Shown here: one piece after another, positions 1 through 57,540 of the stretch
How positions within the stretch are numbered: the first letter of the stretch is position 1
Layout of the letters: each line of letters begins with the position of its first letter
Assembly (NCBI GenBank): GCA_015060445.1
Contig: SUYL01000018.1
Location: forward strand, 1 to 57,540
DNA from: Bacteroidales bacterium
Lineage (GTDB): Bacteria; Bacteroidota; Bacteroidia; Bacteroidales; UBA932
Direction of reading: 5' to 3'
Length of the DNA: 57,540 nt
Made by a program: the position numbers and the translations under genes
Notes under the pieces: generated by a model
Databases searched by the model: none
What the model saw: only the letters and a program-made list of their open reading frames with translations
Told to the model about the DNA's origin: nothing

Positions 1-62
1 AACCATAGAAAAGAAAAGTTGATGAAATAAAAGAAAACTTTACCTTTGCAGAACACTGTAAC

Positions 63-166
63 CTTGATGCAGAAATCACTGCACTGCTGATGCCAAAAGC
101 ACTGTAGTCTTGATGCCAAAAATACTGCACTCGCTGTTACCGAAATCACTGCACTTCTGGTTACCG
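63..166. repeat. Degenerate 23-24-nt tandem repeats
   Basis: About four and a half imperfect copies of a 23-24-nt unit run from about 64 to 166. Each has a CTTGATGC or CTGTTACC-type start and a core close to AAATCACTGCACT. They lie directly beyond the truncated 3' end of the ATPase fragment at 168-587. The copies abut with no unique spacers, so this is a short tandem repeat and not a CRISPR array. Confidence 0.7.
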
Positions 167-167
167 T

Positions 168-587
168 TTACAACTGGTCTCCGGCATTTATTGCACTTAT
201 GATGCGGCTCCCTTCCGGAAGGAGTTTTCCTGCCAGTTTGCGGTTAAGGGCAAGGTCCATAATGGTCTGCAGAATTTCCGGACGGGCCCTGTTGAGTTCA
301 TCCAGAAAAAGTACAATGGGTTTGCCGTCAACCGGGAACCAGTATGGAGGCATAAAATTTGTCCTGCCAGTCTTCTCATCTTTGGTAGGAAGGCCAATAA
401 TGTCTCCAGGATCTGCCATCTGTCCCAGAAAAAGTGCTATTACAGGCATCCCTTTCCCTTTGAAATATTCTGTAAGTATTTCAGATTTTCCTATGCCATG
501 GTTGCCAACCAGCATAATGTTGTGGGATGCCGGTGTGGCATCGAGCAGTTGTTTAAGTTCCGTTATGTTTACTGTTATGTTTCCCAT
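168..587 (-). pseudogene. Truncated MoxR-type AAA+ ATPase
   Basis: The 139-residue product carries the N-terminal half of a MoxR-like AAA+ ATPase. The Walker A motif GNHGIGKS is near residues 28-35 and the Walker B motif PIVLFLDELNRA near 90-101. The frame ends just after SAINAGDQ, where intact relatives normally continue through sensor 1, the arginine finger and the lid domain for roughly 150-200 more residues. A TAA stop follows at once and then the tandem repeats. MoxR proteins usually act with a VWA-domain partner as chaperone-like remodelling ATPases, and no partner is visible here. I read it as a 3'-truncated, probably non-functional gene. A short natural variant is less likely because the sensor and arginine-finger part of the ATPase site is absent. 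Confidence 0.75.
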
Positions 588-681
588 ATTGCCGTTTTCC
601 CATATTTGCCTTTAAAATTACTAAAAAGATGGCAAAAATTTATATTTTTGTTATGGTATATTTACGCAAACATAATTGGAT

Positions 682-1020
682 ATGGAATACGAAAGAATTT
701 TAATTGAGACCGACTGCGATATGGAGATTGCTGCCGTAGTATGGGCTGGTATAAATGAGAGAGGGGAACTTGTTGTGGAGCATGAGTTTGAGGATTATGA
801 GGATGAGGGTAACAACTTCAGGCGTACAGCATTGCTGGACAAGGAGGAGACAGCCAAAATGGCGGAATGCCTTGCAGTGGAAGTGAATGACCTTCCGGAG
901 GAGTTATATGACGAGTTTGGGGAATTGTCGGGAGTAGGTGTCCCTTCTGACGCAGAGTGCATTTTTGCGGATGTACTTGATTTCATCCTCGACTGCGGGG
1001 CAAAATACAGTTTGAAATAA
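682..1020 (+). CDS. Acidic hypothetical protein, 112 aa
   Basis: I do not recognise this family. The product is strongly acidic, with Asp/Glu runs around residues 33-42 (HEFEDYEDEG) and 70-80 (LPEELYDEFG). It has no signal peptide and no membrane segment, so it is probably cytosolic. The ATG at 682 is preferred over the in-frame TTG six bases upstream. It lies alone between the truncated ATPase (divergent) and the ORF6N gene (convergent). The periodic mix of hydrophobic and charged residues suggests a folded protein, not a chance frame. Function unknown. Confidence 0.6.
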   Translation: MEYERILIETDCDMEIAAVVWAGINERGELVVEHEFEDYEDEGNNFRRTALLDKEETAKMAECLAVEVNDLPEELYDEFGELSGVGVPSDAECIFADVLDFILDCGAKYSLK

Positions 1021-1035
1021 ATATTCTATCTGTTT

Positions 1036-1551
1036 TTAATTGTTGATTCTGTCCAGAATTTCGTTTATTATATTGTCTGTTTTTTCCTGATGTGCCTCCA
1101 GACAATATTGTCGTTTTTCCAAAGAGTATATACTATGGAATATTTGAGAGTTTGATGCGGCTAGATTTCTAAGAGCCACAAATGTTCTCATAATACGTAT
1201 GTTTACTTCTATGGCGGTTCTTGAATGAAGGACGCTGCTCAGCATTGCAATTCCGCATTCAGTGAACGCATATGGCCGTTTCCTTAGGGACATTCTTGTA
1301 GAATTGGAAGTCGCAATTTGCGACTTCCAATTGTTGAACTCATCTGTAGTCAATTGAAACATGAAATCGTCAGGGAACCGCTCAGAATTTCGCTTTACTT
1401 GTTCATTCAGACGTTTTGTGTCAACTTGGTATAATGCGGCCAGATCCCTGTCAATGATAACATGTTTCTCCCTTATGATATGTATCAGATTTTTTATTTG
1501 AAGGTCGTTTTCTATTCTTTCCAAATTTTTGTCAGTAGGTTCCATTATCAT
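1036..1551 (-). CDS. ORF6N-domain DNA-binding protein
   Basis: The 171-residue product has an ORF6N domain at about residues 18-105: a segment of the type IREKHVIIDRDLAALYQV, then RFPDDFMFQLT, SQIATSN and RPYAFTECGIAMLSSVL. This is the usual order in ORF6N proteins of phages and mobile elements, which are thought to bind DNA. The last 60 residues are helical, coiled-coil-like and Gln/Glu-rich. Translation may start at the ATG at 1551 or the one at 1545. The codons for NNWKSQIATSN form a 31-nt perfect palindrome (1302-1332), and a 12-bp palindrome lies just upstream of the gene (1571-1582). The location beside an ATPase remnant fits accessory DNA. The target is unknown. Confidence 0.85.
   Translation of the reverse strand: MIMEPTDKNLERIENDLQIKNLIHIIREKHVIIDRDLAALYQVDTKRLNEQVKRNSERFPDDFMFQLTTDEFNNWKSQIATSNSTRMSLRKRPYAFTECGIAMLSSVLHSRTAIEVNIRIMRTFVALRNLAASNSQIFHSIYSLEKRQYCLEAHQEKTDNIINEILDRINN
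1302..1332. repeat. 31-nt perfect palindrome inside the ORF6N gene
   Basis: Two 15-nt arms (AATTGGAAGTCGCAA and its exact reverse complement) flank a single central T. The palindrome is wholly coding and spells NWKSQIATSN on the minus strand. Confidence 0.95.
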
Positions 1552-1570
1552 AGTACGTGTATAATAAAAT

Positions 1571-1582
1571 TATTGCGCAATA
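1571..1582. promoter_or_regulatory. 12-bp palindrome upstream of the ORF6N gene
   Basis: TATTGCGCAATA is a perfect palindrome about 20 bp before the ORF6N start codon. It shares TTGCG half-sites with the palindrome inside the gene. It could be an autoregulatory operator; that is inference. Confidence 0.35.
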
Positions 1583-1697
1583 TGAGAAAATTATTTCTGG
1601 ATGTGTTTCTAAAAAAGAAAAACTGATGTCTGAAGCTCAAATTTTTTCTTTTTTTAGTATTTCAGTCAAATAAGAGATTAAAATTTATTCATTTTTT

Positions 1698-1705
1698 TAC
1701 CTTTG
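1698..1705 (+). promoter_or_regulatory. -7 promoter element of the phosphatase gene
   Basis: TACCTTTG matches the Bacteroidetes -7 consensus TAnnTTTG and lies 29 nt before the ATG at 1735. No clear -33 TTTG is seen. Confidence 0.55.
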
Positions 1706-1734
1706 TACAATAAGAAATTTATGGATATCAGTAT

Positions 1735-2919
1735 ATGAGAGCAGTTAGAATTCTACTTTCGTCGGTTTTGGTTTTATTTGTTTTACAATGTTGTATAACA
1801 AAATCTGGAGAAAATTTGAAACCTCACAACGTAATCTACCTCATTGGTGACGGAATGGGGTTTGGTGCGGTTTCTTCGCTGCTCCTTTCGGAGGAGGGGG
1901 AGACAGGGTTTGAGATGGCGCCTGTAATAGGGCTGAGTGAGACCCAGTCTGCAAACAATTTTGTTACCGATTCCCCTGCAGGGGGTACTGCATTGGCAAC
2001 AGGTACCCGTACCTGCAACGGTTTTCTTGGTGTGGGTCCCGACAGTGTCCAACTGGTGAGTATCCTCAAGAAGGCGCAGCAGATGGGAAAAAAGACCGGC
2101 ATTGTGGTAAATACTACCCTTACAGAGGCTACTCCAGGGGCATTTTATGCAGGGGTGACATCCCGTTCAATGAGTTACAGGATTGCAGAGCAGTTTACCC
2201 AAAGCGGTGTGGATGTGGCGGTAGGAGCAGGACTGTCTGCATTCATAAACCGTCCGGATTCGGTTGACCTTACAGCGGTTCTTATAGATAAGGGATATGA
2301 TGTGTATCTGGATTGGAAGTCTGTTCTCAATACACACTCTGAGAAGTTTGTGGGGATACTGGAGATGGGTGATGTTCACAGGCGCAACAAATCTTCAAAC
2401 AAGACAGCAGGAGCTGCAGACGGGGCGGAGGTGTGTCTTGCTGCCAAACTTGCAGCAGAGGCTTCAGATGGGGATACAACCCGTTTTTCACAGCCTACAG
2501 AGTATCTTGAGAAAGCCTCAATAAAGGCTATAGAGCAACTATCAAAGAATGCTCCCAATGGTTTCTTCCTTATGATTGAGAGTGCAATTATAGACGGGTA
2601 CGGCCACAACAACGATTCTGAGGGGATGATTGAGGAGATGCAGGAGTTCAACCGCACTCTCAAGGCCCTTGTTGAATATGTAAATGAGCATCCGAATACC
2701 CTCCTGGTGGTTACGGCAGACCATGAGACCGGTGGAACAGGGGTGGGGTATAAAAGCCATCCTGTAAATGAGCCTCAGGGATTGAAACTCAATTTCAGCA
2801 CTAAGGGGCATACCGGCACAGTAGTTCCAATCTTTGCATACGGAGCGGGTGCCCAGGAATTTGCAGGCATTTTCCAGAACAGGGAACTTCCGGGGATTAT
2901 TGAGGGCCTGATGAAGTAG
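1735..2919 (+). CDS. Alkaline phosphatase, exported lipoprotein
   Basis: This 394-residue protein is an alkaline phosphatase of the PhoA superfamily and would hydrolyse phosphomonoesters outside the inner membrane. The metal-binding IGDGMG (Asp39) and the nucleophile motif TDSPAGGTALATG (Ser80) are present. The late metal ligands appear as VTADHETGG and GHTG near the C-terminus. Residues 1-20 form a hydrophobic signal ending in LQCC, which suggests a lipoprotein although the lipobox is not ideal. The ATG at 1735 follows the -7 element; an earlier ATG at 1721 opens only a five-codon frame. The 3' end overlaps the convergent DoxX-like gene by 23 bp. The length is usual for the family. Confidence 0.92.
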   Translation: MRAVRILLSSVLVLFVLQCCITKSGENLKPHNVIYLIGDGMGFGAVSSLLLSEEGETGFEMAPVIGLSETQSANNFVTDSPAGGTALATGTRTCNGFLGVGPDSVQLVSILKKAQQMGKKTGIVVNTTLTEATPGAFYAGVTSRSMSYRIAEQFTQSGVDVAVGAGLSAFINRPDSVDLTAVLIDKGYDVYLDWKSVLNTHSEKFVGILEMGDVHRRNKSSNKTAGAADGAEVCLAAKLAAEASDGDTTRFSQPTEYLEKASIKAIEQLSKNAPNGFFLMIESAIIDGYGHNNDSEGMIEEMQEFNRTLKALVEYVNEHPNTLLVVTADHETGGTGVGYKSHPVNEPQGLKLNFSTKGHTGTVVPIFAYGAGAQEFAGIFQNRELPGIIEGLMK

Positions 2920-4195
2920 GCTGCTCGTCCTCTTTCTGTGGGCTCTCCAGGTGGATGTGTGTAATCTGGGCAAAGTGCCTGTTGTAGATTATCTTTGAGA
3001 AGAACCTTATCATTACAATAAGGAAGAGGATTATGAACAACGATATCTCGGCGAACAGGTGTTCGTTGATTTGGGCTGTTGCGGTTATTATTTCCGGGTC
3101 CTGGGAAAGGATTTCTCCCAGTTGGGCAGTAGGGTAGTTCCCTCTGGCCCATTTTTCCACAATTATTCCGTTGTTGATGTATGTAAGGCCTCCGCTGGAG
3201 CGGTTGAATGATATTACCGCCTTGTAGTCTGAGTAGAGGATCTCATAGTTGCCGCTTTCATTAAACAGGGCCTCTGTCTCCTCTACCGGATTGGCGCTTA
3301 TTATGTACAGTTTGAGGTTGTGGGCCTGCAGGGTATCTGCAAGGGCCAGTATCTTTTCAACGGATTTCTCCCCAAGGGCTCGGGAGTTGTATATTGAGAT
3401 GAAGAATACCGGGCCGTCGTGCATGAGAATTTCATTGCCTACAGGGTTGCCGTGGGCGTCAATGAAAGAGAACTCCACACTGGCATCCTCCGCTGCCTCT
3501 GATACAAGTTCAGTCCTGGAATCAACAAAAGTCCAGGTGCTGTCGGGAATATTGTTGAGGGTAAAGGTCTCCTCTTTGCCGTCCTTTGAGTATATGAGGG
3601 TAGTCTCATACTCCCTCTCCTGAAGTTCCTGCTGGGTGGCTATGAGGTCTGTTCCCGGTTTGTATATTCCAAAATCTATCTGGGGTATATTGCGGAGCGA
3701 GTACCCTTGGAGTACAAGGATGAGTGCCGCATATATTGCAAGGTAGCCCCATTCAACTTTTGGGGTGGCAATTGGCTTGAACCTTTTCCTCTGGAAAAAT
3801 ACCAGCAGTGCTGCTGCAAAAAGGGCAACATTCTTAAGGAAAGTTCCTCTGTTGCTCAGGTGCATGGCCTCTCCAAAACATCCGCAGTCGCTTATGGGGT
3901 TTGCAACCGCTATCCATAGGGTGAGCAGGGTGAAGAATGAGATGAACCCCAATGCAATCTTTGAGAACAACTGTATCCTCAACCCTTTGAGAACTGCAAC
4001 ACCAACCAGAAATTCTGAAGCGGCAAGGAGTATGGCTGCAGGAATGGAGACAAAATCCAGGGAATCCAACCCCATTGCCCCCAGATATTCCTTCACCTTA
4101 AGGGCGGTGCCAATAGGGTCAATGGATTTGAGGAATCCCGACAAAACAAACAGGATTCCAAATGCAAATCTGCACAATGCCCTCAGAAGTTTCAT
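2897..4195 (-). CDS. DoxX/MauE-like membrane protein with thioredoxin-like domain (BT_3928-type)
   Basis: The 432-residue protein starts with a DoxX/MauE-like bundle of about four membrane helices (residues 5-135) containing SDCGCFG, a Cys pair typical of redox-linked members of this group. One more helix follows near 150-168. Residues 190-375 are probably periplasmic and resemble a thioredoxin-like fold (DGPVFFISIYN onward). A last membrane helix lies near 380-405. The architecture matches a family called BT_3928-like in Bacteroidetes, whose role is not established. A thiol-redox or electron-transfer function is inferred from the MauE similarity. The gene is 12 nt downstream of tmk, in an apparent two-gene operon. 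Confidence 0.75.
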   Translation of the reverse strand: MKLLRALCRFAFGILFVLSGFLKSIDPIGTALKVKEYLGAMGLDSLDFVSIPAAILLAASEFLVGVAVLKGLRIQLFSKIALGFISFFTLLTLWIAVANPISDCGCFGEAMHLSNRGTFLKNVALFAAALLVFFQRKRFKPIATPKVEWGYLAIYAALILVLQGYSLRNIPQIDFGIYKPGTDLIATQQELQEREYETTLIYSKDGKEETFTLNNIPDSTWTFVDSRTELVSEAAEDASVEFSFIDAHGNPVGNEILMHDGPVFFISIYNSRALGEKSVEKILALADTLQAHNLKLYIISANPVEETEALFNESGNYEILYSDYKAVISFNRSSGGLTYINNGIIVEKWARGNYPTAQLGEILSQDPEIITATAQINEHLFAEISLFIILFLIVMIRFFSKIIYNRHFAQITHIHLESPQKEDEQPTSSGPQ

Positions 4196-4207
4196 CCTAC
4201 AAATAAT

Positions 4208-4912
4208 TTAAAACAGTTTGTCCACTTGCTCCTTTATATTCCCAAAAATCTTGTCGGGAGGAAGCATCTTCCCTTGTGCATCCTCGCAGCATACCTTTAC
4301 AAAATCCGGGTCAGATTCTGTCTGCTGCAGGTATATCTCCCTCACCGATATCTGGAACCTTATGTCTGCCTCATGAATGTCTGCCTTTCCGTTAAGATAA
4401 TCCCTGTCATCATCACCGTTGCGGCTCTCCTTGAGTTTTGAATCCACAAACTCTATAGGTACGTTCAGGAAGAGGTTAAGGTCCGGCTTTGGAATGCCGT
4501 ACCTGTTGTACTCTGTGTCAAAAATCCAGTTGCGCAACTCCTGTGCCAGTGCGGTGCGGTTCTCCTCAAACTGCGGCTGCATCATGATTTTTGAGCACTG
4601 GTATGCAATATTGGAATATACATAGCGGTCCAGCAGCACACAGTCACCTGCCTCCAGCCACTCCTTTATTGTGGAGGCGGCATCCATCCTGTCCAATGCA
4701 AACAGCAGTGCCACTATTTGCGGGTGCACCTGGTCTATGCTGCCAAAATCCCCCCTGAGATATTTTCCTATCAGTTCCCCGTAAGGCTGGGAGCCGTAAC
4801 GTGGAAAATGGAGATACCTAAGATTAACCCCTTTGGAGATAAGGTATTCCTTGAGCAGTTTCACCTGGGTGCTTTTACCTGCACCATCCAATCCTTCCAG
4901 AACAATTAACAT
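4208..4912 (-). CDS. tmk: Thymidylate kinase
   Basis: The enzyme phosphorylates dTMP to dTDP with ATP in dTTP synthesis. The 234-residue product starts MLIVLEGLDGAGKST, with the P-loop at residues 7-15. It also has the DRY/F-type motif LLDRYVYSN and the expected LRGDFG segment. I chose the ATG at 4912 because the product then begins at the conserved first strand, and a perfect -7 element (4937-4944) lies just upstream. A TTG at 4939 would start inside that promoter. At 234 aa it is a little longer than typical bacterial enzymes of about 210 aa. It is divergent from folP and heads a pair with the DoxX-like gene. Confidence 0.93.
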   Translation of the reverse strand: MLIVLEGLDGAGKSTQVKLLKEYLISKGVNLRYLHFPRYGSQPYGELIGKYLRGDFGSIDQVHPQIVALLFALDRMDAASTIKEWLEAGDCVLLDRYVYSNIAYQCSKIMMQPQFEENRTALAQELRNWIFDTEYNRYGIPKPDLNLFLNVPIEFVDSKLKESRNGDDDRDYLNGKADIHEADIRFQISVREIYLQQTESDPDFVKVCCEDAQGKMLPPDKIFGNIKEQVDKLF

Positions 4913-4936
4913 GGCAATTCTATTTAGTACAATAAA

Positions 4937-4944
4937 CAAAGATA
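4937..4944 (-). promoter_or_regulatory. -7 promoter element of tmk
   Basis: On the minus strand this reads TATCTTTG, a full match to TAnnTTTG, 24 nt before the tmk ATG. It is back to back with the folP element. Confidence 0.6.
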
Positions 4945-4970
4945 TAATAATAAAATGAGAAAAATACTTT

Positions 4971-4978
4971 TAATTTTG
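4971..4978 (+). promoter_or_regulatory. -7 promoter element of folP
   Basis: TAATTTTG matches TAnnTTTG. If used, transcription would start near 4985, which favours the folP ATG at 5012 over the one at 4955. Confidence 0.5.
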
Positions 4979-5011
4979 CCAACAATTGAGTATCCCGACA
5001 ATTTTAAAAGT

Positions 5012-5863
5012 ATGACTGTACAGCAAACCCCACAGGTGATGGGGATAATAAATGCAAACAACGAGTCCTTTTTTTCTTCCAGCAGATTTACGGCAGCGGA
5101 AGAGATTGGGCGTGAGATTTCAAATATGATCTCATTTGGAGCATCAATTATAGATATAGGGGCATGTTCAACCCGCCCGGGAAGCACTCCTGTAACGCAG
5201 GAGCAGGAGTGGGACTACCTGCGTGTGGCTCTGGATGTTGTGGAGAAGAGATTTATGGGAGCCGTTTCACCTTGCGGGGAGCCGGTAAAGTTCTCAATTG
5301 ACACTTTCCGCAGTGAGATAGTGCGCCGTTCATATGACATAATAGGGAAGTTTATAGTAAATGACATTTCCGCGGGGGAAGATGACCCCCGTATGCTCCC
5401 TACCGTGGGGGAGTTGGATCTCCCTTACATAGCAATGCACAAAAGGGGGACACCTGCAACAATGCAGCAGATGTGCGACTATCCCAATGGGGTAGTGGAG
5501 GAGGTTATAAGGTATTTCAAGGAGTTTGAGCAGAGGGCTTCCCAATATGGGATAACCGAGTACATTATGGATCCGGGATTCGGGTTTGCAAAGAATCTGG
5601 CGCAGAATTATACCCTCTTCAGGGGGATGCCGCGTCTGGTGGAGGAGATTATGCACTACAGCGGCAAAAGACGCAAACTTCTGGTTGGAATATCAAGGAA
5701 AGGGATGATATGGCGTCCTCTGGGCATTACACCGGATGAAGCATTATGCGGCACAGTGGCAATGAACCTTCAGGCCCTTATGCTGGGAGCCGACATAATA
5801 AGGGTGCATGATGTAAAGGAGGGGATGCAGTGTGTGAAACTGTGGGAATGCCTTACTTCTTGA
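5012..5863 (+). CDS. folP: Dihydropteroate synthase
   Basis: The enzyme joins p-aminobenzoate to hydroxymethyl-dihydropterin diphosphate in folate synthesis. From the ATG at 5012 the product has 283 residues. Core motifs are in order: IIDIGACSTRPGS, FSIDTF, VNDISAG, MHKRGTPATMQ, DPGFGF, GISRKGM and a final IRVHDV. The pterin-loop motif that is normally NVTPDSF reads NANNESF here (residues 14-20), an unusual change. An in-frame ATG at 4955 would add 19 residues, but the region between holds a good -7 element. The 3' end overlaps the convergent DUF3078 gene by 11 bp. The family call is firm; the start is less so. Confidence 0.9.
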   Translation: MTVQQTPQVMGIINANNESFFSSSRFTAAEEIGREISNMISFGASIIDIGACSTRPGSTPVTQEQEWDYLRVALDVVEKRFMGAVSPCGEPVKFSIDTFRSEIVRRSYDIIGKFIVNDISAGEDDPRMLPTVGELDLPYIAMHKRGTPATMQQMCDYPNGVVEEVIRYFKEFEQRASQYGITEYIMDPGFGFAKNLAQNYTLFRGMPRLVEEIMHYSGKRRKLLVGISRKGMIWRPLGITPDEALCGTVAMNLQALMLGADIIRVHDVKEGMQCVKLWECLTS

Positions 5864-6953
5864 ACATTCCAAACGTGTAGGTGAAGGTTATGCTGAACAC
5901 CTCCTGGAACTGGACCCTTTTTACCATAATGGTTTTTCCTTCTTCATCCAGCCGGTTGCTTGCAATGAGGATATTGTCGTCATAGATAAGGTTTGTCCTT
6001 ATTCCTGTCTGCAGATACTTGTTCAGTTTATAGGTGAGTTGCATGTCCCAGTTCACCTGAATGTTGTCCGGTTTGTTCAGATAGTCGGAGAAGAGGGTAA
6101 GTGTTGAGTTTACCTTCATGTTCTGGAACAGGTTCTTGTTAAGTGTAGCCTTTACCTGGGCACCAAGTTCCCACCTTACCACCTGATGGGCCCCGTTACC
6201 GTATTTCTTCCTTATTAGGGTATCTTTATCGTTAACAATCACTGCATTTCCGGTCAATGGGGCAATATTTACGGAGAGTTCCTTCCCGTTGCCAGGCTTG
6301 TAGTCTATACCAAGACCCAGAGACATATATGCCGGGGCCAGGAATTTTGAAACCTTTTTGGAAATGGTTACAGTCTCTTTCTCCCCTTTGTCGTTGGTAA
6401 CAGATGATTTGCTGTATTCAAAGCCTGGAGAGAACTGCGACCTGAAATTGAAGTTTGCTGAGAAATAGAAGTTCTTTATTGCCTTGTAGCCCCATTTGCT
6501 GTCAATTACAATCTTGTCGTTGCTCTTCCTGTAGCCGTCATCAAAAGACTGTATGAAACCGTACGACAACTGTACCCTGTTGTCCCAGAACATGCTCCCC
6601 TTGGCGTAGTTTGCATGGGCGTTCATGTAACTGTTCAAAGCAAGGGACCCGGAACCTCCGGCTGCCCAGTTTGTGAGGGAGATCTGGGAGAATCCCATCT
6701 CTGTAAGCATGCCGGTAGTCCAGAATTTTGGAGGGGTTACAGGCTCATAGTTTATGGTAGGTACCGCAAACTGCGATCCTATAACCCTGCACAATTCCTG
6801 GGCGGTGTTGAGATTTGAGAGCCTGGCCTGCTCAACCGCCTGCTCATTTACCCCCTTCTTGTTTTTGTCCCCATTGTTCTGGGCACACAAAGGGAGTGCT
6901 GCAAACAGCACTGCAAATGCTAAGCAAAGTATTCTGGCCGGTATGACTCTCAT
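5853..6953 (-). CDS. DUF3078 protein, probable outer-membrane beta-barrel
   Basis: The 366-residue product begins with a signal peptide (MRVIPARILCLAFAVLFAALPLCAQ). The rest matches DUF3078 proteins of Bacteroidetes: a W-x-x-G-G-type segment (LTNWAAGGSGSLALNS) followed by alternating amphipathic strands with aromatic ends, and a C-terminal strand ending FTYTFGMFKK. This suggests an outer-membrane barrel. No ligand is known. The ATG at 6953 is chosen over a TTG at 6959 because it starts directly with the signal peptide. It is the last gene of the proS run and is separated from the gene before it by only 6 nt. Confidence 0.85.
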   Translation of the reverse strand: MRVIPARILCLAFAVLFAALPLCAQNNGDKNKKGVNEQAVEQARLSNLNTAQELCRVIGSQFAVPTINYEPVTPPKFWTTGMLTEMGFSQISLTNWAAGGSGSLALNSYMNAHANYAKGSMFWDNRVQLSYGFIQSFDDGYRKSNDKIVIDSKWGYKAIKNFYFSANFNFRSQFSPGFEYSKSSVTNDKGEKETVTISKKVSKFLAPAYMSLGLGIDYKPGNGKELSVNIAPLTGNAVIVNDKDTLIRKKYGNGAHQVVRWELGAQVKATLNKNLFQNMKVNSTLTLFSDYLNKPDNIQVNWDMQLTYKLNKYLQTGIRTNLIYDDNILIASNRLDEEGKTIMVKRVQFQEVFSITFTYTFGMFKK

Positions 6954-6959
6954 TTTCAA

Positions 6960-7670
6960 CTATTCATTTTCAAGGACATCGTCTGAGTTGTATTTGTAAC
7001 CCATACGTTTGCCTGTCCTCATTTTTGCACTCTCAATTTTTGCATTTATCTGTTCCACGCTGGCAACCTTTACAAGGTCGAACGGCGGAACAAGCAGGTC
7101 AAAAGACAATGAATACATCATTGCAGACTCAACAAAACTTACCAGTTCCTCTTTTGTGAGGTCTATCTTCCCAAAATTTGATATCTTCTGTCTTGCCTGT
7201 CTCTTGCCCTCAATGAAGAACTTCTTGTCCTTGTTTACGAACATTCTGGCAACAAGATATCCCAAATCGTCATTCCTGCTGAATTTCAAGGAATCCGAAA
7301 GGAAGTTATAGACACTTATCACACCGCAGTAGGTGTTGTAGGGAGACTCTTTGGAATAACTGTTCTTCCAAATGGCATGATCCCTGTCAAACTGGAAAAT
7401 GTCTGTATGCATGCTGAATACAAGCACATCGTCCGCAAATTTGAGTTCAGCCTCAAATTTGCCCCTGTCCCTGTACTCCAACCTTATCCTGCGGTTGGTC
7501 TCAGACTCGGAGAGGATGTCGTTGAGGTCGTTGCTTATCTCGCTCAAAACCTCCTTCAACTGGTTGAACACATCCAGAGCCTGGTCATATACACACGATT
7601 TCAAATGGGCTTTAACCTGAAGCCCTTCAAGTATTTTCTGTTGCTGTTTCGGTAACGGGTCCGCTTCCAT
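6960..7670 (-). CDS. Conserved hypothetical cytosolic protein, 236 aa
   Basis: I cannot name this family. The protein has no signal peptide. Residues 25-60 look helical (FNQLKEVLSEISNDLNDIL), and the middle is rich in aromatic and charged residues (FSMHTDIFQFDRDHAIWKNSY). The C-terminal part is basic and ends with a Lys/Arg-rich stretch (AKMRTGKRMGYKYNSDD). It lies 14 nt downstream of proS and 6 nt upstream of the DUF3078 gene, so the three are very likely co-transcribed. The context gives no clear function. Confidence 0.8.
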   Translation of the reverse strand: MEADPLPKQQQKILEGLQVKAHLKSCVYDQALDVFNQLKEVLSEISNDLNDILSESETNRRIRLEYRDRGKFEAELKFADDVLVFSMHTDIFQFDRDHAIWKNSYSKESPYNTYCGVISVYNFLSDSLKFSRNDDLGYLVARMFVNKDKKFFIEGKRQARQKISNFGKIDLTKEELVSFVESAMMYSLSFDLLVPPFDLVKVASVEQINAKIESAKMRTGKRMGYKYNSDDVLENE

Positions 7671-7684
7671 ATATCTCTTCTTTT

Positions 7685-9163
7685 TTAGTATGATCTTGCA
7701 AAAATTACTCGCTGTTTAGAAGGCTTGCCCGAGTAGATGCATTTGCCTTCTTCCATAATTACATTGGTATCCAGAGGGATGCATCGGATGGTAGCCTTGG
7801 TTTCCTCCTTAATCTTCTCCTCTGTCTCAGGAGTACCGTCCCAGTGGCACAAAAGGAATCCTCCCTCCTCAATCTTCTGTTTGAACTCCTCCCAGGTGTC
7901 AACCTGTATTGTGTTGGCAGCCCTGAAATCAAGTGCCTTCTGGTAGATATTTGCCTGAATCTCATCCATAAGGGCGTTTATTGTAGCCTCAACACCCTCC
8001 AACTGCATTGACTCTTTGGTAAGTGTATCCCTTCTTGCAACCTCAACTGTACCGTTTGCAAGGTCTCTTGGCCCCATTGCAACCCTTACAGGAACACCTT
8101 TGAGTTCCCACTCTGCAAATTTGAAACCGCTTCTGAGGTTGTCCCTGTCGTCAATTTTTACAGACAGGCCATATTTCTCAAGTCCTTTCTTGAGTTCCTC
8201 CATCTTGGCTATGATTGCTGCATGCTCCTCCTCAGTCTTGAAGATAGGAACCATAACAACATGTATAGGGGCAAGTTTTGGTGGAAGCACAAGGCCGTTG
8301 TCATCTGAATGGGCCATAATTAGTGCACCCATAAGACGGGTTGAAACACCCCAGGAAGTTGCCCATACATACTCAAGAGTACCCTCTTTGCTTGCAAATT
8401 TTACATCAAACGCCTTTGCAAAATTCTGTCCGAGGAAGTGTGAAGTACCTGCCTGCAGAGCCTTTCCATCCTGCATCATTGCCTCAATGCAATATGTGTC
8501 AAGTGCCCCGGCAAACCTTTCGTTGGCAGATTTCTTTCCTACAACTACAGGAACAGCCATATACTCCCTTGCAAATTTTGCATATACATTCACCATTTTT
8601 TCTGTCTCCTCAATAGCCTCCTCCTTAGTGGCATGTGCGGTATGTCCCTCCTGCCATAGGAACTCTGCGGTTCTGAGGAAAAGCCTGGTCCTCATCTCCC
8701 ATCTCACCACATTTGCCCACTGGTTGCAAAGGATAGGAAGGTCTCTGTATGAGTTGATCCAGTTCTTGTATGTATTCCAGATGATTGTCTCTGATGTAGG
8801 CCTTACAATAAGTTCCTCCTCAAGTTTTGCGCTTGGATCCACCACAACGCCGTTACCCTGAGGGTCAACCATAAGGCGGTGGTGTGTAACTACAGCACAC
8901 TCTTTGGCAAATCCCTCCACATGCTCAGCCTCCCTGCTAAGGAAAGATTTGGGGATGAAAAGCGGGAAGTAAGCATTCTGATGCCCAGTCTCCTTGAACA
9001 TTTTGTCCAACTGGTGCTGCATCTTTTCCCAAATTGCATATCCGTACGGTTTAATTACCATACATCCCCTTACAGCAGAATTCTCTGCCAAATCTGCTTT
9101 TACAACAAGGTTGTTGTACCACTGAGAGTAATTCTCTTCTCTTTTTGTAACCTCTTTTGCCAT
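7685..9163 (-). CDS. proS: Prolyl-tRNA synthetase, archaeal/eukaryotic type
   Basis: The enzyme charges tRNA-Pro. The 492-residue product is the shorter ProRS class without the INS editing insertion. It starts with [21 protein letters not shown] and has class II motif 2 in [26 protein letters not shown] and motif 3 around [15 protein letters not shown]. The end is [18 protein letters not shown]. Typical bacterial ProRS is about 570 aa, so this type is characteristic of Bacteroidetes, some firmicutes and archaea. It heads a three-gene minus-strand run with the unknown gene and the DUF3078 gene. Confidence 0.96.
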
Positions 9164-9244
9164 TATGTTGATATTTTATCTTCTTCTTTCCCTATTTTTT
9201 CTGATTGGAATAATTTTTGATATATTCGCATATATAATGAGTGA

Positions 9245-9252
9245 CAAAAGTA
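9245..9252 (-). promoter_or_regulatory. -7 promoter element of proS
   Basis: On the minus strand this reads TACTTTTG, a full consensus match, which would give a leader of about 75 nt before the proS ATG. Confidence 0.5.
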
Positions 9253-9271
9253 CAAAAAATATATAAAACAC

Positions 9272-9277
9272 AGGAGG
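9272..9277 (+). promoter_or_regulatory. Strong Shine-Dalgarno site fixing the start at 9283
   Basis: AGGAGG lies 5 nt before the ATG at 9283. Such a complete Shine-Dalgarno is uncommon in this window. It argues against the GTG-initiated longer frame from 9241. Confidence 0.7.
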
Positions 9278-9282
9278 TAAAA

Positions 9283-10371
9283 ATGAAAAACAGGAACTTA
9301 TTTATTCTAATGGCAGCAGTTATGCCGCTCATCTCTTGTGGCACGGCTGGCCATTCGGCATTTTATGGCGGTTCCCAGTTCAGGAACAGCATATATTACA
9401 CTCCGTCAAACCAGGAATATGCACAGGTGCAGCCGGGCAATGTGCAGGAGGTTGTACAGAACAGTACCTCGGGTGAGGTGCAGCAGTATGAGTATGACGC
9501 TTCGGCAAACACTAAGACAGTTCATGTAGGGGAGGCCAATGAGGTGAACATAAACTATGAACCGGGGGTTACATATGTAATAGCAGATGATGATGAGAGT
9601 TACCAGGCCCGTCTGAGAAAGTTTGATTCGCCTACCTACAATATCAATATAGATTTTGTAGAGCCAAGTTACTGGTGGGATATCCGTTTTGGCTGGTACA
9701 GGCCATATGGTGTTGCCTGGAGGAGCGCTTGGTATTCTCCATGGTGGGACAGGTATTATTCATGGTATGGGCCAAGCCTGTATTATTGGCATGACCCATG
9801 GTACACCGGTCCGTATTGGGCATGGTACAACCCTTGGATAGACCCATGGTGGGGTCCTGTACACAGACCTGGACATCACTATCCGCCTCACTGGCCAGGC
9901 TACGGTCCCGGCCCGGGACACGGACACGGTCATCATGGAAGGGATGTGTATTATGGAAAGAGGAGTTCAGGCTCTACATACAGGGATATGGATAGAGGCT
10001 CTGTAGCAACAGGAAATCACAATAATGTACAGGGAAGGCCCAATACTGGAAGTGTGACCCGCAGACCTTCAGTGGGTACGGCACCTGGAAACGCAAACAA
10101 AGGGAGTGCCGTTGTTAAAGGGAGCAGCCAGCAGAAGGAGCAGCAGTACAGGAGAGTTACAAGAAGCAGAAGTTCGGAGGAGACAAAAGTGAAGTCTTCC
10201 AATGGGAGTTCAAACAGGAACAGCAACTATAACTACAACAGGAGCAACAGCAGCAATTCCTACAACAGGAGCGGATCTTCATACAGCAACAGTTCCCAAA
10301 GCAGCAGTTATGGCAACTCGGGTGGCGGTTCAAGGTCGCAGGGAGGAGGATCATCCTACAGGAGAAGATAG
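9283..10371 (+). CDS. Trp/Tyr-rich lipoprotein (often misnamed vitellogenin-like)
   Basis: The 362-residue product has a lipoprotein signal (LISC, Cys19). A charged N-terminal part contains a beta-like region (residues 80-115). The middle, about 120-195, is extraordinarily rich in Trp, Tyr, Pro and His (for example WYSPWWDRYYSWYGP). A GPGHGHGHHG stretch follows and then a low-complexity Ser/Asn/Arg tail. Similar Bacteroidetes proteins were annotated as vitellogenin II by low-complexity similarity only; that name has no functional meaning. Like those, it precedes an OmpP1/FadL-type porin (40 nt gap), so a surface or periplasmic partner role is possible. The specific function is unknown. Confidence 0.8.
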   Translation: MKNRNLFILMAAVMPLISCGTAGHSAFYGGSQFRNSIYYTPSNQEYAQVQPGNVQEVVQNSTSGEVQQYEYDASANTKTVHVGEANEVNINYEPGVTYVIADDDESYQARLRKFDSPTYNINIDFVEPSYWWDIRFGWYRPYGVAWRSAWYSPWWDRYYSWYGPSLYYWHDPWYTGPYWAWYNPWIDPWWGPVHRPGHHYPPHWPGYGPGPGHGHGHHGRDVYYGKRSSGSTYRDMDRGSVATGNHNNVQGRPNTGSVTRRPSVGTAPGNANKGSAVVKGSSQQKEQQYRRVTRSRSSEETKVKSSNGSSNRNSNYNYNRSNSSNSYNRSGSSYSNSSQSSSYGNSGGGSRSQGGGSSYRRR

Positions 10372-10411
10372 GAGTGGGAAGGCTTATATGTTGAATTAAA
10401 AAGTTATTGGA

Positions 10412-11953
10412 ATGGTTAGAAAATTGATATTCAGTTTGGTGCTGGCATGTGCAGGTGCATTTGCCTATGCTCAGAATGCCTATGATGCGCTGAGATTTTC
10501 CCAGCAGTACAGTGAGGGTACAGCCAGGAGTGTGGCAATGGGAAATGCCTTTGTGGCGCTTGGCGGCGATATGGGCGGATTGTCTGTAAACCCTGCATCC
10601 AGTGCAGTATACCGATATTCGGAACTGGTGTTTACACCGTCAATTACAGTTTCAAATACTGAATCTGACTATTTGGGATCCCTTGCCTCGGCCGGCAAAA
10701 CCAGGGCTGGTATTGCAAACTTCGGTTTTATTGGGTCGTACAGTACCGGACGCAGGAGCGGTCTGGTGAACTGGAGTGTGGGCCTGGTACTTAACAAGCA
10801 GAACAATTACACCAATGCCCGTAAAGTGTATGGCGTTACAGATGAGAGCAGTTGGCTGGCCAGTCTGGCATACGGTACAGACGGTATCTTTGCACCCGAT
10901 ATGGATTTGAATGACCGCAATGAGCCTTTCTATTACAGCAATGCTTCATGGAATTCTATCCTTGCGTGGAACAACTCACTCCTTGATACCCTTCCCGGAA
11001 CAAGGGACCAGTATTATGCTGCAACAGAAAACCTCAACGGATACGACATTTCAGTTGGAGGGGAGTTGGCCCAGCGGTTCAATGCGGTCTCTACAGGAAA
11101 CACTACAGAGGCTGTGATAAATTGGGGAGGCAATTTCTCAAACAAACTGTTCATTGGGGTGAATATGGGTATCCAGAGCATTGTATATAAGTATGAGGAA
11201 AATTATTCTGAGGAGGCACTCAACAGCAGGGATTTCATGTCGGGATTCAGTTATTTCAACGCAGGATACAGATACAAGGCAACAGGTACAGGTATCAACC
11301 TTAAGGCAGGTCTCATTTATCTCCCTACAGAGTGGTTGAGGCTGGGAGCAAGCATATCTACTCCAACCTGGTTTTATTTGAGCGAGGAGTGGGAGAACGG
11401 TATGAACTCCGAGTTTGATGACGGGTACAGGCAGAGACTCATCTCCCCTTTGGGTACATACAATTACAGGTTGGACACACCGTTCAGGTGGAATGTGGGA
11501 GCAGCGCTCAGGATGGGTAACAGAGGAGTGTTGAGTGCAGATTACGAGAGGGTAGATTATACCAAGGCGCAACTCAGGGATGCAGATTATGAGTTCGGTT
11601 ATGATGTTGAGAACAGCGATATAAAGAGGCTTTTCACCACACAGGATATTATAAGGATTGGTGCGGAGGTGAATGTAAACCCTGCTTTTGCAGTAAGGGG
11701 CGGTTTCCAGCATTACTCATCACCTTACAGCGGCGGCTCATCTGATGATGCTCTCAGTATTGGATCATTGGGTATAGGATATGTATGGCCTTGTGGCGCA
11801 AGCGATTTCTTTATTGATGTGACATATCAGCAGAAACTGCAGAAGAGCAGTGAGGAATTCTCACTGTATGACGATACCAATATTGCCGCTCCAATAGGAA
11901 TTTCTGAGAATTCCAACTGGAAACTGCTGGTTTCATTTGGATTCAAGTTCTAG
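10412..11953 (+). CDS. OmpP1/FadL/TodX-family outer membrane transport protein
   Basis: The 513-residue product has a signal peptide ending FAYAQ. The N-terminal motif ARSVAMGNAFVALGGDMGGLSVNPAS is typical of the FadL-like hatch region. Many amphipathic strands follow and it ends in the aromatic residue F (LLVSFGFKF), as expected for a beta-barrel. FadL-family porins carry hydrophobic substrates such as fatty acids across the outer membrane. Bacteroidetes members are often called hemin receptors without proof. It is probably co-transcribed with the Trp/Tyr-rich lipoprotein. The 3' end overlaps the convergent wbqC gene by 21 bp. Confidence 0.88.
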   Translation: MVRKLIFSLVLACAGAFAYAQNAYDALRFSQQYSEGTARSVAMGNAFVALGGDMGGLSVNPASSAVYRYSELVFTPSITVSNTESDYLGSLASAGKTRAGIANFGFIGSYSTGRRSGLVNWSVGLVLNKQNNYTNARKVYGVTDESSWLASLAYGTDGIFAPDMDLNDRNEPFYYSNASWNSILAWNNSLLDTLPGTRDQYYAATENLNGYDISVGGELAQRFNAVSTGNTTEAVINWGGNFSNKLFIGVNMGIQSIVYKYEENYSEEALNSRDFMSGFSYFNAGYRYKATGTGINLKAGLIYLPTEWLRLGASISTPTWFYLSEEWENGMNSEFDDGYRQRLISPLGTYNYRLDTPFRWNVGAALRMGNRGVLSADYERVDYTKAQLRDADYEFGYDVENSDIKRLFTTQDIIRIGAEVNVNPAFAVRGGFQHYSSPYSGGSSDDALSIGSLGIGYVWPCGASDFFIDVTYQQKLQKSSEEFSLYDDTNIAAPIGISENSNWKLLVSFGFKF

Positions 11954-12613
11954 GAAGGATATGGAATTGGGACCTTCGTTGAACAGAAGGTCAAGAATAG
12001 TAAGATTTGGTACAAAGCCCTGCTTGTTGGTGAAAACCTGCCAGTAGGGCTTTTCCAGTTTCAGATCCTCAAGTATGCGGGACCCTTTTTTAGGGTGGAT
12101 GCACTCTCTGAAATCTGAAATCCCTGCCAGTTCCAGTTCTCTGGATTGGGGGATAAGGTAATTGCCGTCTGAAAGTGTTACAGGTGTTTCTACCCCTACA
12201 AGTTCTGCAATCTTTAAGGTTAGCCTGGTATTGAGGGCAAGCAGGGTCTCCTCCCCGGAATCAAGTATTCCATAAATGTCATCCATATAGTACTCAAAGA
12301 ATGGAGAAGACATATATGCCGCTTCCAGTGCCCTTTTGTGCTGCAGGAGCCAGGGCTTTGACCAGTCTATCCTAAGGTCTGCGATGGGAAGTTTATGGCT
12401 GCCCTGTTCATCCCCTTTGGCTGCACTCCTGAGTACAGGTACGGTAAGAACAAGAAGCCCGTTGGCACCATTAATGTGACAACGGGTTCTGTATGACTGT
12501 TTCTGGTACATCTCCCCGCTTTCAATTTCTACCCTTTCTGAGTTTGCCATTACTGCAAAGTACTCAATGGGAGGGAAATATGCTGTACTTAAAAGTGATG
12601 TTCCAAAAACCAT
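11933..12613 (-). CDS. wbqC: WbqC-like family protein
   Basis: The 226-residue product begins with the family signature LLSTAYFPPIEYFAVMANSERVEIE and keeps the YRTRCHINGANGLLVLTVPV and WSKPWLLQHKRALEAAYMSSPFF blocks. WbqC proteins occur in O-antigen and polysaccharide loci and are thought to act in amino-sugar modification; the exact reaction is not established. It lies 11 nt downstream of lpxA as the last gene of the lipid A operon, which links it to surface glycolipid synthesis. No signal peptide is seen. Confidence 0.85.
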   Translation of the reverse strand: MVFGTSLLSTAYFPPIEYFAVMANSERVEIESGEMYQKQSYRTRCHINGANGLLVLTVPVLRSAAKGDEQGSHKLPIADLRIDWSKPWLLQHKRALEAAYMSSPFFEYYMDDIYGILDSGEETLLALNTRLTLKIAELVGVETPVTLSDGNYLIPQSRELELAGISDFRECIHPKKGSRILEDLKLEKPYWQVFTNKQGFVPNLTILDLLFNEGPNSISFLELESK

Positions 12614-12624
12614 TTTGTAAAGGA

Positions 12625-13419
12625 TTATTCGTCTGAAAGGGCTTTAGGATTGTATTTGATGATACCTCTCTTTGAACGGGCAATGAAGTCGAGAATGGTT
12701 CTCTTTTCAACGCTCTCTTCAAATTCTGCTTCAACCTTCTTGCACGCATCTGTTACATTGAGGCCGCTCTGGTAGATTACCTTGTAGATGTTCTTGATAC
12801 GCTCAATCTGCTCTACGGTAAAGCCTCTTCTGCGCAATCCTACAATGTTTATTCCATGATAAGATAGAGGAAGTTTTCCGGCCATTGCGTATGGAGGGAT
12901 ATCCTTGCCTATACGTGAGCCCCCGGCTACCATTGCATGGGCACCAATGTTGGAGAACTGGTGTGCAGCGGATGCACCACCTATGATAGCCCAGTCGTCA
13001 ACTCTGGTCTCGCCTGCGATACCTACATAACTTACAAGGATACAGTTGTTGCCAACCTCGCAGTCATGAGCCACGTGGGCGTATGACATAATGAGGGTGT
13101 TGTTCCCTACAACAGTCTTGCCTTTTCCGCTGGCTGCAGTACCTCTGTTTATGGTTGCACATTCCCTTATGGTTACATTGTCTCCAATCTCCACATAAGA
13201 AACCTCATTGTCAAATTTGAGATCCTGAGGAATTGCTCCAACTACGGCTCCTGGGAAAACTTTGCAGTTCTTGCCCATTTTTACATAGTCGTATATTGTT
13301 GCGTGAGGGCCAATCTCGCATCCGTCCCCAATTTCTACATTCTCTGCAATATAACTGAACGGGTGGATTGTAACGTTGGCTCCAATCTTTGCATTTGGAT
13401 GAACAAAAGAAGTTTCCAT
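12625..13419 (-). CDS. lpxA: UDP-N-acetylglucosamine acyltransferase
   Basis: This is the first enzyme of lipid A synthesis. It transfers a hydroxyacyl chain from ACP to UDP-GlcNAc in the cytosol. The 264-residue product is a left-handed beta-helix of hexapeptide repeats starting FVHPNAKIGANVTIHPFSYI. The catalytic His lies in SYAHVAHDCEVGNNC, and a helical C-terminal domain follows. Length and layout are standard. It lies 22 nt after fabZ, so acyl-chain supply and first use are adjacent. Confidence 0.95.
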   Translation of the reverse strand: METSFVHPNAKIGANVTIHPFSYIAENVEIGDGCEIGPHATIYDYVKMGKNCKVFPGAVVGAIPQDLKFDNEVSYVEIGDNVTIRECATINRGTAASGKGKTVVGNNTLIMSYAHVAHDCEVGNNCILVSYVGIAGETRVDDWAIIGGASAAHQFSNIGAHAMVAGGSRIGKDIPPYAMAGKLPLSYHGINIVGLRRRGFTVEQIERIKNIYKVIYQSGLNVTDACKKVEAEFEESVEKRTILDFIARSKRGIIKYNPKALSDE

Positions 13420-13441
13420 AAATATGCTTTTAAATAAGTTA

Positions 13442-13921
13442 TTACTCTTTATTCTTGATTACCTGTGCAACCATGTCGCTCTCGCAAGCCAGTGTGTCGC
13501 CAACGTATGCCTCTCCATGCATGCATACAATTGACCTTCTCAACGGCTGGGTGATTGTAAGTTTGAATACCAGTACATCGCCAGGGATAACTTTCCTCTT
13601 GAATTTGGTGTTGTCTATCTTGGCAAAATATGTTGAGTATTTTTCAGGCTCATCAACACTGTGGAGTACAAGGATACCTCCAACCTGTGCCATAGCCTCA
13701 ACAATAAGCACACCCGGCATTACCGGTTCCTGAGGGAAGTGACCCTGGAAGAAGCCCTCGTTTACACCTATTGTCTTTATTCCCACTACATAGTCTTCCC
13801 CTATCTCTGTAATTCTGTCAACCATAAGGAATGGTGGACGGTGAGGAAGAAGTTTCTTAATCCCGTTTACATCCAGTACGGGTGCAGCATTGGGATCATA
13901 TTGAGGTATGTTCTTTTCCAT
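13442..13921 (-). CDS. fabZ: 3-hydroxyacyl-ACP dehydratase FabZ (stand-alone)
   Basis: The 159-residue hot-dog-fold enzyme dehydrates 3-hydroxyacyl-ACP in fatty-acid synthesis. The active-site block GHFPQEPVMPGVLIVEAMAQ holds the catalytic His and Glu, and LLPHRPPFLMVDRI marks the N-terminal helix. In Bacteroidetes this domain is normally the C-terminal half of an LpxC-FabZ fusion. Here it starts with its own ATG four codons after the lpxC stop and in the same frame. Residues 1-20 (MEKNIPQYDPNAAPVLDVNG) look like the linker of the fused form. Confidence 0.94.
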   Translation of the reverse strand: MEKNIPQYDPNAAPVLDVNGIKKLLPHRPPFLMVDRITEIGEDYVVGIKTIGVNEGFFQGHFPQEPVMPGVLIVEAMAQVGGILVLHSVDEPEKYSTYFAKIDNTKFKRKVIPGDVLVFKLTITQPLRRSIVCMHGEAYVGDTLACESDMVAQVIKNKE

Positions 13922-13933
13922 TTTGTATATCTT

Positions 13934-14851
13934 TTAGTTGTCTTTTGTCTGTTCTCTGATAATTTTGGCCAACTGGGTATTTATGCCATGTCCTGTCTTG
14001 TACCCTATAACCTTGGCTTTTAGAGGTTTGCCTATAAGGGCAAAATCACCCATAATATCCAGCAACTTGTGTCTTGCACATTCGTTTGAGAATCTGAGTT
14101 CCAGATGGTTGAGGTATCCCTCAGGGGCCCTTTCCAGAGATGAGGTGTTGAATACTCCGGCCAGCCTGTCAAGTTCCTCCTGTGGAACAGGGTGTTCAAC
14201 TATTACTATTGCGTTGTCAAGGTCTCCACCCTTTATGAGGTTGTTCCTGAACAGCGGCTCCAGTTCATGGAAAAATACGAATGTCCTGCAAGGGGCAATG
14301 TCCTTTGCAAAATCTGTAGTCTCATCCAGTCTGGCATACTGGTTACCCAATACTTTTGAGTTGTAGTCTATCATGAGGTCAACCGAGAAGTGATCATCAG
14401 GCATTATTATAATCTCTGAGCCGGTCTTCTCGTTCCGGTAAACTATCTTGTCCTTCAGTTCCAGATACTCCCTTGGTGCATCCTGCTCAACAAGGCCGTC
14501 TTTGCAGATGGCATCTACGTAAGGTTTTGCACTTCCGTCAAGGATAGGTACCTCCTGGGCATCTATAAGGACCATTGCATTGTCAATGCCAAGTCCGTTG
14601 AATGTTGCCATAAGGTGTTCCAGGGTTGATATCTTCACTTCTCCCTTCTCAAGGGTTGTACCGCGCGCAGTTGTTGTAACATAATCCACCACAGCATCAA
14701 TTACGGCGTCCTCTCCAATGTCTGTCCTCTTGAATTTGATTCCGTGGTTTACAGGTGCAGGCTCCAGGGTCATTGTCACATTTCTTCCTGTGTGGAGCCC
14801 TTTCCCTTTGAAAGTATATTTACACTTGAGCGTATGTTGCTTCTCGTTCAT
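13934..14851 (-). CDS. lpxC: UDP-3-O-acyl-N-acetylglucosamine deacetylase
   Basis: This zinc enzyme catalyses the committed step of lipid A synthesis. The 305-residue product begins KYTFKGKGLHTGRNVTM and carries the zinc motif EHLMATFNGLGIDN. LDGSAKPY and the second zinc motif HKLLDIMGDFALIG follow. It ends with LAKIIREQTKDN and TAA. After that stop, 12 nt (four sense codons) lead in frame to the fabZ ATG, so a single stop separates what is usually one polypeptide in this phylum. An internal -7 element (14881-14888) precedes it. Confidence 0.95.
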   Translation of the reverse strand: MNEKQHTLKCKYTFKGKGLHTGRNVTMTLEPAPVNHGIKFKRTDIGEDAVIDAVVDYVTTTARGTTLEKGEVKISTLEHLMATFNGLGIDNAMVLIDAQEVPILDGSAKPYVDAICKDGLVEQDAPREYLELKDKIVYRNEKTGSEIIIMPDDHFSVDLMIDYNSKVLGNQYARLDETTDFAKDIAPCRTFVFFHELEPLFRNNLIKGGDLDNAIVIVEHPVPQEELDRLAGVFNTSSLERAPEGYLNHLELRFSNECARHKLLDIMGDFALIGKPLKAKVIGYKTGHGINTQLAKIIREQTKDN

Positions 14852-14880
14852 ATATGTATTAAGGTGTTAGGTTCAGTTTG

Positions 14881-14888
14881 CAAATATA
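14881..14888 (-). promoter_or_regulatory. Internal -7 element before lpxC
   Basis: On the minus strand this reads TATATTTG, a full TAnnTTTG match in the 49-nt lpxD-lpxC gap. It could give extra lpxC-fabZ-lpxA-wbqC transcript. Confidence 0.5.
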
Positions 14889-14900
14889 ATGATATTTCTC

Positions 14901-15893
14901 TTATTTGTTGTTGGGCAGTTTCCTGAACAGGGCGTAGCATTTGAGATACTGTTTAAGGTCAAATGCAGGGCTTCCCATAAGGGTCTCACCCTCTTTTTTG
15001 GTACTTCCCATTATACCTGCCTGTGCCCCTATGCTTGTTTTGTCATGTATTGTAAGGTGGCCTGCAAATCCAACCTGGCCTCCAATCATACATTGTGCGC
15101 CAATCTTTGTAGAGCCGGCAACTCCTGTTTGTGCAGCCATTACAGTATGCTCGCCTATCTCAACATTGTGCGCCACCTGTATGAGGTTGTCCAATTTTAC
15201 ACCCTTCTTTATCAGGGTTGTTCCCATAGTTGCCCTGTCAACAACAGTATTTGTACCAATTTCAACATCATCTTCAAGGGTAACTATACCTGTCTGGGGT
15301 ATCTTTTTATAGGAACCGTCCTCCCTTGGGGCAAATCCGAATCCGTCTGATCCTATTACCACATTTGCATGGAGGATACAGTTGTTCCCAATTTTACATC
15401 CGTCATAGATTTTTACACCTGGATACAGGATACAGTTCTCTCCAATTGTAACTTCATTGCCTATATACACCTGAGGGTAAATTTGGGTATCCTTTCCAAT
15501 TTTGCTCTTCTTCCCGACAAATGAGAAGTCACCCAACCATACCCCTTTGCCCAATTTTGCGCTCCAGGCGCATTTTGAACTCCAGGCTCTTCCGCTTTTC
15601 TTTGCCTTCTTGAGGGTGTTCAGCAGGTCGAGCAGTGAGGCAACCGCCTCGTATGCATTGTCTACAAGGATAAGTGTTGGGGCAACAGGCTCCTTTGGCT
15701 TGAACTCCTTGTTTATGATTATTATACTTGCCTTGCAGGTGTAGAGATGGTGTTCATATTTTGGGTTTGCAAGGAAACAGATGTTGCCTGATTTTCCCTG
15801 CTCAATTTTTGCTACCGACGAAACCTTTACGGTTGGATCTCCAACAATTTCTCCATTGAAATGTTGTGCGATTACTTCAGCTGTTACTTCCAT
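14901..15893 (-). CDS. lpxD: UDP-3-O-acylglucosamine N-acyltransferase
   Basis: This is the third enzyme of lipid A synthesis; it adds the second hydroxyacyl chain. From the ATG at 15893 the product has 330 residues: an N-terminal uridine-binding domain (MEVTAEVIAQHFNGEIVGD), then hexapeptide repeats with IGSDGFGFAP and the catalytic His in QVAHNVEIGEHTV, and a short helical tail. The frame is open further upstream, but the added residues would be low-complexity and cross the -7 element at 15920. Family length supports the shorter start. It is the first gene of lpxD-lpxC-fabZ-lpxA-wbqC. Confidence 0.94.
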   Translation of the reverse strand: MEVTAEVIAQHFNGEIVGDPTVKVSSVAKIEQGKSGNICFLANPKYEHHLYTCKASIIIINKEFKPKEPVAPTLILVDNAYEAVASLLDLLNTLKKAKKSGRAWSSKCAWSAKLGKGVWLGDFSFVGKKSKIGKDTQIYPQVYIGNEVTIGENCILYPGVKIYDGCKIGNNCILHANVVIGSDGFGFAPREDGSYKKIPQTGIVTLEDDVEIGTNTVVDRATMGTTLIKKGVKLDNLIQVAHNVEIGEHTVMAAQTGVAGSTKIGAQCMIGGQVGFAGHLTIHDKTSIGAQAGIMGSTKKEGETLMGSPAFDLKQYLKCYALFRKLPNNK

Positions 15894-15919
15894 AAATGAA
15901 TAGTATATATATAACAGAG

Positions 15920-15927
15920 CAAAAATA
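15920..15927 (-). promoter_or_regulatory. -7 promoter element of the lipid A operon
   Basis: On the minus strand this reads TATTTTTG, matching TAnnTTTG, 26 nt before the lpxD ATG. Confidence 0.55.
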
Positions 15928-15963
15928 GTAAATATTTGTAAAATAAAGAAGTGGTGCAATTTA

Positions 15964-15995
15964 TTTGTTTTTTTTACATATTTTTCTTTCCTTTG
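15964..15995 (+). promoter_or_regulatory. Promoter of rimP-nusA-infB
   Basis: A -33 TTTG at 15964-15967 and a near-consensus -7 TTCCTTTG at 15988-15995 are 20 nt apart, the usual Bacteroidetes spacing. Transcription would begin near 16002. Confidence 0.6.
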
Positions 15996-16015
15996 CACTC
16001 AGAAAGAAAGGCTTG

Positions 16016-16039
16016 AGGGTGACCGCATGCGGTTGCCCT
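16016..16039 (+). promoter_or_regulatory. Leader hairpin before rimP
   Basis: AGGGTGACCG and CGGTTGCCCT pair, with two central G-T wobbles, around a CATG loop. They form a strong stem in the expected 5' leader, followed by CTTTGTC, about 20 nt before the rimP ATG. It may affect translation or early termination; that is inference. Confidence 0.5.
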
Positions 16040-16058
16040 TTGTCATATTTGACTGATT

Positions 16059-16529
16059 ATGATTACATCTGAAGCATTAAGCGGCGCAATAGCCAACTAT
16101 TTGAACGACAATGGACTGTTTCTTGTAGATATAGAAATTTCCAAGGATAATGACATTACAATTGCAATTGAGAGCAGGGATGCGGATGTGAAAATTGACA
16201 ACTGTATTGACATAGACCACATTATCAGTGGCGTGTTTGACAGGGATGTTGAGGACTATTCGCTTACTGTAACTTCTGCGGGTCTGGACCAACCTTTTAA
16301 GGTTCTGGACCAGTATATCAAATTTGTCGGGAGTGAAGTTGAAGTGGTTGTAAAAGGTGGGGGAAAAATGAAGGGAATCCTCACTGCTGCCTCGCCAGAA
16401 GGATTTGAGGTAACGGTAAGCAAGATGGTTAAGGTTGAGGGGAGCAAGAAGAAGGTGCAGCAGGATACTGTAACCGCATTTGCTTATGATAACGTAAAAT
16501 CCTGCAAGCCTGTAATCAAGTTCAAGTAA
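16059..16529 (+). CDS. rimP: Ribosome maturation factor RimP
   Basis: RimP assists 30S subunit maturation. The 156-residue product has the alpha/beta N-terminal domain with FLVDIEISKDNDITIAIES and the SAGLDQPFK motif, the local form of the conserved SPGxxRPL/F segment. A C-terminal SH3-like part with KGGGKMKGIL follows. It is the first gene of the conserved rimP-nusA-infB order, 27 nt before nusA, with a promoter and hairpin leader upstream. Confidence 0.93.
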   Translation: MITSEALSGAIANYLNDNGLFLVDIEISKDNDITIAIESRDADVKIDNCIDIDHIISGVFDRDVEDYSLTVTSAGLDQPFKVLDQYIKFVGSEVEVVVKGGGKMKGILTAASPEGFEVTVSKMVKVEGSKKKVQQDTVTAFAYDNVKSCKPVIKFK

Positions 16530-16556
16530 AAACAAGTAAAAAACTGAATATAAAAA

Positions 16557-17783
16557 ATGGAAGGTCTTAATTTGATTAGCACATTTGCTGAATTTAAAGA
16601 ACTCAAGAACATCGATCGCCCAACAATGATGAGTGTGCTGGAGGATATTTTCCGCACACAACTTGCAAAGATGTACGGTACAGCCGACAACTTTGACATC
16701 ATCATAAACATAGACAAGGGAGATTTTGAGATTTGGAGAAACAGAACTGTAGTTGAGACAGTTGAGGATCCGAACACCGAGATTTCAAAAGAGGAGGTTG
16801 ACAAGATTGACAACTCATACGAAATTGGCGAGGAGTTTACCGAGGAGGTGAAACTTGCAAGTTTCGGAAGAAGGGGTATCCTCAATTTGAGGCAGAACCT
16901 GTCGGGAAGAATAATGGACATTGAGAAGGCAAACCTCTTCAATGCATACAGGGACAGGATAGGTGAGATTATGGTGGGTGAGGTTTACCAGGCATGGAAA
17001 AAGGAGGTTCTTGTACTCGACGAGGATGGCAATGAACTGCTTCTTCCAAAATCTGAGCAGATTCCTTCTGACTTCTTCCGTAAAGGTGAGTCTGTAAGGG
17101 CTGTGATCTCAAAGGTTGAGATGAAGAACAACAACCCTGTAATCATCCTTTCAAGAACCGCTCCAATGTTCCTTGAGAGATTGTTTGAGCAGGAGGTTCC
17201 AGAGATTTTTGACGGCCTCATTACAATTAAGAAAATTGTACGTATCCCTGGAGAGAGGGCAAAGGTTGCAGTTGAGTCATATGACGACAGGATTGATCCT
17301 GTAGGAGCATGTGTGGGTGTGAAAGGTTCACGTATCCACGGCATTGTAAGGGAGTTGAAGAATGAGAACATAGATATCATCAACTGGACATCAAATACCC
17401 AGTTGCTTGTGCAGAGGGCATTGAGTCCTGCAAAGATCTCTTCAATAAAGATTGAGGATGACCGCATAAGCGTATGGTTGAAGCCTGGTGAGGTTTCCCT
17501 TGCAATTGGAAAGAACGGAAGCAACATCAAACTTGCAAGCATGCTTGTAGGCCAGGAGATAGAGGTCTTCAGGGAACTTGAGGAGGAGGAAGAGGATGTA
17601 TTGTTGACAGAGTTCAACGACGAGATTGACCAGTGGATCATTGATGCCCTCAAAGGCATTGGCTGTGATACTGCAAAGAGTGTCCTTGCCCTGTCTGTAC
17701 AGGATATAGTAAAACGTGCAGACCTTGAGGAGGAGACAGTTGTTGAGGTACAGAACATCCTTAAAGCTGAGTTTGAGGACTAG
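16557..17783 (+). CDS. nusA: Transcription termination/antitermination factor NusA
   Basis: NusA binds RNA polymerase and modulates pausing, termination and antitermination. The 408-residue product has the N-terminal polymerase-binding domain and the S1 domain (about 135-200). Two KH domains follow, with VGVKGSRIHGIVREL and AIGKNGSNIKLASML. One short acidic C-terminal helix-hairpin part comes after about residue 350. It lacks the long duplicated acidic repeats of enterobacterial NusA, as is normal in this phylum. It lies between rimP and infB, 41 nt before infB. Confidence 0.95.
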   Translation: MEGLNLISTFAEFKELKNIDRPTMMSVLEDIFRTQLAKMYGTADNFDIIINIDKGDFEIWRNRTVVETVEDPNTEISKEEVDKIDNSYEIGEEFTEEVKLASFGRRGILNLRQNLSGRIMDIEKANLFNAYRDRIGEIMVGEVYQAWKKEVLVLDEDGNELLLPKSEQIPSDFFRKGESVRAVISKVEMKNNNPVIILSRTAPMFLERLFEQEVPEIFDGLITIKKIVRIPGERAKVAVESYDDRIDPVGACVGVKGSRIHGIVRELKNENIDIINWTSNTQLLVQRALSPAKISSIKIEDDRISVWLKPGEVSLAIGKNGSNIKLASMLVGQEIEVFRELEEEEEDVLLTEFNDEIDQWIIDALKGIGCDTAKSVLALSVQDIVKRADLEEETVVEVQNILKAEFED

Positions 17784-17824
17784 GTCCGGTAAAATTATTG
17801 TAGAATTAAAATGGGGGATATAAT

Positions 17825-20650
17825 ATGACAGGAAACGATAACATTAGAATAGGTAAAGTACTTAAAGAGTTCAACATAGGCATGGGTACCCTTGTTGACT
17901 TCTTGCGTAAGAAAGGTATAAACATAGATTCCAATCCGGGAGCAAAACTCACTGGAGAGCAATATGCCATTATTGCCAAGGAATTCAAGAAAGAGCAGAT
18001 TGTGAAGGAGGAGTCCAAGAAGGTGGCAATCAAGGTGAAGGATATCACCGACAAAGAGCCTAAAGCCATTGAGGAGAAGGAGCCTGAAAAGGAACTTTTC
18101 ATAAAGACTTCTGTGGAGGAGGTTAAAGGGCCTAAGGTCCTTTACAAGATAAATCTTGACAAGCCTGCCAAGAATGAACCTAAACCTGAAGCAAAACCTG
18201 AACCGAAACCGGAAGTGAAGACGGAGCCTGCTCCACAACCCCAGCCGGTGAAAGTTGAGGCTGCGCCGCAGCCGAAGCCTCAGGTGAATGCAGTTTCCAA
18301 ACCAGTGGAAAAGGCTCCCGACAACCCTAAAGTGGAGCACAAGCCTGTTCCCCCAGCAGCAAAACCACAGCAGGAGACAGCACCTAAGGCATCTGAGGCG
18401 CCTCAGGCACCACAGCATATTGCCATAGAGGTTAAGGCATTGGAAGGCCCTAAGGTTACGGGCAAGATAGACCTCTCTGTTTTTAACAGGAAGAAGAGCC
18501 AGCCAGAAGGCAATAAGAATGGTGGAAAGAGGGAGAGAATGATGCACAAGAAAAATGAGAAGGTTGATGTTGCCAAAGAGTCAAAACAGAACAACGGCAA
18601 CAAGCCTAATGGCAGTGGAAACGGTCAGAACAACAAGCATCAGGGAGGCCCTAATGCCAACAAGCACCAGCAGAACATCAAGAACCAGAATAACGGTAAA
18701 GGGAACAAGAAAGACAAGTTCAAACCGGTAAAGGTTGAGATTGATGAGGATGCAGTACAGAAGCAGATAAAGGAGACCTACCAGAGAATGGTTGAGGGCA
18801 AAGGCAAAACCAAAGGTTCAAAATACAGGAAAGAGAAGAGGGAGTTGAACGTACAGAGGATGATGGAGGAGGAGGAGATGGAGCAGATGAACAGCAACGT
18901 ACTCAAAGTAACCGAGTTCGTTACTGTAAATGAACTTTCAACCATGATGAACACTCCTGTAATTAAGGTAATTGAAGCATGTATGAATCTTGGCCTTATG
19001 GTGTCAATCAACCAGAGGCTGGATGCCGAGGCTCTTGTGCTTGTAGCAGAAGAGTTCGGGTACAAGATAGACTTTGTAACTGCAGAGATACAGGAGACCA
19101 TTGACGAGGAGAACGATGTGGATACACCTGAGATGATGGAGGAAAGGCCTCCTATCGTAACGGTGATGGGACACGTTGACCACGGTAAGACATCATTGCT
19201 GGACTATATCCGTAAGGCTAATGTAATTGCCGGTGAGGCCGGTGGAATTACCCAGCACATTGGTGCATACAATGTAAAACTTCCAAACGGAAGGAGAATC
19301 ACATTCCTTGATACTCCGGGCCACGAGGCGTTTACTGCCATGCGTGCCCGCGGAGCAAAAGTTACCGACCTTGCAATCATTATTGTGGCAGCGGATGATG
19401 CCATAATGCCGCAGACCATTGAGGCAATCAGTCACGCACAGGCTGCAGGATGTCCTATGATATTTGCAATCAACAAGATAGACAAGCCTGCCGCAAACCC
19501 TGACAAGATTCGTGAGCAGTTGTCACAGATGAATATTCTTGTAGAGGATTGGGGTGGAAAATACCAGTGTCAGGAAATCTCTGCAAAGCAGGGTATAGGC
19601 ATTGAGGAACTTCTCGACAAAGTGCTTCTTGAGGCAGATATGCTGGAACTTAAGGCCAATCCTAACAAGAAGGCTATAGGTTCTGTAATTGAGTCCTCTT
19701 TGGATAAGGGTAGGGGTTACCTTGCAACTATCCTTGTACAGGCCGGTACTCTTCATGTAGGAGATGTAATGTTGAGCGGATGCTATACCGGTAAAGTAAA
19801 GGCAATGTTCAATGAGCGTGGACAGAAAGTTACAGAGGCAGGCCCTTCAACTCCGGTATCTATCCTTGGTTTGAACGGTGCCCCTACCGCAGGTGAGAAC
19901 TTCAACGTATTTGATGATGAGAAGGAGGCCAAGGACATTGCAAACAAGAGGGAGCAGTTGCTCCGCATCCAGGGCTTAAGGACTCAGAAACACATTACCC
20001 TTGAGGAGATTGGACGCCGTATTGCAATTGGAAACTTCCAGGAACTTAATGTCATCATCAAAGGTGATGTAGACGGTTCAATTGAGGCTTTGTCTGACTC
20101 ACTGATCAAACTCTCAACAGAGGAGATTCATGTAAACGTAATCCACAAGGCTGTGGGTGCAATCTCTGAATCTGATGTGCTTTTGGCTGCAGCATCAAAT
20201 GCAATCATTATAGGATTCCAGGTAAGGCCATCTGCAAATGCGAGGAAACTTGCCGACAATGAGGAGATTGAGATCCGACTCTACTCTGTAATCTACGATG
20301 CCATCAACGAGGTCAAGAGCGGTATTGAGGGTATGCTTGCTCCTGAGGAGAAGGAAGAGGTTACAGCAACCGCAGAGGTTCGCGAGACCTTCAAGATTTC
20401 CAAAGTTGGTACAATTGCCGGTTGTATGGTCAAGGAGGGTAAACTTACCAGAAATGCAAAAGTGCGCGTAATCCGCGACGGTATTGTAATCTATACCGGA
20501 GCACTCGGTTCACTGAAACGCTTCAAGGATGACGTTAAGGAGGTTGCAAGCGGCTACGATTGCGGTTTGAACATAGACGGCTACAACGATATCAAAGTTG
20601 GCGACGTTGTTGAGGCTTACCAGATTGTAGAGATCAAGAGGACCTTGTAA
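17825..20650 (+). CDS. infB: Translation initiation factor IF-2
   Basis: IF-2 is the GTPase that places initiator tRNA on the ribosome. The 941-residue product has an N-terminal IF2-N helix ([20 protein letters not shown]). A long Pro/Lys/Glu-rich linker (about 95-320) contains Asn/Gln-rich stretches. The second IF2-N is near 360-410. The G domain carries [27 protein letters not shown] and NKIDKP, and the beta-barrel and C1/C2 domains end in VEIKRTL. The long disordered linker explains the size. A terminator hairpin follows 60 nt downstream. Confidence 0.97.
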
Positions 20651-20710
20651 CTGCCCTTAATCTGACCCTTCGTAAGAGGGTAACCCCCAAGGTCATAATA
20701 ATAAAGGAAT

Positions 20711-20740
20711 ATCCCCGTTAGAATATGCTCTAGCGGGGAT
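20711..20740 (+). terminator. Terminator of the rimP-nusA-infB operon
   Basis: ATCCCCGTTAGA and TCTAGCGGGGAT pair over 12 positions with one G-T wobble and a 6-nt loop, followed by the T-rich TACTTATTTT. Between 20741 and 20847 I see nothing else. Confidence 0.75.
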
Positions 20741-20847
20741 TACTTATTTTGGAATTGCAGGAGGAACCGTTCAGCCATCTGTGCAGGCCGTGAATGTGTG
20801 GAGTCGGTATAAAGAGTGTTTGTGTGAAGCCCTCAGTAGCAATAGAA

Positions 20848-20879
20848 TTTGCAATTGGAAAAGAAAATCTTTAAATTTG
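20848..20879 (+). promoter_or_regulatory. Promoter of the caspase/CHASE2 operon
   Basis: The -33 TTTG (20848-20851) and the perfect -7 TAAATTTG (20872-20879) are separated by 20 nt. It is among the best promoter matches in the window and lies 28 nt before the first gene of the eight-gene run. Confidence 0.7.
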
Positions 20880-20907
20880 AGATTATTTTACTTAATTGGA
20901 TAAGACT

Positions 20908-21393
20908 ATGATAATGAGAAGGGTTCTAATGTTCAGTATTGGTTTGTGTCTGATCTCTTTCTGTTTGTCTGCATCGGCTCAGGTCAAAATTACAGCATCG
21001 CATAAGGATTTCAAGATTCAGGTGCTCAGATGTGCGGTACAGGGGAGCAGTTGTTATGTAGATATGCTGTTTGAGAATAAAGGTGCTGCAGATTTGAATG
21101 TGAGGGCCGACATTGATGCCCTGAAAGGATATGATGATGCAGGTAACCAGTATAAATACGGAAATAATGCAAATGGTGCTTTCCTGTATATTGCGGATAT
21201 GAATTATGCAATGCCGTCATATAACAGCAATGCTGTATTTGCATCAGAGGTTCCTGTGAAAGTAAGGGTGGAATTTACAAATGTAAGTGAGATAGCAACG
21301 CAGATAAGGAGACTGGAATTCCATTACGTGGGCCCCAACGATTATTTGGACAAACGGGTTGTGAAGATTTCAAATATTCCCATTTCCCGATAA
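20908..21393 (+). CDS. Exported hypothetical protein, paralogue A
   Basis: The 161-residue product has a signal peptide ending SASAQ. The mature part looks like one beta-sandwich: IQVLRCAVQGSSCYVDMLFENKG, VRADIDALKGYDDAGN, VPVKVRVEFTNVSE, and it ends ISNIPISR. The two Cys of LRCAVQGSSC could form a disulfide in the periplasm. The next gene encodes a clear paralogue with the same Cys pair, the same YDD.GN element and the same PISR end. The ATG at 20908 is used because the upstream in-frame TTG precedes no additional signal. No known family was recognised. It is the first gene of the operon. Confidence 0.8.
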   Translation: MIMRRVLMFSIGLCLISFCLSASAQVKITASHKDFKIQVLRCAVQGSSCYVDMLFENKGAADLNVRADIDALKGYDDAGNQYKYGNNANGAFLYIADMNYAMPSYNSNAVFASEVPVKVRVEFTNVSEIATQIRRLEFHYVGPNDYLDKRVVKISNIPISR

Positions 21394-21409
21394 GTACTGT
21401 AAGTAAATA

Positions 21410-21907
21410 ATGAAAATTATGCTCAAGAAACTTTCAATACTGTTTATAGCCGCATTTGTTGCAGTTTCTGTTTCCGAAACTTTTGCCCAGGGCGTAAGAT
21501 ACAGGACAAGTTTTGAGGATGTGTCAATAAAGGTACTCAGGTGTGCCGTGCAGTCTGACAATTCATGTACTGTTGATTTTCTCATGGAGAACAACGGTAA
21601 CAGAGATTACAGGTTGCTTGCCACAACATGGTCGAGTGTAGTGCATGTAAACAGGGCATATGATGATATGGGCAATGAATATTCAAAAATTACTATGGCT
21701 GTTGGAAATACTTCAAAGTATGTTGGAGAATGGGATAAGGTGAAGAATTTTCCTGCAGGTGTGGTATTGAAAGTGAGGGTGAAGATATCTGATGTGTCGG
21801 AGTTGGCAACAGAACTCAAGAGGCTGGACATTGACTTGTGTGATGAAAGCCAATGGAATTCGTCGAGAAGACCGGTAACATTATTTGATATTCCAATTTC
21901 CAGATAA
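21410..21907 (+). CDS. Exported hypothetical protein, paralogue B
   Basis: This 165-residue protein is a tandem paralogue of the preceding gene. It has a signal peptide ending ETFAQ, a Cys pair in VLRCAVQSDNSCTVDFLMENNG, then YDDMGNEY and VVLKVRVKISDVSELATELKRL, and the same final IPISR. Conserved strands and a conserved Cys loop with a diverged middle suggest one fold with different ligands. The predicted fold resembles small beta-sandwich periplasmic proteins. It starts 16 nt after paralogue A and ends 12 nt before the transglycosylase gene. Function unknown. Confidence 0.8.
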   Translation: MKIMLKKLSILFIAAFVAVSVSETFAQGVRYRTSFEDVSIKVLRCAVQSDNSCTVDFLMENNGNRDYRLLATTWSSVVHVNRAYDDMGNEYSKITMAVGNTSKYVGEWDKVKNFPAGVVLKVRVKISDVSELATELKRLDIDLCDESQWNSSRRPVTLFDIPISR

Positions 21908-21919
21908 CAGTATTAGAAT

Positions 21920-23017
21920 ATGAGGATATTTGCAATAGTATTGTTTTTGTTTGTGGGTGTTGTATCTTTTGCCCAGAACAGCAGTATTGCGGGAAGGGCT
22001 AAAAGCAGGATGGATGCAATCCGGAACAGGCATGCCGACAAGGTGGAAAGGCTGAAAGCCGAGCATGAGGCTTTCAGAAAGGAAGTTATGGCCAAGTGGG
22101 GGGAGAAACAGATGGTTGAGAGTTCCCAAAAGGTATGGGTGGAGTATTCAGATGATAAGGAGAGCAGGTTCAGTGTGGATTTTGAGAAAGGTGAGGTTAA
22201 GGTGGAGGTGCTTTCAGATAAGGATGAACCGGTAAAGATTACTCAGGAAAAGATACAGAAGGCAGTTGGCAGTATGCTGGAGAGCAGGGGAAAAACTGTT
22301 GATTTCAAATCCGAGGTGGTGGAACAGAAGCCGGTTGCAGACAAGCCTATTTTGGAGAACCAGATAAAGGTTGTTCCAAAAGAGGTGGCAGCCAAAAGCA
22401 GTTCCCATTCCCATAAGGAGGTTTCTACCAGTGGCGGGGTAAAGAGAGTGAGTTCTGTTGTTTTGCAACTTAATCCCGATCACCTTAATCAGAGGGCACA
22501 GAAGGTGAGGCCTTATGTAGAGAAATATGCAAAGATGTATGGCATAGATGTTCCGTTGGTATTTGCCATTATTGAGCAGGAGTCGGCATTTAACAGGATG
22601 GCCCGTTCCGGCAAGAATGCTTATGGCCTCATGCAACTTGTGCCAAAATATGGCGGGAAGGATGCCTATATGTATGTGTTCAAAATTGATGATGAACCCG
22701 AACCGGAGTTTTTATATGATGAGGAGAATAATATAAGGTTAGGGACAGCATACATAAAGATTCTTATGACAAGGGAGTTCCCTACCATTAAGGAGAAGAT
22801 AAACAAAATGCTCTGCACAATAGCGGCATATAATACAGGGGCAGGCAATGTGGCAAGGGCATTTACCGGGAAGTTAAGTGTTAGTGGTGCGGCAGGTCAG
22901 ATAAATGCCATGAGCAACGGGCAGTTGTACAATTACTTGAGAGAGAATCTGCATCATCCTGAGGCAAGAGGATATGTTAAAGGGGTGACGGAGAAGATGA
23001 AGAAATATGTAAAATGA
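21920..23017 (+). CDS. MltC-like lytic murein transglycosylase
   Basis: The 365-residue product has a signal peptide (to VVSFAQ) and a coiled helix (about 25-60). An MltC-type N-terminal domain follows, with WVEYSDDKESRFSVDFEKGEVKVEV. After a linker comes an SLT catalytic domain (about 195-345). The catalytic Glu221 is in AIIEQESAFN, followed by AYGLMQLVP and AAYNTGAGNV. Such enzymes cleave peptidoglycan with formation of anhydromuramic ends. Unlike E. coli MltC there is no lipobox, so it is probably periplasmic and soluble. Its place between the small exported proteins and the CHASE2/caspase genes ties the operon to the cell wall. Confidence 0.9.
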   Translation: MRIFAIVLFLFVGVVSFAQNSSIAGRAKSRMDAIRNRHADKVERLKAEHEAFRKEVMAKWGEKQMVESSQKVWVEYSDDKESRFSVDFEKGEVKVEVLSDKDEPVKITQEKIQKAVGSMLESRGKTVDFKSEVVEQKPVADKPILENQIKVVPKEVAAKSSSHSHKEVSTSGGVKRVSSVVLQLNPDHLNQRAQKVRPYVEKYAKMYGIDVPLVFAIIEQESAFNRMARSGKNAYGLMQLVPKYGGKDAYMYVFKIDDEPEPEFLYDEENNIRLGTAYIKILMTREFPTIKEKINKMLCTIAAYNTGAGNVARAFTGKLSVSGAAGQINAMSNGQLYNYLRENLHHPEARGYVKGVTEKMKKYVK

Positions 23018-23024
23018 TATCAAT

Positions 23025-23630
23025 ATGGGAAAGAGATTATTACTGTTGGCAGCAGTGCTGATGATAGGCGCGGTTGCTTCATATGCTCAGATGAGCAGTA
23101 AGGAGATTGAAAAACTTGCATCTGAACAAAGTGAGGAATACCGTAAAGAGGGGTGGAAAGCAAATGTTGGAAGTATGCCTTTAAAGTACCAACTTATAAA
23201 GGCATATACCATGCAGGAGGAAGTTGTAAACGGACACAACAAATATATAATTGCAGATGGGAAAGTAAAGGGTGCTGCATTTGAGGCTGCAAGGGTGCAT
23301 GCAATGGAAATGGCCAAACGCAATATGATATCCATGATAGATAATATGACCTTTACAGATTCTGAAGGGAACACCATAAATGTGGAGGGGTCCGATATTG
23401 AAAGTGAGAGTTTGCAGGAGACCAGGTACAAGACATCAAGTTCTCTGGATTTGGGGAATCTGATACCGGTTCTTACATGTTACAGGGAACTCCCGGAAGG
23501 GAAAGTTGAGGTGTTGGTAAAGTTGGCATGCACCAGGGACAATGTAGTGAAAGCTTTGCTTAAGAGGGCAAAGTCAGAGGCCAAAATACAGGATTCTGCA
23601 CCAAAAGTAACCTCATCACATACTCTATAA
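23025..23630 (+). CDS. Exported LPP20-like protein
   Basis: The 201-residue product has a signal peptide ending VASYAQ. The region around AAFEAARVHAMEMAKRNMISMIDNMT resembles LPP20/FlgT-N-like domains, where a conserved Ala/Arg/Glu-rich helix carries the signature. The later VLTCYRELPEGKVEVLVKLACTRDNV fits the second strand pair of that fold. The similarity is by eye and moderate. LPP20-like proteins are commonly found next to DUF4384 and caspase genes in Gram-negative bacteria, which fits this cluster. It is 7 nt from each neighbour, so co-transcription is near certain. Confidence 0.65.
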   Translation: MGKRLLLLAAVLMIGAVASYAQMSSKEIEKLASEQSEEYRKEGWKANVGSMPLKYQLIKAYTMQEEVVNGHNKYIIADGKVKGAAFEAARVHAMEMAKRNMISMIDNMTFTDSEGNTINVEGSDIESESLQETRYKTSSSLDLGNLIPVLTCYRELPEGKVEVLVKLACTRDNVVKALLKRAKSEAKIQDSAPKVTSSHTL

Positions 23631-23637
23631 CACATTT

Positions 23638-24756
23638 ATGGGCAAATATAAAGGAGCCATAAAGGATGCTTTGTTGGCAAATATGCTTACACTGGTGGTT
23701 TTGTCCATCCTGTATGTTTTTGCCGGAAGTCTGTTCTCATTTTTTTCTACAGGAAAGGACAGCAGTTGGCTGTTGTCCAAATATGTAACATTCAAGAATA
23801 ACGGAAGGGCTCCAGTGTATGAGGATAATGTGCTGATATGTTCTATAGAGGGGGTAAGTTCAAGGGATTCCATAGCGGCCATTATTGGTAGACTAAACAG
23901 TTATGGCCCCAGTGCAATAGGTTGCGACATTATTTTTTCACAGGCAAGTGGCGTTGATTCAATGCAGAATATTAGATTGAAACAGGCTGTGGAGGGTAAT
24001 GGGAAGATTATTGTGGCGCAAAGGCCTGTTCTCGACGGGCTTGGAAGGTTGAGCCATGTTGAGGAATCCATTTTTGACGATTGCCTGAGCGGTGATGTTA
24101 CAGTTTATTCAGATGGCAGCCATTCGAGGAATACTTTTATTGATGGAGTAAAGTTTGAGAATTTCGCTTCCCTTGTTGCTGAAACTGCGTGTGGTGAAGT
24201 AAGGTATCCAAAAAAACAATATTCTGTTGATTATACCAACAGGTATTTCCCTGTGATGGGGATAGACGATATTGTTGAATCTGATGTAAAAGGAAAAATA
24301 GTTCTCTTGGGTGATACTGAGGATTTGAGGGATTACATAGATATGGATTTTGCAATGACCGACCACAGGTATTCCAATACTATGACCACCTCAAAAAGGG
24401 TTCCGGGAGTTTTCCTTCATGCATACGCGGTGGCTTCTATGGTTAATGACAACTGGATTATTGCTGTACCAAACTGGATAAGCCTGATATTGGGATTTAT
24501 AGCCTCATTTTTCCTTACATTACTGGGCAAATGCTGGACATTGAAAGGTATACCCCGGTGTTATTTCAAATGTGTGCATCTTGCAGTATTCACATTTATG
24601 ATTTGGGTGTGTTATCCATTGTATTTGTGGTTTGATGTGATAATGAGTCCATTGTATTTTACAATTGGAGTGGCAATGAGTGATTTCTCCCTTGCAGGAT
24701 TGGATATGGCAAGGCATATAAAGTCCAAACTTCCTATAAGGCGCAAACATGTTTAG
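23638..24756 (+). CDS. CHASE2-domain membrane protein
   Basis: The 372-residue product has one N-terminal membrane helix (about 12-36). An extracytoplasmic CHASE2 sensor domain (about 60-270) contains ICSIEGVSSRDSIAAII, AIGCDIIF, GKIVLLGDT and PGVFLHAYAVASMV. Three more membrane helices follow (about 275-297, 312-333, 335-352) and a short basic tail. CHASE2 domains sense unknown signals and usually feed a kinase, cyclase or other output on the same chain. Here no output domain is present. The adjacent, 8-bp-overlapping caspase gene may be the output partner (inference). Confidence 0.9.
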   Translation: MGKYKGAIKDALLANMLTLVVLSILYVFAGSLFSFFSTGKDSSWLLSKYVTFKNNGRAPVYEDNVLICSIEGVSSRDSIAAIIGRLNSYGPSAIGCDIIFSQASGVDSMQNIRLKQAVEGNGKIIVAQRPVLDGLGRLSHVEESIFDDCLSGDVTVYSDGSHSRNTFIDGVKFENFASLVAETACGEVRYPKKQYSVDYTNRYFPVMGIDDIVESDVKGKIVLLGDTEDLRDYIDMDFAMTDHRYSNTMTTSKRVPGVFLHAYAVASMVNDNWIIAVPNWISLILGFIASFFLTLLGKCWTLKGIPRCYFKCVHLAVFTFMIWVCYPLYLWFDVIMSPLYFTIGVAMSDFSLAGLDMARHIKSKLPIRRKHV

Positions 24757-27127
24757 GAGAATATATATATTGGCATTATGCTTTTTAGTGGCAAATATTG
24801 CGGCTTGGGGCCAGCAGTACAGGGTGTGTGATGTCTCTTCTGTACCTGCACATGTAAGGCTTGCCAGTGGAAAGGATGTGGTAAGGAATATGCAGGTTGA
24901 TGGGAAGGATATCCTTGAATTTGCAAGATATTCCAAAATATCTTTGATGGATGTAAAGAGCAAAGAGATATTTTTCTATGCAGGAGAGGGGAGATTTAAA
25001 GTTGAGGATATAGTGGGGAAGAACAGGGCACAGATAAAACAAAACCTGAAGGCCCATCTTAAAGATTTGCTTCAGGGCAAGACCCACACAAAAATGGCAG
25101 GAGTGGTTTATAAGGATCTTGCTTCGGAAGTGACAACTTTGCATGGGAACTGTCTTCTTATTGTAAATGAGAAAGGGAATATTGTTGGACAAAGGGGTAT
25201 TGAGGAAGGGGGTATCTATTATTTTGTAGTTTCAAACACATCTGATGTCCCGTATTTTGTAAATGTGATAAGTACAGGGGCAGATGACCGGAAGAGAGTA
25301 TGTTGCCTTTCTGGAGATGCCATGGCACAGATGGATCTTCTTGTACCTGCGGAGGGAACAGTGATGCTCTCTGCTTTCCCCCAAATGGGCAAGGACCTTA
25401 TGTCGGTTGAACTTAAGGTTGTTGCAAGTGAGGCTCCTTTTGATGCAAAAGCCTATCTTGAGGAGAATCCTTATATCCAGATATTGTCCCCTGCACACAA
25501 TTCAACATCAGGTTATCCCTACATTACATTGAGGTTCCTTGTTAAGGATCCCGACAAAATAAAGTCAGTGGATGCATTCCTGAACGGAAAGGAGGATGGC
25601 AGGATTGCCGTTGTGGAGGGGATAAATGAGCGGAAGTTCAAGTTGGCCAGTTATGGACCGAATTTGTTGGAATTGCGATTGCAGGATATGTCGGGAAGGA
25701 AATATTCCCTGAATGTTTCTGTAAACTATGAGAGGTTGGACAAGCCGAAACTCCACATTATGGCTGTGGGTATAGGGAATTACAAAAACAGCGAAATTGA
25801 GAAACTCCATTATGCTGCAAGTGATGCGGCAATGGTTGCAGAGGTTTTGGATACATTGAGGGCCATGAACCTGGATCTGTATGATAAGGGGGGATGCCAT
25901 TTCTTGCTTGCAGATGAGGAGGCCACAAGGGGAAGGATTCTCAAATGTCTGGATGACATAAGGTATGAGGCTGATGCTGGAGATATTGTGATGATATATA
26001 TGTCGGGACATGGAAAATACGTTGAGTTTACATCACAGAGGTATTTTCTCCCGTATGATGTTGAGGATGATATGTATATTGAGTCTACAGCAATCAGTTA
26101 TGCAGATCTGAAGGGAAAGTTGAAACAACTTGAGGACAAGGAGTGCAAGGTTATAGTATATATGGATGCTTGTTATGCAGGGGAGATGTACTATACAAAA
26201 GCGGCAAATGATTTTATAGGTGATTCTGACCCGGCTGTAATAGGTTTCTATTCAAGCACAAGAAACCAGCCTTCTCTTGAGAAGGTGGAACTGAATCATG
26301 GTGTCTTTACCTATGCATTGCTTAATGGCATAAAAGGTGGGGCGAGTGATTCAAACGGGAATGTGACAATTACAAGCCTGGGAGATTATATTACAGAACA
26401 GGTGCGTATTGAGTCACAGGGACGGCAGACTCCAAAGGTAGACAATGGCGGGGAGGATTTCATTCTGTTCAGGGCTGGTGACAAGAATATGAAGGTGTCG
26501 GTACCGGCAAAGGGAGTGAAATTGTGGGGAGAAGAGGATGCTGTGGAAACGGGGAAGAATGCGGCAATTGTGCTGGCAGAGAGTTATTATATGGGAAAGG
26601 CCGTTCCGCCAACAATGGAAGATGAATTTAAGGCATATGTTGCCGCAGCGGAACTCGGAGACTTGAAGTCAATGTATATGGCTGGTGTATGCCTTGAAAA
26701 GGGGAAGGGCACCCCTCAGGATTATGGGGCTGCATTGGAGTGGTATGGAAAGGCTGCAGTTGCAGGACTTGCGGCAGCACAGTACAATTTGGGGGCAATG
26801 CACTATAACGGAACCGGAGTGGCAAGGTCTGTTGATTTGGCTGAAAAATGGTTCCTGGAGGCTGATGGAAAAGGGTATGCAATGGCCTCGGCAGCATTGG
26901 GACACCTGTATTACCATAAAGATACGCCAGATTACAATAGGGCGTTCAGGTTTTTCAGCAAAGGTGCTGAGGGGGGAGATGCTATGGCGCTGTTCTATTT
27001 GGGTGAGTGCCATTTGTATGGAAGGGGAACAGTTGAGGATATATCAGCCGCTCTGCAGGCATATAAGCTGTCTGCAGAAAAGGGTTTTCAGGCTGCAAAA
27101 GATAAATTGATGGAGATAGATTTTTAA
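24749..27127 (+). CDS. Exported caspase-like peptidase with Sel1 repeats
   Basis: The 792-residue product begins with a signal peptide (to AAWGQ), followed by about 310 residues of unrecognised, probably beta-rich sequence. The C14 caspase-like domain (about 334-575) has the catalytic His421 in MSGHGKY and Cys475 in YMDACYAG. At least four Sel1 repeats follow (about 634-785), the kind AQYNLGAMHYNGTG and ALFYLGECHLYGRG. The fold is of the bacterial metacaspase/orthocaspase type, which cleaves after basic residues; the substrate is unknown. Sel1 repeats bind proteins. The ATG overlaps the CHASE2 gene by 8 bp, which implies translational coupling. Confidence 0.93.
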   Translation: MFRRIYILALCFLVANIAAWGQQYRVCDVSSVPAHVRLASGKDVVRNMQVDGKDILEFARYSKISLMDVKSKEIFFYAGEGRFKVEDIVGKNRAQIKQNLKAHLKDLLQGKTHTKMAGVVYKDLASEVTTLHGNCLLIVNEKGNIVGQRGIEEGGIYYFVVSNTSDVPYFVNVISTGADDRKRVCCLSGDAMAQMDLLVPAEGTVMLSAFPQMGKDLMSVELKVVASEAPFDAKAYLEENPYIQILSPAHNSTSGYPYITLRFLVKDPDKIKSVDAFLNGKEDGRIAVVEGINERKFKLASYGPNLLELRLQDMSGRKYSLNVSVNYERLDKPKLHIMAVGIGNYKNSEIEKLHYAASDAAMVAEVLDTLRAMNLDLYDKGGCHFLLADEEATRGRILKCLDDIRYEADAGDIVMIYMSGHGKYVEFTSQRYFLPYDVEDDMYIESTAISYADLKGKLKQLEDKECKVIVYMDACYAGEMYYTKAANDFIGDSDPAVIGFYSSTRNQPSLEKVELNHGVFTYALLNGIKGGASDSNGNVTITSLGDYITEQVRIESQGRQTPKVDNGGEDFILFRAGDKNMKVSVPAKGVKLWGEEDAVETGKNAAIVLAESYYMGKAVPPTMEDEFKAYVAAAELGDLKSMYMAGVCLEKGKGTPQDYGAALEWYGKAAVAGLAAAQYNLGAMHYNGTGVARSVDLAEKWFLEADGKGYAMASAALGHLYYHKDTPDYNRAFRFFSKGAEGGDAMALFYLGECHLYGRGTVEDISAALQAYKLSAEKGFQAAKDKLMEIDF

Positions 27128-27136
27128 TTGGCAGAA

Positions 27137-28063
27137 ATGAGGGTATTATTAGTATCATTAATGGCAGCATGCTGCATTTTGTCTGCAGGTGCTTTGTTTG
27201 CACAGAGTAATGTCAGCAGGCCAAAGTCCTTTAACATTACAAGGGGCAGCGGTACCGCTGCCGCCGGAAAGATTTTAAGTGGAAGTGATGTTGAACGGGA
27301 TATACCGGTTTCAAAAGCAGAAAACGAAAATACTTTTGTGGTGATAATAGCAAACCAGATGTACAAAAAGGTTGCACCTGTTGAATTTGCATTGAATGAC
27401 GGTAGGATTTTCAAAGAATACTGCAAAAGGACATTGGGTATTCCGTCTGACAATATCCATCATGTGGAGAATGCCACGTTAAATGAGATAAGGGCAGAAG
27501 TGAGATGGTTGAAGGAGGTGATGGATGCATATTCAGGAGGGGCAAAAATAATATTCTATTATGCAGGGCACGGTATTCCGCATGAATCTGAACGTACGGC
27601 ATATCTTCTGCCTGTTGACGGTTATGAGACAGATATTGAAACCGGTTACAAGTTGGGGACATTGTACAGGACGTTGGGAGAGATGCCAAGCCAGTTTGTG
27701 ACAGTTTTTATAGATGCCTGTTTTGGAGGGTCGAAACGTGAAGGGGATATGATTGCAAATGCAAGAGGTGCTGTGATAAAGGTGAGGGAAGAGGAACCTG
27801 TGGGTAATATGGTTGTGTTTACTGCCTCGCAGGGAGACGAAACAGCATATTCATATAAGGAGCAGCAACATGGTATGTTCACATATTTTTTGTTGAAGAA
27901 ATTGAAAGCATCCAGAGGGGACGTTACATTGGGGGAGTTGGACGATTATATAAGGAGAGAGGTAAAGCGGAAGAGCATTGTACTTAACGGCAAATCCCAG
28001 ACACCTACTGTGATACCGTCGCTTACTTTGGGTGAGGATTGGAAAAATATGAAGTTGAAGTAA
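27137..28063 (+). CDS. Second exported caspase-like peptidase
   Basis: From the ATG at 27137 the product has 308 residues, with a signal peptide ending ALFAQ. A single C14 domain (about 62-300) carries the catalytic His145 in YYAGHGIP and Cys195 in FIDACFGG, plus ASQGDETAY and GMFTYFLLKKL toward the end. It has no repeat domain, so it is the compact partner of the larger caspase 9 nt upstream. An in-frame TTG at 27128 is less likely. The stop overlaps the next start (TAATG). Two intact caspases in one operon may form a cascade or act on different targets; that is inference. Confidence 0.93.
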   Translation: MRVLLVSLMAACCILSAGALFAQSNVSRPKSFNITRGSGTAAAGKILSGSDVERDIPVSKAENENTFVVIIANQMYKKVAPVEFALNDGRIFKEYCKRTLGIPSDNIHHVENATLNEIRAEVRWLKEVMDAYSGGAKIIFYYAGHGIPHESERTAYLLPVDGYETDIETGYKLGTLYRTLGEMPSQFVTVFIDACFGGSKREGDMIANARGAVIKVREEEPVGNMVVFTASQGDETAYSYKEQQHGMFTYFLLKKLKASRGDVTLGELDDYIRREVKRKSIVLNGKSQTPTVIPSLTLGEDWKNMKLK

Positions 28064-28617
28064 TGAAAAAGATTTTGTCAATTTTAATTCTGTTGTTATC
28101 CAATGTTGCGGTTGCTCAACATGTGACTGATGTGGATGCATATCAGTTTGGAGACAAGATAATTGTTGAATATGCCATATCCGGCCCGGAGAACCCCAGT
28201 TCAGGCGGCAGATATTCTGTTGTCCCAAGTTTCTCAGTGGACGGTGGTAGAAACTATACGGCTCTGAGAAGCATTTCAGGAGATTTGAGTAATGTGAATG
28301 TAGGGAGAGGAAAAAGGATAGAGTGGCGTGTCCTGGAAGATTATGACTCATTTGTCCATCCCGAAGTAATTTTTAAAGTTGATATTTATGGCGGTGGATC
28401 AGATACTGCTGATGTACAGGAACGGAAGGCTGAATCTTCTTCAACAGATAAATCTTCTTCAACACTTGAATCAGGTGCTGACTATTATAGAAAAGGGCAG
28501 GAGTGTGAAAAAAACAAGCGGTATGCTGATGCAATAAAATATTATCGTCAGGCCTCCCAAAAAGGGTATAAACAGGCTGATGAACGGATAAGGGCACTGC
28601 AACTGCAGTTCTGGTAA
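28063..28617 (+). CDS. Exported protein with beta-sandwich and TPR/Sel1-like tail
   Basis: The 184-residue product has a signal peptide ending AVAQ. Its N-terminal domain (about 22-110: DVDAYQFGDKIIVEYAISG ... FSVDGGRNYTALRSISGD ... VGRGKRIEWRVL) matches the small sandwich domain seen in many Bacteroidetes surface proteins, often before formylglycine-enzyme-like or caspase domains. A Ser/Thr-rich linker is followed by one TPR/Sel1-like unit (GADYYRKGQECEKNKRYADAIKYYRQASQKGYKQAD). The ATG overlaps the preceding TAA by one base. It is the last gene of the operon; a perfect hairpin terminator follows 8 nt after the stop. Confidence 0.8.
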   Translation: MKKILSILILLLSNVAVAQHVTDVDAYQFGDKIIVEYAISGPENPSSGGRYSVVPSFSVDGGRNYTALRSISGDLSNVNVGRGKRIEWRVLEDYDSFVHPEVIFKVDIYGGGSDTADVQERKAESSSTDKSSSTLESGADYYRKGQECEKNKRYADAIKYYRQASQKGYKQADERIRALQLQFW

Positions 28618-28625
28618 TAGTACAG

Positions 28626-28657
28626 AATAAGGGAGAAATTGTCATTTCTCCCTTATT
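28626..28657. terminator. Bidirectional terminator between the caspase operon and the sppA operon
   Basis: A perfect 14-bp stem (AATAAGGGAGAAAT with its exact complement, loop TGTC) sits between the two convergent operons. It overlaps the last codons of the minus-strand gene. A-rich and T-rich flanks on each side could serve both directions. Confidence 0.8.
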
Positions 28658-29457
28658 TCTATAATCTGCTGATGGATGAATTTTTCGTTGTTGGGAATTC
28701 TTGCAATCCATTCAACAATCTCTTTTGCCGATTGTGAATCCTTGTCAAAAGCCCATTTGCGGGTAGTGAACAGAAAAATCAGTTTGTTGAATTCCTTGTC
28801 CAAGTTGGGACTTTTGGCAAATTCTATATAACTGCGGGAGTCCTCATTGAGTTTGTACTCCTGGTTTGCATAGTATTTCTGGTCTTTTACATACTGGTTG
28901 GGGATGAGCATATAGCCGGTTTTCTCATTTTCAATAAGGAAAAGCATCATATAGCACTCCTTATATGGGGTAAAACTGAAGTGGAGTTCTTCACCTGTAA
29001 AATACACACTTCTGATTCCCTTTATAGGAACAATGAACTCCGGGTCTGGGGCAATCCCGGTTTTTACCTTTACATCTGCAATGCAGTAAAATAAAATTGC
29101 CCCGTCTCCCAGTTCAGTTCCCTCTTTGACTATATTGAATTCTACAATTTCCCCTTCCCTTGAACTTGTGTTGTAATTTACAAGATTGTTGAGCGATTCT
29201 GCCCCCTCTCCATATTCAGAGTTTGCAACAACAAGATCCGACCAGCTTTTATACACTTCAGATGTAACTTCAGATATGGCTTTCTCCTTGCAGCGTGCGC
29301 GGAGTTGCTTTTTTATATCTGCAGTTGAATAATCCTCCGAGAGCAGGACTGTATATTCACATCTTACATTTTTAAGTGTGTGTATGGTCTCATCCTGTGC
29401 TTCCATATTGAGGCTCATGGTGAGCAGACATGCCAAAACTATAAGGAATCTTGTCAT
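28642..29457 (-). CDS. Exported DUF4384-like protein
   Basis: The 271-residue product has a signal peptide (to NMEAQ). The first half, with YSTADIKKQLRARCKEKAISEVTSEVYKSW, resembles an LPP20/FlgT-N-like helix. The second half (GEELHFSFTPYKECYMMLFLIENEKTGYMLIPNQYV) resembles DUF4384, a beta domain known from proteins encoded beside bacterial caspases. The assignment is by eye and moderate. It lies 12 nt downstream of sppA and converges on the caspase operon, sharing its terminator. That suggests a functional link with the caspases although it is on the other strand. Confidence 0.65.
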   Translation of the reverse strand: MTRFLIVLACLLTMSLNMEAQDETIHTLKNVRCEYTVLLSEDYSTADIKKQLRARCKEKAISEVTSEVYKSWSDLVVANSEYGEGAESLNNLVNYNTSSREGEIVEFNIVKEGTELGDGAILFYCIADVKVKTGIAPDPEFIVPIKGIRSVYFTGEELHFSFTPYKECYMMLFLIENEKTGYMLIPNQYVKDQKYYANQEYKLNEDSRSYIEFAKSPNLDKEFNKLIFLFTTRKWAFDKDSQSAKEIVEWIARIPNNEKFIHQQIIEIREK

Positions 29458-29469
29458 AGGATATGCTTT

Positions 29470-31233
29470 TTAGTATCTGAACTCGTAGCAGAACGGATGG
29501 CGGGCGTATACTTTGAAGCCACCCTGCTCAAGTGCTTTTGAGTAGATCCCTTTTATGGTTTCCTCTGGAGATGCAACAGCCTTGACTGTTGCTTCTGCGC
29601 CACCAAGCATCTCCATAAACTGCTCCATTGATGTTTTTGCCTTAGGATACTCCACTATTCTGTATGAGTTGAGGTCTGCACATGCTGCAGCATAGTCAAT
29701 GGCATCAGTAATGCCGCCAATTGCGTCAACAAGTTTGTTTTCCAATGCGTCTGCACCGGTCCATACGCGTCCCTGGCCAACTTCATCAACATATTCTACA
29801 GGGAGACTCCTTCCTTCCGATACAAGGTTGGTGAATTTTGTATAAATGTCTTCCACCATTCCCTGCATGAATGCCACCTCTTTGGCATCAAGAGGGTCTA
29901 TTCCGTTCATCATGTTGCTGTGGGCATTTGTCCCTATGTCGGCAGTGTTTATTGAAAGGTGTTTTCGCAAACCTTTGCCGTAGTTCATTGCCATGCTGAA
30001 TACACCTATTGAGCCGGTGATGGTTGTCCTGTCTGCAAATATCTTTTCAGATTTTGCGGAGATCCAGTATCCTCCAGATGCGGCATATTCTCCCATACTC
30101 ACAATTACAGGTTTGCTCAGACGCATAATCTGAAGTTCGTTGTTCAAAATTTCTGCAGCCTGGGCATCACCGCCAGGTGAATTTACCCTAAGTACAACAG
30201 CCTTGATTGAAGAGTCTTTGCTTACCTCCCTTATTATAGGGTAGAATTTCTTTGCAGAAAGGCCTTTTGAGTCGTCCATTGTTATTTCGCCGTCTGCATA
30301 AATTACGGCAATTTTCTCTTTGGCTTTGAGGTCAGGTTTTACAACAGCCTCCGCATATGTAGGCAGGCTTATGAATTTGAGCCCTTTGTCTGACTTGACA
30401 TCAAACAGGTTGCACAGGATGGTTGACATTTCATTCCTGGTTACAAGACCGTCAATCAGGCCGTTTTCAAGCATTGACTCTGCAGAGAAGAGTTTTAGGT
30501 CATCTACCAGCCTGTTTATCTGTGCAGGCTCAATGTTGCGGCTTTCTCCAATCTCCTCTATCCAACTTTCCCAGATTGATCCCAGCATCTGCCTGTTCTG
30601 CTCGTAGTTCTCCTTGCTTATGTTTGATGCTATGAACTGCTCTGCGGCAGCCTTGAATTTGCCGTGCCTTATCAGTTGCACTTCAATACCAAGTTTGTCG
30701 AGAAGATCCTTGAAGAACATCATGGTGCTTCCAATACCCACCATTGCAGATGAGCCCTCGGTATTCATGTAAATCTTGTCTGAAACTGATGCAAGATAGT
30801 ATGAACCCTGTGAGAAGTTGTCAACATAAGTTATGATTGCTTTTCCCTGTTTCTTTACATTTTCAAGGGCATTCCTTACCTCTTCAAGGTTGGCCATACC
30901 AATGTTCATGCTGTTGATGTTGAGGTATATGAATTTGATTGCAGGGTCTGATGCAGCATTCTCAATAGCCTTTACAGCCTTCAGTATCCCGACAGGTTTT
31001 GATGAATTGAAGTTCAGGCTCTGGAATGCAGCCATTGCATCTTCTTCTCCGAGTTCTGTAACAGGATTGTTGAAATCTATCCTCAATATGGCCTTTGCAG
31101 GTACAGCCGGTTCTGAACTTTCACCTAAGGCTGCAATGGAACCAATTATTCCAAAGAAGAGGAATGTGCTGATAGCCATGGCAATAAGGGAACCAATAAT
31201 TACTGCCAATGTGGTTTTTAGAAAATTTTTCAT
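29470..31233 (-). CDS. sppA: Signal peptide peptidase SppA, 67-kDa type
   Basis: SppA degrades leftover signal peptides in the membrane. The 587-residue product is the long tandem type, with an N-terminal membrane helix (about 5-35) and two S49/Clp-fold halves. The Lys general base sits in LIRHGKFKAAAEQFI. The Ser nucleophile sits in VSMGEYAASGGYWIS, after the VNSPGGD motif and before TITGSIGV. The length is usual for the E. coli-type enzyme. It is the first gene of a two-gene operon, with its own -7 element, divergent from the metal-handling genes. Confidence 0.94.
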   Translation of the reverse strand: MKNFLKTTLAVIIGSLIAMAISTFLFFGIIGSIAALGESSEPAVPAKAILRIDFNNPVTELGEEDAMAAFQSLNFNSSKPVGILKAVKAIENAASDPAIKFIYLNINSMNIGMANLEEVRNALENVKKQGKAIITYVDNFSQGSYYLASVSDKIYMNTEGSSAMVGIGSTMMFFKDLLDKLGIEVQLIRHGKFKAAAEQFIASNISKENYEQNRQMLGSIWESWIEEIGESRNIEPAQINRLVDDLKLFSAESMLENGLIDGLVTRNEMSTILCNLFDVKSDKGLKFISLPTYAEAVVKPDLKAKEKIAVIYADGEITMDDSKGLSAKKFYPIIREVSKDSSIKAVVLRVNSPGGDAQAAEILNNELQIMRLSKPVIVSMGEYAASGGYWISAKSEKIFADRTTITGSIGVFSMAMNYGKGLRKHLSINTADIGTNAHSNMMNGIDPLDAKEVAFMQGMVEDIYTKFTNLVSEGRSLPVEYVDEVGQGRVWTGADALENKLVDAIGGITDAIDYAAACADLNSYRIVEYPKAKTSMEQFMEMLGGAEATVKAVASPEETIKGIYSKALEQGGFKVYARHPFCYEFRY

Positions 31234-31268
31234 GACCTGTAGATTTTATTGTTATTTATCTGTTAATA

Positions 31269-31276
31269 CAAATGTA
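31269..31276 (-). promoter_or_regulatory. -7 promoter element of sppA
   Basis: On the minus strand this reads TACATTTG, a full match, 35 nt before the sppA ATG. Confidence 0.55.
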
Positions 31277-31288
31277 TGAAATTTTTAC

Positions 31289-31296
31289 TATTTTTG
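31289..31296 (+). promoter_or_regulatory. -7 promoter element of the metal-handling genes
   Basis: TATTTTTG matches TAnnTTTG but ends only 5 nt before the ATG at 31302. If active, the mRNA would be leaderless or nearly so. Confidence 0.4.
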
Positions 31297-31301
31297 CCGC
31301 T

Positions 31302-31868
31302 ATGAAAAAGGCTTTGAGGAATTTTTTGTTTTTGGCTTTGGCTGTGCTCTATACCATGTCTACAATGGGATATGGTGTGCACAGGTGTACTGAAGACGGA
31401 ACGGCTTCCCTCATATTGCTTTTTGGGGAGACCCCTTGTGAATGGGTTCACTCGCATATAGACAGCGATGGAAATACATATACCCATGCGCATGCTCCGG
31501 GAGAACATCATCACCACCATTGCACCGGAGAGGAGTGCAACGGAAGTTGTACTGGCGGGCACCATGAGTGTGGCGATGTTGAGTGTTGCGGCAACTGCAA
31601 TTGTTGCACCGGTGAAGAGTGCTGTAGCGGCCACAGCAGCAACTGCTGTTCTACCAGCGTATATACGGTTTCCCATGACCAGAACACTACTGAGGATTTC
31701 CAGGTCATTGCACCGCAACCTGCAGTAGTTGATTTCCTTTTCCAGTCTTATTTGGAGATTGCTGCATTTTCAGACAATTCTTCTGCATGCGGCATTGCTC
31801 CACAGTTTCAGAATTCTTTAGGGCAGCAGGGGAAGATGCAGTCCGCGATATGCACTTTCAGAGTGTGA
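31302..31868 (+). CDS. Exported Cys/His-rich protein, probable metal binder
   Basis: The 188-residue product has a hydrophobic signal segment. A mature region with roughly 16 Cys and 14 His follows: GYGVHRCTEDG, HSHIDSDG, EHHHHHCTGEEC, HHECGDVECCGNCNCCTGEECC and NCCSTS. The HxC near the start, later CC pairs and a Pro-containing tail resemble the HYC_CC_PP small-protein family found before TonB-dependent receptors in Bacteroidetes, with a large expansion of metal ligands. Copper or zinc binding is inferred. The ATG at 31302 is preferred over one at 31272, which precedes the -7 element. The gene leads into the receptor and HMA genes. Confidence 0.75.
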   Translation: MKKALRNFLFLALAVLYTMSTMGYGVHRCTEDGTASLILLFGETPCEWVHSHIDSDGNTYTHAHAPGEHHHHHCTGEECNGSCTGGHHECGDVECCGNCNCCTGEECCSGHSSNCCSTSVYTVSHDQNTTEDFQVIAPQPAVVDFLFQSYLEIAAFSDNSSACGIAPQFQNSLGQQGKMQSAICTFRV

Positions 31869-31871
31869 TTT

Positions 31872-31924
31872 TGTGATACAACCAACTGATTGCCAATATT
31901 ATGGCGTTTTAAAACCGTATCACA
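31872..31924. repeat. Inverted repeat TGTGATAC / GTATCACA
   Basis: Perfect 8-bp arms at 31872-31879 and 31917-31924, 37 nt apart, lie in the gap before the receptor gene. They could form an RNA hairpin or a dyad operator for metal control; the role is not shown. Confidence 0.5.
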
Positions 31925-31943
31925 GAATTTAAAAACAATTACA

Positions 31944-34244
31944 ATGAAAAAAATATTTGCAATTTTATTATTGGTGTTCTCATGCACTACTTTTGCTGTT
32001 GCCCAAAGGGTTGCAGGCAAGGTGTTTTTCCTTAATCCACAAGGCGAAAAGGAGCCAGGTGCCTATGCAAGCGTATGGTGGATGGAGGGGAAATCTGCAG
32101 TGGAGGCAGATGAGAACGGAACTTTTGTAATCAAATCATTGAAGGGAGACAACATTACCCTTATTGCCGCCTATGTAGGGTACAGGCAGGATACCGTAAA
32201 ATTGTTTGAGAATGGTGTAAACCTTCTTCCCGACAGAGAGATTGAATTTAACCTCTCTCCGGAGAATGAACTGGAAGGGGTGACCGTTACCGGAAGGCAG
32301 CAGGCCAATTTCCTTTCAAAGACTGCCAGCATAAAGACTGAGGTAATCTCGGCCGCCGGATTGTGCAAGATGGCATGCTGCTCCCTTGCAGAGAGTTTCG
32401 AGAGTTCTGCAAGTGTGAGTGTTGGCTACTCCGATGCCGTTACCGGTGCAAAACAGATCAAATTGCTGGGATTGTCGGGAAGTTATACTCAGATGCTGGA
32501 TGAGACCCGTCCTGTAATGAGGGGACTGGCTTCTCCGTTCGGTCTTACTTACGTTCCCGGACAGTGGCTTGAGAGCATACAGATTGCCAAAGGCCCTTCA
32601 TCTGTAGTTAACGGACTTGAGGCAATTACAGGCCAGATTAATGTTGAGCACAGGAAACCTACTGCGGAGAACCCTCTTTTTGTAAACCTTTTCACCAATA
32701 CAAACCTAAGGACAGAGGGTAATGTGGCTTCTTCGTTGCAACTCAATGAGAAATGGAGCACTGTAATGATGGGACATTTCTCAAAGGACAACAAGATTCA
32801 TGATGAGAATGATGACATGTTCAGGGATGATCCCCTTACCCAGCAGTTCAACTTTGACAACAGATGGCTGTATTTCAACCCTAACGGAACACAGGTGAGG
32901 TTTGGAGCCAAGTTTGTGAATGATACCCGTATAGGCGGACACAAGGATTATGAGGAGGGGATGAACGACAGGGGTGCATCATCTTTTGGAGAGGCTTATG
33001 ACAAGGGTATCTGGGGAAATGAGATTCACAATACCGGTGTGAGCGGATTCTTCAAGTTGGGTATTCCGTTGAATGAGGACCAGAGCAAGAACATTGCAGT
33101 GGTGGCTGACTATTCATATTATGATATGGAGAGCAGTTACGGTCTAAAGGATTTTGGCGGATACCAGAATATAGGGTTCTTCAACGCAATGTACCACCAG
33201 GATATAAATGAAAACCACAAATATACTCTTGGCGTGAGCGGAAGGCTGGATGATATCCACAGCAATTATGTGGCATACAATCCTGCTGCCGGAGCATCTG
33301 CTCCAAAGGCAATGGAGTTCAATACAGATGATAAGGTTATTGGTGCTTATGCCGAATATACATATACTCTGGATGAGAAGATTTCACTTGTTGCAGGTTT
33401 GAGGGGTGACTACAGTTCCGAGTTCGGATGGCAGGTTGCTCCAAGGGCAAGTTTCAAATATTCTTTCACAGACCAGACAGTGTTGAGACTTACCGGTGGA
33501 AGGGGCTTCCGTACTCCTCATGTGATTACAGACAATCTGGGTGTACTCTCGTCGGGAAGAAACCTTAAGATTGCAGATAATCTGGAGGCTGAGGATGCAT
33601 GGACATTCGGAGGAAACTTTACCCAGTATTTCAGGATTGGTGAGAGGGAGAGCAACTATTTCAGTTTCGACTACTTCAGGACAGGTTTCAACCATAAAGT
33701 GGTGTATGATTGGGATATAGATATGGACAATGTGGTAATCTACGATTTCAATGACGCTACAATGGGAAGCAACAGAGCATTTACAGATACTTACCAGTTT
33801 GATTTGTCTGTAGAGCCTATTGAGAGGTTTACTGCAATTGCGACATTCCGTTACAGCAATGCAAAGATCTCAATGAAGGGCAAAGGGCTGGTTGATGCCC
33901 CAATGACAAGCAAATACAAGGCTGTGCTCAACCTGCAGTATGCAATGCCTATGAACAAATGGATGTTTGATTTTACAGCACAGTTGAACGGACCTTGCAC
34001 ATTGCCTGAGTTTATGGGAGGCGGCGAGTCTGAGGTTTACCCTATGCTGTTTGCCCAGATTACCAAGAAGTTCAACCTTGTAGATGTATATGTGGGAGTT
34101 GAGAACATTACAGGATATACCCAGGATAACCCTATCCTGAATGCAGACAATGCATTTGGAAAGGATTTCAACGCAGCAATGGTTTGGGGTCCCCTTATGG
34201 GAAGGATGGTATATGCCGGCATGAGATTCACTTTGTGGAAATAA
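31944..34244 (+). CDS. TonB-dependent outer membrane receptor, metal-related
   Basis: The 766-residue product has a signal peptide (ending FAVAQ) and an N-terminal carboxypeptidase-regulatory-like domain (about 22-105). The plug (about 106-230) has the unusual Cys cluster GLCKMACCSLAESFE, followed by VGYSDAVTGAKQIKLLGLSG and IAKGPSSVVNGLEAITGQI. A 22-strand barrel with aromatic ends follows and finishes in GMRFTLWK. TonB receptors import scarce ligands with energy from the inner membrane. The Cys cluster and the flanking metal-binding genes point to a copper-type metal or metal chelate, as inference. The first signal-peptide Met at 31944 is used as the start. Confidence 0.92.
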   Translation: MKKIFAILLLVFSCTTFAVAQRVAGKVFFLNPQGEKEPGAYASVWWMEGKSAVEADENGTFVIKSLKGDNITLIAAYVGYRQDTVKLFENGVNLLPDREIEFNLSPENELEGVTVTGRQQANFLSKTASIKTEVISAAGLCKMACCSLAESFESSASVSVGYSDAVTGAKQIKLLGLSGSYTQMLDETRPVMRGLASPFGLTYVPGQWLESIQIAKGPSSVVNGLEAITGQINVEHRKPTAENPLFVNLFTNTNLRTEGNVASSLQLNEKWSTVMMGHFSKDNKIHDENDDMFRDDPLTQQFNFDNRWLYFNPNGTQVRFGAKFVNDTRIGGHKDYEEGMNDRGASSFGEAYDKGIWGNEIHNTGVSGFFKLGIPLNEDQSKNIAVVADYSYYDMESSYGLKDFGGYQNIGFFNAMYHQDINENHKYTLGVSGRLDDIHSNYVAYNPAAGASAPKAMEFNTDDKVIGAYAEYTYTLDEKISLVAGLRGDYSSEFGWQVAPRASFKYSFTDQTVLRLTGGRGFRTPHVITDNLGVLSSGRNLKIADNLEAEDAWTFGGNFTQYFRIGERESNYFSFDYFRTGFNHKVVYDWDIDMDNVVIYDFNDATMGSNRAFTDTYQFDLSVEPIERFTAIATFRYSNAKISMKGKGLVDAPMTSKYKAVLNLQYAMPMNKWMFDFTAQLNGPCTLPEFMGGGESEVYPMLFAQITKKFNLVDVYVGVENITGYTQDNPILNADNAFGKDFNAAMVWGPLMGRMVYAGMRFTLWK

Positions 34245-34266
34245 CAACAATTAAAATATTACAGAT

Positions 34267-34653
34267 ATGAAAAGCATTAAATTTTTGATGGTTCTTGCAG
34301 TATTGGTTTCTGCATTTACTTTTAACGCTGAGGCTCAGAACAAGAAGAAAAAAGTTATGGAGGAGGCTAAATTCAGCGTATATCTCCATTGCGACGATGA
34401 GAAGAAGAAGGCTGAGGCAGTTGTCCCTACAATAAAGGGAATTAAGGATATGAAGGCAAGTGTTGAGGAGCAGTCTTTGTGGATCAAGTTTGATCCTGCA
34501 AAGATCAGCAAGGAGGATCTTATGAAGGCTTTGGAGAAGAAAGGTTTCCCTGTAAAGGATTTCAAACCTGGTGAGAAACCTGCCGCTGCTGCACATGAGC
34601 ACAATCATGAGCACAATCATGAGCACGGTCATAACCACAACCACCAGCACTAA
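34267..34653 (+). CDS. Exported HMA-domain protein with His-rich tail
   Basis: The 128-residue product has a signal peptide (to AEAQ), a heavy-metal-associated (HMA) ferredoxin-like domain (about 33-98) and a tail of repeated His motifs (HEHNHEHNHEHGHNHNHQH). The usual HMA metal motif is CxxC, as in LHCDGC. Here it reads LHCDDEKKK, so Cys42 is kept and the second Cys is replaced. Metal binding may have moved to the His tail, which would favour zinc, nickel or Cu(II). It is 22 nt after the receptor gene and closes the operon before a strong terminator. A periplasmic metal-carrier role is inferred. Confidence 0.85.
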   Translation: MKSIKFLMVLAVLVSAFTFNAEAQNKKKKVMEEAKFSVYLHCDDEKKKAEAVVPTIKGIKDMKASVEEQSLWIKFDPAKISKEDLMKALEKKGFPVKDFKPGEKPAAAAHEHNHEHNHEHGHNHNHQH

Positions 34654-34674
34654 GAGTTTTGGTAAAGGATTGTT

Positions 34675-34702
34675 AAGGGCAGCCGGGTGGCTGCCCTTTT
34701 TA
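34675..34702 (+). terminator. Terminator of the metal-handling operon
   Basis: AAGGGCAGCC pairs perfectly with GGCTGCCCTT around a GGGT loop and is followed by TTTTTATTT. Confidence 0.85.
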
Positions 34703-34719
34703 TTTATGGAAAAACTTAG

Positions 34720-34727
34720 TACATTTG
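34720..34727 (+). promoter_or_regulatory. -7 promoter element of the GH9 gene
   Basis: TACATTTG is a full consensus match 39 nt before the ATG at 34767, just past the preceding terminator. Confidence 0.55.
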
Positions 34728-34766
34728 TAGGTTGTAAAAATTGTAAATTAGACAATATATTTTGCT

Positions 34767-37256
34767 ATGAAAAGATTGCTGTTCCTTTTGGTGCTTGTTG
34801 CGATTTCTGTGCAGGCTGTGGCACAGAAATGGGTTAGGGTAAATAGTGTAGGTTATCTGCCCAATGATGTAAAAGTTGCGGTATTCATTGCAACCGGGAA
34901 GGCCGATGCTGCTTTGTTCAATGTGTGTGATGCGGTTACCGGAGAGGTTGTGTTTGTAGGGAATACAAAGCAGGTGAGTGGGGAGAAATGGAAGATGGAG
35001 TCTGCGTACCGTCTCAATTTTTCAGATTTGAAGAAGGAGGGGGGATATTATATAGAGTGTGCAGGGGCAAAATCTCCAAACTTCAGGATTGGGGCAGATG
35101 TGTATGACGGCCTTGCAGATTATATGCTTGTGTATATGAGGCAGCAGAGGTGCGGTGACAACCCTTATACCGATACCCTTTGCCACCAGCACGACGGCTA
35201 TATTGTTGACCATCCTACCCGCAACGGGGAGAAGATAGATGTAAGGGGGGGCTGGCATGATGCAACCGATTATCTGCAGTACCAGACAACCTCCGCTACA
35301 GCAACATACCATATGATGTTTGCATATTATATGGCGCAGGACAAATCTGTGTTCAAGGATGAGTATCTTGCCAACGGAAGAAAGGGCAAGAACGGTATTC
35401 CCGATATCCTTGATGAGGCAAAATGGGGCCTTGAGTGGCTCAACAGGATGAATCCTGAGGATAAGGTGATGTTCAACCAGATTGCAGATGACAGGGACCA
35501 TGCAGGGTTCAGGGTACCGCACAGGGATTCTGTAGATTACGGTTGGGGCCCAGGAGAGGGGAGGCCTGTATATTTTGTAACAGGAAAGCCTCAGGGGTTG
35601 GGCAAGCATATAAACAGGACAACCGGTGTGGCATCTACAGCAGGAAAGTTTGCATCATCATTTGCTCTGGGAGCGCAGATTTTTAAGGATATAGATCCGA
35701 AACTCGCCAATGTTATGCAGGTTAAGGCTGTGCAGGCATTCAATTTTGGTGAGGAGTTCCCCGGCAATACCCAGACAGCATGTCTTGTTTCCCCTTATTT
35801 TTATGAGGAGGATTCATATGTAGATGACCTGGAACTTGCTGCGGCAACATTTGCCGAGTTTACAGGTATGCCGGAGTGGATAAAGAAGGCAAACTATTGG
35901 GGAGACCTTGAGCCTGTAACCCCTTGGATGGAGGTTGGCAGAAGAGGTGAATACCACCATTACCAGTGGTATCCATTCATAAATTTGGGACACTTCCTTC
36001 AGGCAAAGAGCCAGGATAGGAAGATAGCGGAAAAGTATCAGGGCTTCATGAAACTTGGCCTGGATATCCTAAAGAAAAATGCGGAGAATGATCCTTTCAT
36101 GCATGGAGTCCCTTATTTGTGGTGTTCAAACAACCTTACATCTGCTGCCGTAACTTATGCAAGATTGTACAACATTGCATCGGGAGACTCATCATATGTG
36201 GAGATGGAGATGGCTTTGAGGGATTGGCTGCTTGGATGTAACCCTTGGGGTACAACCATGATTGTAGGTTACCCTTCAATTGCAGATTATCCCAGGTATC
36301 CTCACTCATCATATCTTACTGAGTGGAATGACATCACTTATGGAGGCCTCATAGACGGGCCTATACAGAGAGACCTGTTCCAGGAGAGGGCAGGTGGTTC
36401 GCTTACAAGGGAGGATGAACTTGCAGTGTTCAATAATGGAGAGGCTGTTTACCATGATGATTTGGGAGATTATGCAAGCAATGAGCCTACAATGGACGGT
36501 ACAGCGGGGCTTACATATTATTTTGCGGCAATGGAGGAGTGTGGCAAGAAGCAGAAGACCCTTGATGTTGTGGAGGACAAATACGGATGTGTTACCAGAA
36601 TAAACCCTGGGCAGAAGGACATTTATCTTGTATTTACTGCAGATTCAATGTTTCAGGGAGGGGAGAAGATTCTCAAGACCCTTAAGAAAAACAAGATTAA
36701 GGGCTCGTTCTTCTTTACAGGGAATGCCCTCAGACTGGAAGAGCATAAGGATATCATAGAAAAGATAATTAAGGAGGAGCATTATGTGGGTGGCCACTCG
36801 GATTCGCACATGCTCTATGCAGAGTGGGGAAACAGGGATTCACTTATTGTAACATACAAGCAGATTGAAGATGATATCATAGCAAATGCAAAGGAACTTG
36901 AGAAATTTGGTATAACCAAGGAGCAATCTTTGTGGTTCCTTCCACCGTATGAGTACTATAACGACGAGAGTGTGAGGATTACTGAGAACTTGGGCTACAA
37001 GGTGCTGAATTATACCCCTGGTACGGCAACACCGGCAGATTACACAACACCGCTGATGCCCAATTACAGAAGTTCGCAACAATTGATAGATGCACTATAT
37101 GCTTTTGAACATGCAGAGGGATTAGGCGGGGCCATTATCCTTATCCACCCTGGTGTACAAGAGGAGAGGATAGACAAACTTTATGACAGGCTGGGTGAGA
37201 TTATCCAGTATCTTGCAAAGAAAGGCTATTCTTTCAAGTCACTGAATGAAATTTAA
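34767..37256 (+). CDS. Exported GH9 endoglucanase fused to a polysaccharide-deacetylase-like domain
   Basis: The 829-residue product has a signal peptide (to AVAQ) and a CelD-type Ig-like domain (about 20-110). The GH9 catalytic domain (about 115-600) has the Asp motif GGWHDATDY, the block DWLLGCNPWGTTMIVG and the acid Glu region NEPTMDGTAGL. A C-terminal NodB-like deacetylase domain (about 620-825) follows. In that domain the usual TFDDG is FTADS, while GGHSDSHM keeps the His pair, so its activity is uncertain. GH9 cleaves beta-1,4-glucans such as cellulose or lichenan. The fusion suggests trimming of acetylated or amino-modified glycans. It starts a run with nfnA-nfnB-hisS. Confidence 0.9.
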   Translation: MKRLLFLLVLVAISVQAVAQKWVRVNSVGYLPNDVKVAVFIATGKADAALFNVCDAVTGEVVFVGNTKQVSGEKWKMESAYRLNFSDLKKEGGYYIECAGAKSPNFRIGADVYDGLADYMLVYMRQQRCGDNPYTDTLCHQHDGYIVDHPTRNGEKIDVRGGWHDATDYLQYQTTSATATYHMMFAYYMAQDKSVFKDEYLANGRKGKNGIPDILDEAKWGLEWLNRMNPEDKVMFNQIADDRDHAGFRVPHRDSVDYGWGPGEGRPVYFVTGKPQGLGKHINRTTGVASTAGKFASSFALGAQIFKDIDPKLANVMQVKAVQAFNFGEEFPGNTQTACLVSPYFYEEDSYVDDLELAAATFAEFTGMPEWIKKANYWGDLEPVTPWMEVGRRGEYHHYQWYPFINLGHFLQAKSQDRKIAEKYQGFMKLGLDILKKNAENDPFMHGVPYLWCSNNLTSAAVTYARLYNIASGDSSYVEMEMALRDWLLGCNPWGTTMIVGYPSIADYPRYPHSSYLTEWNDITYGGLIDGPIQRDLFQERAGGSLTREDELAVFNNGEAVYHDDLGDYASNEPTMDGTAGLTYYFAAMEECGKKQKTLDVVEDKYGCVTRINPGQKDIYLVFTADSMFQGGEKILKTLKKNKIKGSFFFTGNALRLEEHKDIIEKIIKEEHYVGGHSDSHMLYAEWGNRDSLIVTYKQIEDDIIANAKELEKFGITKEQSLWFLPPYEYYNDESVRITENLGYKVLNYTPGTATPADYTTPLMPNYRSSQQLIDALYAFEHAEGLGGAIILIHPGVQEERIDKLYDRLGEIIQYLAKKGYSFKSLNEI

Positions 37257-37273
37257 AAGAGAGGATTTTGGCA

Positions 37274-38131
37274 ATGTACAGGATTGTAAAGAAAGAGGTG
37301 CTTACACCTGCCATTACATTAATGGAGGTGGAGGCAGCCAGACTTGCCCGTGCGGCGCAGCCGGGGCAGTTCCTGATTGTAAGGATAAATGAGGAGGGGG
37401 AGAGGGTGCCCCTTACAATTTGTGACTACAACAGGGAGAAGGGTACTGTAACCATAGTTACCCAAGCAATTGGAGCAAGCAGCAAGGAGATATGTGCCCT
37501 CAAGGAGGGTGATTCCTTTGAAGATGTGGTAGGACCACTTGGCCAGCCGTCTGAATTCATTGCTCTTCCCGACGAACAACTCCGCAACATGTCATTTGTA
37601 TTTGTGGCAGGAGGATTGGGTACAGCACCGGTTTACCCGCAGGCAAAATATTTCCATGAGAAGGGGGCGAAGGTAGATGTGATTTTGGGTGCAAAAACTG
37701 CCGAGATGGTAATTCTTGAAAAGGATATGACAGCAGTTTGCGACAACCTCTACATTTGTACTGATGATGGCTCAAAAGGGTTCAAGGGGTTGGTTACGGC
37801 AAAATTGGAGGAACTTATGGAGCAGGGCAAGGGGTATGACCAGGCTGTAGCCATAGGTCCTATGATTATGATGAAGTTTGTAACTGCTTCTGCAAGGAAG
37901 TTCAATCTTCCTCTGGTTGTGAGCCTGAATACCCTTATGGTAGACGGCACAGGAATGTGTGGTGCATGCAGGGTAACAGTTGCAGGCAAGGTGCGTTTTG
38001 CCTGTGTAGAGGGACCTGAGTTCAACGCGTATGATGTGGATTTTGACGAGGCCATGAGACGTCAGGCAATGTACAGGGGAAAAGAGATGGAAGAAGATCA
38101 TAAATGTAGAATAGGGAGGGGCAGACAATGA
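37274..38131 (+). CDS. NfnA-type ferredoxin-NADP reductase subunit
   Basis: The 285-residue product matches the small flavoprotein subunit of NfnAB and SudAB-type enzymes. An FAD-binding barrel at the start contains QPGQFLIVRINEEGERVPLTI, and an NAD-binding part has VFVAGGLGTAPVYPQ. A C-terminal [2Fe-2S] motif is in DGTGMCGACRVTVAGKVRFACVEGP. NfnAB couples NADH, NADPH and ferredoxin by electron bifurcation; the related enzymes reduce sulfur or serve glutamate synthase. The start is ATG 37274 and not the TTG at 37268. It overlaps the next gene by 4 bp (ATGA), so the two subunits are translationally coupled. Confidence 0.88.
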   Translation: MYRIVKKEVLTPAITLMEVEAARLARAAQPGQFLIVRINEEGERVPLTICDYNREKGTVTIVTQAIGASSKEICALKEGDSFEDVVGPLGQPSEFIALPDEQLRNMSFVFVAGGLGTAPVYPQAKYFHEKGAKVDVILGAKTAEMVILEKDMTAVCDNLYICTDDGSKGFKGLVTAKLEELMEQGKGYDQAVAIGPMIMMKFVTASARKFNLPLVVSLNTLMVDGTGMCGACRVTVAGKVRFACVEGPEFNAYDVDFDEAMRRQAMYRGKEMEEDHKCRIGRGRQ

Positions 38132-39516
38132 GTGGAAGAATACCAAGAGTTCCGGTAAGGGAACAGGACCCTAAGATAAGGGCACGCAATTTTAAGGAGG
38201 TATGCCTTGGATATACAGATGAGGAGGCAATGCTGGAGGCCCGCAGGTGCCTCAACTGCAAAAGGCCTGCATGTATGACAGCATGTCCGGTTTCTGTAAA
38301 GATACCTTTCTTTATTCAGGCTGTGGCAAAAGGGGATTTTGCAGAGGCCTCAAGGATAATATCAATTGACAGTTCACTCCCTGCAATTTGCGGAAGGGTG
38401 TGCCCGCAGGAGTGCCAGTGCGAGGGCTCCTGTGTTATGGGTGTTAAAGGTGAGCCTGTGGCAATTGGAAAACTTGAGCGTTTTGTGGCAGACTGGGCCA
38501 GGGAGAATAAAGTGAAATTTATAGGTAAGGTACCACCCAACGGACACAAGGTTGCCGTTATAGGGAGCGGTCCCAGCGGATTGGCATGTGCAAGTGACCT
38601 TGCAAAAATGGGGTACGATGTAACCATATTTGAGGCTCTGCACAAGGCAGGAGGTGTGCTTACATACGGTATCCCTGAGTTCAGGCTCCCTAAAGATACT
38701 GTTGTGGCGGCTGAGATAGAGAACCTTAAGGATTTGGGGGTAAGGATAGAGACCAATGTGGTGGTAGGCCGTACACTCACAATAGATGATATGTTTGACA
38801 AGGAGGGCTTTGAGGCTGTGTTTGTAGGAAGCGGTGCGGGATTGCCAAGATTTATGGATATTCCTGGTGAGAACCTAAACGGTGTAGTATCTGCAAACGA
38901 GTTCCTTACAAGGAGCAACCTTATGAAGGCCTATAAGGAGGATGCAAGAACCCCAATATATGTAGGAAACAAGGTGTGCGTTGTGGGTGGCGGAAATGTT
39001 GCCATGGATGCTGCCAGAACTGCTCTCCGTTTGGGTGCGCATGTGACTGTGGTTTACCGCAGGACAGAGAAGGAACTCCCTGCAAGGGCAGAGGAGGTGC
39101 ACCATGCAAAAGAGGAGGGGATTGAGTTCATGATGCTTACCAATCCGGTAGAGGTTGTCGGGAATGAGAAGGGTTGGGTTACTGCCCTAAAATGTGAGAA
39201 GATGGAGTTGGGAGAGCCCGATGCAAGTGGCAGGAGATCTCCTGTTCCGGTACCTGATTCACATTTTATGGTGGATGCAGATGTGGTTATTATGGCTTTG
39301 GGAACCTCCCCTAATCCGCTCATAGCACAGACTACACCTGGGCTTGAGAGGAACCGCAAAGGGGGACTGGTTGCAACCGAAGATGGTGCAACAACCAGAG
39401 AAGGTGTTTTTGCAGGAGGTGATGCTGTAACAGGTGCAGCAACAGTTATCCTTGCAATGGGGGCAGGCCGCAAGGGCGCTGCTGCAATAGATGAATATTT
39501 AAAGAACAGGAAATAA
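38128..39516 (+). CDS. NfnB / glutamate synthase small-subunit-like flavoprotein
   Basis: The 462-residue product belongs to the GltD-like NADPH flavoproteins. Two [4Fe-4S] cysteine sets lie at the N-terminus ([16 protein letters not shown] and [15 protein letters not shown]). Two Rossmann motifs follow ([22 protein letters not shown] and [19 protein letters not shown]). No glutamate synthase large subunit is nearby, so partnership with the overlapping NfnA gene is the better reading. That pair would be an NADH-dependent ferredoxin:NADP oxidoreductase. Automatic annotations often call it gltA or glutamate synthase. The gene ends one base before hisS. Confidence 0.88.
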
Positions 39517-39517
39517 T

Positions 39518-40867
39518 ATGGCTCAGAAACCAAGTATTCCAAAGGGAACCAGAGACTTTGGACCTGCAGAGATGGCAGGAAGAAATTACATTTTTGATAC
39601 AATACGTTCTGTATTCAAAAAATACGGGTTTGCTCCGCTGGAGACCCCTTCAATGGAGAACCTTTCAACCCTATTGGGCAAATATGGAGACGAGGGGGAC
39701 AAACTCCTCTTCAAGATCCTCAATTCCGGAGATGCATTCTCTGGTGTACAGCCTGAGCAGTTGGAGAACAGCAATGCCCTCTCATTGAAGGTTTGCGAGA
39801 AAGGTCTCAGGTATGACCTTACAGTACCGTTTGCAAGATACGTTGTGCAGCACCAGAATGAACTGGCATTTCCGTTCAAACGCTATCAGATACAGCCGGT
39901 ATGGAGGGCAGACCGTCCCCAGAAAGGGCGCTACAGGGAGTTCTACCAGTGCGATGTTGATGTAATTGGAAGCAAATCCCTTATAAACGAACTTGAACTT
40001 GTGCAGATTGTGGATGAAGTGTTTGCAAAGTTCGGGATAAATGTATGCATAAAGATCAACAACAGAAAGGTCCTTCAGGGCCTTGCGGAGGTTATAGGTC
40101 ATCCCGACAAACTTGTTGACATTACAGTTGCAATAGACAAGATAGACAAGATTGGACTTGATGCCGTTAAGGCAGAATTGGCAGAGAGGGGAATAGATGA
40201 AAAAGGGATTGCAACCATTGAGCCTGTACTTGTATTGAGCGGCACAACTGAGGAGAAACTTGCAACAATGAAAGGTATATTGGCAAGCAGTGAGGCCGGT
40301 CTTAAAGGGCTTGCAGAACTTGAGGAACTGTTCGGTTACATTGCTGTTGCCGGAATAAAACAGGAGGTTGAAATAGACCTTTCATTGGCCCGCGGCCTCA
40401 ACTATTACACAGGTGCAATCTTTGAGGTAAAGGCAAAGGACTTTGCAATAGGCAGCATCTGCGGCGGCGGAAGATACGATGACCTTACAGGAATATTCGG
40501 CCTCCCTGGAATGAGCGGTGTAGGTATCTCATTTGGTGCAGACCGTATCTACGACGTGCTTCAGGGATTGGACAAATTCCCTAAAGAGGCAATAGTGGGT
40601 ACCAAGGTGCTCTTCTCAAACATGGGTGAAGCCGAGGTGGCATACTCACTTCCAATCATAGCCGGTTTGAGGGCACAGGGTATAAATTGTGAGATTTATC
40701 CCGACAAGACCAAACTGAAAAAACAGTTTGATTATGCAGCAAAGAAAAATATCCCATATTTTGTAATTGTGGGTGAGCAGGAAGTGGCTGACGGTGTGGT
40801 AAATATAAAGAATCAGACAACCGGAGAGCAGATTGTATGCAAAAAAGATGAAATAAAATTTGCATAA
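39518..40867 (+). CDS. hisS: Histidyl-tRNA synthetase
   Basis: The enzyme charges tRNA-His. The 449-residue product has class II motif 2 in [16 protein letters not shown] and [29 protein letters not shown]. The His-binding motif is ARGLNYYTG, the glycine loop is [14 protein letters not shown], and a C-terminal anticodon-binding domain follows (about 345-449). It begins with the usual PKGTRDFGP. It is the last protein gene of the run that starts with the GH9 fusion. The promoter of the following tRNA overlaps its stop codon. Confidence 0.96.
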
Positions 40868-40890
40868 TTGGAAAATAACCTCTACTTTTG
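40859..40890 (+). promoter_or_regulatory. Promoter of the initiator tRNA gene
   Basis: A -33 TTTG (40859-40862) and a -7 TACTTTTG (40883-40890) are 20 nt apart. The -33 box lies in the final codon region of hisS, and the expected start at about 40897 is just before the tRNA. Confidence 0.65.
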
Positions 40891-40904
40891 CAGTCCAATA
40901 ACAC

Positions 40905-40977
<73 letters not shown>

Positions 40978-40985
40978 CTAAAAAG

Positions 40986-41020
40986 AAAAAAGAACAATTC
41001 TAAGGAGTTGTTCTTTTTTT
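40986..41020 (+). terminator. Terminator after the tRNA
   Basis: AACAATTC pairs with GAGTTGTT around a TAAG loop; the stem is extended by A/T pairs and followed by a run of T. Confidence 0.75.
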
Positions 41021-41055
41021 TAGTTTATATCAGAAGATTGTTCCTATTAAATGAT

Positions 41056-41063
41056 TAACTTTG
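41056..41063 (+). promoter_or_regulatory. -7 promoter element of the envelope glycosylation operon
   Basis: TAACTTTG is a full match and lies inside the longer possible reading frame from 41051, which favours the ATG at 41084. Confidence 0.5.
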
Positions 41064-41083
41064 TTGTTTATAATTATACAATA

Positions 41084-42826
41084 ATGGTTAATATCTTTAA
41101 AGATAGGTTTTTCTGGTTGGTTGCCCTCGTGAGTTTCCTTTCACTTTTTCTCTTTTTGGGCAAAAGCAGTTTCCATACAAGGGGTGAGCCCCGCGAGGCT
41201 CTTGTGGCCCAGGCAATGATAAATGATTCAAACTGGACCCTTCCCACTACCAATGGGGTTGATATGGCATATAAGCCTCCATTCTTCCATTGGATGATTG
41301 CGGCGGCATCCACTGCAGTGGGAGAGGTAAACGAATATACTTCAAGGTTCCCCTCTGCTGTAGCATTGGCTGCAATGGTTCTTGTGGGGTATGCTTTCTT
41401 TGCAAAGAGAAGGGGAAGGGAAGTTGCGCTGCTTACAGCCCTTATCACCCTTACAAATTTTGAGGTGCACAGGGCGGGGGTGAACTGCCGTGTAGATATG
41501 GTTCTTGCAGCCTTTATGGTGCTGGCTCTGTACCAGTTGTACAAATGGGCAGAGAATAGGCTCAGAGGTATACCATGGCTGGGAATCCTTTTCCTGAGCG
41601 GGGCATTCCTTACCAAAGGGCCTGTAGGGCTGGTGCTTCCTTGTGCAGTTGTTGCAGCATTCTGCTGGATAAGGGGGATCAATTTCTTCCGTATATGCTT
41701 TTCGTTCATAGGTGTGGCATTGGCTGCGTGCGTTTTGCCTGCATTCTGGTATGTGGCTGCCTGGAAACAGGGGGGAGAGCCTTTCCTTCAACTGGTTCTG
41801 GAAGAGAATGTATACAGGTTCCTGGGCAAGATGAGTTATTCATCTCATGAGAATCCTTGGCCATACAATGTAATGACTGTTGTTACAGGTTTTGTCCCTT
41901 ATACAATATTGCTTCTTATCTCTCTGTTCACCCTCAAATACACCAGGTTTGCAGCAAAACCAAAGGAGTGGTGGGGCAGGTTTGTGCAGTGGATAAAGGA
42001 TATGGATGATGCAAGGCTTTTCTCCTTGCTCAGCATTGCAATAATGTTTGTTTTCTATTGTATTCCAAAGAGCAAGAGGAGTGTGTATCTCCTCCCTATA
42101 TATCCGTTCATTGCGTATTTCATTGCTGAGTATATAATCTGGCTCATAAACAACAGGCCAAAGGCACTCAGGTGGTTCAATAACCTTATGGGCGGGTTGC
42201 TTGCGTTACTTTCATTTGTATTCATAGTTGTAAGGTGCGGGCTGGTTCCACATTCTGTTTTTGGAGGGAAGCACGCTGCAGAAAATATTGCATACCTCAC
42301 TTCCCTTGAAACGCTGCCGTTTGGCTGGGAGTTCCTTATGGCTTTACTCCCTTTGGCTGTAGCAGTGGCTTATTTTGTACTCAGAAACAGGGAGTGCCGC
42401 TGCTGTGCCGGCATTGAATGGGAGAAGATAAGGGGTGGATTGCAGGGGATGTTCATGGCGTTCATATTGTTTGTGGCATTGGATGGAGTTTTCCAGCCTG
42501 TTGTGCTGAATGTGAAGTCCAACAAGCCTTCTGCAGAGAAAATAGCCCAACTTGCCCCTGAAGGGTATGTCTATTCATACATTACAAATACTGTAATGGC
42601 AAACAGGATGCACCCTTTTACCATCAATTTCTATTTGGGCAACAGAATTGTGCCGTTTGTGGATTTTGCTCCAAGCAGCGGGTATGTTATCATTGGTGAC
42701 AAGGAGGCCGGAAAGTTCAGGGATACCTATTCTGCAGAGTATGACATTGAAATGGTCCCTGGAATTGAGTTCAAGAGCAACGATTTCAGGGATATTACCC
42801 ATGTTTACAAGTTTTACAGGAAATGA
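41084..42826 (+). CDS. GT39-family membrane glycosyltransferase (ArnT-like)
   Basis: The 580-residue product has about 10-12 membrane helices. The first periplasmic loop has RGEPREALVAQAMINDSNWTLPT, the acidic signature of the ArnT/PMT (GT39/GT83) group. Such enzymes move a sugar from undecaprenyl phosphate to lipid A, glycan or protein on the periplasmic side. A C-terminal soluble part (about 430-580) ends near the overlap with the next gene (4 bp). I prefer the ATG at 41084 to 41051 because of the -7 element between them. The GT2 and GtrA genes in the same operon would supply the lipid-linked sugar. Confidence 0.85.
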   Translation: MVNIFKDRFFWLVALVSFLSLFLFLGKSSFHTRGEPREALVAQAMINDSNWTLPTTNGVDMAYKPPFFHWMIAAASTAVGEVNEYTSRFPSAVALAAMVLVGYAFFAKRRGREVALLTALITLTNFEVHRAGVNCRVDMVLAAFMVLALYQLYKWAENRLRGIPWLGILFLSGAFLTKGPVGLVLPCAVVAAFCWIRGINFFRICFSFIGVALAACVLPAFWYVAAWKQGGEPFLQLVLEENVYRFLGKMSYSSHENPWPYNVMTVVTGFVPYTILLLISLFTLKYTRFAAKPKEWWGRFVQWIKDMDDARLFSLLSIAIMFVFYCIPKSKRSVYLLPIYPFIAYFIAEYIIWLINNRPKALRWFNNLMGGLLALLSFVFIVVRCGLVPHSVFGGKHAAENIAYLTSLETLPFGWEFLMALLPLAVAVAYFVLRNRECRCCAGIEWEKIRGGLQGMFMAFILFVALDGVFQPVVLNVKSNKPSAEKIAQLAPEGYVYSYITNTVMANRMHPFTINFYLGNRIVPFVDFAPSSGYVIIGDKEAGKFRDTYSAEYDIEMVPGIEFKSNDFRDITHVYKFYRK

Positions 42827-44814
42827 AAATGAAGAGAAGTCCAATAAGACGATTTTTGTGTGCCATTGGGTATCTGATGTCGGTACATGTACTGGCACTG
42901 CTCATTTTTGGCATCTACAGGCTGGCCCTTTTCCTGGGTACTTCTTATGAGTTCCCCCAGGAGATCAGGGGGGAGTGGTTCCTCCAGTCCATAGCCTTTG
43001 TAAAGGGTGTCTGGTTCGACAATGTAATTGCATGTTACATACTCATTCTTCCTCTGGTTGTGATGTGGATTGCCTCCCTGTTCAACTATACTGCCAGATG
43101 GCTTTACAGGGGTGTGGCAATATGGTTCACAGTCCTGTATGCGGTGGCGTTCTCATTTACTGCAGCCAATATCCCGTATTTTGAGTATTTCTTCAAGATT
43201 ATAAACTCATCCATTTTCAACTGGTTCGGCTATGCCGGAACCACTGCCGGAATGATTTTTGGCGAGAGTTCCTATTATTTCCCAATAGCGCTGGGGCTTG
43301 CAGGCATTGTAATATTTGGAGTGGCTGCAAATTTCCTTGCAATGTTCTTCTACAGAAGGAGCATGGAGAGGAGGCTGCCGTATATACTCAAAAATTTCCT
43401 TTCCATTCTGGTAATGGGTGCAGTACTGGTTGGGTTATGTGTATTTGGGATAAGGGGACGTACAGGTTACAACCCCATTAAGGTAAGCCAGGCTTACTAT
43501 TGTACAGATCCTTTCCTCAACCAGATAGGGGTTAACCCTGTTTTCAATCTCCTTACAAGTTATCTGGATGACCAGCGCAAGGAGAACAGGCTGCTGGATG
43601 TGATGCCTGTGGAGGAGGCAATCCCTACAGTGCAAAGATTGCTCTCAAGGGAGGGTATTGAGGGGATCTCCCCTATAGCCAGAAAAGTTGCGGGAACAGA
43701 GAATCCCCAGAAAAAGAATATTGTATTCATCTTTATGGAGTCCATGAGTGCCAACCTTATGGGAACTTTCGGGAACAAGGGGGGACTTACCCCGTTCCTG
43801 GATTCACTTGCAAAGGAATCCATGCTGTTTACAAATATCTACTCTGCAGGAATACATACAAACCACGGAATGTATTCAACCCTATACTCATTCCCTACCA
43901 TAATGAAGCGCAATGCCATGAAGGGGAGTGTGATTCCTGTGTATAGCGGCTTCCCGACAGTTCTGAAGGAGAACGGCTACCACAATATGTTCTTCATGAC
44001 CCACGAGAGCCAGTACGACAACATGAATGCCTTTTTCCGTACCAACGGATTTGACGAGATATATGCTCAGGAGAACTATCCTAAGGAGAAGATTGCAAAC
44101 CATTTTGGAGTGCAGGATGATTATTTGTACGAGTATGCACTCCCTGTTCTGGGTGAAAGGGCCCGGGAGGGGAATCCTTTTATGGCAGTGCTACTCTCAA
44201 TAAGCAATCATCCCCCTTATGTTCTTCCCGATTATTTTGTTCCCCGTTCAGAAAAGATGGAGGATGCAATTGTTGAGTATGCCGACTGGTCTATACGCAA
44301 GTTCTTTGCTGCAGCGCAGAAGGAGCCGTGGTTTGACAATACAATTTTTGTGCTTCTTGGAGACCACGGAAAACTGGTTGGCACTCCTGAGTGCGAGATT
44401 CCGCACTCTTACAATCACGTGCCGCTGATGATATACGGCAAAGGTATTGCTCCGGAGAGGATAGAGGGGTTTGGCGGCCAGATAGATGTAGCCCCAACAC
44501 TACTTGGAATGTTGGGAATGGAGTATGTGCAGAACAATTTTGGAGTTGACCTGTTGAAGGAGCAGAGGCCGTGCATGTTCTATACCGCAGACAATCTGAT
44601 TGCTGCCAGGGACAGCAGCCACCTTTATGTCTTCTCCCCTGAGACCGGGCAGGAGTTCCTTTATGAATATACCGGCGGAAAGATTTCAACCGCCCAATAC
44701 AGTGATGTTTACGGGAGGTTAAAGGATTACTGTTTCTCAATGCTCCAGAGTACCGAATATCTTGTAAGGCAAGGGGCTATAGTTGACAGACCAAAAACGG
44801 CAGGAGAGCAATGA
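42823..44814 (+). CDS. LTA-synthase-like alkaline phosphatase superfamily transferase
   Basis: The 663-residue product has five N-terminal membrane helices (to about 210) and a periplasmic sulfatase/LtaS-like domain (about 295-610). Metal and nucleophile sites are visible: Glu306 in FIFMESMSANL, Thr346 in AGIHTNHGMYS, and a late LLGDHGK. In Gram-positive bacteria the family polymerises glycerol phosphate. In Gram-negative bacteria relatives transfer phosphoglycerol or phosphoethanolamine to glycans or lipids. Its place among lipid-linked sugar enzymes favours phospho-group decoration of a surface glycolipid, as inference. It overlaps both neighbours by 4 bp. Confidence 0.88.
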   Translation: MKMKRSPIRRFLCAIGYLMSVHVLALLIFGIYRLALFLGTSYEFPQEIRGEWFLQSIAFVKGVWFDNVIACYILILPLVVMWIASLFNYTARWLYRGVAIWFTVLYAVAFSFTAANIPYFEYFFKIINSSIFNWFGYAGTTAGMIFGESSYYFPIALGLAGIVIFGVAANFLAMFFYRRSMERRLPYILKNFLSILVMGAVLVGLCVFGIRGRTGYNPIKVSQAYYCTDPFLNQIGVNPVFNLLTSYLDDQRKENRLLDVMPVEEAIPTVQRLLSREGIEGISPIARKVAGTENPQKKNIVFIFMESMSANLMGTFGNKGGLTPFLDSLAKESMLFTNIYSAGIHTNHGMYSTLYSFPTIMKRNAMKGSVIPVYSGFPTVLKENGYHNMFFMTHESQYDNMNAFFRTNGFDEIYAQENYPKEKIANHFGVQDDYLYEYALPVLGERAREGNPFMAVLLSISNHPPYVLPDYFVPRSEKMEDAIVEYADWSIRKFFAAAQKEPWFDNTIFVLLGDHGKLVGTPECEIPHSYNHVPLMIYGKGIAPERIEGFGGQIDVAPTLLGMLGMEYVQNNFGVDLLKEQRPCMFYTADNLIAARDSSHLYVFSPETGQEFLYEYTGGKISTAQYSDVYGRLKDYCFSMLQSTEYLVRQGAIVDRPKTAGEQ

Positions 44815-45200
44815 AACTGAATCCGGTAATATGGGAGTTTGTCCGTTTTGGACTGGTGGGGGGCTTTTGTACTGCACTCCATTATGGGATTTATTTCCTC
44901 CTCCAGTTTGCTATAGAGGTTAATGTGGCATATACAGTGGGGTATCTGTTGAGTTTTATTGCCAATTTTTACCTCACCTCCTATTTTACTTTTGGAACTG
45001 CCCCGTCGTGGAGGAAACTTTTTGGTATGGCCGGGGCGCATGGGGTGAATTACCTGCTGCATATGGTGCTGCTCAATCTCTTCATATGGATTGGTGTAAG
45101 GCAGGAGTTTGCACCGCTACCGGTATTTGCAATTGCCATACCGGTGAACTTTATACTTGTACGATTTGTATTCAAACATAAAACCGAAAACTATGAATGA
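44811..45200 (+). CDS. GtrA-like membrane protein
   Basis: The 129-residue product has four membrane helices and begins with the family-typical EFVRFGLVGGFCTALHYGIYF. It also has a middle SFIANFYLTSYFTF and the C-terminal FVFKHK. GtrA proteins are proposed to flip undecaprenyl-phosphate-linked sugars made by GtrB-type GT2 enzymes. The following gene is exactly such a GT2 enzyme and overlaps this one by 8 bp, which strengthens the assignment. Confidence 0.9.
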   Translation: MKLNPVIWEFVRFGLVGGFCTALHYGIYFLLQFAIEVNVAYTVGYLLSFIANFYLTSYFTFGTAPSWRKLFGMAGAHGVNYLLHMVLLNLFIWIGVRQEFAPLPVFAIAIPVNFILVRFVFKHKTENYE

Positions 45201-46152
45201 CACAAAACTTGTAATTGTAGTGCCTTGTTATAATGAGGAAGAGGTATTGCATGAGACTACCCGCCAATTGGATGCAGTGGTGGAAGGGATGGAGAAGGAT
45301 GGAAAAATTGCAAAGGGTATGATGCTGTATGTAGATGACGGCAGCAAGGATGCCACCTGGAGGCTTATAGAGGAGTTGTCGGGAAGCAACAAAAGGGTTA
45401 TGGGGCTTAAACTGGCCCATAATGTGGGGCACCAGCAGGCTTTGTGGGCAGGATTGGAGTGGGCGGCGCAGAGTGAGTTTGATGCAATTGTTTCCATAGA
45501 TGCAGACCTGCAGGATGATGTGAATGCAATAGTAGAAATGGTGGAGAAGTTCAATGCCGGGTACGAGGTGGTGTACGGGGTGAGAAAGGAGAGGAAAACA
45601 GATACTTTTTTCAAGAAACACACTGCCCAGATGTTCTACAAACTTATGAGTTCAATGGGTGGGGATGTAGTTTATAACCATGCTGATTTCCGCCTTATGG
45701 GAAAAAGGGCACTGCAGGCTCTTGTATCCCATCCCGAGAGGAACCTTTTCCTCAGGGGTATGGTAAGGAGTCTCGGGTTTTCGCAGGAGTATGTATATTA
45801 CAACAGGAATGAGAGGTTTGCGGGGGAATCCAAATACCCCCTCTCCAAGATGCTCAGTTTTGCCATTGACGGCATAACCTCATTCTCCATAAAGCCGTTG
45901 AGGCTTATAACCTCGTCGGGAATATTGTTCATTTTTGTTGCAATTGCCATTATATGCTATGCCCTTTATGAGTATGCTGTGGGACACGTGGTTCCGGGCT
46001 GGACTTCGCTCCTTGTCTCATTGTGGTTCATTGGAGGTGCTGTACTTACTGCAATAGGTGTTATTGGAGAGTATATTGGCAAGATATACAGGGAGGTAAA
46101 GAGGCGCCCAAGATATTTTGTTGAGAAGACCTCAAATATTGGGCAGAATTAG
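45193..46152 (+). CDS. GT2 undecaprenyl-phosphate sugar transferase (GtrB/DPM1-like)
   Basis: The 319-residue product has a GT-A domain with VVPCYNEEEVL, VDDGSKDATW and SIDADLQDD (metal-binding Asp pair). It has the late RGMVRSLGFSQEYVYYNR region and two C-terminal membrane helices (about 230-255 and 265-290). It would attach a hexose to polyprenyl phosphate in the inner membrane. The ATG at 45193 is preferred; the frame is open 36 nt further upstream, but those codons lie inside gtrA. It is the last gene of the four-gene operon. Confidence 0.92.
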   Translation: MNDTKLVIVVPCYNEEEVLHETTRQLDAVVEGMEKDGKIAKGMMLYVDDGSKDATWRLIEELSGSNKRVMGLKLAHNVGHQQALWAGLEWAAQSEFDAIVSIDADLQDDVNAIVEMVEKFNAGYEVVYGVRKERKTDTFFKKHTAQMFYKLMSSMGGDVVYNHADFRLMGKRALQALVSHPERNLFLRGMVRSLGFSQEYVYYNRNERFAGESKYPLSKMLSFAIDGITSFSIKPLRLITSSGILFIFVAIAIICYALYEYAVGHVVPGWTSLLVSLWFIGGAVLTAIGVIGEYIGKIYREVKRRPRYFVEKTSNIGQN

Positions 46153-46160
46153 TAAATTTG
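46153..46160 (+). promoter_or_regulatory. -7 promoter element of the DUF4290-ftsK genes
   Basis: TAAATTTG is a full match directly after the preceding stop codon and 29 nt before the ATG at 46190. Confidence 0.55.
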
Positions 46161-46189
46161 CCTTTTGTAACTGTATATAAGATTTGAGT

Positions 46190-46828
46190 ATGGAGGAACT
46201 TGATTATAATACACAGAGAGAGAAACTTAACATGCCTGAATATGGAAGGCATGTGCAGAAAATGATAGAGTATGTTGCTTCTCTTCCCAATAAGGAAAAA
46301 CGCAACGAGCAGATACAGTCAGTGGTGCAGGTAATGGGTACCCTGAATCCCCAATTGAGGGATATTAATGATTTCAAGCACAAGTTGTGGGACCATGTGC
46401 ATGTGATTTCAGACTTTAAGATAGATATTGATTCACCTTACCCTACCCCTACCAGGGAGAGCCTTTCAACCCCACCAAGTCCCATTCCGCTGCAGAAGAC
46501 ACCTGTTAAGGCTGCACATTACGGAAGGAATATTGAGAATATGATTGAGGTGATTGCCCGCAGGGAGGATGATGAGGTGAAAACCTATATGATAAAGACG
46601 CTTGCCTCTTATATGAAACAGCAGTATCTTATCTGGAACAAGGACTCGGTGTCTGAAGAGACAATTTTCAATGACATATACAAACTCTCGGACGGGAGGA
46701 TTACTGTTCCTGAGGGGGTACACATTGGTATGGGAATGACCCCTATGAAGGGGCACAGGCCTCAGAACAACAACAAGGGGAAACAGAACGGTTCCAATAA
46801 CGGCAAAAGATGGAAAAACAATAAATAA
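46190..46828 (+). CDS. DUF4290-domain protein
   Basis: The 212-residue product matches DUF4290, a Bacteroidetes family, in DYNTQREKLNMPEYGRHVQKMIEYV and in the duplicated-looking HYGRNIENMIEVIARRED. The C-terminal 35 residues are low-complexity Asn/Lys/Gly. There is no signal or membrane segment. The function of the family is not known. It sits 2 nt upstream of ftsK, an arrangement that suggests a role near chromosome segregation or division, as inference. The ATG at 46190 is used over a TTG at 46184. Confidence 0.88.
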   Translation: MEELDYNTQREKLNMPEYGRHVQKMIEYVASLPNKEKRNEQIQSVVQVMGTLNPQLRDINDFKHKLWDHVHVISDFKIDIDSPYPTPTRESLSTPPSPIPLQKTPVKAAHYGRNIENMIEVIARREDDEVKTYMIKTLASYMKQQYLIWNKDSVSEETIFNDIYKLSDGRITVPEGVHIGMGMTPMKGHRPQNNNKGKQNGSNNGKRWKNNK

Positions 46829-46830
46829 AG

Positions 46831-49335
46831 ATGGCTAAACGAGAGAAAACCAAACTTACAAAAGAGGAGAAGCAGAGGGCAAAGGCTGAGACGCAAGTTC
46901 CAAAAAGGAAGGATGCGTTCCATCTTTTATGCGGGCTGTTGGCACTGATTGTATCTGTATATACATTAATATCCCTTTTCTCATATGTTTTCACATGGTC
47001 TGAAGACCAGAGCCTTTTCCACAACAAGGAGATGTTCAGCACGGCTGTGGAGGTAGAAAACAACGGGGGAAAGTTGGGGCTTGTATGGGCCAATTTCCTT
47101 GTCTCAAGGCTGTTCGGATTGGGAGCCTTCATAGTGCCGTTCTTTTTTCTTGGGGTGGCCCTCTATTGCCTTAACCTTAAGAAAATCAAACTTCTGAGAT
47201 TCTTTATACTCTCGTTGCTCGGATGTATATTTGTGTCATTGGCCTTTTCATTCATATTCTCGTTCACCAAAGTTGATGACTGGTTTGGAACAGGTGCCGG
47301 TGGCTCTTACGGGTATTATGTTATAAGTTGGCTAAAGAACATGATTGGTGGTGTAGGCACCGGAAGCATAGTGTTTGCACTTCTTGTGATATGGCTCATA
47401 CTGGTAAACGGCAAATTGATATCCTCATTCTACAATTGGGTTGAGCGTGTAACCGCTCCAAAACCAAAACAGGTTGACCAGCCTGCTGCAGATTTGCCTG
47501 TAGCGCAGGATGCCGCTCCTGTAGGCAACCTGTATGCAGATCTGGAGGTTGATGTTCCTGTAACATGTGAGGAGGCATCTGATGAAGATATGAATCCTAA
47601 ATTTGAGGTTATAGGGGAAGATTTTCAGGTGGAAGATCAGGTGAAAGGGGATGAACTGGAGTTTGATGTGGATATGGAAGGGGAGAATGAGTCTGAGAAG
47701 GAGGAGAACCCTGCAGAGTCTGGGGAAGAGGAGACCCTCTCTGTGGAGGTCCTTTCCACTCCCGACGATACCCCTGTAACACAGGAGGAGGCAGAGGAGG
47801 AGTTTGAAATGGAACCTTTTGATCCGAGACTGGACCTCTCTTCATATCAGGCACCTCCGCTCACATTGCTGGAGGATTACAAGGACAAATGGTATGTTGT
47901 AACCCGTGAGGAACTTGAGAAGAACAACAGGCAGATTGTAAAGACCCTTGCCAACTACAAGATAGGGATTACCAAGATATCGGCCCGCGTGGGACCTACT
48001 GTAACACTTTATGAGATAGTTCCGGCACCGGGAGTGCGTGTTGCACAGATAAAGAGGCTGGAGGAGGATATACAGTTGTCTTTGGCAGCCAAGGGTGTCC
48101 GCGTGGTTACCCTCCCAGGTACAAATGCAATTGGAATTGAGGTGGCAAACGAGAAGCCAAGTACAGTATCCATGCTCTCTGTGCTGGATGACGAGAAGTT
48201 CAAGCAGCAGAGTTATGACCTGCCTGTGGCATTGGGTATGACAATCACCAACGATGTAATGCACTTCGACCTTGCCAAGATGCCTCACCTGCTTGTTGCA
48301 GGTGCAACCGGCCAGGGTAAATCTGTAGGTCTGAATGCAATCCTTACATCACTGCTCTACTACAAGCACCCGTCGGAGATGAAACTTGTGCTTGTAGACC
48401 CTAAAAAGGTGGAGTTGTCTCTCTACTCTAAACTGGAGAAGCACTTTCTGGCGCAGTTGCCTGATGCGGATGAGCCTGTGATAACAGATACCCAGAAGGT
48501 GGTATATACACTCAAATCTCTATGTATGGAGATGGATGCCAGGTATGACCTGTTGAAACTGGCCTATGTGAGGAACATAAAGGAGTACAATGAGAAATTC
48601 CTCAGCAGGAAACTCAATCCTTTGAAAGGGCACCGTTTCTTGCCTTATATAGTGGTTGTAATTGATGAGTTTGCAGATTTGCTTATGACAGCCGGCAAGG
48701 AGATAGAGGAGCCTATAGCACGTCTGGCACAGTTGGCCCGTGCAATTGGTATCCACCTTGTAATTGCAACCCAGAGACCTACCACAAGTGTAATTACCGG
48801 TAACATTAAGGCAAACTTCCCTGCCAGGATTGCATTTATGGTGCGTTCGAGCGTGGACTCAAGGACTATCCTTGACCAGACCGGTGCAAACCAGTTGATA
48901 GGACGCGGAGATATGCTCATCTCAATTGGAGGCGAACTTACCCGTGTACAATGTGCCTTTATAGATACCAAGGAGGTAGAGAGGGTAGTGGACTTCATTG
49001 CAGAGCAGAGAGGTTACACAACGGCACACTATTTGCCTGAATATGTAGGTGAGGACAAGGAAGATGACGGAGGAGTAGGTGAAGTTGACCTCAACCGCAG
49101 GGATTCGCTATTTGAAGATGCGGCAAAACTTGTGGTAATGCACCAGCAGGGCTCAACATCACTCATCCAGAGGAAGATGAACCTGGGCTACAACAGGGCT
49201 GGCCGAATAATGGACCAGTTGGAGGCTGCAGGAATAGTTGGCCCTTACGAGGGGAGCAAGGCCCGCCAGGTACTGGTAGGCGATCTTAGCGAACTGGATG
49301 CAAGGCTTGCCAACATAAAGGATATTTATGGCTAA
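46831..49335 (+). CDS. ftsK: DNA translocase FtsK
   Basis: FtsK pumps DNA at the division septum and activates dimer resolution. The 834-residue product has a basic N-terminus and four membrane helices (about 30-190). An acidic linker follows (about 205-335). The motor has alpha and beta domains with Walker A GATGQGKSVGLN and Walker B VVVIDEFADLL, followed by the TQRPTTSVITGNIKANFPARIAFMV region. A C-terminal winged-helix gamma domain (SLIQRKMNLGYNRAGRIMDQLEAAGIVGP) reads KOPS-like sites. Length and layout are standard for the phylum. Confidence 0.96.
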   Translation: MAKREKTKLTKEEKQRAKAETQVPKRKDAFHLLCGLLALIVSVYTLISLFSYVFTWSEDQSLFHNKEMFSTAVEVENNGGKLGLVWANFLVSRLFGLGAFIVPFFFLGVALYCLNLKKIKLLRFFILSLLGCIFVSLAFSFIFSFTKVDDWFGTGAGGSYGYYVISWLKNMIGGVGTGSIVFALLVIWLILVNGKLISSFYNWVERVTAPKPKQVDQPAADLPVAQDAAPVGNLYADLEVDVPVTCEEASDEDMNPKFEVIGEDFQVEDQVKGDELEFDVDMEGENESEKEENPAESGEEETLSVEVLSTPDDTPVTQEEAEEEFEMEPFDPRLDLSSYQAPPLTLLEDYKDKWYVVTREELEKNNRQIVKTLANYKIGITKISARVGPTVTLYEIVPAPGVRVAQIKRLEEDIQLSLAAKGVRVVTLPGTNAIGIEVANEKPSTVSMLSVLDDEKFKQQSYDLPVALGMTITNDVMHFDLAKMPHLLVAGATGQGKSVGLNAILTSLLYYKHPSEMKLVLVDPKKVELSLYSKLEKHFLAQLPDADEPVITDTQKVVYTLKSLCMEMDARYDLLKLAYVRNIKEYNEKFLSRKLNPLKGHRFLPYIVVVIDEFADLLMTAGKEIEEPIARLAQLARAIGIHLVIATQRPTTSVITGNIKANFPARIAFMVRSSVDSRTILDQTGANQLIGRGDMLISIGGELTRVQCAFIDTKEVERVVDFIAEQRGYTTAHYLPEYVGEDKEDDGGVGEVDLNRRDSLFEDAAKLVVMHQQGSTSLIQRKMNLGYNRAGRIMDQLEAAGIVGPYEGSKARQVLVGDLSELDARLANIKDIYG

Positions 49336-49420
49336 TAGCCGAAGATATCCGGTATGCAATGGCTGCTGTTTGAGAAATTGCGGGCACCGGCCATCCTCTA
49401 CTGAGAACAAAATTTGAGAT

Positions 49421-49972
49421 ATGACAAACGGATTCATAAATACATTGGTGGCGTTCCTCATAGGTGGCGCCACTTTATGTTTCAACTTCAAGGCAGTTGA
49501 TGCATCAGGGGCCCTTATGTATGACGGAGAGGGAACCATTGTTACATTGGGCGATTCCTACAGGATGGAAACACCCCAGATGCTCATTGTCTCTGACGGC
49601 ACAACCAAAGGCATCTACCAAAAGGAGATAGACGAGATAGTTCTGCAGGGAGTAGCGGTTGGCGGTGCGGCTTCCGGTGTTGGCGCAAGTGGCAGTCCTG
49701 CTGCAAACTCCCTCCAGGGGATAATGGACAACCCTTTTGAAGTCTTGCGTCATGCGGGGGATTTCTATACTGTAACCACCTGGAAAGGGGGCAAAAAATC
49801 CATTTCAGGCGCCCCTGGTGCCCTTCCCGACAAAATTGAACTCCGCTCCAAAGCCGGTGCGGTATATACTATCGGGATACTCAGTGCAAAAAAAGAGAAC
49901 TCACTGGATGCCTCCTCATTTGTGCTGGATCCGGACAATTACCCCACCGCAGTGGTGACAGATTTGAGGTAG
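49421..49972 (+). CDS. LolA-like protein with atypical N-terminus
   Basis: The 183-residue product resembles the LolA-type lipoprotein carrier that often follows ftsK in Bacteroidetes. The matching stretch covers ALMYDGEGTIVTLGDSYRMETPQMLIVSDGTTKGIYQKEIDEIVLQG and the later PFEVLRHAGDFYTVT and LPDKIELRSKAG. LolA moves lipoproteins across the periplasm. The start is odd: an in-frame TGA lies two codons upstream, so no conventional signal peptide precedes the domain. Only MTNGFINTLVAFLIGGATLCF could act as a signal. It may be N-terminally altered or may export by this weak signal. Confidence 0.7.
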   Translation: MTNGFINTLVAFLIGGATLCFNFKAVDASGALMYDGEGTIVTLGDSYRMETPQMLIVSDGTTKGIYQKEIDEIVLQGVAVGGAASGVGASGSPAANSLQGIMDNPFEVLRHAGDFYTVTTWKGGKKSISGAPGALPDKIELRSKAGAVYTIGILSAKKENSLDASSFVLDPDNYPTAVVTDLR

Positions 49973-49975
49973 GTA

Positions 49976-50212
49976 TTATACGGCAGGGGTGCCTATCCCG
50001 TAAAGATACTCTGGGGCAAAATCTGCTCCATTATCCCATTGTACAGTATTAAAAGGAATTGTGAATTCTTTGAAATAGGATTTGTCTCTCAAAGGAACAA
50101 AAACTTCTCCACACAAACTGCTTTCCAAATCCACAATCCTAACTTGCTGATTGTTGAACCATACCTTAAGTTTGTAATCAGACAGATATTCAGCCTTGAC
50201 GATTTCCAACAT
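49976..50212 (-). CDS. DUF2442-domain protein
   Basis: The 78-residue product matches DUF2442 (NE0471-like): KAEYLSDYKLKVWFNNQQVRIVDLESSL and the end FNTVQWDNGADFAPEYLYGIGT. This small cytosolic family is often paired with a DUF4160 protein in a toxin-antitoxin-like pair, but no partner is next to it here. It converges on the LolA-like gene with 3 nt between stops. It opens an AT-rich accessory stretch with a restriction relic and a KilA-N gene. Confidence 0.88.
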   Translation of the reverse strand: MLEIVKAEYLSDYKLKVWFNNQQVRIVDLESSLCGEVFVPLRDKSYFKEFTIPFNTVQWDNGADFAPEYLYGIGTPAV

Positions 50213-50243
50213 ATCTTATTATTTAAGAGCCTCTCCTTCTCCA

Positions 50244-50251
50244 CAAATATA
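50244..50251 (-). promoter_or_regulatory. -7 promoter element of the DUF2442 gene
   Basis: On the minus strand this reads TATATTTG, a full match, 31 nt before the ATG. A purine-rich GGAGAAGGAGAGG follows as a possible ribosome site. Confidence 0.55.
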
Positions 50252-50342
50252 CATAATGATATGCGTAAATAGAAAACATATTTTTATTAGATAAGAAAAA
50301 TAGAAGATTTTCATCAAAAACAGGAAAGAATACTTTATCAAT

Positions 50343-50786
50343 TTAACGGTAAAGATCAGATAAAAGTACCTGTCTATCAATACTGAATATACTTCTTAAT
50401 TCTGCATGATTATATGGCTGTTGCAAATGTTGTTCAATTAAATTTATAAAGTTTCCCACAGTAATTCCAGAGCCAGGCACATTTGATTCAGTTGATATGC
50501 TTTTAATTTGATTATCGATATTATCACCAAAGCCTCCACTTATATATGAAAAGAAACCAATAGGGCATCTGCATCCTTCATTATAGTTCATAATACCACC
50601 AAGATAGTTATGGACCATTCTATTGTGGTGGTCTCCTGATATGCTGTAGCGTGAGTATGCTTTATTATCTATTATAGATTGGTAGCCATCATTGTCGGAA
50701 ATAAGGAGAACATCAGGAACGGATTTAGCTCCACCTTGTCCAAGGTGAGTCGCGCTATTTGGAAAATTGGCAGGAGTTTTGTGGTG
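50343..50786 (-). pseudogene. 3' remnant of a PD-(D/E)XK restriction endonuclease
   Basis: An open frame of about 147 codons runs on the minus strand from a TAG at 50787-50789 to a TAA at 50343-50345. It has no ATG until 50618. The upstream part reads HLGQGGAKSVPDVLLISDND and then SIIDNKAYSRYSIS, a recognisable PD-(D/E)XK nuclease core (PD, then D-N-K). It continues SGDHHNRMVHNYLGGIMNY and ends SIDRQVLLSDLYR. This resembles the C-terminal half of AlwI-type type II restriction enzymes. The N-terminal half and any methyltransferase are missing. I read it as a decayed restriction gene. An annotation from the internal ATG (50343-50618, 91 aa) would miss the catalytic part. Confidence 0.65.
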
Positions 50787-50842
50787 CTATATTAATCTAT
50801 AGTAGAACACGATCTTTTTTGATGGATTTTATATTTTAAGAT

Positions 50843-51649
50843 ATGGCAAAGATTTTCGTTCAGGATACCATTATTACTGTAATTTCAGTTGATGGTATAG
50901 ATTATATTTCAATCACGGATATTGCAAAATTTAAAAGTGATGAACCCAATGCTGTTATAAGCAATTGGTTGCGAAATAGAAATACAATTGAATATCTGGG
51001 AGTATGGGAAAGTTTATACAACCCTTATTTTAAACCCCTCGAATTCGAGCGGTTTAGGAAAGAAGCAGGTTTGAATGCATTTACACTGTCTCCTCAAAAA
51101 TGGATTAGCTCAACAGACGCAATTGGTCTTATATCAAAATCTGGAAGGTATGGAGGAACATTTGCGCACAAAGATATAGCTTTTAAGTTTGCAAGTTGGG
51201 TGTCTGTTGAATTTGAATTATACATCATCAAAGAGTTTCAGAGACTTAAAGATGAAGAGTATAAGTTATTGGGATGGACAGCCAAAAGAGAACTGTCAAA
51301 AATTAATTATCATATCCATACAGATGCCATCAAGCAGAATCTTATTCCTAATGAGGTTGATTCCAATCAAACAAGCGTGATATATGCAAACGAGGCTGAT
51401 GTACTTAATGTTGCTTTGTTTGGTATGACAGCTAAACAGTGGAGGGTGAAGAATCCAAAATTGGAGGGTAATATGAGAGATTATGCATCCATTAATGAGC
51501 TGATATGCTTATCCAATATGGAAAGTTTGAATGCAGTATTCATTCAAGAAGGTATATCTCAAAGAGAACGACTGATAAAATTAAATAAAATTGCGATTCA
51601 GCAAATGAGAGTATTGTGCGATGTTGAGAATAGGAAGTTATTGAAATAA
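50843..51649 (+). CDS. KilA-N-domain DNA-binding protein
   Basis: The 268-residue product has a KilA-N domain (about 12-125): ISVDGIDYISITDIAKFKSDEPNAVISNWLRNRNTIEYLGVWE, WISSTDAIGLISKSGRYGGTFAHKDIAFKFASWVSVEFELYIIKEFQ. The C-terminal part (about 160-268) has NEADVLNVALFGMTAKQWR and resembles the tail common in Bacteroidetes members. Such proteins come from phages and mobile elements and bind DNA. Lower GC than the core genes around it and the neighbouring restriction relic suggest transfer. No partner gene is seen. Confidence 0.92.
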   Translation: MAKIFVQDTIITVISVDGIDYISITDIAKFKSDEPNAVISNWLRNRNTIEYLGVWESLYNPYFKPLEFERFRKEAGLNAFTLSPQKWISSTDAIGLISKSGRYGGTFAHKDIAFKFASWVSVEFELYIIKEFQRLKDEEYKLLGWTAKRELSKINYHIHTDAIKQNLIPNEVDSNQTSVIYANEADVLNVALFGMTAKQWRVKNPKLEGNMRDYASINELICLSNMESLNAVFIQEGISQRERLIKLNKIAIQQMRVLCDVENRKLLK

Positions 51650-51679
51650 TATTTTATTTCTAACATCGATATTAAAAAG

Positions 51680-52303
51680 CTATATCAGCCCCGCCTCTTC
51701 AAATACTTTCCTTATTGAAGGGTAGGTGTCCTGCAGGTATTCTGGCAGACGGGAGGCCGGTACCCATTCGCAGCGGCTGATTCCCTCTTCCTGCTGGGGA
51801 ATTGCAGTGGCGCAGTCTCCTTTGTAGGTCATTTTGTACCAGTAGGTGTGCTTGAGCATGTGCAGACCGTTCATGTGGTAGGTGTGGTGGGTGATGCAGA
51901 GGAGTTCTCCCTGCTCCAGGCCGGTGATGCCGCACTCTTCTTCCACCTCGCGCAGTGCAGTGAGGGAGATCTCTTCACCCTCTTCCTGTTTCCCTTTTGG
52001 GAGGTCCCATAGGCCGTTTCTGAAGATGAGTAGGTATTCCCCTTCGGTATTTTGTACCAGTCCGCCCCCTGCATTTATAGGGGTGAGGGTACTGCACAGG
52101 TGGGTGAGTGTTTCCTCAAGATTATCGGGAAGAATGGGTATGTACAGATACTTTAAATTTTTGTTCTGCTCAAATAAACAAGGGAGTTCCTGGAGTGTTT
52201 TATTGTTGGCAGAGTGCAGTACTGCTGCATTCGGATTATACGGAGTTGTGATGTTTTTGTTACAGACTCTTATAATTCTGTCGTTAAAGTATATGCTGTA
52301 CAT
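51680..52303 (-). CDS. Nudix hydrolase
   Basis: From the ATG at 52303 the product has 207 residues. The Nudix box GKQEEGEEISLTALREVEEECGI is intact, after an N-terminal domain of about 85 residues (MYSIYFNDRIIRVCNKNI) typical of a Bacteroidetes subgroup. Nudix enzymes cleave nucleoside diphosphates linked to another group; the substrate here cannot be read from sequence. The open frame extends upstream to 52402 but would enter the divergent pyrE gene and its promoter, so the later ATG is chosen. Confidence 0.9.
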   Translation of the reverse strand: MYSIYFNDRIIRVCNKNITTPYNPNAAVLHSANNKTLQELPCLFEQNKNLKYLYIPILPDNLEETLTHLCSTLTPINAGGGLVQNTEGEYLLIFRNGLWDLPKGKQEEGEEISLTALREVEEECGITGLEQGELLCITHHTYHMNGLHMLKHTYWYKMTYKGDCATAIPQQEEGISRCEWVPASRLPEYLQDTYPSIRKVFEEAGLI

Positions 52304-52325
52304 AAAAAATGTAAAATGATTTTTG

Positions 52326-52333
52326 TATATTTG
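52326..52333 (+). promoter_or_regulatory. -7 promoter element of pyrE
   Basis: TATATTTG is a full match 22 nt before the pyrE ATG. Its minus-strand partner lies 4 nt further on, so the two promoters overlap. Confidence 0.6.
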
Positions 52334-52337
52334 CCCA

Positions 52338-52345
52338 CAAAGATA
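52338..52345 (-). promoter_or_regulatory. -7 promoter element of the Nudix gene
   Basis: On the minus strand this reads TATCTTTG, a full match, 34 nt before the Nudix ATG, back to back with the pyrE element. Confidence 0.55.
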
Positions 52346-52355
52346 ATTATGAATT

Positions 52356-52988
52356 ATGGAATCTATTGAAAAAATTGTTGCCAAACAGCTGTTGGATATC
52401 AAGGCTGTGAAGTTGAATGTTGAAAATCCGTTTACTTGGGCTTCCGGATGGAAGTCTCCAATTTATTGCGATAATAGAAAAGTTCTTTCTTATCCTGCAG
52501 CCCGTAAGGTTGTTTATGAGGCTTTTGTGGATATCATTAAGAAAAATTTCAAGGATGTTGATGTTATTGCAGGTGTTGCTACCGGTGCAATTGCTTACGG
52601 TATGATGGTGGCTGAGGTTCTTGGCAAACCGTTTGTTTATGTAAGGCCAAAACCAAAGGATCATGGTACAGGTGCACAGGTTGAGGGTGATCTTCCTCAG
52701 GGTGCAAGGGTTGTTGTTGTGGAGGACCTTATCTCTACAGGCGGAAGCAGTCTTGCAGCAGTTGACGCTTTGCAGAAAAGCGGTGCAATTGTCCTTGGTA
52801 TGGTTGCCATCTTCACTTACAATTTCATAAAGTCCATCAGGGCATTTGAGAATGCAAACGTTGAGTTGCATACTTTGAGCCACTATGAGGCTTTGCTTGA
52901 GCAGGCAGTTGAGGAGAACTACATTAAGGCTGAGGATATGAAAGTCCTTAAGGAGTGGAGAATAAATCCTGAAATCTGGGGCAAGTAA
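52356..52988 (+). CDS. pyrE: Orotate phosphoribosyltransferase
   Basis: The enzyme makes orotidine 5'-phosphate from orotate and PRPP in pyrimidine synthesis. The 210-residue product has FTWASGWKSPIYCDNR at the orotate site, the loop VRPKPKDHGTG and the PRPP motif VVVVEDLISTGGSS. The length is typical. It is the first gene of a tight run with SRPBCC (3 nt), GH20 (5 nt) and rsmF (12 nt). Confidence 0.96.
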   Translation: MESIEKIVAKQLLDIKAVKLNVENPFTWASGWKSPIYCDNRKVLSYPAARKVVYEAFVDIIKKNFKDVDVIAGVATGAIAYGMMVAEVLGKPFVYVRPKPKDHGTGAQVEGDLPQGARVVVVEDLISTGGSSLAAVDALQKSGAIVLGMVAIFTYNFIKSIRAFENANVELHTLSHYEALLEQAVEENYIKAEDMKVLKEWRINPEIWGK

Positions 52989-52991
52989 ACA

Positions 52992-53465
52992 ATGGGGATG
53001 ACACAAGTGAAAGGGAAGGTTGTTACAGTGGAGCAACCTTCCTATGTATTATATACGGCCTTCTCAGATATGAGGAATTTTGTTGCTGCCCTTCCTCCCG
53101 ACAAAAAGGAGGGTGTGGTTGCAACTGAGGATACCATTGAGGGAGAGGTGCAGGGATTCAAGATGGGACTTCAGATTACCCACAAGACACCGTTCTCTTC
53201 ACTGATGTTCCAGAACTACGGCAATACCCCTTTTGAGTTTGCCATTACAGTCTTTTTTGATGCGATTGATTCATACAAGACTGCTTTCCACCTGGAACTC
53301 AATGCAGATCTTCCAATGATGGTGAAGATGATGATTGGAAGCAAACTGCAGGAGGGGATAGACCAGATTACCGAGCAGTTGGGAATGGCCCTGAGCGGTA
53401 AGATTGACCCTTCAAAGATTGATCCGGAGGCTTTTGCTGAGGAGATGAGAAAAAGATACAGTTAG
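52992..53465 (+). CDS. SRPBCC-family protein
   Basis: The 157-residue product has the order of strands and helix seen in START/SRPBCC ligand-binding proteins: YVLYTAFSDMRNFVAALPPDKK, GFKMGLQITHKTPFSSLMFQNYG, FAITVFFDAIDSYKTAFHLELNADLPMMVKMMIGSKLQEGIDQITEQL. It has no signal peptide. The hydrophobic-cavity fold suggests a small lipid-like or aromatic ligand, not identified. In Bacteroidetes it commonly follows pyrE. It is 3 nt after pyrE and 5 nt before the GH20 gene. Confidence 0.8.
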   Translation: MGMTQVKGKVVTVEQPSYVLYTAFSDMRNFVAALPPDKKEGVVATEDTIEGEVQGFKMGLQITHKTPFSSLMFQNYGNTPFEFAITVFFDAIDSYKTAFHLELNADLPMMVKMMIGSKLQEGIDQITEQLGMALSGKIDPSKIDPEAFAEEMRKRYS

Positions 53466-53470
53466 ACCTG

Positions 53471-55210
53471 ATGAAATATAGAAACTGTTTCCTGATATTT
53501 GTTCTTGTTTGCGCGTTGGGAGCGTGTTGCAGCCAGCCGCAGACAGATGCGGTTTTGAATGCAATTGTTCCGCATCCGGCAAGTGTTGAGGTTTTGGAAG
53601 ATGAGGCATTCCTGTTGGACAGGAGTGCCGCTCTTGTTTATACCGGCAATGGTGCCGTAAACTCTGCAGAGTACCTTAAGGATTATCTGCAGGAGCATTA
53701 TGGACTCTCTTTGCGCAAGAGGGGCGGCAGGGTTGTGGAATTGCAGATTGTCCCTGATTCTGCTGCTGTGCAGGGGGCCTATTCGCTGGAGGTTTCCCCA
53801 CGTAAGATTTCAATTGTGGGAAAGAATGAGCCCGGTTTGTTCTATGGGGTGCAGACCCTTTTGCAGTTGCTGCCTGTTGCGGCTGTCTCCGGCAGCGAGA
53901 TGAGTGCAGGGGGAGATACTGGCGGGGAAGATGGAAGGGAAATTGTCGGGAAGAAGATACTGGTTCCTGCGGTGAAGGTTGTGGATGCTCCGGCATTTGA
54001 GTACCGGGGGATGCATCTGGATGTTGCAAGGCATTTTATGCCGGTGGAGTTTGTGAAGAGGTATATAGATTATCTGGCTCTGCATAAGTTGAACTATTTC
54101 CATTGGCACCTTACAGATGACCAGGGTTGGAGGATTGAGAGCCGCAAGCACCCACGCCTGAATGAGGTGGGTTCGTACAGGGACGGAACAATCATTGGCC
54201 TGTATCCGGGAACAGGGGTGGATTCTACAAGATATGGCGGCTATTATACTGTAGAGCAGATGCAGGAGGTTGTGGAGTATGCTGCCAGGAGATACATTAC
54301 CATTGTGCCGGAAATTGACCTTCCGGGGCATTGTATGGCGGCTCTTGCCACATATCCCCATTTGGGTACGGAGGACAATGCCGGAGTTAAACCTGCAATT
54401 ACCTGGGGTATCTACAACAAACTCAATAATGTTATGGCTCCCAGTGAGGAGGCTTTTGCTTTCCTGGAGGATGTGTTTGGGGAACTGATGGACATTTTCC
54501 CTGGGGAGTATATCCATATTGGAGCAGATGAGTGCTGCCACAGATGGTGGAAGGAGTCTCCAAAGACCCAGAGATTCATTAAGGAGCACGGGCTGGGAGA
54601 TGAAAAAGGGCTGCAGAAATATTTTGCCCAGAGGGTTGCCGCTATGGTTGCTGCACGGGGAAGAACAGCAGTAGGTTGGGACGAGATGGTTGACAACGGC
54701 CTTGCAGAGGGTGTTGCTGTGATGGTTTGGAGAGGGGGGCAGAGGTGGATTCCTGCGGCTGACGGTGGGCACAAGATAATTATGACCCCTAACGGGAGGA
54801 GTTATCTCAATTACAAACAGCGTCCCGACGAAACCCGTCTGGCCCACATGTTCAGGTTGGTATCACTTGATACCGTATATAACTTTGATCCTACTCCCGA
54901 TACCCTTTCTGTTTCTGTTCTGGAACATATTATTGGAGGACAGGGATGTATCTGGACAGAGTATTATGCTACCCCTTCTGAGGTTGAGTATGCGGTATTC
55001 CCACGCATGTCTGCTATTGCGGAGGTGTATTGGACCCGTGAGGATCTGAAGGATTATAAAAGGTTCCTTGCCGCTATGCCGGTGCAGTTTGCCCGTTATG
55101 CCCTTTGGGGGGTGGAGGATCCTTGCAGATATATTTTTGAAAAAGAAGATACGCTTTCCTCAGGTGCTGGGGCTTTGAAAGTGGCCAGGACCGCGGAGGA
55201 TGGTGATTAG
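53471..55210 (+). CDS. GH20 beta-N-acetylhexosaminidase lipoprotein
   Basis: The enzyme removes terminal GlcNAc or GalNAc from glycans, probably at the cell surface or in the periplasm. The 579-residue product has a lipoprotein signal (ALGACC, Cys19), an alpha/beta GH20b domain (about 30-170) and the TIM barrel (about 175-530). The barrel includes FHWHLTDDQGWRIE, VPEIDLPGH and the catalytic Asp-Glu in IHIGADECCHRWW. QGCIWTEY lies near the end. Such enzymes act on host mucin, chitin fragments or peptidoglycan. It shares an operon with pyrE and rsmF, so its expression may be constitutive. Confidence 0.94.
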   Translation: MKYRNCFLIFVLVCALGACCSQPQTDAVLNAIVPHPASVEVLEDEAFLLDRSAALVYTGNGAVNSAEYLKDYLQEHYGLSLRKRGGRVVELQIVPDSAAVQGAYSLEVSPRKISIVGKNEPGLFYGVQTLLQLLPVAAVSGSEMSAGGDTGGEDGREIVGKKILVPAVKVVDAPAFEYRGMHLDVARHFMPVEFVKRYIDYLALHKLNYFHWHLTDDQGWRIESRKHPRLNEVGSYRDGTIIGLYPGTGVDSTRYGGYYTVEQMQEVVEYAARRYITIVPEIDLPGHCMAALATYPHLGTEDNAGVKPAITWGIYNKLNNVMAPSEEAFAFLEDVFGELMDIFPGEYIHIGADECCHRWWKESPKTQRFIKEHGLGDEKGLQKYFAQRVAAMVAARGRTAVGWDEMVDNGLAEGVAVMVWRGGQRWIPAADGGHKIIMTPNGRSYLNYKQRPDETRLAHMFRLVSLDTVYNFDPTPDTLSVSVLEHIIGGQGCIWTEYYATPSEVEYAVFPRMSAIAEVYWTREDLKDYKRFLAAMPVQFARYALWGVEDPCRYIFEKEDTLSSGAGALKVARTAEDGD

Positions 55211-55222
55211 AATTGCCCGGTT

Positions 55223-56719
55223 ATGGAATTGCCAGTAGAATTTAAGGAATATGCCATTGCAGCCCTTGGTGAGGAGGTTGCCAGTGAATTGTTTGATGCC
55301 ATTGGCTCCGGGGAGGAGGTAACCTCTGTGAGGGTGAATCCGCTAAAGGAAGTTGCCGCATCCCCGAATACATGTGTAGGGATGCCAGAGGAGTGTTTTC
55401 CCGATTACCTTCCTGCAGAGGTAGAGGAGAGGGTGCCGTGGACCAGGTTAGGGTATTATCTGAAGGAGCGTCCGGTATTCACATTGGATCCCCTTTTCCA
55501 TGCAGGTGCCTATTATGTGCAGGAGGCCAGCAGCATGTATATGGAACTGGCAATGGCTGCCATAGAGAAGGATTTTGCCGGGAGATACGGTGGGGAAGAA
55601 TTGTCGGGAAGAGGATTTTTTGACCATGATATTGCCGCGTTGGACCTTTGTGCTGCACCCGGAGGAAAATCTACCCATCTGGCATCGTTGCTGGGAAAGG
55701 ATTCTCTGTTGGTTTCCAATGAAGTGATAAAAAGCCGTTCTGTTGTACTGGCAGACAATATAGCCAAATGGGGTTGCGACAATGTGGTTGTAACCAATAA
55801 CGACCCTGCAGATTTTGGTGCATTTGAGGAATTCTTTGACCTTATAGTGGTAGATGCCCCATGCTCGGGCGAAGGGCTTTTCCGCAAGGAACCCGAGGCC
55901 ATTTCTGAGTGGAGCCCTGCCAATGTGGAACTCTGCGCCCAGCGCCAGCAGCGCATTTTGACCGACATTTGGCCAGCCTTGAAACCAGGCGGTTATCTTG
56001 TCTATTCAACTTGCACATACAATAAATTTGAGAATGATGGCAACCTGGAGTGGCTTAAAAATAAAATCACGTCGCAATTATGTACAATTGCCTCAGAATC
56101 AGGGGTAATTTTAACAAAGGGTGGCGGACTGCAGTTTGTGCCGGGGAGAGTAAAAGGGGAAGGCCAGTTTATGGCTGTGGTGAGGAAAGGGGGAGAATGG
56201 GAGACTTCACAAATGTTCAGAGGAGGGGCAAAACCTTCCAATAGCCGCATAAACAAAGATTCCAAAGGAAAGAACCAGCCACAGTTGGAGAAGGGGTGTA
56301 CATATCTTCCCGACAACTATGTGAAAATCCTTCAGGGAGACCTGGTAAAGGCCTACAGGAAAGAACTGCATGAAAAGATAAAGTATATAGAGGAGAACCT
56401 CAGGGTAGTGCTGTCGGGAATAGCGGTGGCAAACAAAAAAGGAAAGGACTATGTACCCCATGCAGATTTTGCACTGCAGGGTGTGATGGCATCCATGGTG
56501 GCAACAGGCACCTTGCCGCAAGGAATATCGGCAGTAGAGGTGAGCAGGGAAGATGCACTCCGATTTTTGGCCAAAGAACCTCTGGTGCTCCCCGGTGCCC
56601 CAATGGGCTATGTGCTGCTGGTGTACCGCGGCCTGGGCCTGGGATTTGTGAAGAACCTCGGCAACCGCACAAACAATTTACTCCCTATGGCCAGAAGGAT
56701 AAGGATGAGGATAGAGTAG
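55223..56719 (+). CDS. rsmF: rRNA m5C methyltransferase, RsmF-type
   Basis: The enzyme methylates a cytosine of 16S rRNA with S-adenosylmethionine. The 498-residue product has an N-terminal NOL1/Nop2 RNA-binding part. The methyltransferase core (about 110-300) has DLCAAPGGKSTHLASLL, VDAPCSGEGLF (catalytic Cys) and YSTCT (second Cys). The C-terminal PUA-like RNA-binding extension (about 340-498) is characteristic of RsmF. RsmB is the alternative, but the C-terminal extension argues against it. It is the last gene of the pyrE run. Confidence 0.9.
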   Translation: MELPVEFKEYAIAALGEEVASELFDAIGSGEEVTSVRVNPLKEVAASPNTCVGMPEECFPDYLPAEVEERVPWTRLGYYLKERPVFTLDPLFHAGAYYVQEASSMYMELAMAAIEKDFAGRYGGEELSGRGFFDHDIAALDLCAAPGGKSTHLASLLGKDSLLVSNEVIKSRSVVLADNIAKWGCDNVVVTNNDPADFGAFEEFFDLIVVDAPCSGEGLFRKEPEAISEWSPANVELCAQRQQRILTDIWPALKPGGYLVYSTCTYNKFENDGNLEWLKNKITSQLCTIASESGVILTKGGGLQFVPGRVKGEGQFMAVVRKGGEWETSQMFRGGAKPSNSRINKDSKGKNQPQLEKGCTYLPDNYVKILQGDLVKAYRKELHEKIKYIEENLRVVLSGIAVANKKGKDYVPHADFALQGVMASMVATGTLPQGISAVEVSREDALRFLAKEPLVLPGAPMGYVLLVYRGLGLGFVKNLGNRTNNLLPMARRIRMRIE

Positions 56720-56740
56720 GAGGGAGAGGAAATTTTTTAC

Positions 56741-56748
56741 TATATTTG
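56741..56748 (+). promoter_or_regulatory. -7 promoter element before the RNA candidate
   Basis: TATATTTG is a full match 22 nt after the rsmF stop. No protein-coding start follows on the plus strand until the insertion-sequence gene, so it probably drives a non-coding transcript. Confidence 0.5.
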
Positions 56749-56825
56749 TAATTAAGTGTAGTTCAACTGCATTTAGCATACGAGCAAAGTTATTTATTAG
56801 ACATATTTAAAAGAGTTCTCTTTTA

Positions 56826-56957
56826 CCGTAACCTCAAATCTGGACAATTTGAATTTAATACAGGTAAAAGAAGACCGCGTCGTTTGGCGTGGGTCTTCTT
56901 GTTGTATTAATGGATGTCCAGATCCTGAGGTTACACGGGAAGGTGCCACGCTTTTTT
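56826..56957 (+). ncRNA. Long-hairpin RNA candidate, possibly 6S-like
   Basis: Four stacked stems form one extended rod. CCGTAACCTCA (56826-56836) pairs with TGAGGTTAC and CGG. ATCTGGACA (56838-56846) pairs with TGTCCAGAT. TTAATAC (56855-56861) pairs with GTATTAA. AAGAAGACC (56868-56876) pairs with GGTCTTCTT. Internal loops separate them and a T-run (TTTTTT, 56952-56957) follows. A -7 element lies upstream at 56741. A long rod with internal bubbles is the hallmark of 6S RNA, which mimics an open promoter; Bacteroidales forms are known but I cannot check the sequence. A large palindromic mobile-element remnant is the alternative. SRP RNA is unlikely because its GGAA loop motif is absent. Confidence 0.5.
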
Positions 56958-56983
56958 ATTTTAACATGATAATCTATATGATG

Positions 56984-57018
56984 AAAAAAATAGAGTCTTC
57001 TGTTCACAGAAGACTCTA
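56984..57018 (-). terminator. Terminator of the small minus-strand gene
   Basis: A 13-bp perfect stem (TAGAGTCTTCTGT and its complement) is followed on the minus strand by seven or more T. It lies 34 nt past the stop of the 51-aa ORF. Confidence 0.85.
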
Positions 57019-57052
57019 ATACGGGTGGAAGATGCTGCGAGTTCATGCCCTG

Positions 57053-57208
57053 TTACTTGTTGCGGTAATGGGGCTTGACATAAACCTTCTTGCCATTGGT
57101 CACCCTGAAGTGACCTCTTACAAGTGACGGTTTATGTGGAGCATCGTTGCAATCCTTGCAAAGGCGCTCATTAACACTGCTAATTAATTGGAATTTTATG
57201 TAAAACAT
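57053..57208 (-). CDS. Small hypothetical protein, 51 aa
   Basis: From the ATG at 57208 the product has 51 residues. It carries a single CxxC (LCKDCNDAPHKPS) and a basic C-terminus (RGHFRVTNGKKVYVKPHYRNK), which suggests a small nucleic-acid-binding or zinc-binding protein. I do not recognise the family. The case for a real gene is a strong terminator right downstream and a minus-strand promoter upstream at 57364-57394. An earlier in-frame start at 57250 is possible. The case against is the short length and the extra terminator-like hairpin between promoter and gene. Confidence 0.5.
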   Translation of the reverse strand: MFYIKFQLISSVNERLCKDCNDAPHKPSLVRGHFRVTNGKKVYVKPHYRNK

Positions 57209-57271
57209 AATGTTTGGTTTAGTGACTGAGAGCGCAGAGCGGCTTCTCAAGACTACATCACCCGTTATAAC

Positions 57272-57311
57272 AAAAAACAGGGCTTGAATTATTAAAAAAT
57301 TCTCACCCTGT
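57272..57311 (-). terminator. Terminator-like hairpin in a minus-strand leader
   Basis: ACAGGG pairs with CCCTGT and an inner GAATT pairs with AATTC. On the minus strand the stem is followed by TTTTTT. It lies about 50 nt after the expected start from the 57364-57394 promoter, so it could end a small RNA or act as an attenuator for the 51-aa gene. Confidence 0.6.
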
Positions 57312-57333
57312 ATATTAGCAGCGTAGGCGCTTG

Positions 57334-57378
57334 TTCTTCCTATGCTTTACATAAATTCCAATGCAAATGTAGGAAGAA
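57334..57378. repeat. Inverted repeat TTCTTCCTA / TAGGAAGAA
   Basis: Perfect 9-bp arms at 57334-57342 and 57370-57378 overlap the minus-strand -7 element. They could be an operator or a remnant of a palindromic end. Confidence 0.5.
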
Positions 57379-57394
57379 TTCTTGAAAGTACAAT
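57364..57394 (-). promoter_or_regulatory. Minus-strand promoter before the attenuator and the small ORF
   Basis: On the minus strand the -7 is TACATTTG (57364-57371), a full match, and a -33 ATTG (57391-57394) lies 19 nt upstream. Confidence 0.5.
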
Positions 57395-57470
57395 AATACA
57401 CTCATTAGTGTCCGGTAAAAATTTATAAAAGTTCTTTGAAAATATTGAATGTTAGGTAGTTACAGAGGTT

Positions 57471-57501
57471 TTTGGAGCGCGCCGATTTGAAATTATCTTT
57501 G
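57471..57501 (+). promoter_or_regulatory. Promoter of the partial transposase gene
   Basis: A -33 TTTG (57471-57474) and a -7 TATCTTTG (57494-57501) are 19 nt apart, giving a start near 57508, 16 nt before the ATG. Confidence 0.6.
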
Positions 57502-57523
57502 CCAGACTAACGTAGAATGGCAT

Positions 57524-57540
57524 ATGCATAAAGGAAAATA
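57524..57540 (+). CDS. Start of a transposase gene, cut by the window end
   Basis: Only ATG CAT AAA GGA AAA TA is present (MHKGK, then probably Tyr). Bacteroidales IS4-type transposases with an N-terminal DUF4372 domain often begin MNKGKY or similar. The call rests on this short match, the perfect promoter just upstream and the IS-like leader. The gene continues beyond base 57540. Confidence 0.45.

Follow-up and report, generated by a model that had tools for sequence, protein, structure and literature searches.

What role could two exported caspases have when their genes lie together with those for an output-less CHASE2 membrane protein and a lytic transglycosylase? The question is raised by a gene block in the window, by which we mean the whole 57,540-nt stretch analyzed here (Bacteroidales bacterium, UBA932; GCA_015060445.1, contig SUYL01000018.1), taken from a gut Bacteroidales genome with 87% completeness; all coordinates are window positions. 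Eight ORFs (g1-g8) span positions 20908-28617 of the + strand, with intergenic gaps of 16, 12, 7, 7, -8, 9 and -1 nt when ATG starts are picked for g1, g7 and g8. The upstream limit of the unit is a terminator-like hairpin behind infB (20711..20740, +), which is followed by a Bacteroidetes-type promoter, TTTG-N20-TAAATTTG (20848..20879, +; TTTG at 20848-20851 and TAAATTTG at 20872-20879); this pattern occurs six times in the window versus 1.54 expected, so a single match is weak evidence. Downstream lies a perfect 14-bp hairpin (28626..28657, unstranded; arms 28626-28639 and 28644-28657, 100% complementary), which may serve both strands since the convergent gene g9 ends inside it, and which is probably a two-way terminator. 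An initial annotation of this DNA had described eight tightly packed same-strand genes between a promoter and a perfect hairpin, seven of them with signal peptides. The gaps of -8 to +16 nt bear this out, as does hydropathy, which revealed a single N-terminal hydrophobic segment in each of g1-g4 and g6-g8; with such signal-peptide-like N-termini, these seven products are predicted to be exported. The convergent DUF4384 gene g9 (28642..29457, -; Pfam 3.3e-7) had been omitted from that operon and comes from the same group of gene families.

The membrane protein g5 (23638..24756, +; 372 aa) matched CHASE2 (PF05226; E = 2.4e-16, 60.5 bits versus a cut-off of 26.3) and no further Pfam family with an E-value of 1 or less. 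Hydropathy placed three hydrophobic segments at residues 11-29, 274-292 and 312-330, the receptor-type domain lying between such segments and a short stretch behind the last, and no cytoplasmic output domain was found, as had originally been proposed. By comparison with known CHASE2 receptors, g5 could plausibly sense an envelope signal. Searched against viral contigs, it gave one pattern match and no relative.

Both caspases, g6 and g7, matched the C14 family (PF00656; cut-off, 21.4 bits) and retain the intact His/Cys dyads first ascribed to them. The larger, g6 (24749..27127, +; E = 6.9e-12, 46.0 bits), is a predicted exported fusion according to Pfam, profiles and hhalign, with a domain related to CHASE2 partners (about residues 1-170) followed by an Ig-like stretch, the caspase (340-565) and Sel1 repeats (four stretches in Pfam). 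Its dyad was assigned by sequence to His421 and Cys475, with SGHG and DACYAG motifs in the alignment. In g7 (27137..28063, +; E = 3.8e-20, 73.0 bits), His145 and Cys195 were invariant in all 28 aligned rows, and Asp193 stands two residues before the catalytic cysteine, a position associated with basic specificity. Shortly behind Cys195, a low-confidence loop (199-216) holds invariant arginines and is a candidate region for cleavage by C14 enzymes that prefer basic residues; orthocaspases cleave after basic residues, according to the accessible part of one report (PMC6426788).

The N-terminal domain of g6 has counterparts beside CHASE2 genes elsewhere. After removing four second copies from 60 listed loci, we found an exported partner of about 300 aa adjoining the output-less CHASE2 gene (<400 bp) in 42 of 56 Bacteroidia loci, window included. 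The partner was present in 44, the remaining two having a caspase gene in between, and 12 loci had none according to cross-validated profiles, for which the tested family was left out of training. These profiles were trained on 44 of 54 first-profile hits, the ten with E >1e-30 being dropped: four found by adjacency alone (L202, L203, L204 and L208), five true-looking short or fused members (L206, L276, L277, L279 and L281) and g8. The g6 N-terminus matched the partner profile trained without its family (9e-5) and, in hhalign, the profile built without the window row (94.8%, E = 4.9e-8). Judged by these profile comparisons, it is homologous to the exported protein encoded beside most of the examined Bacteroidia CHASE2 genes.

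Caspases also recur at such loci. Among 44 other genomes with CHASE2, five, from five families, encoded a caspase within 3 kb of it (0.18 expected), in orders such as caspase-CHASE2-partner-caspase (L261), CHASE2-caspase-partner (L256, from the same genus, and L278) and CHASE2-partner-caspase (L257). Caspases beside recurring CHASE2-partner pairs have signal-like N-termini. On the caspase tree, CHASE2-linked members fell in several lineages, forcing at least four label changes, and their labels were hardly clustered (74 of 500 shuffles were as low). In 39 of the 44 genomes, the contig bearing CHASE2 showed no C14 match less than 10 kb away from it, although broken contigs may hide some, and 13 genomes had none anywhere; the CHASE2-partner pair must therefore have a further role. 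Seen from the caspase side, CHASE2 was detected by its profile in two of 78 loci chosen by g7 (L077 and L079), a count that was zero with g5 phmmer alone and that leaves out a weak match in L076 (162-aa protein, 6.7e-4). Thus g7-type caspases, which are widespread in Bacteroidales, can work without CHASE2.

Three further families of the block accompany g7-type caspases. The commonest tested neighbor was DUF4384, the family of g9 (34 of 78 loci), which also gave sub-threshold matches to caspase-DUF4384 fusions and lies directly upstream of CHASE2 in L274 and L280. The family of g4, a predicted exported 201-aa protein (23025..23630, +) that travels with exported caspases, was found in 27 of the 78 loci and directly upstream of CHASE2 in three Bacteroidales loci (L276, L277 and L279). 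Its predicted structure had a mean pLDDT of 82.7, and neither a Pfam family nor a PDB sequence match was found at E up to 1; the label 'LPP20-like' was consequently dropped, two g4 relatives also lacking an LPP20 match. Relatives of g8, a predicted exported 184-aa protein with one TPR that is sub-threshold in Pfam (28063..28617, +), occurred in 18 of the 78 loci. Its profile score (8e-5) had suggested that g8 might be the second half of a partner encoded in two pieces, but hhalign aligned the TPR only (10.9%) and we rejected this identity.

The remaining three genes (g1-g3) do not recur as partners. Hydropathy and pairwise identity indicate that g1 (20908..21393, +; 161 aa, with a Cys pair) and g2 (21410..21907, +; 165 aa) are exported paralogues (33% identity); neither had a Pfam match above cut-off, and both were detected only in their own genome among 148 of its family. 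The predicted soluble exported lytic transglycosylase g3 (21920..23017, +) resembles MltC in having SLT (1.9e-23) and Mltc_N (1.4e-12) over Pfam cut-offs but differs in scoring 180.7 bits against NCBIfam MltC, below the equivalog cut-off of 375 bits, and in lacking a lipobox cysteine, its sole cysteine being at position 299. Mltc_N was detected in 5 of the 148 family genomes, its own included. Across the 78 relatives' loci, no g3 homologue lay within 6 kb on the caspase's strand; a single weak match, in L108 (E = 1.5e-4), was located on the opposite strand at a distance of about 3 kb. The expected co-occurrence of all eight genes elsewhere therefore fails as worded, the complete set appearing in none of the loci read, although the core of the block is conserved. 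Of the proposal that CHASE2 controls proteolysis and wall cleavage, the link to exported caspases is supported by 5 of 44 genomes and by the g6 fusion; the part on wall cleavage is unsupported, g3 not being a recurrent neighbor.

Compared with three close congeners, whose infB directly faces sppA at the corresponding site, the block is inserted DNA, and homologues of g1-g9 were found in 0 of 20 congener regions at E 1e-3. It was probably acquired as a single unit between infB and sppA. No useful direct repeats marking the insertion were found in the two end regions scanned, and most block genes are slightly below infB in G+C and close to sppA, which was uninformative.

That a sensor, an exported companion domain and exported caspases recur together in unrelated relatives points to an extracytoplasmic protease switch, and we judge the chances about even that the g4-g9 core is a sensor-adaptor-protease switch acting wholly outside the cytoplasm. 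The CHASE2 domain of g5, anchored in the inner membrane, would dock the adaptor domain of g6 and hold its caspase at the periplasmic side of the membrane until an envelope cue altered docking and switched g6 on. Activated g6 might then process g7, with loop 199-216 as the candidate cleavage site for a C14 enzyme of basic specificity, and g7 would cut envelope substrates. The Sel1/TPR parts, g4, g8 and g9 could serve as substrate-binding or regulatory helpers, and wall cleavage by g3, along with g1 and g2, would be local additions.

The same genes could instead form a maturation system, in which g6 and g7 trim surface and secreted proteins, g3, g4, g8 and g9 are envelope assembly factors and CHASE2 is an anchor or scaffold rather than a sensor. 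Signal-like N-termini on all seven soluble operon products are consistent with this, as are the prevalence in Bacteroidales of g7-type caspases mostly without CHASE2 in the fetched locus (present in 2 of 78) and the result from PADLOC, which recognized no defence system, reporting a generic caspase model for g6 and g7 and, weakly, ZorA for g3 (0.0018). Such a role nonetheless fails to account for the repeated occurrence of CHASE2 and its partner next to caspases from several lineages, or for the joining of partner domain and caspase in g6, and we consider it unlikely.

We regard as very improbable a program of induced lysis like the one first suggested, whereby an envelope signal would set off both the caspases and g3 as a wall-cutting enzyme, so that the cell dies or its wall opens during development or phage infection. 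Bacterial caspases are often linked to cell death, and the transglycosylase does lie within the same predicted transcription unit, but a g3 homologue was absent within 6 kb on the caspase's strand in all 78 loci, Mltc_N is scarce in the family (5 of 148 genomes) and the PADLOC library yields no defence system. A chance gathering, on an acquired island, of envelope genes that are each useful but do not act together would fit the insertion, the non-recurrence of g1-g3 and the absence of the whole set from all loci read. We hold this to be improbable too, against it being the recurrence of g4-g9 families as pairs and triples in other genera, the fusion of two of these families in g6 and the tight gene spacing.

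A sensor-adaptor-protease switch in the envelope would have partial precedents. In Trichodesmium erythraeum, a p20-CHASE2 protein described in the accessible parts of PMC2853523 and PMC3501461 likewise couples a caspase-type domain to a CHASE2 receptor; it is one polypeptide with its caspase inferred to be cytoplasmic, whereas the window caspases are separate, predicted to be exported to the side of the CHASE2 domain and linked through a partner domain. Magnetotactic bacteria carry mtxA ahead of a CHASE2 adenylate cyclase gene (PMC4439547, in part), a pairing similar in that the gene beside the receptor encodes a protein with a signal peptide and both Ig-like and TPR regions but different in the cytoplasmic cyclase of the latter. 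The Bacteroidia partners were not identified as MtxA: Pfam MtxA_C matched 1 of 19 (E = 0.034, under cut-off), and TPR proteins led the PDB matches, with no MtxA named among the best 60 of 87. In the Burkholderia BiofilmReg operon, as far as described in the available text of PMC5192318, a LysM/FecR protein gene precedes a CHASE2 histidine kinase, again pairing an exported partner with the receptor, but with a kinase output, a response regulator and no protease. FecR was rejected as the partner's identity as well, being detected in 0 of 10 partners scanned singly at E up to 1 (Pfam) and absent among the best 25 of 30 Pfam families for 19 partners. Multi-metacaspase operons, Sel1/TPR metacaspases and N-terminal signal-like helices, all shared with the block, appear in the accessible account of PMC3501461, which differs in containing no CHASE2-partner-caspase arrangement. 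We found no description of that arrangement among the passages retrieved from open-licence PubMed Central literature.

The recurrent linkage and the natural fusion provide named protein pairs for binding and activation tests, and bear on the roles of output-less CHASE2 proteins and of exported bacterial caspases. The caspase question, framed around cell death in the available parts of two reports (PMC3501461, PMC7475262), would then concern proteolysis in the envelope of common gut bacteria rather than defence in the cytoplasm. More tentatively, and less likely than not, Bacteroidota might possess a class of wholly periplasmic pathways in which output-less CHASE2 receptors command exported caspases via a dedicated exported adaptor that can be fused to its effector. 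The adaptor domain heads a protein of 668-684 aa at three loci from Bacteroidales (L277, L279 and L281), and two of these proteins have a weak transglutaminase-core match, suggesting that one type of receptor may be able to act through different, exchangeable cysteine-enzyme effectors.

The window is a single contig (G000:C5); the genome it belongs to totals 2.18 Mb in 67 contigs and is 87% complete. On its plus strand, g1 to g8 form a unit at 20908-28617 with intergenic gaps of 16, 12, 7, 7, -8, 9 and -1 nt, ending in a perfect 14-bp hairpin that reaches into the end of g9, a convergent gene (28642-29457, minus strand). A Bacteroidetes-type promoter pattern lies at 20848-20879, but is no more than suggestive, because a pattern scan of the window gave six matches against 1.54 expected. 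Pfam assigned SLT and Mltc_N to g3, CHASE2 to g5, C14 (caspase) and Sel1 to g6, C14 to g7, DUF4384 to g9 and, below threshold, TPR to g8, with no family above the cut-off for g1, g2 or g4. This genome yielded two C14 matches, both inside the block, and both caspases keep their catalytic His and Cys. Export was called from hydropathy and inspection by eye; that of g9 is less sure because its N-terminus falls under the hydropathy threshold used. With 12 bp between the sppA stop and the start of g9, both on the minus strand (28642-31233 for the pair), g9 is probably transcribed together with sppA.

Of the 395 genomes in the class sample, 41 (this one included) carry CHASE2, and the locus set comprised 56 distinct loci, including the window. 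Many of the genomes analysed are metagenome bins, and the genome-search prefilter misses some members: g6 itself was missed in one search and found in two others. A profile for the partner, an exported protein of about 300 residues encoded beside CHASE2 genes, was retrained for each test with the tested family withheld (27 groups, every named genome forming a group of its own) and matched at 44 of the 56 loci, with the partner undetectable at the other 12. In 42 loci the partner lies within 400 bp of CHASE2; in the remaining two, L256 and L278, a caspase gene stands between them. The pair is divergent at five loci, all of one family, which are absent from the seeds because the seed rule required the same strand. 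CHASE2 proteins in one family (L202, L203 and L204) are longer, at 534-550 residues, and the profile detected no adjoining partner there. Two genomes of one family encode two tandem partner paralogues behind one CHASE2 gene (L195:10118-11976 and L197:6362-8253).

With the whole family of the window's genome excluded from training, the partner profile matched g6 at 9e-5. An hhalign comparison of g6 residues 1-244 with 19 partners gave 94.8% and E 4.9e-8, and single partners likewise match g6, for example that of L257 at 9e-14. In g6, then, one chain unites the partner domain, an Ig-like stretch, the caspase and Sel1, a fusion of genes that adjoin each other elsewhere.

Caspases were sought in 44 CHASE2 genomes, the present one omitted (40 from the class sample plus G286, G249, G198 and G086), yielding 81 C14 matches spread over 31 of them. 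In five genomes from five families, CHASE2 had a C14 match no more than 3 kb away, against 0.18 genes expected under random placement (Poisson P 1.3e-6; at 10 kb, 0.55 expected, P 2.6e-4); these P values are rough because the model takes no account of local gene clustering or kinship. Gene order was caspase-CHASE2-partner-caspase on a single strand in L261, caspase-CHASE2-partner in L011 and L262, and, in L263, a caspase gene followed by two others, of which the first has a weaker C14 match, and then CHASE2-partner; the arrangement in L264 is divergent. Four further loci were found via their caspases and hence stand outside the five-genome count: L256, from a congener (CHASE2-caspase-partner), L257 (CHASE2-partner-caspase), L278 from Prevotella sp. 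UBA2755 (CHASE2-Sel1 caspase-partner) and L275 from Prevotella sp. RGIG9967 (CHASE2 preceded by three C14 proteins, at the site also listed as L077), where a pattern search found no DxC motif in the middle C14 protein. Most caspases beside CHASE2 have signal-peptide-like N-termini by eye, though the 735-residue L011 frame, as called, lacks one. In a tree built from 30 caspase domains, the CHASE2-linked ones require eight label changes, at least four of them forced by well-supported branches, so that the linkage involves several caspase lineages; clustering of the label was not significant (74 of 500 shuffles). The nearest neighbours of g6 are the linked caspases of L257 and L256, with modest support (81/51), and g7 sits in a separate clade (100/99).

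In three loci, immediately behind CHASE2, the partner domain heads proteins of 668-684 residues with signal-like N-termini (L277:10039-12054, L279:6193-8199 and L281:6136-8190), two of which match the transglutaminase core weakly towards their C-terminal end (0.0054 and 0.013); L077:17536-19164, directly behind CHASE2, has such a match as well (0.018). Of seven C14 proteins next to CHASE2 that were searched with Pfam, three have WG repeats ahead of the caspase domain (L257:8723-10465, 1.7e-23; L275:7359-8996, 3.5e-23; L256:1037-3238, 2e-5, just under the cut-off).

A search of named genome contigs gave at least 470 g7 relatives from at least 588 pattern matches. The 78 loci obtained from the best 80 carry the labels Prevotella, Paludibacteraceae, Salinivirgaceae, Alistipes, Bacteroides and others. 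At 34 of these 78 loci DUF4384 lay no more than 6 kb from the g7-type caspase and in the same orientation; for g4 the figure was 27 and for g8 18. These figures are depressed by contig ends and come from profiles that were iterated on these very loci. A g4-family gene also immediately precedes CHASE2 in L276, L277 and L279: at two of these loci the genes overlap, by 1 and 4 nt, and at one they are 12 nt apart, against 7 nt in the window. DUF4384 takes the position just ahead of CHASE2 in L274 and L280; it further occurs, below the Pfam cut-off, within caspases beside CHASE2 in L261 and L011. Because both families adjoin g7-type caspases and CHASE2, g4 and g9 link the two halves of the block, and g9 belongs to the finding despite its convergent orientation and its position behind sppA. 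The wall-cleaving enzyme had been proposed as a functional associate, but nothing recurrent connects g3 to the set: in none of the 78 loci from the best 80 relatives did a homologue of g1, g2 or g3 lie within 6 kb on the caspase's strand, and the single weak g3 match (L108) was on the opposite strand. The role of g3 may be to open the wall for substrates, or a different one.

CHASE2 domains of known receptors face outward. Here g5 has nothing recognisable on the inner side of the membrane, and the adaptor it is paired with is fused to an outer-side caspase. The economical and likeliest model is that g5 docks and releases, or allosterically switches, g6 in the periplasm; g7 would be a downstream protease. 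Precedents include CHASE2 cyclases of S. meliloti that answer a plant protein via an outer-membrane protein (PMC13001267) and exported proteins encoded beside a CHASE2 cyclase (PMC4439547) and a CHASE2 kinase (PMC5192318). Multi-caspase operons and Sel1 caspases are already described (PMC3501461), and the CHASE2-caspase coupling reported in Trichodesmium is a one-chain fusion with a caspase inferred to be cytoplasmic (PMC3501461, PMC2853523), whereas here the coupling is split and everything but the membrane anchor is predicted to be exported. As far as searches of open-licence PubMed Central papers show, the split arrangement and its recurrence are new, as are the adaptor and the g6 fusion.

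The g7 model (mean pLDDT 81.3) falls below 50 at residues 1-47 and 199-216, the latter shortly behind Cys195 and containing Arg201, Met205, Arg210 and Gly211, invariant in 28 aligned rows. Since processing of caspases and metacaspases takes place in the linker that follows the catalytic Cys, we propose this loop as a candidate cleavage site. In sequence searches against solved structures, the caspase profile best matched MALT1 and metacaspases (1.7e-5 and 2.3e-5), CHASE2 had no match at E up to 0.1 and g4 none at E up to 1; the g4 model (mean pLDDT 82.7) has an alpha-beta core.

In three of the closest congeners (L226, L227 and L230; sppA protein identity 85, 82 and 76%), infB and sppA face each other across 83, 68 and 346 bp, and g1-g8 plus g9, about 8.8 kb, occupy exactly this junction in the window. 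In L228 and L229, of similar closeness (79 and 78%), the two genes lie about 12 kb apart on one strand. Homologues of g1-g9 at E 1e-3 were found in none of 20 congener regions (from 38 other genomes searched; some shortened by contig ends, L241 to 2.7 kb), and C14 caspases in four of 39 genomes of the genus, this one included. The simplest reading is that the block was gained in this lineage; scans found no useful repeats at its ends and no integrase or transposase among 10 other window products. Elsewhere in the window, 34767-37256 (plus strand) encodes an 829-residue protein in which glycosyl hydrolase family 9 with CelD_N is fused to a polysaccharide deacetylase domain.
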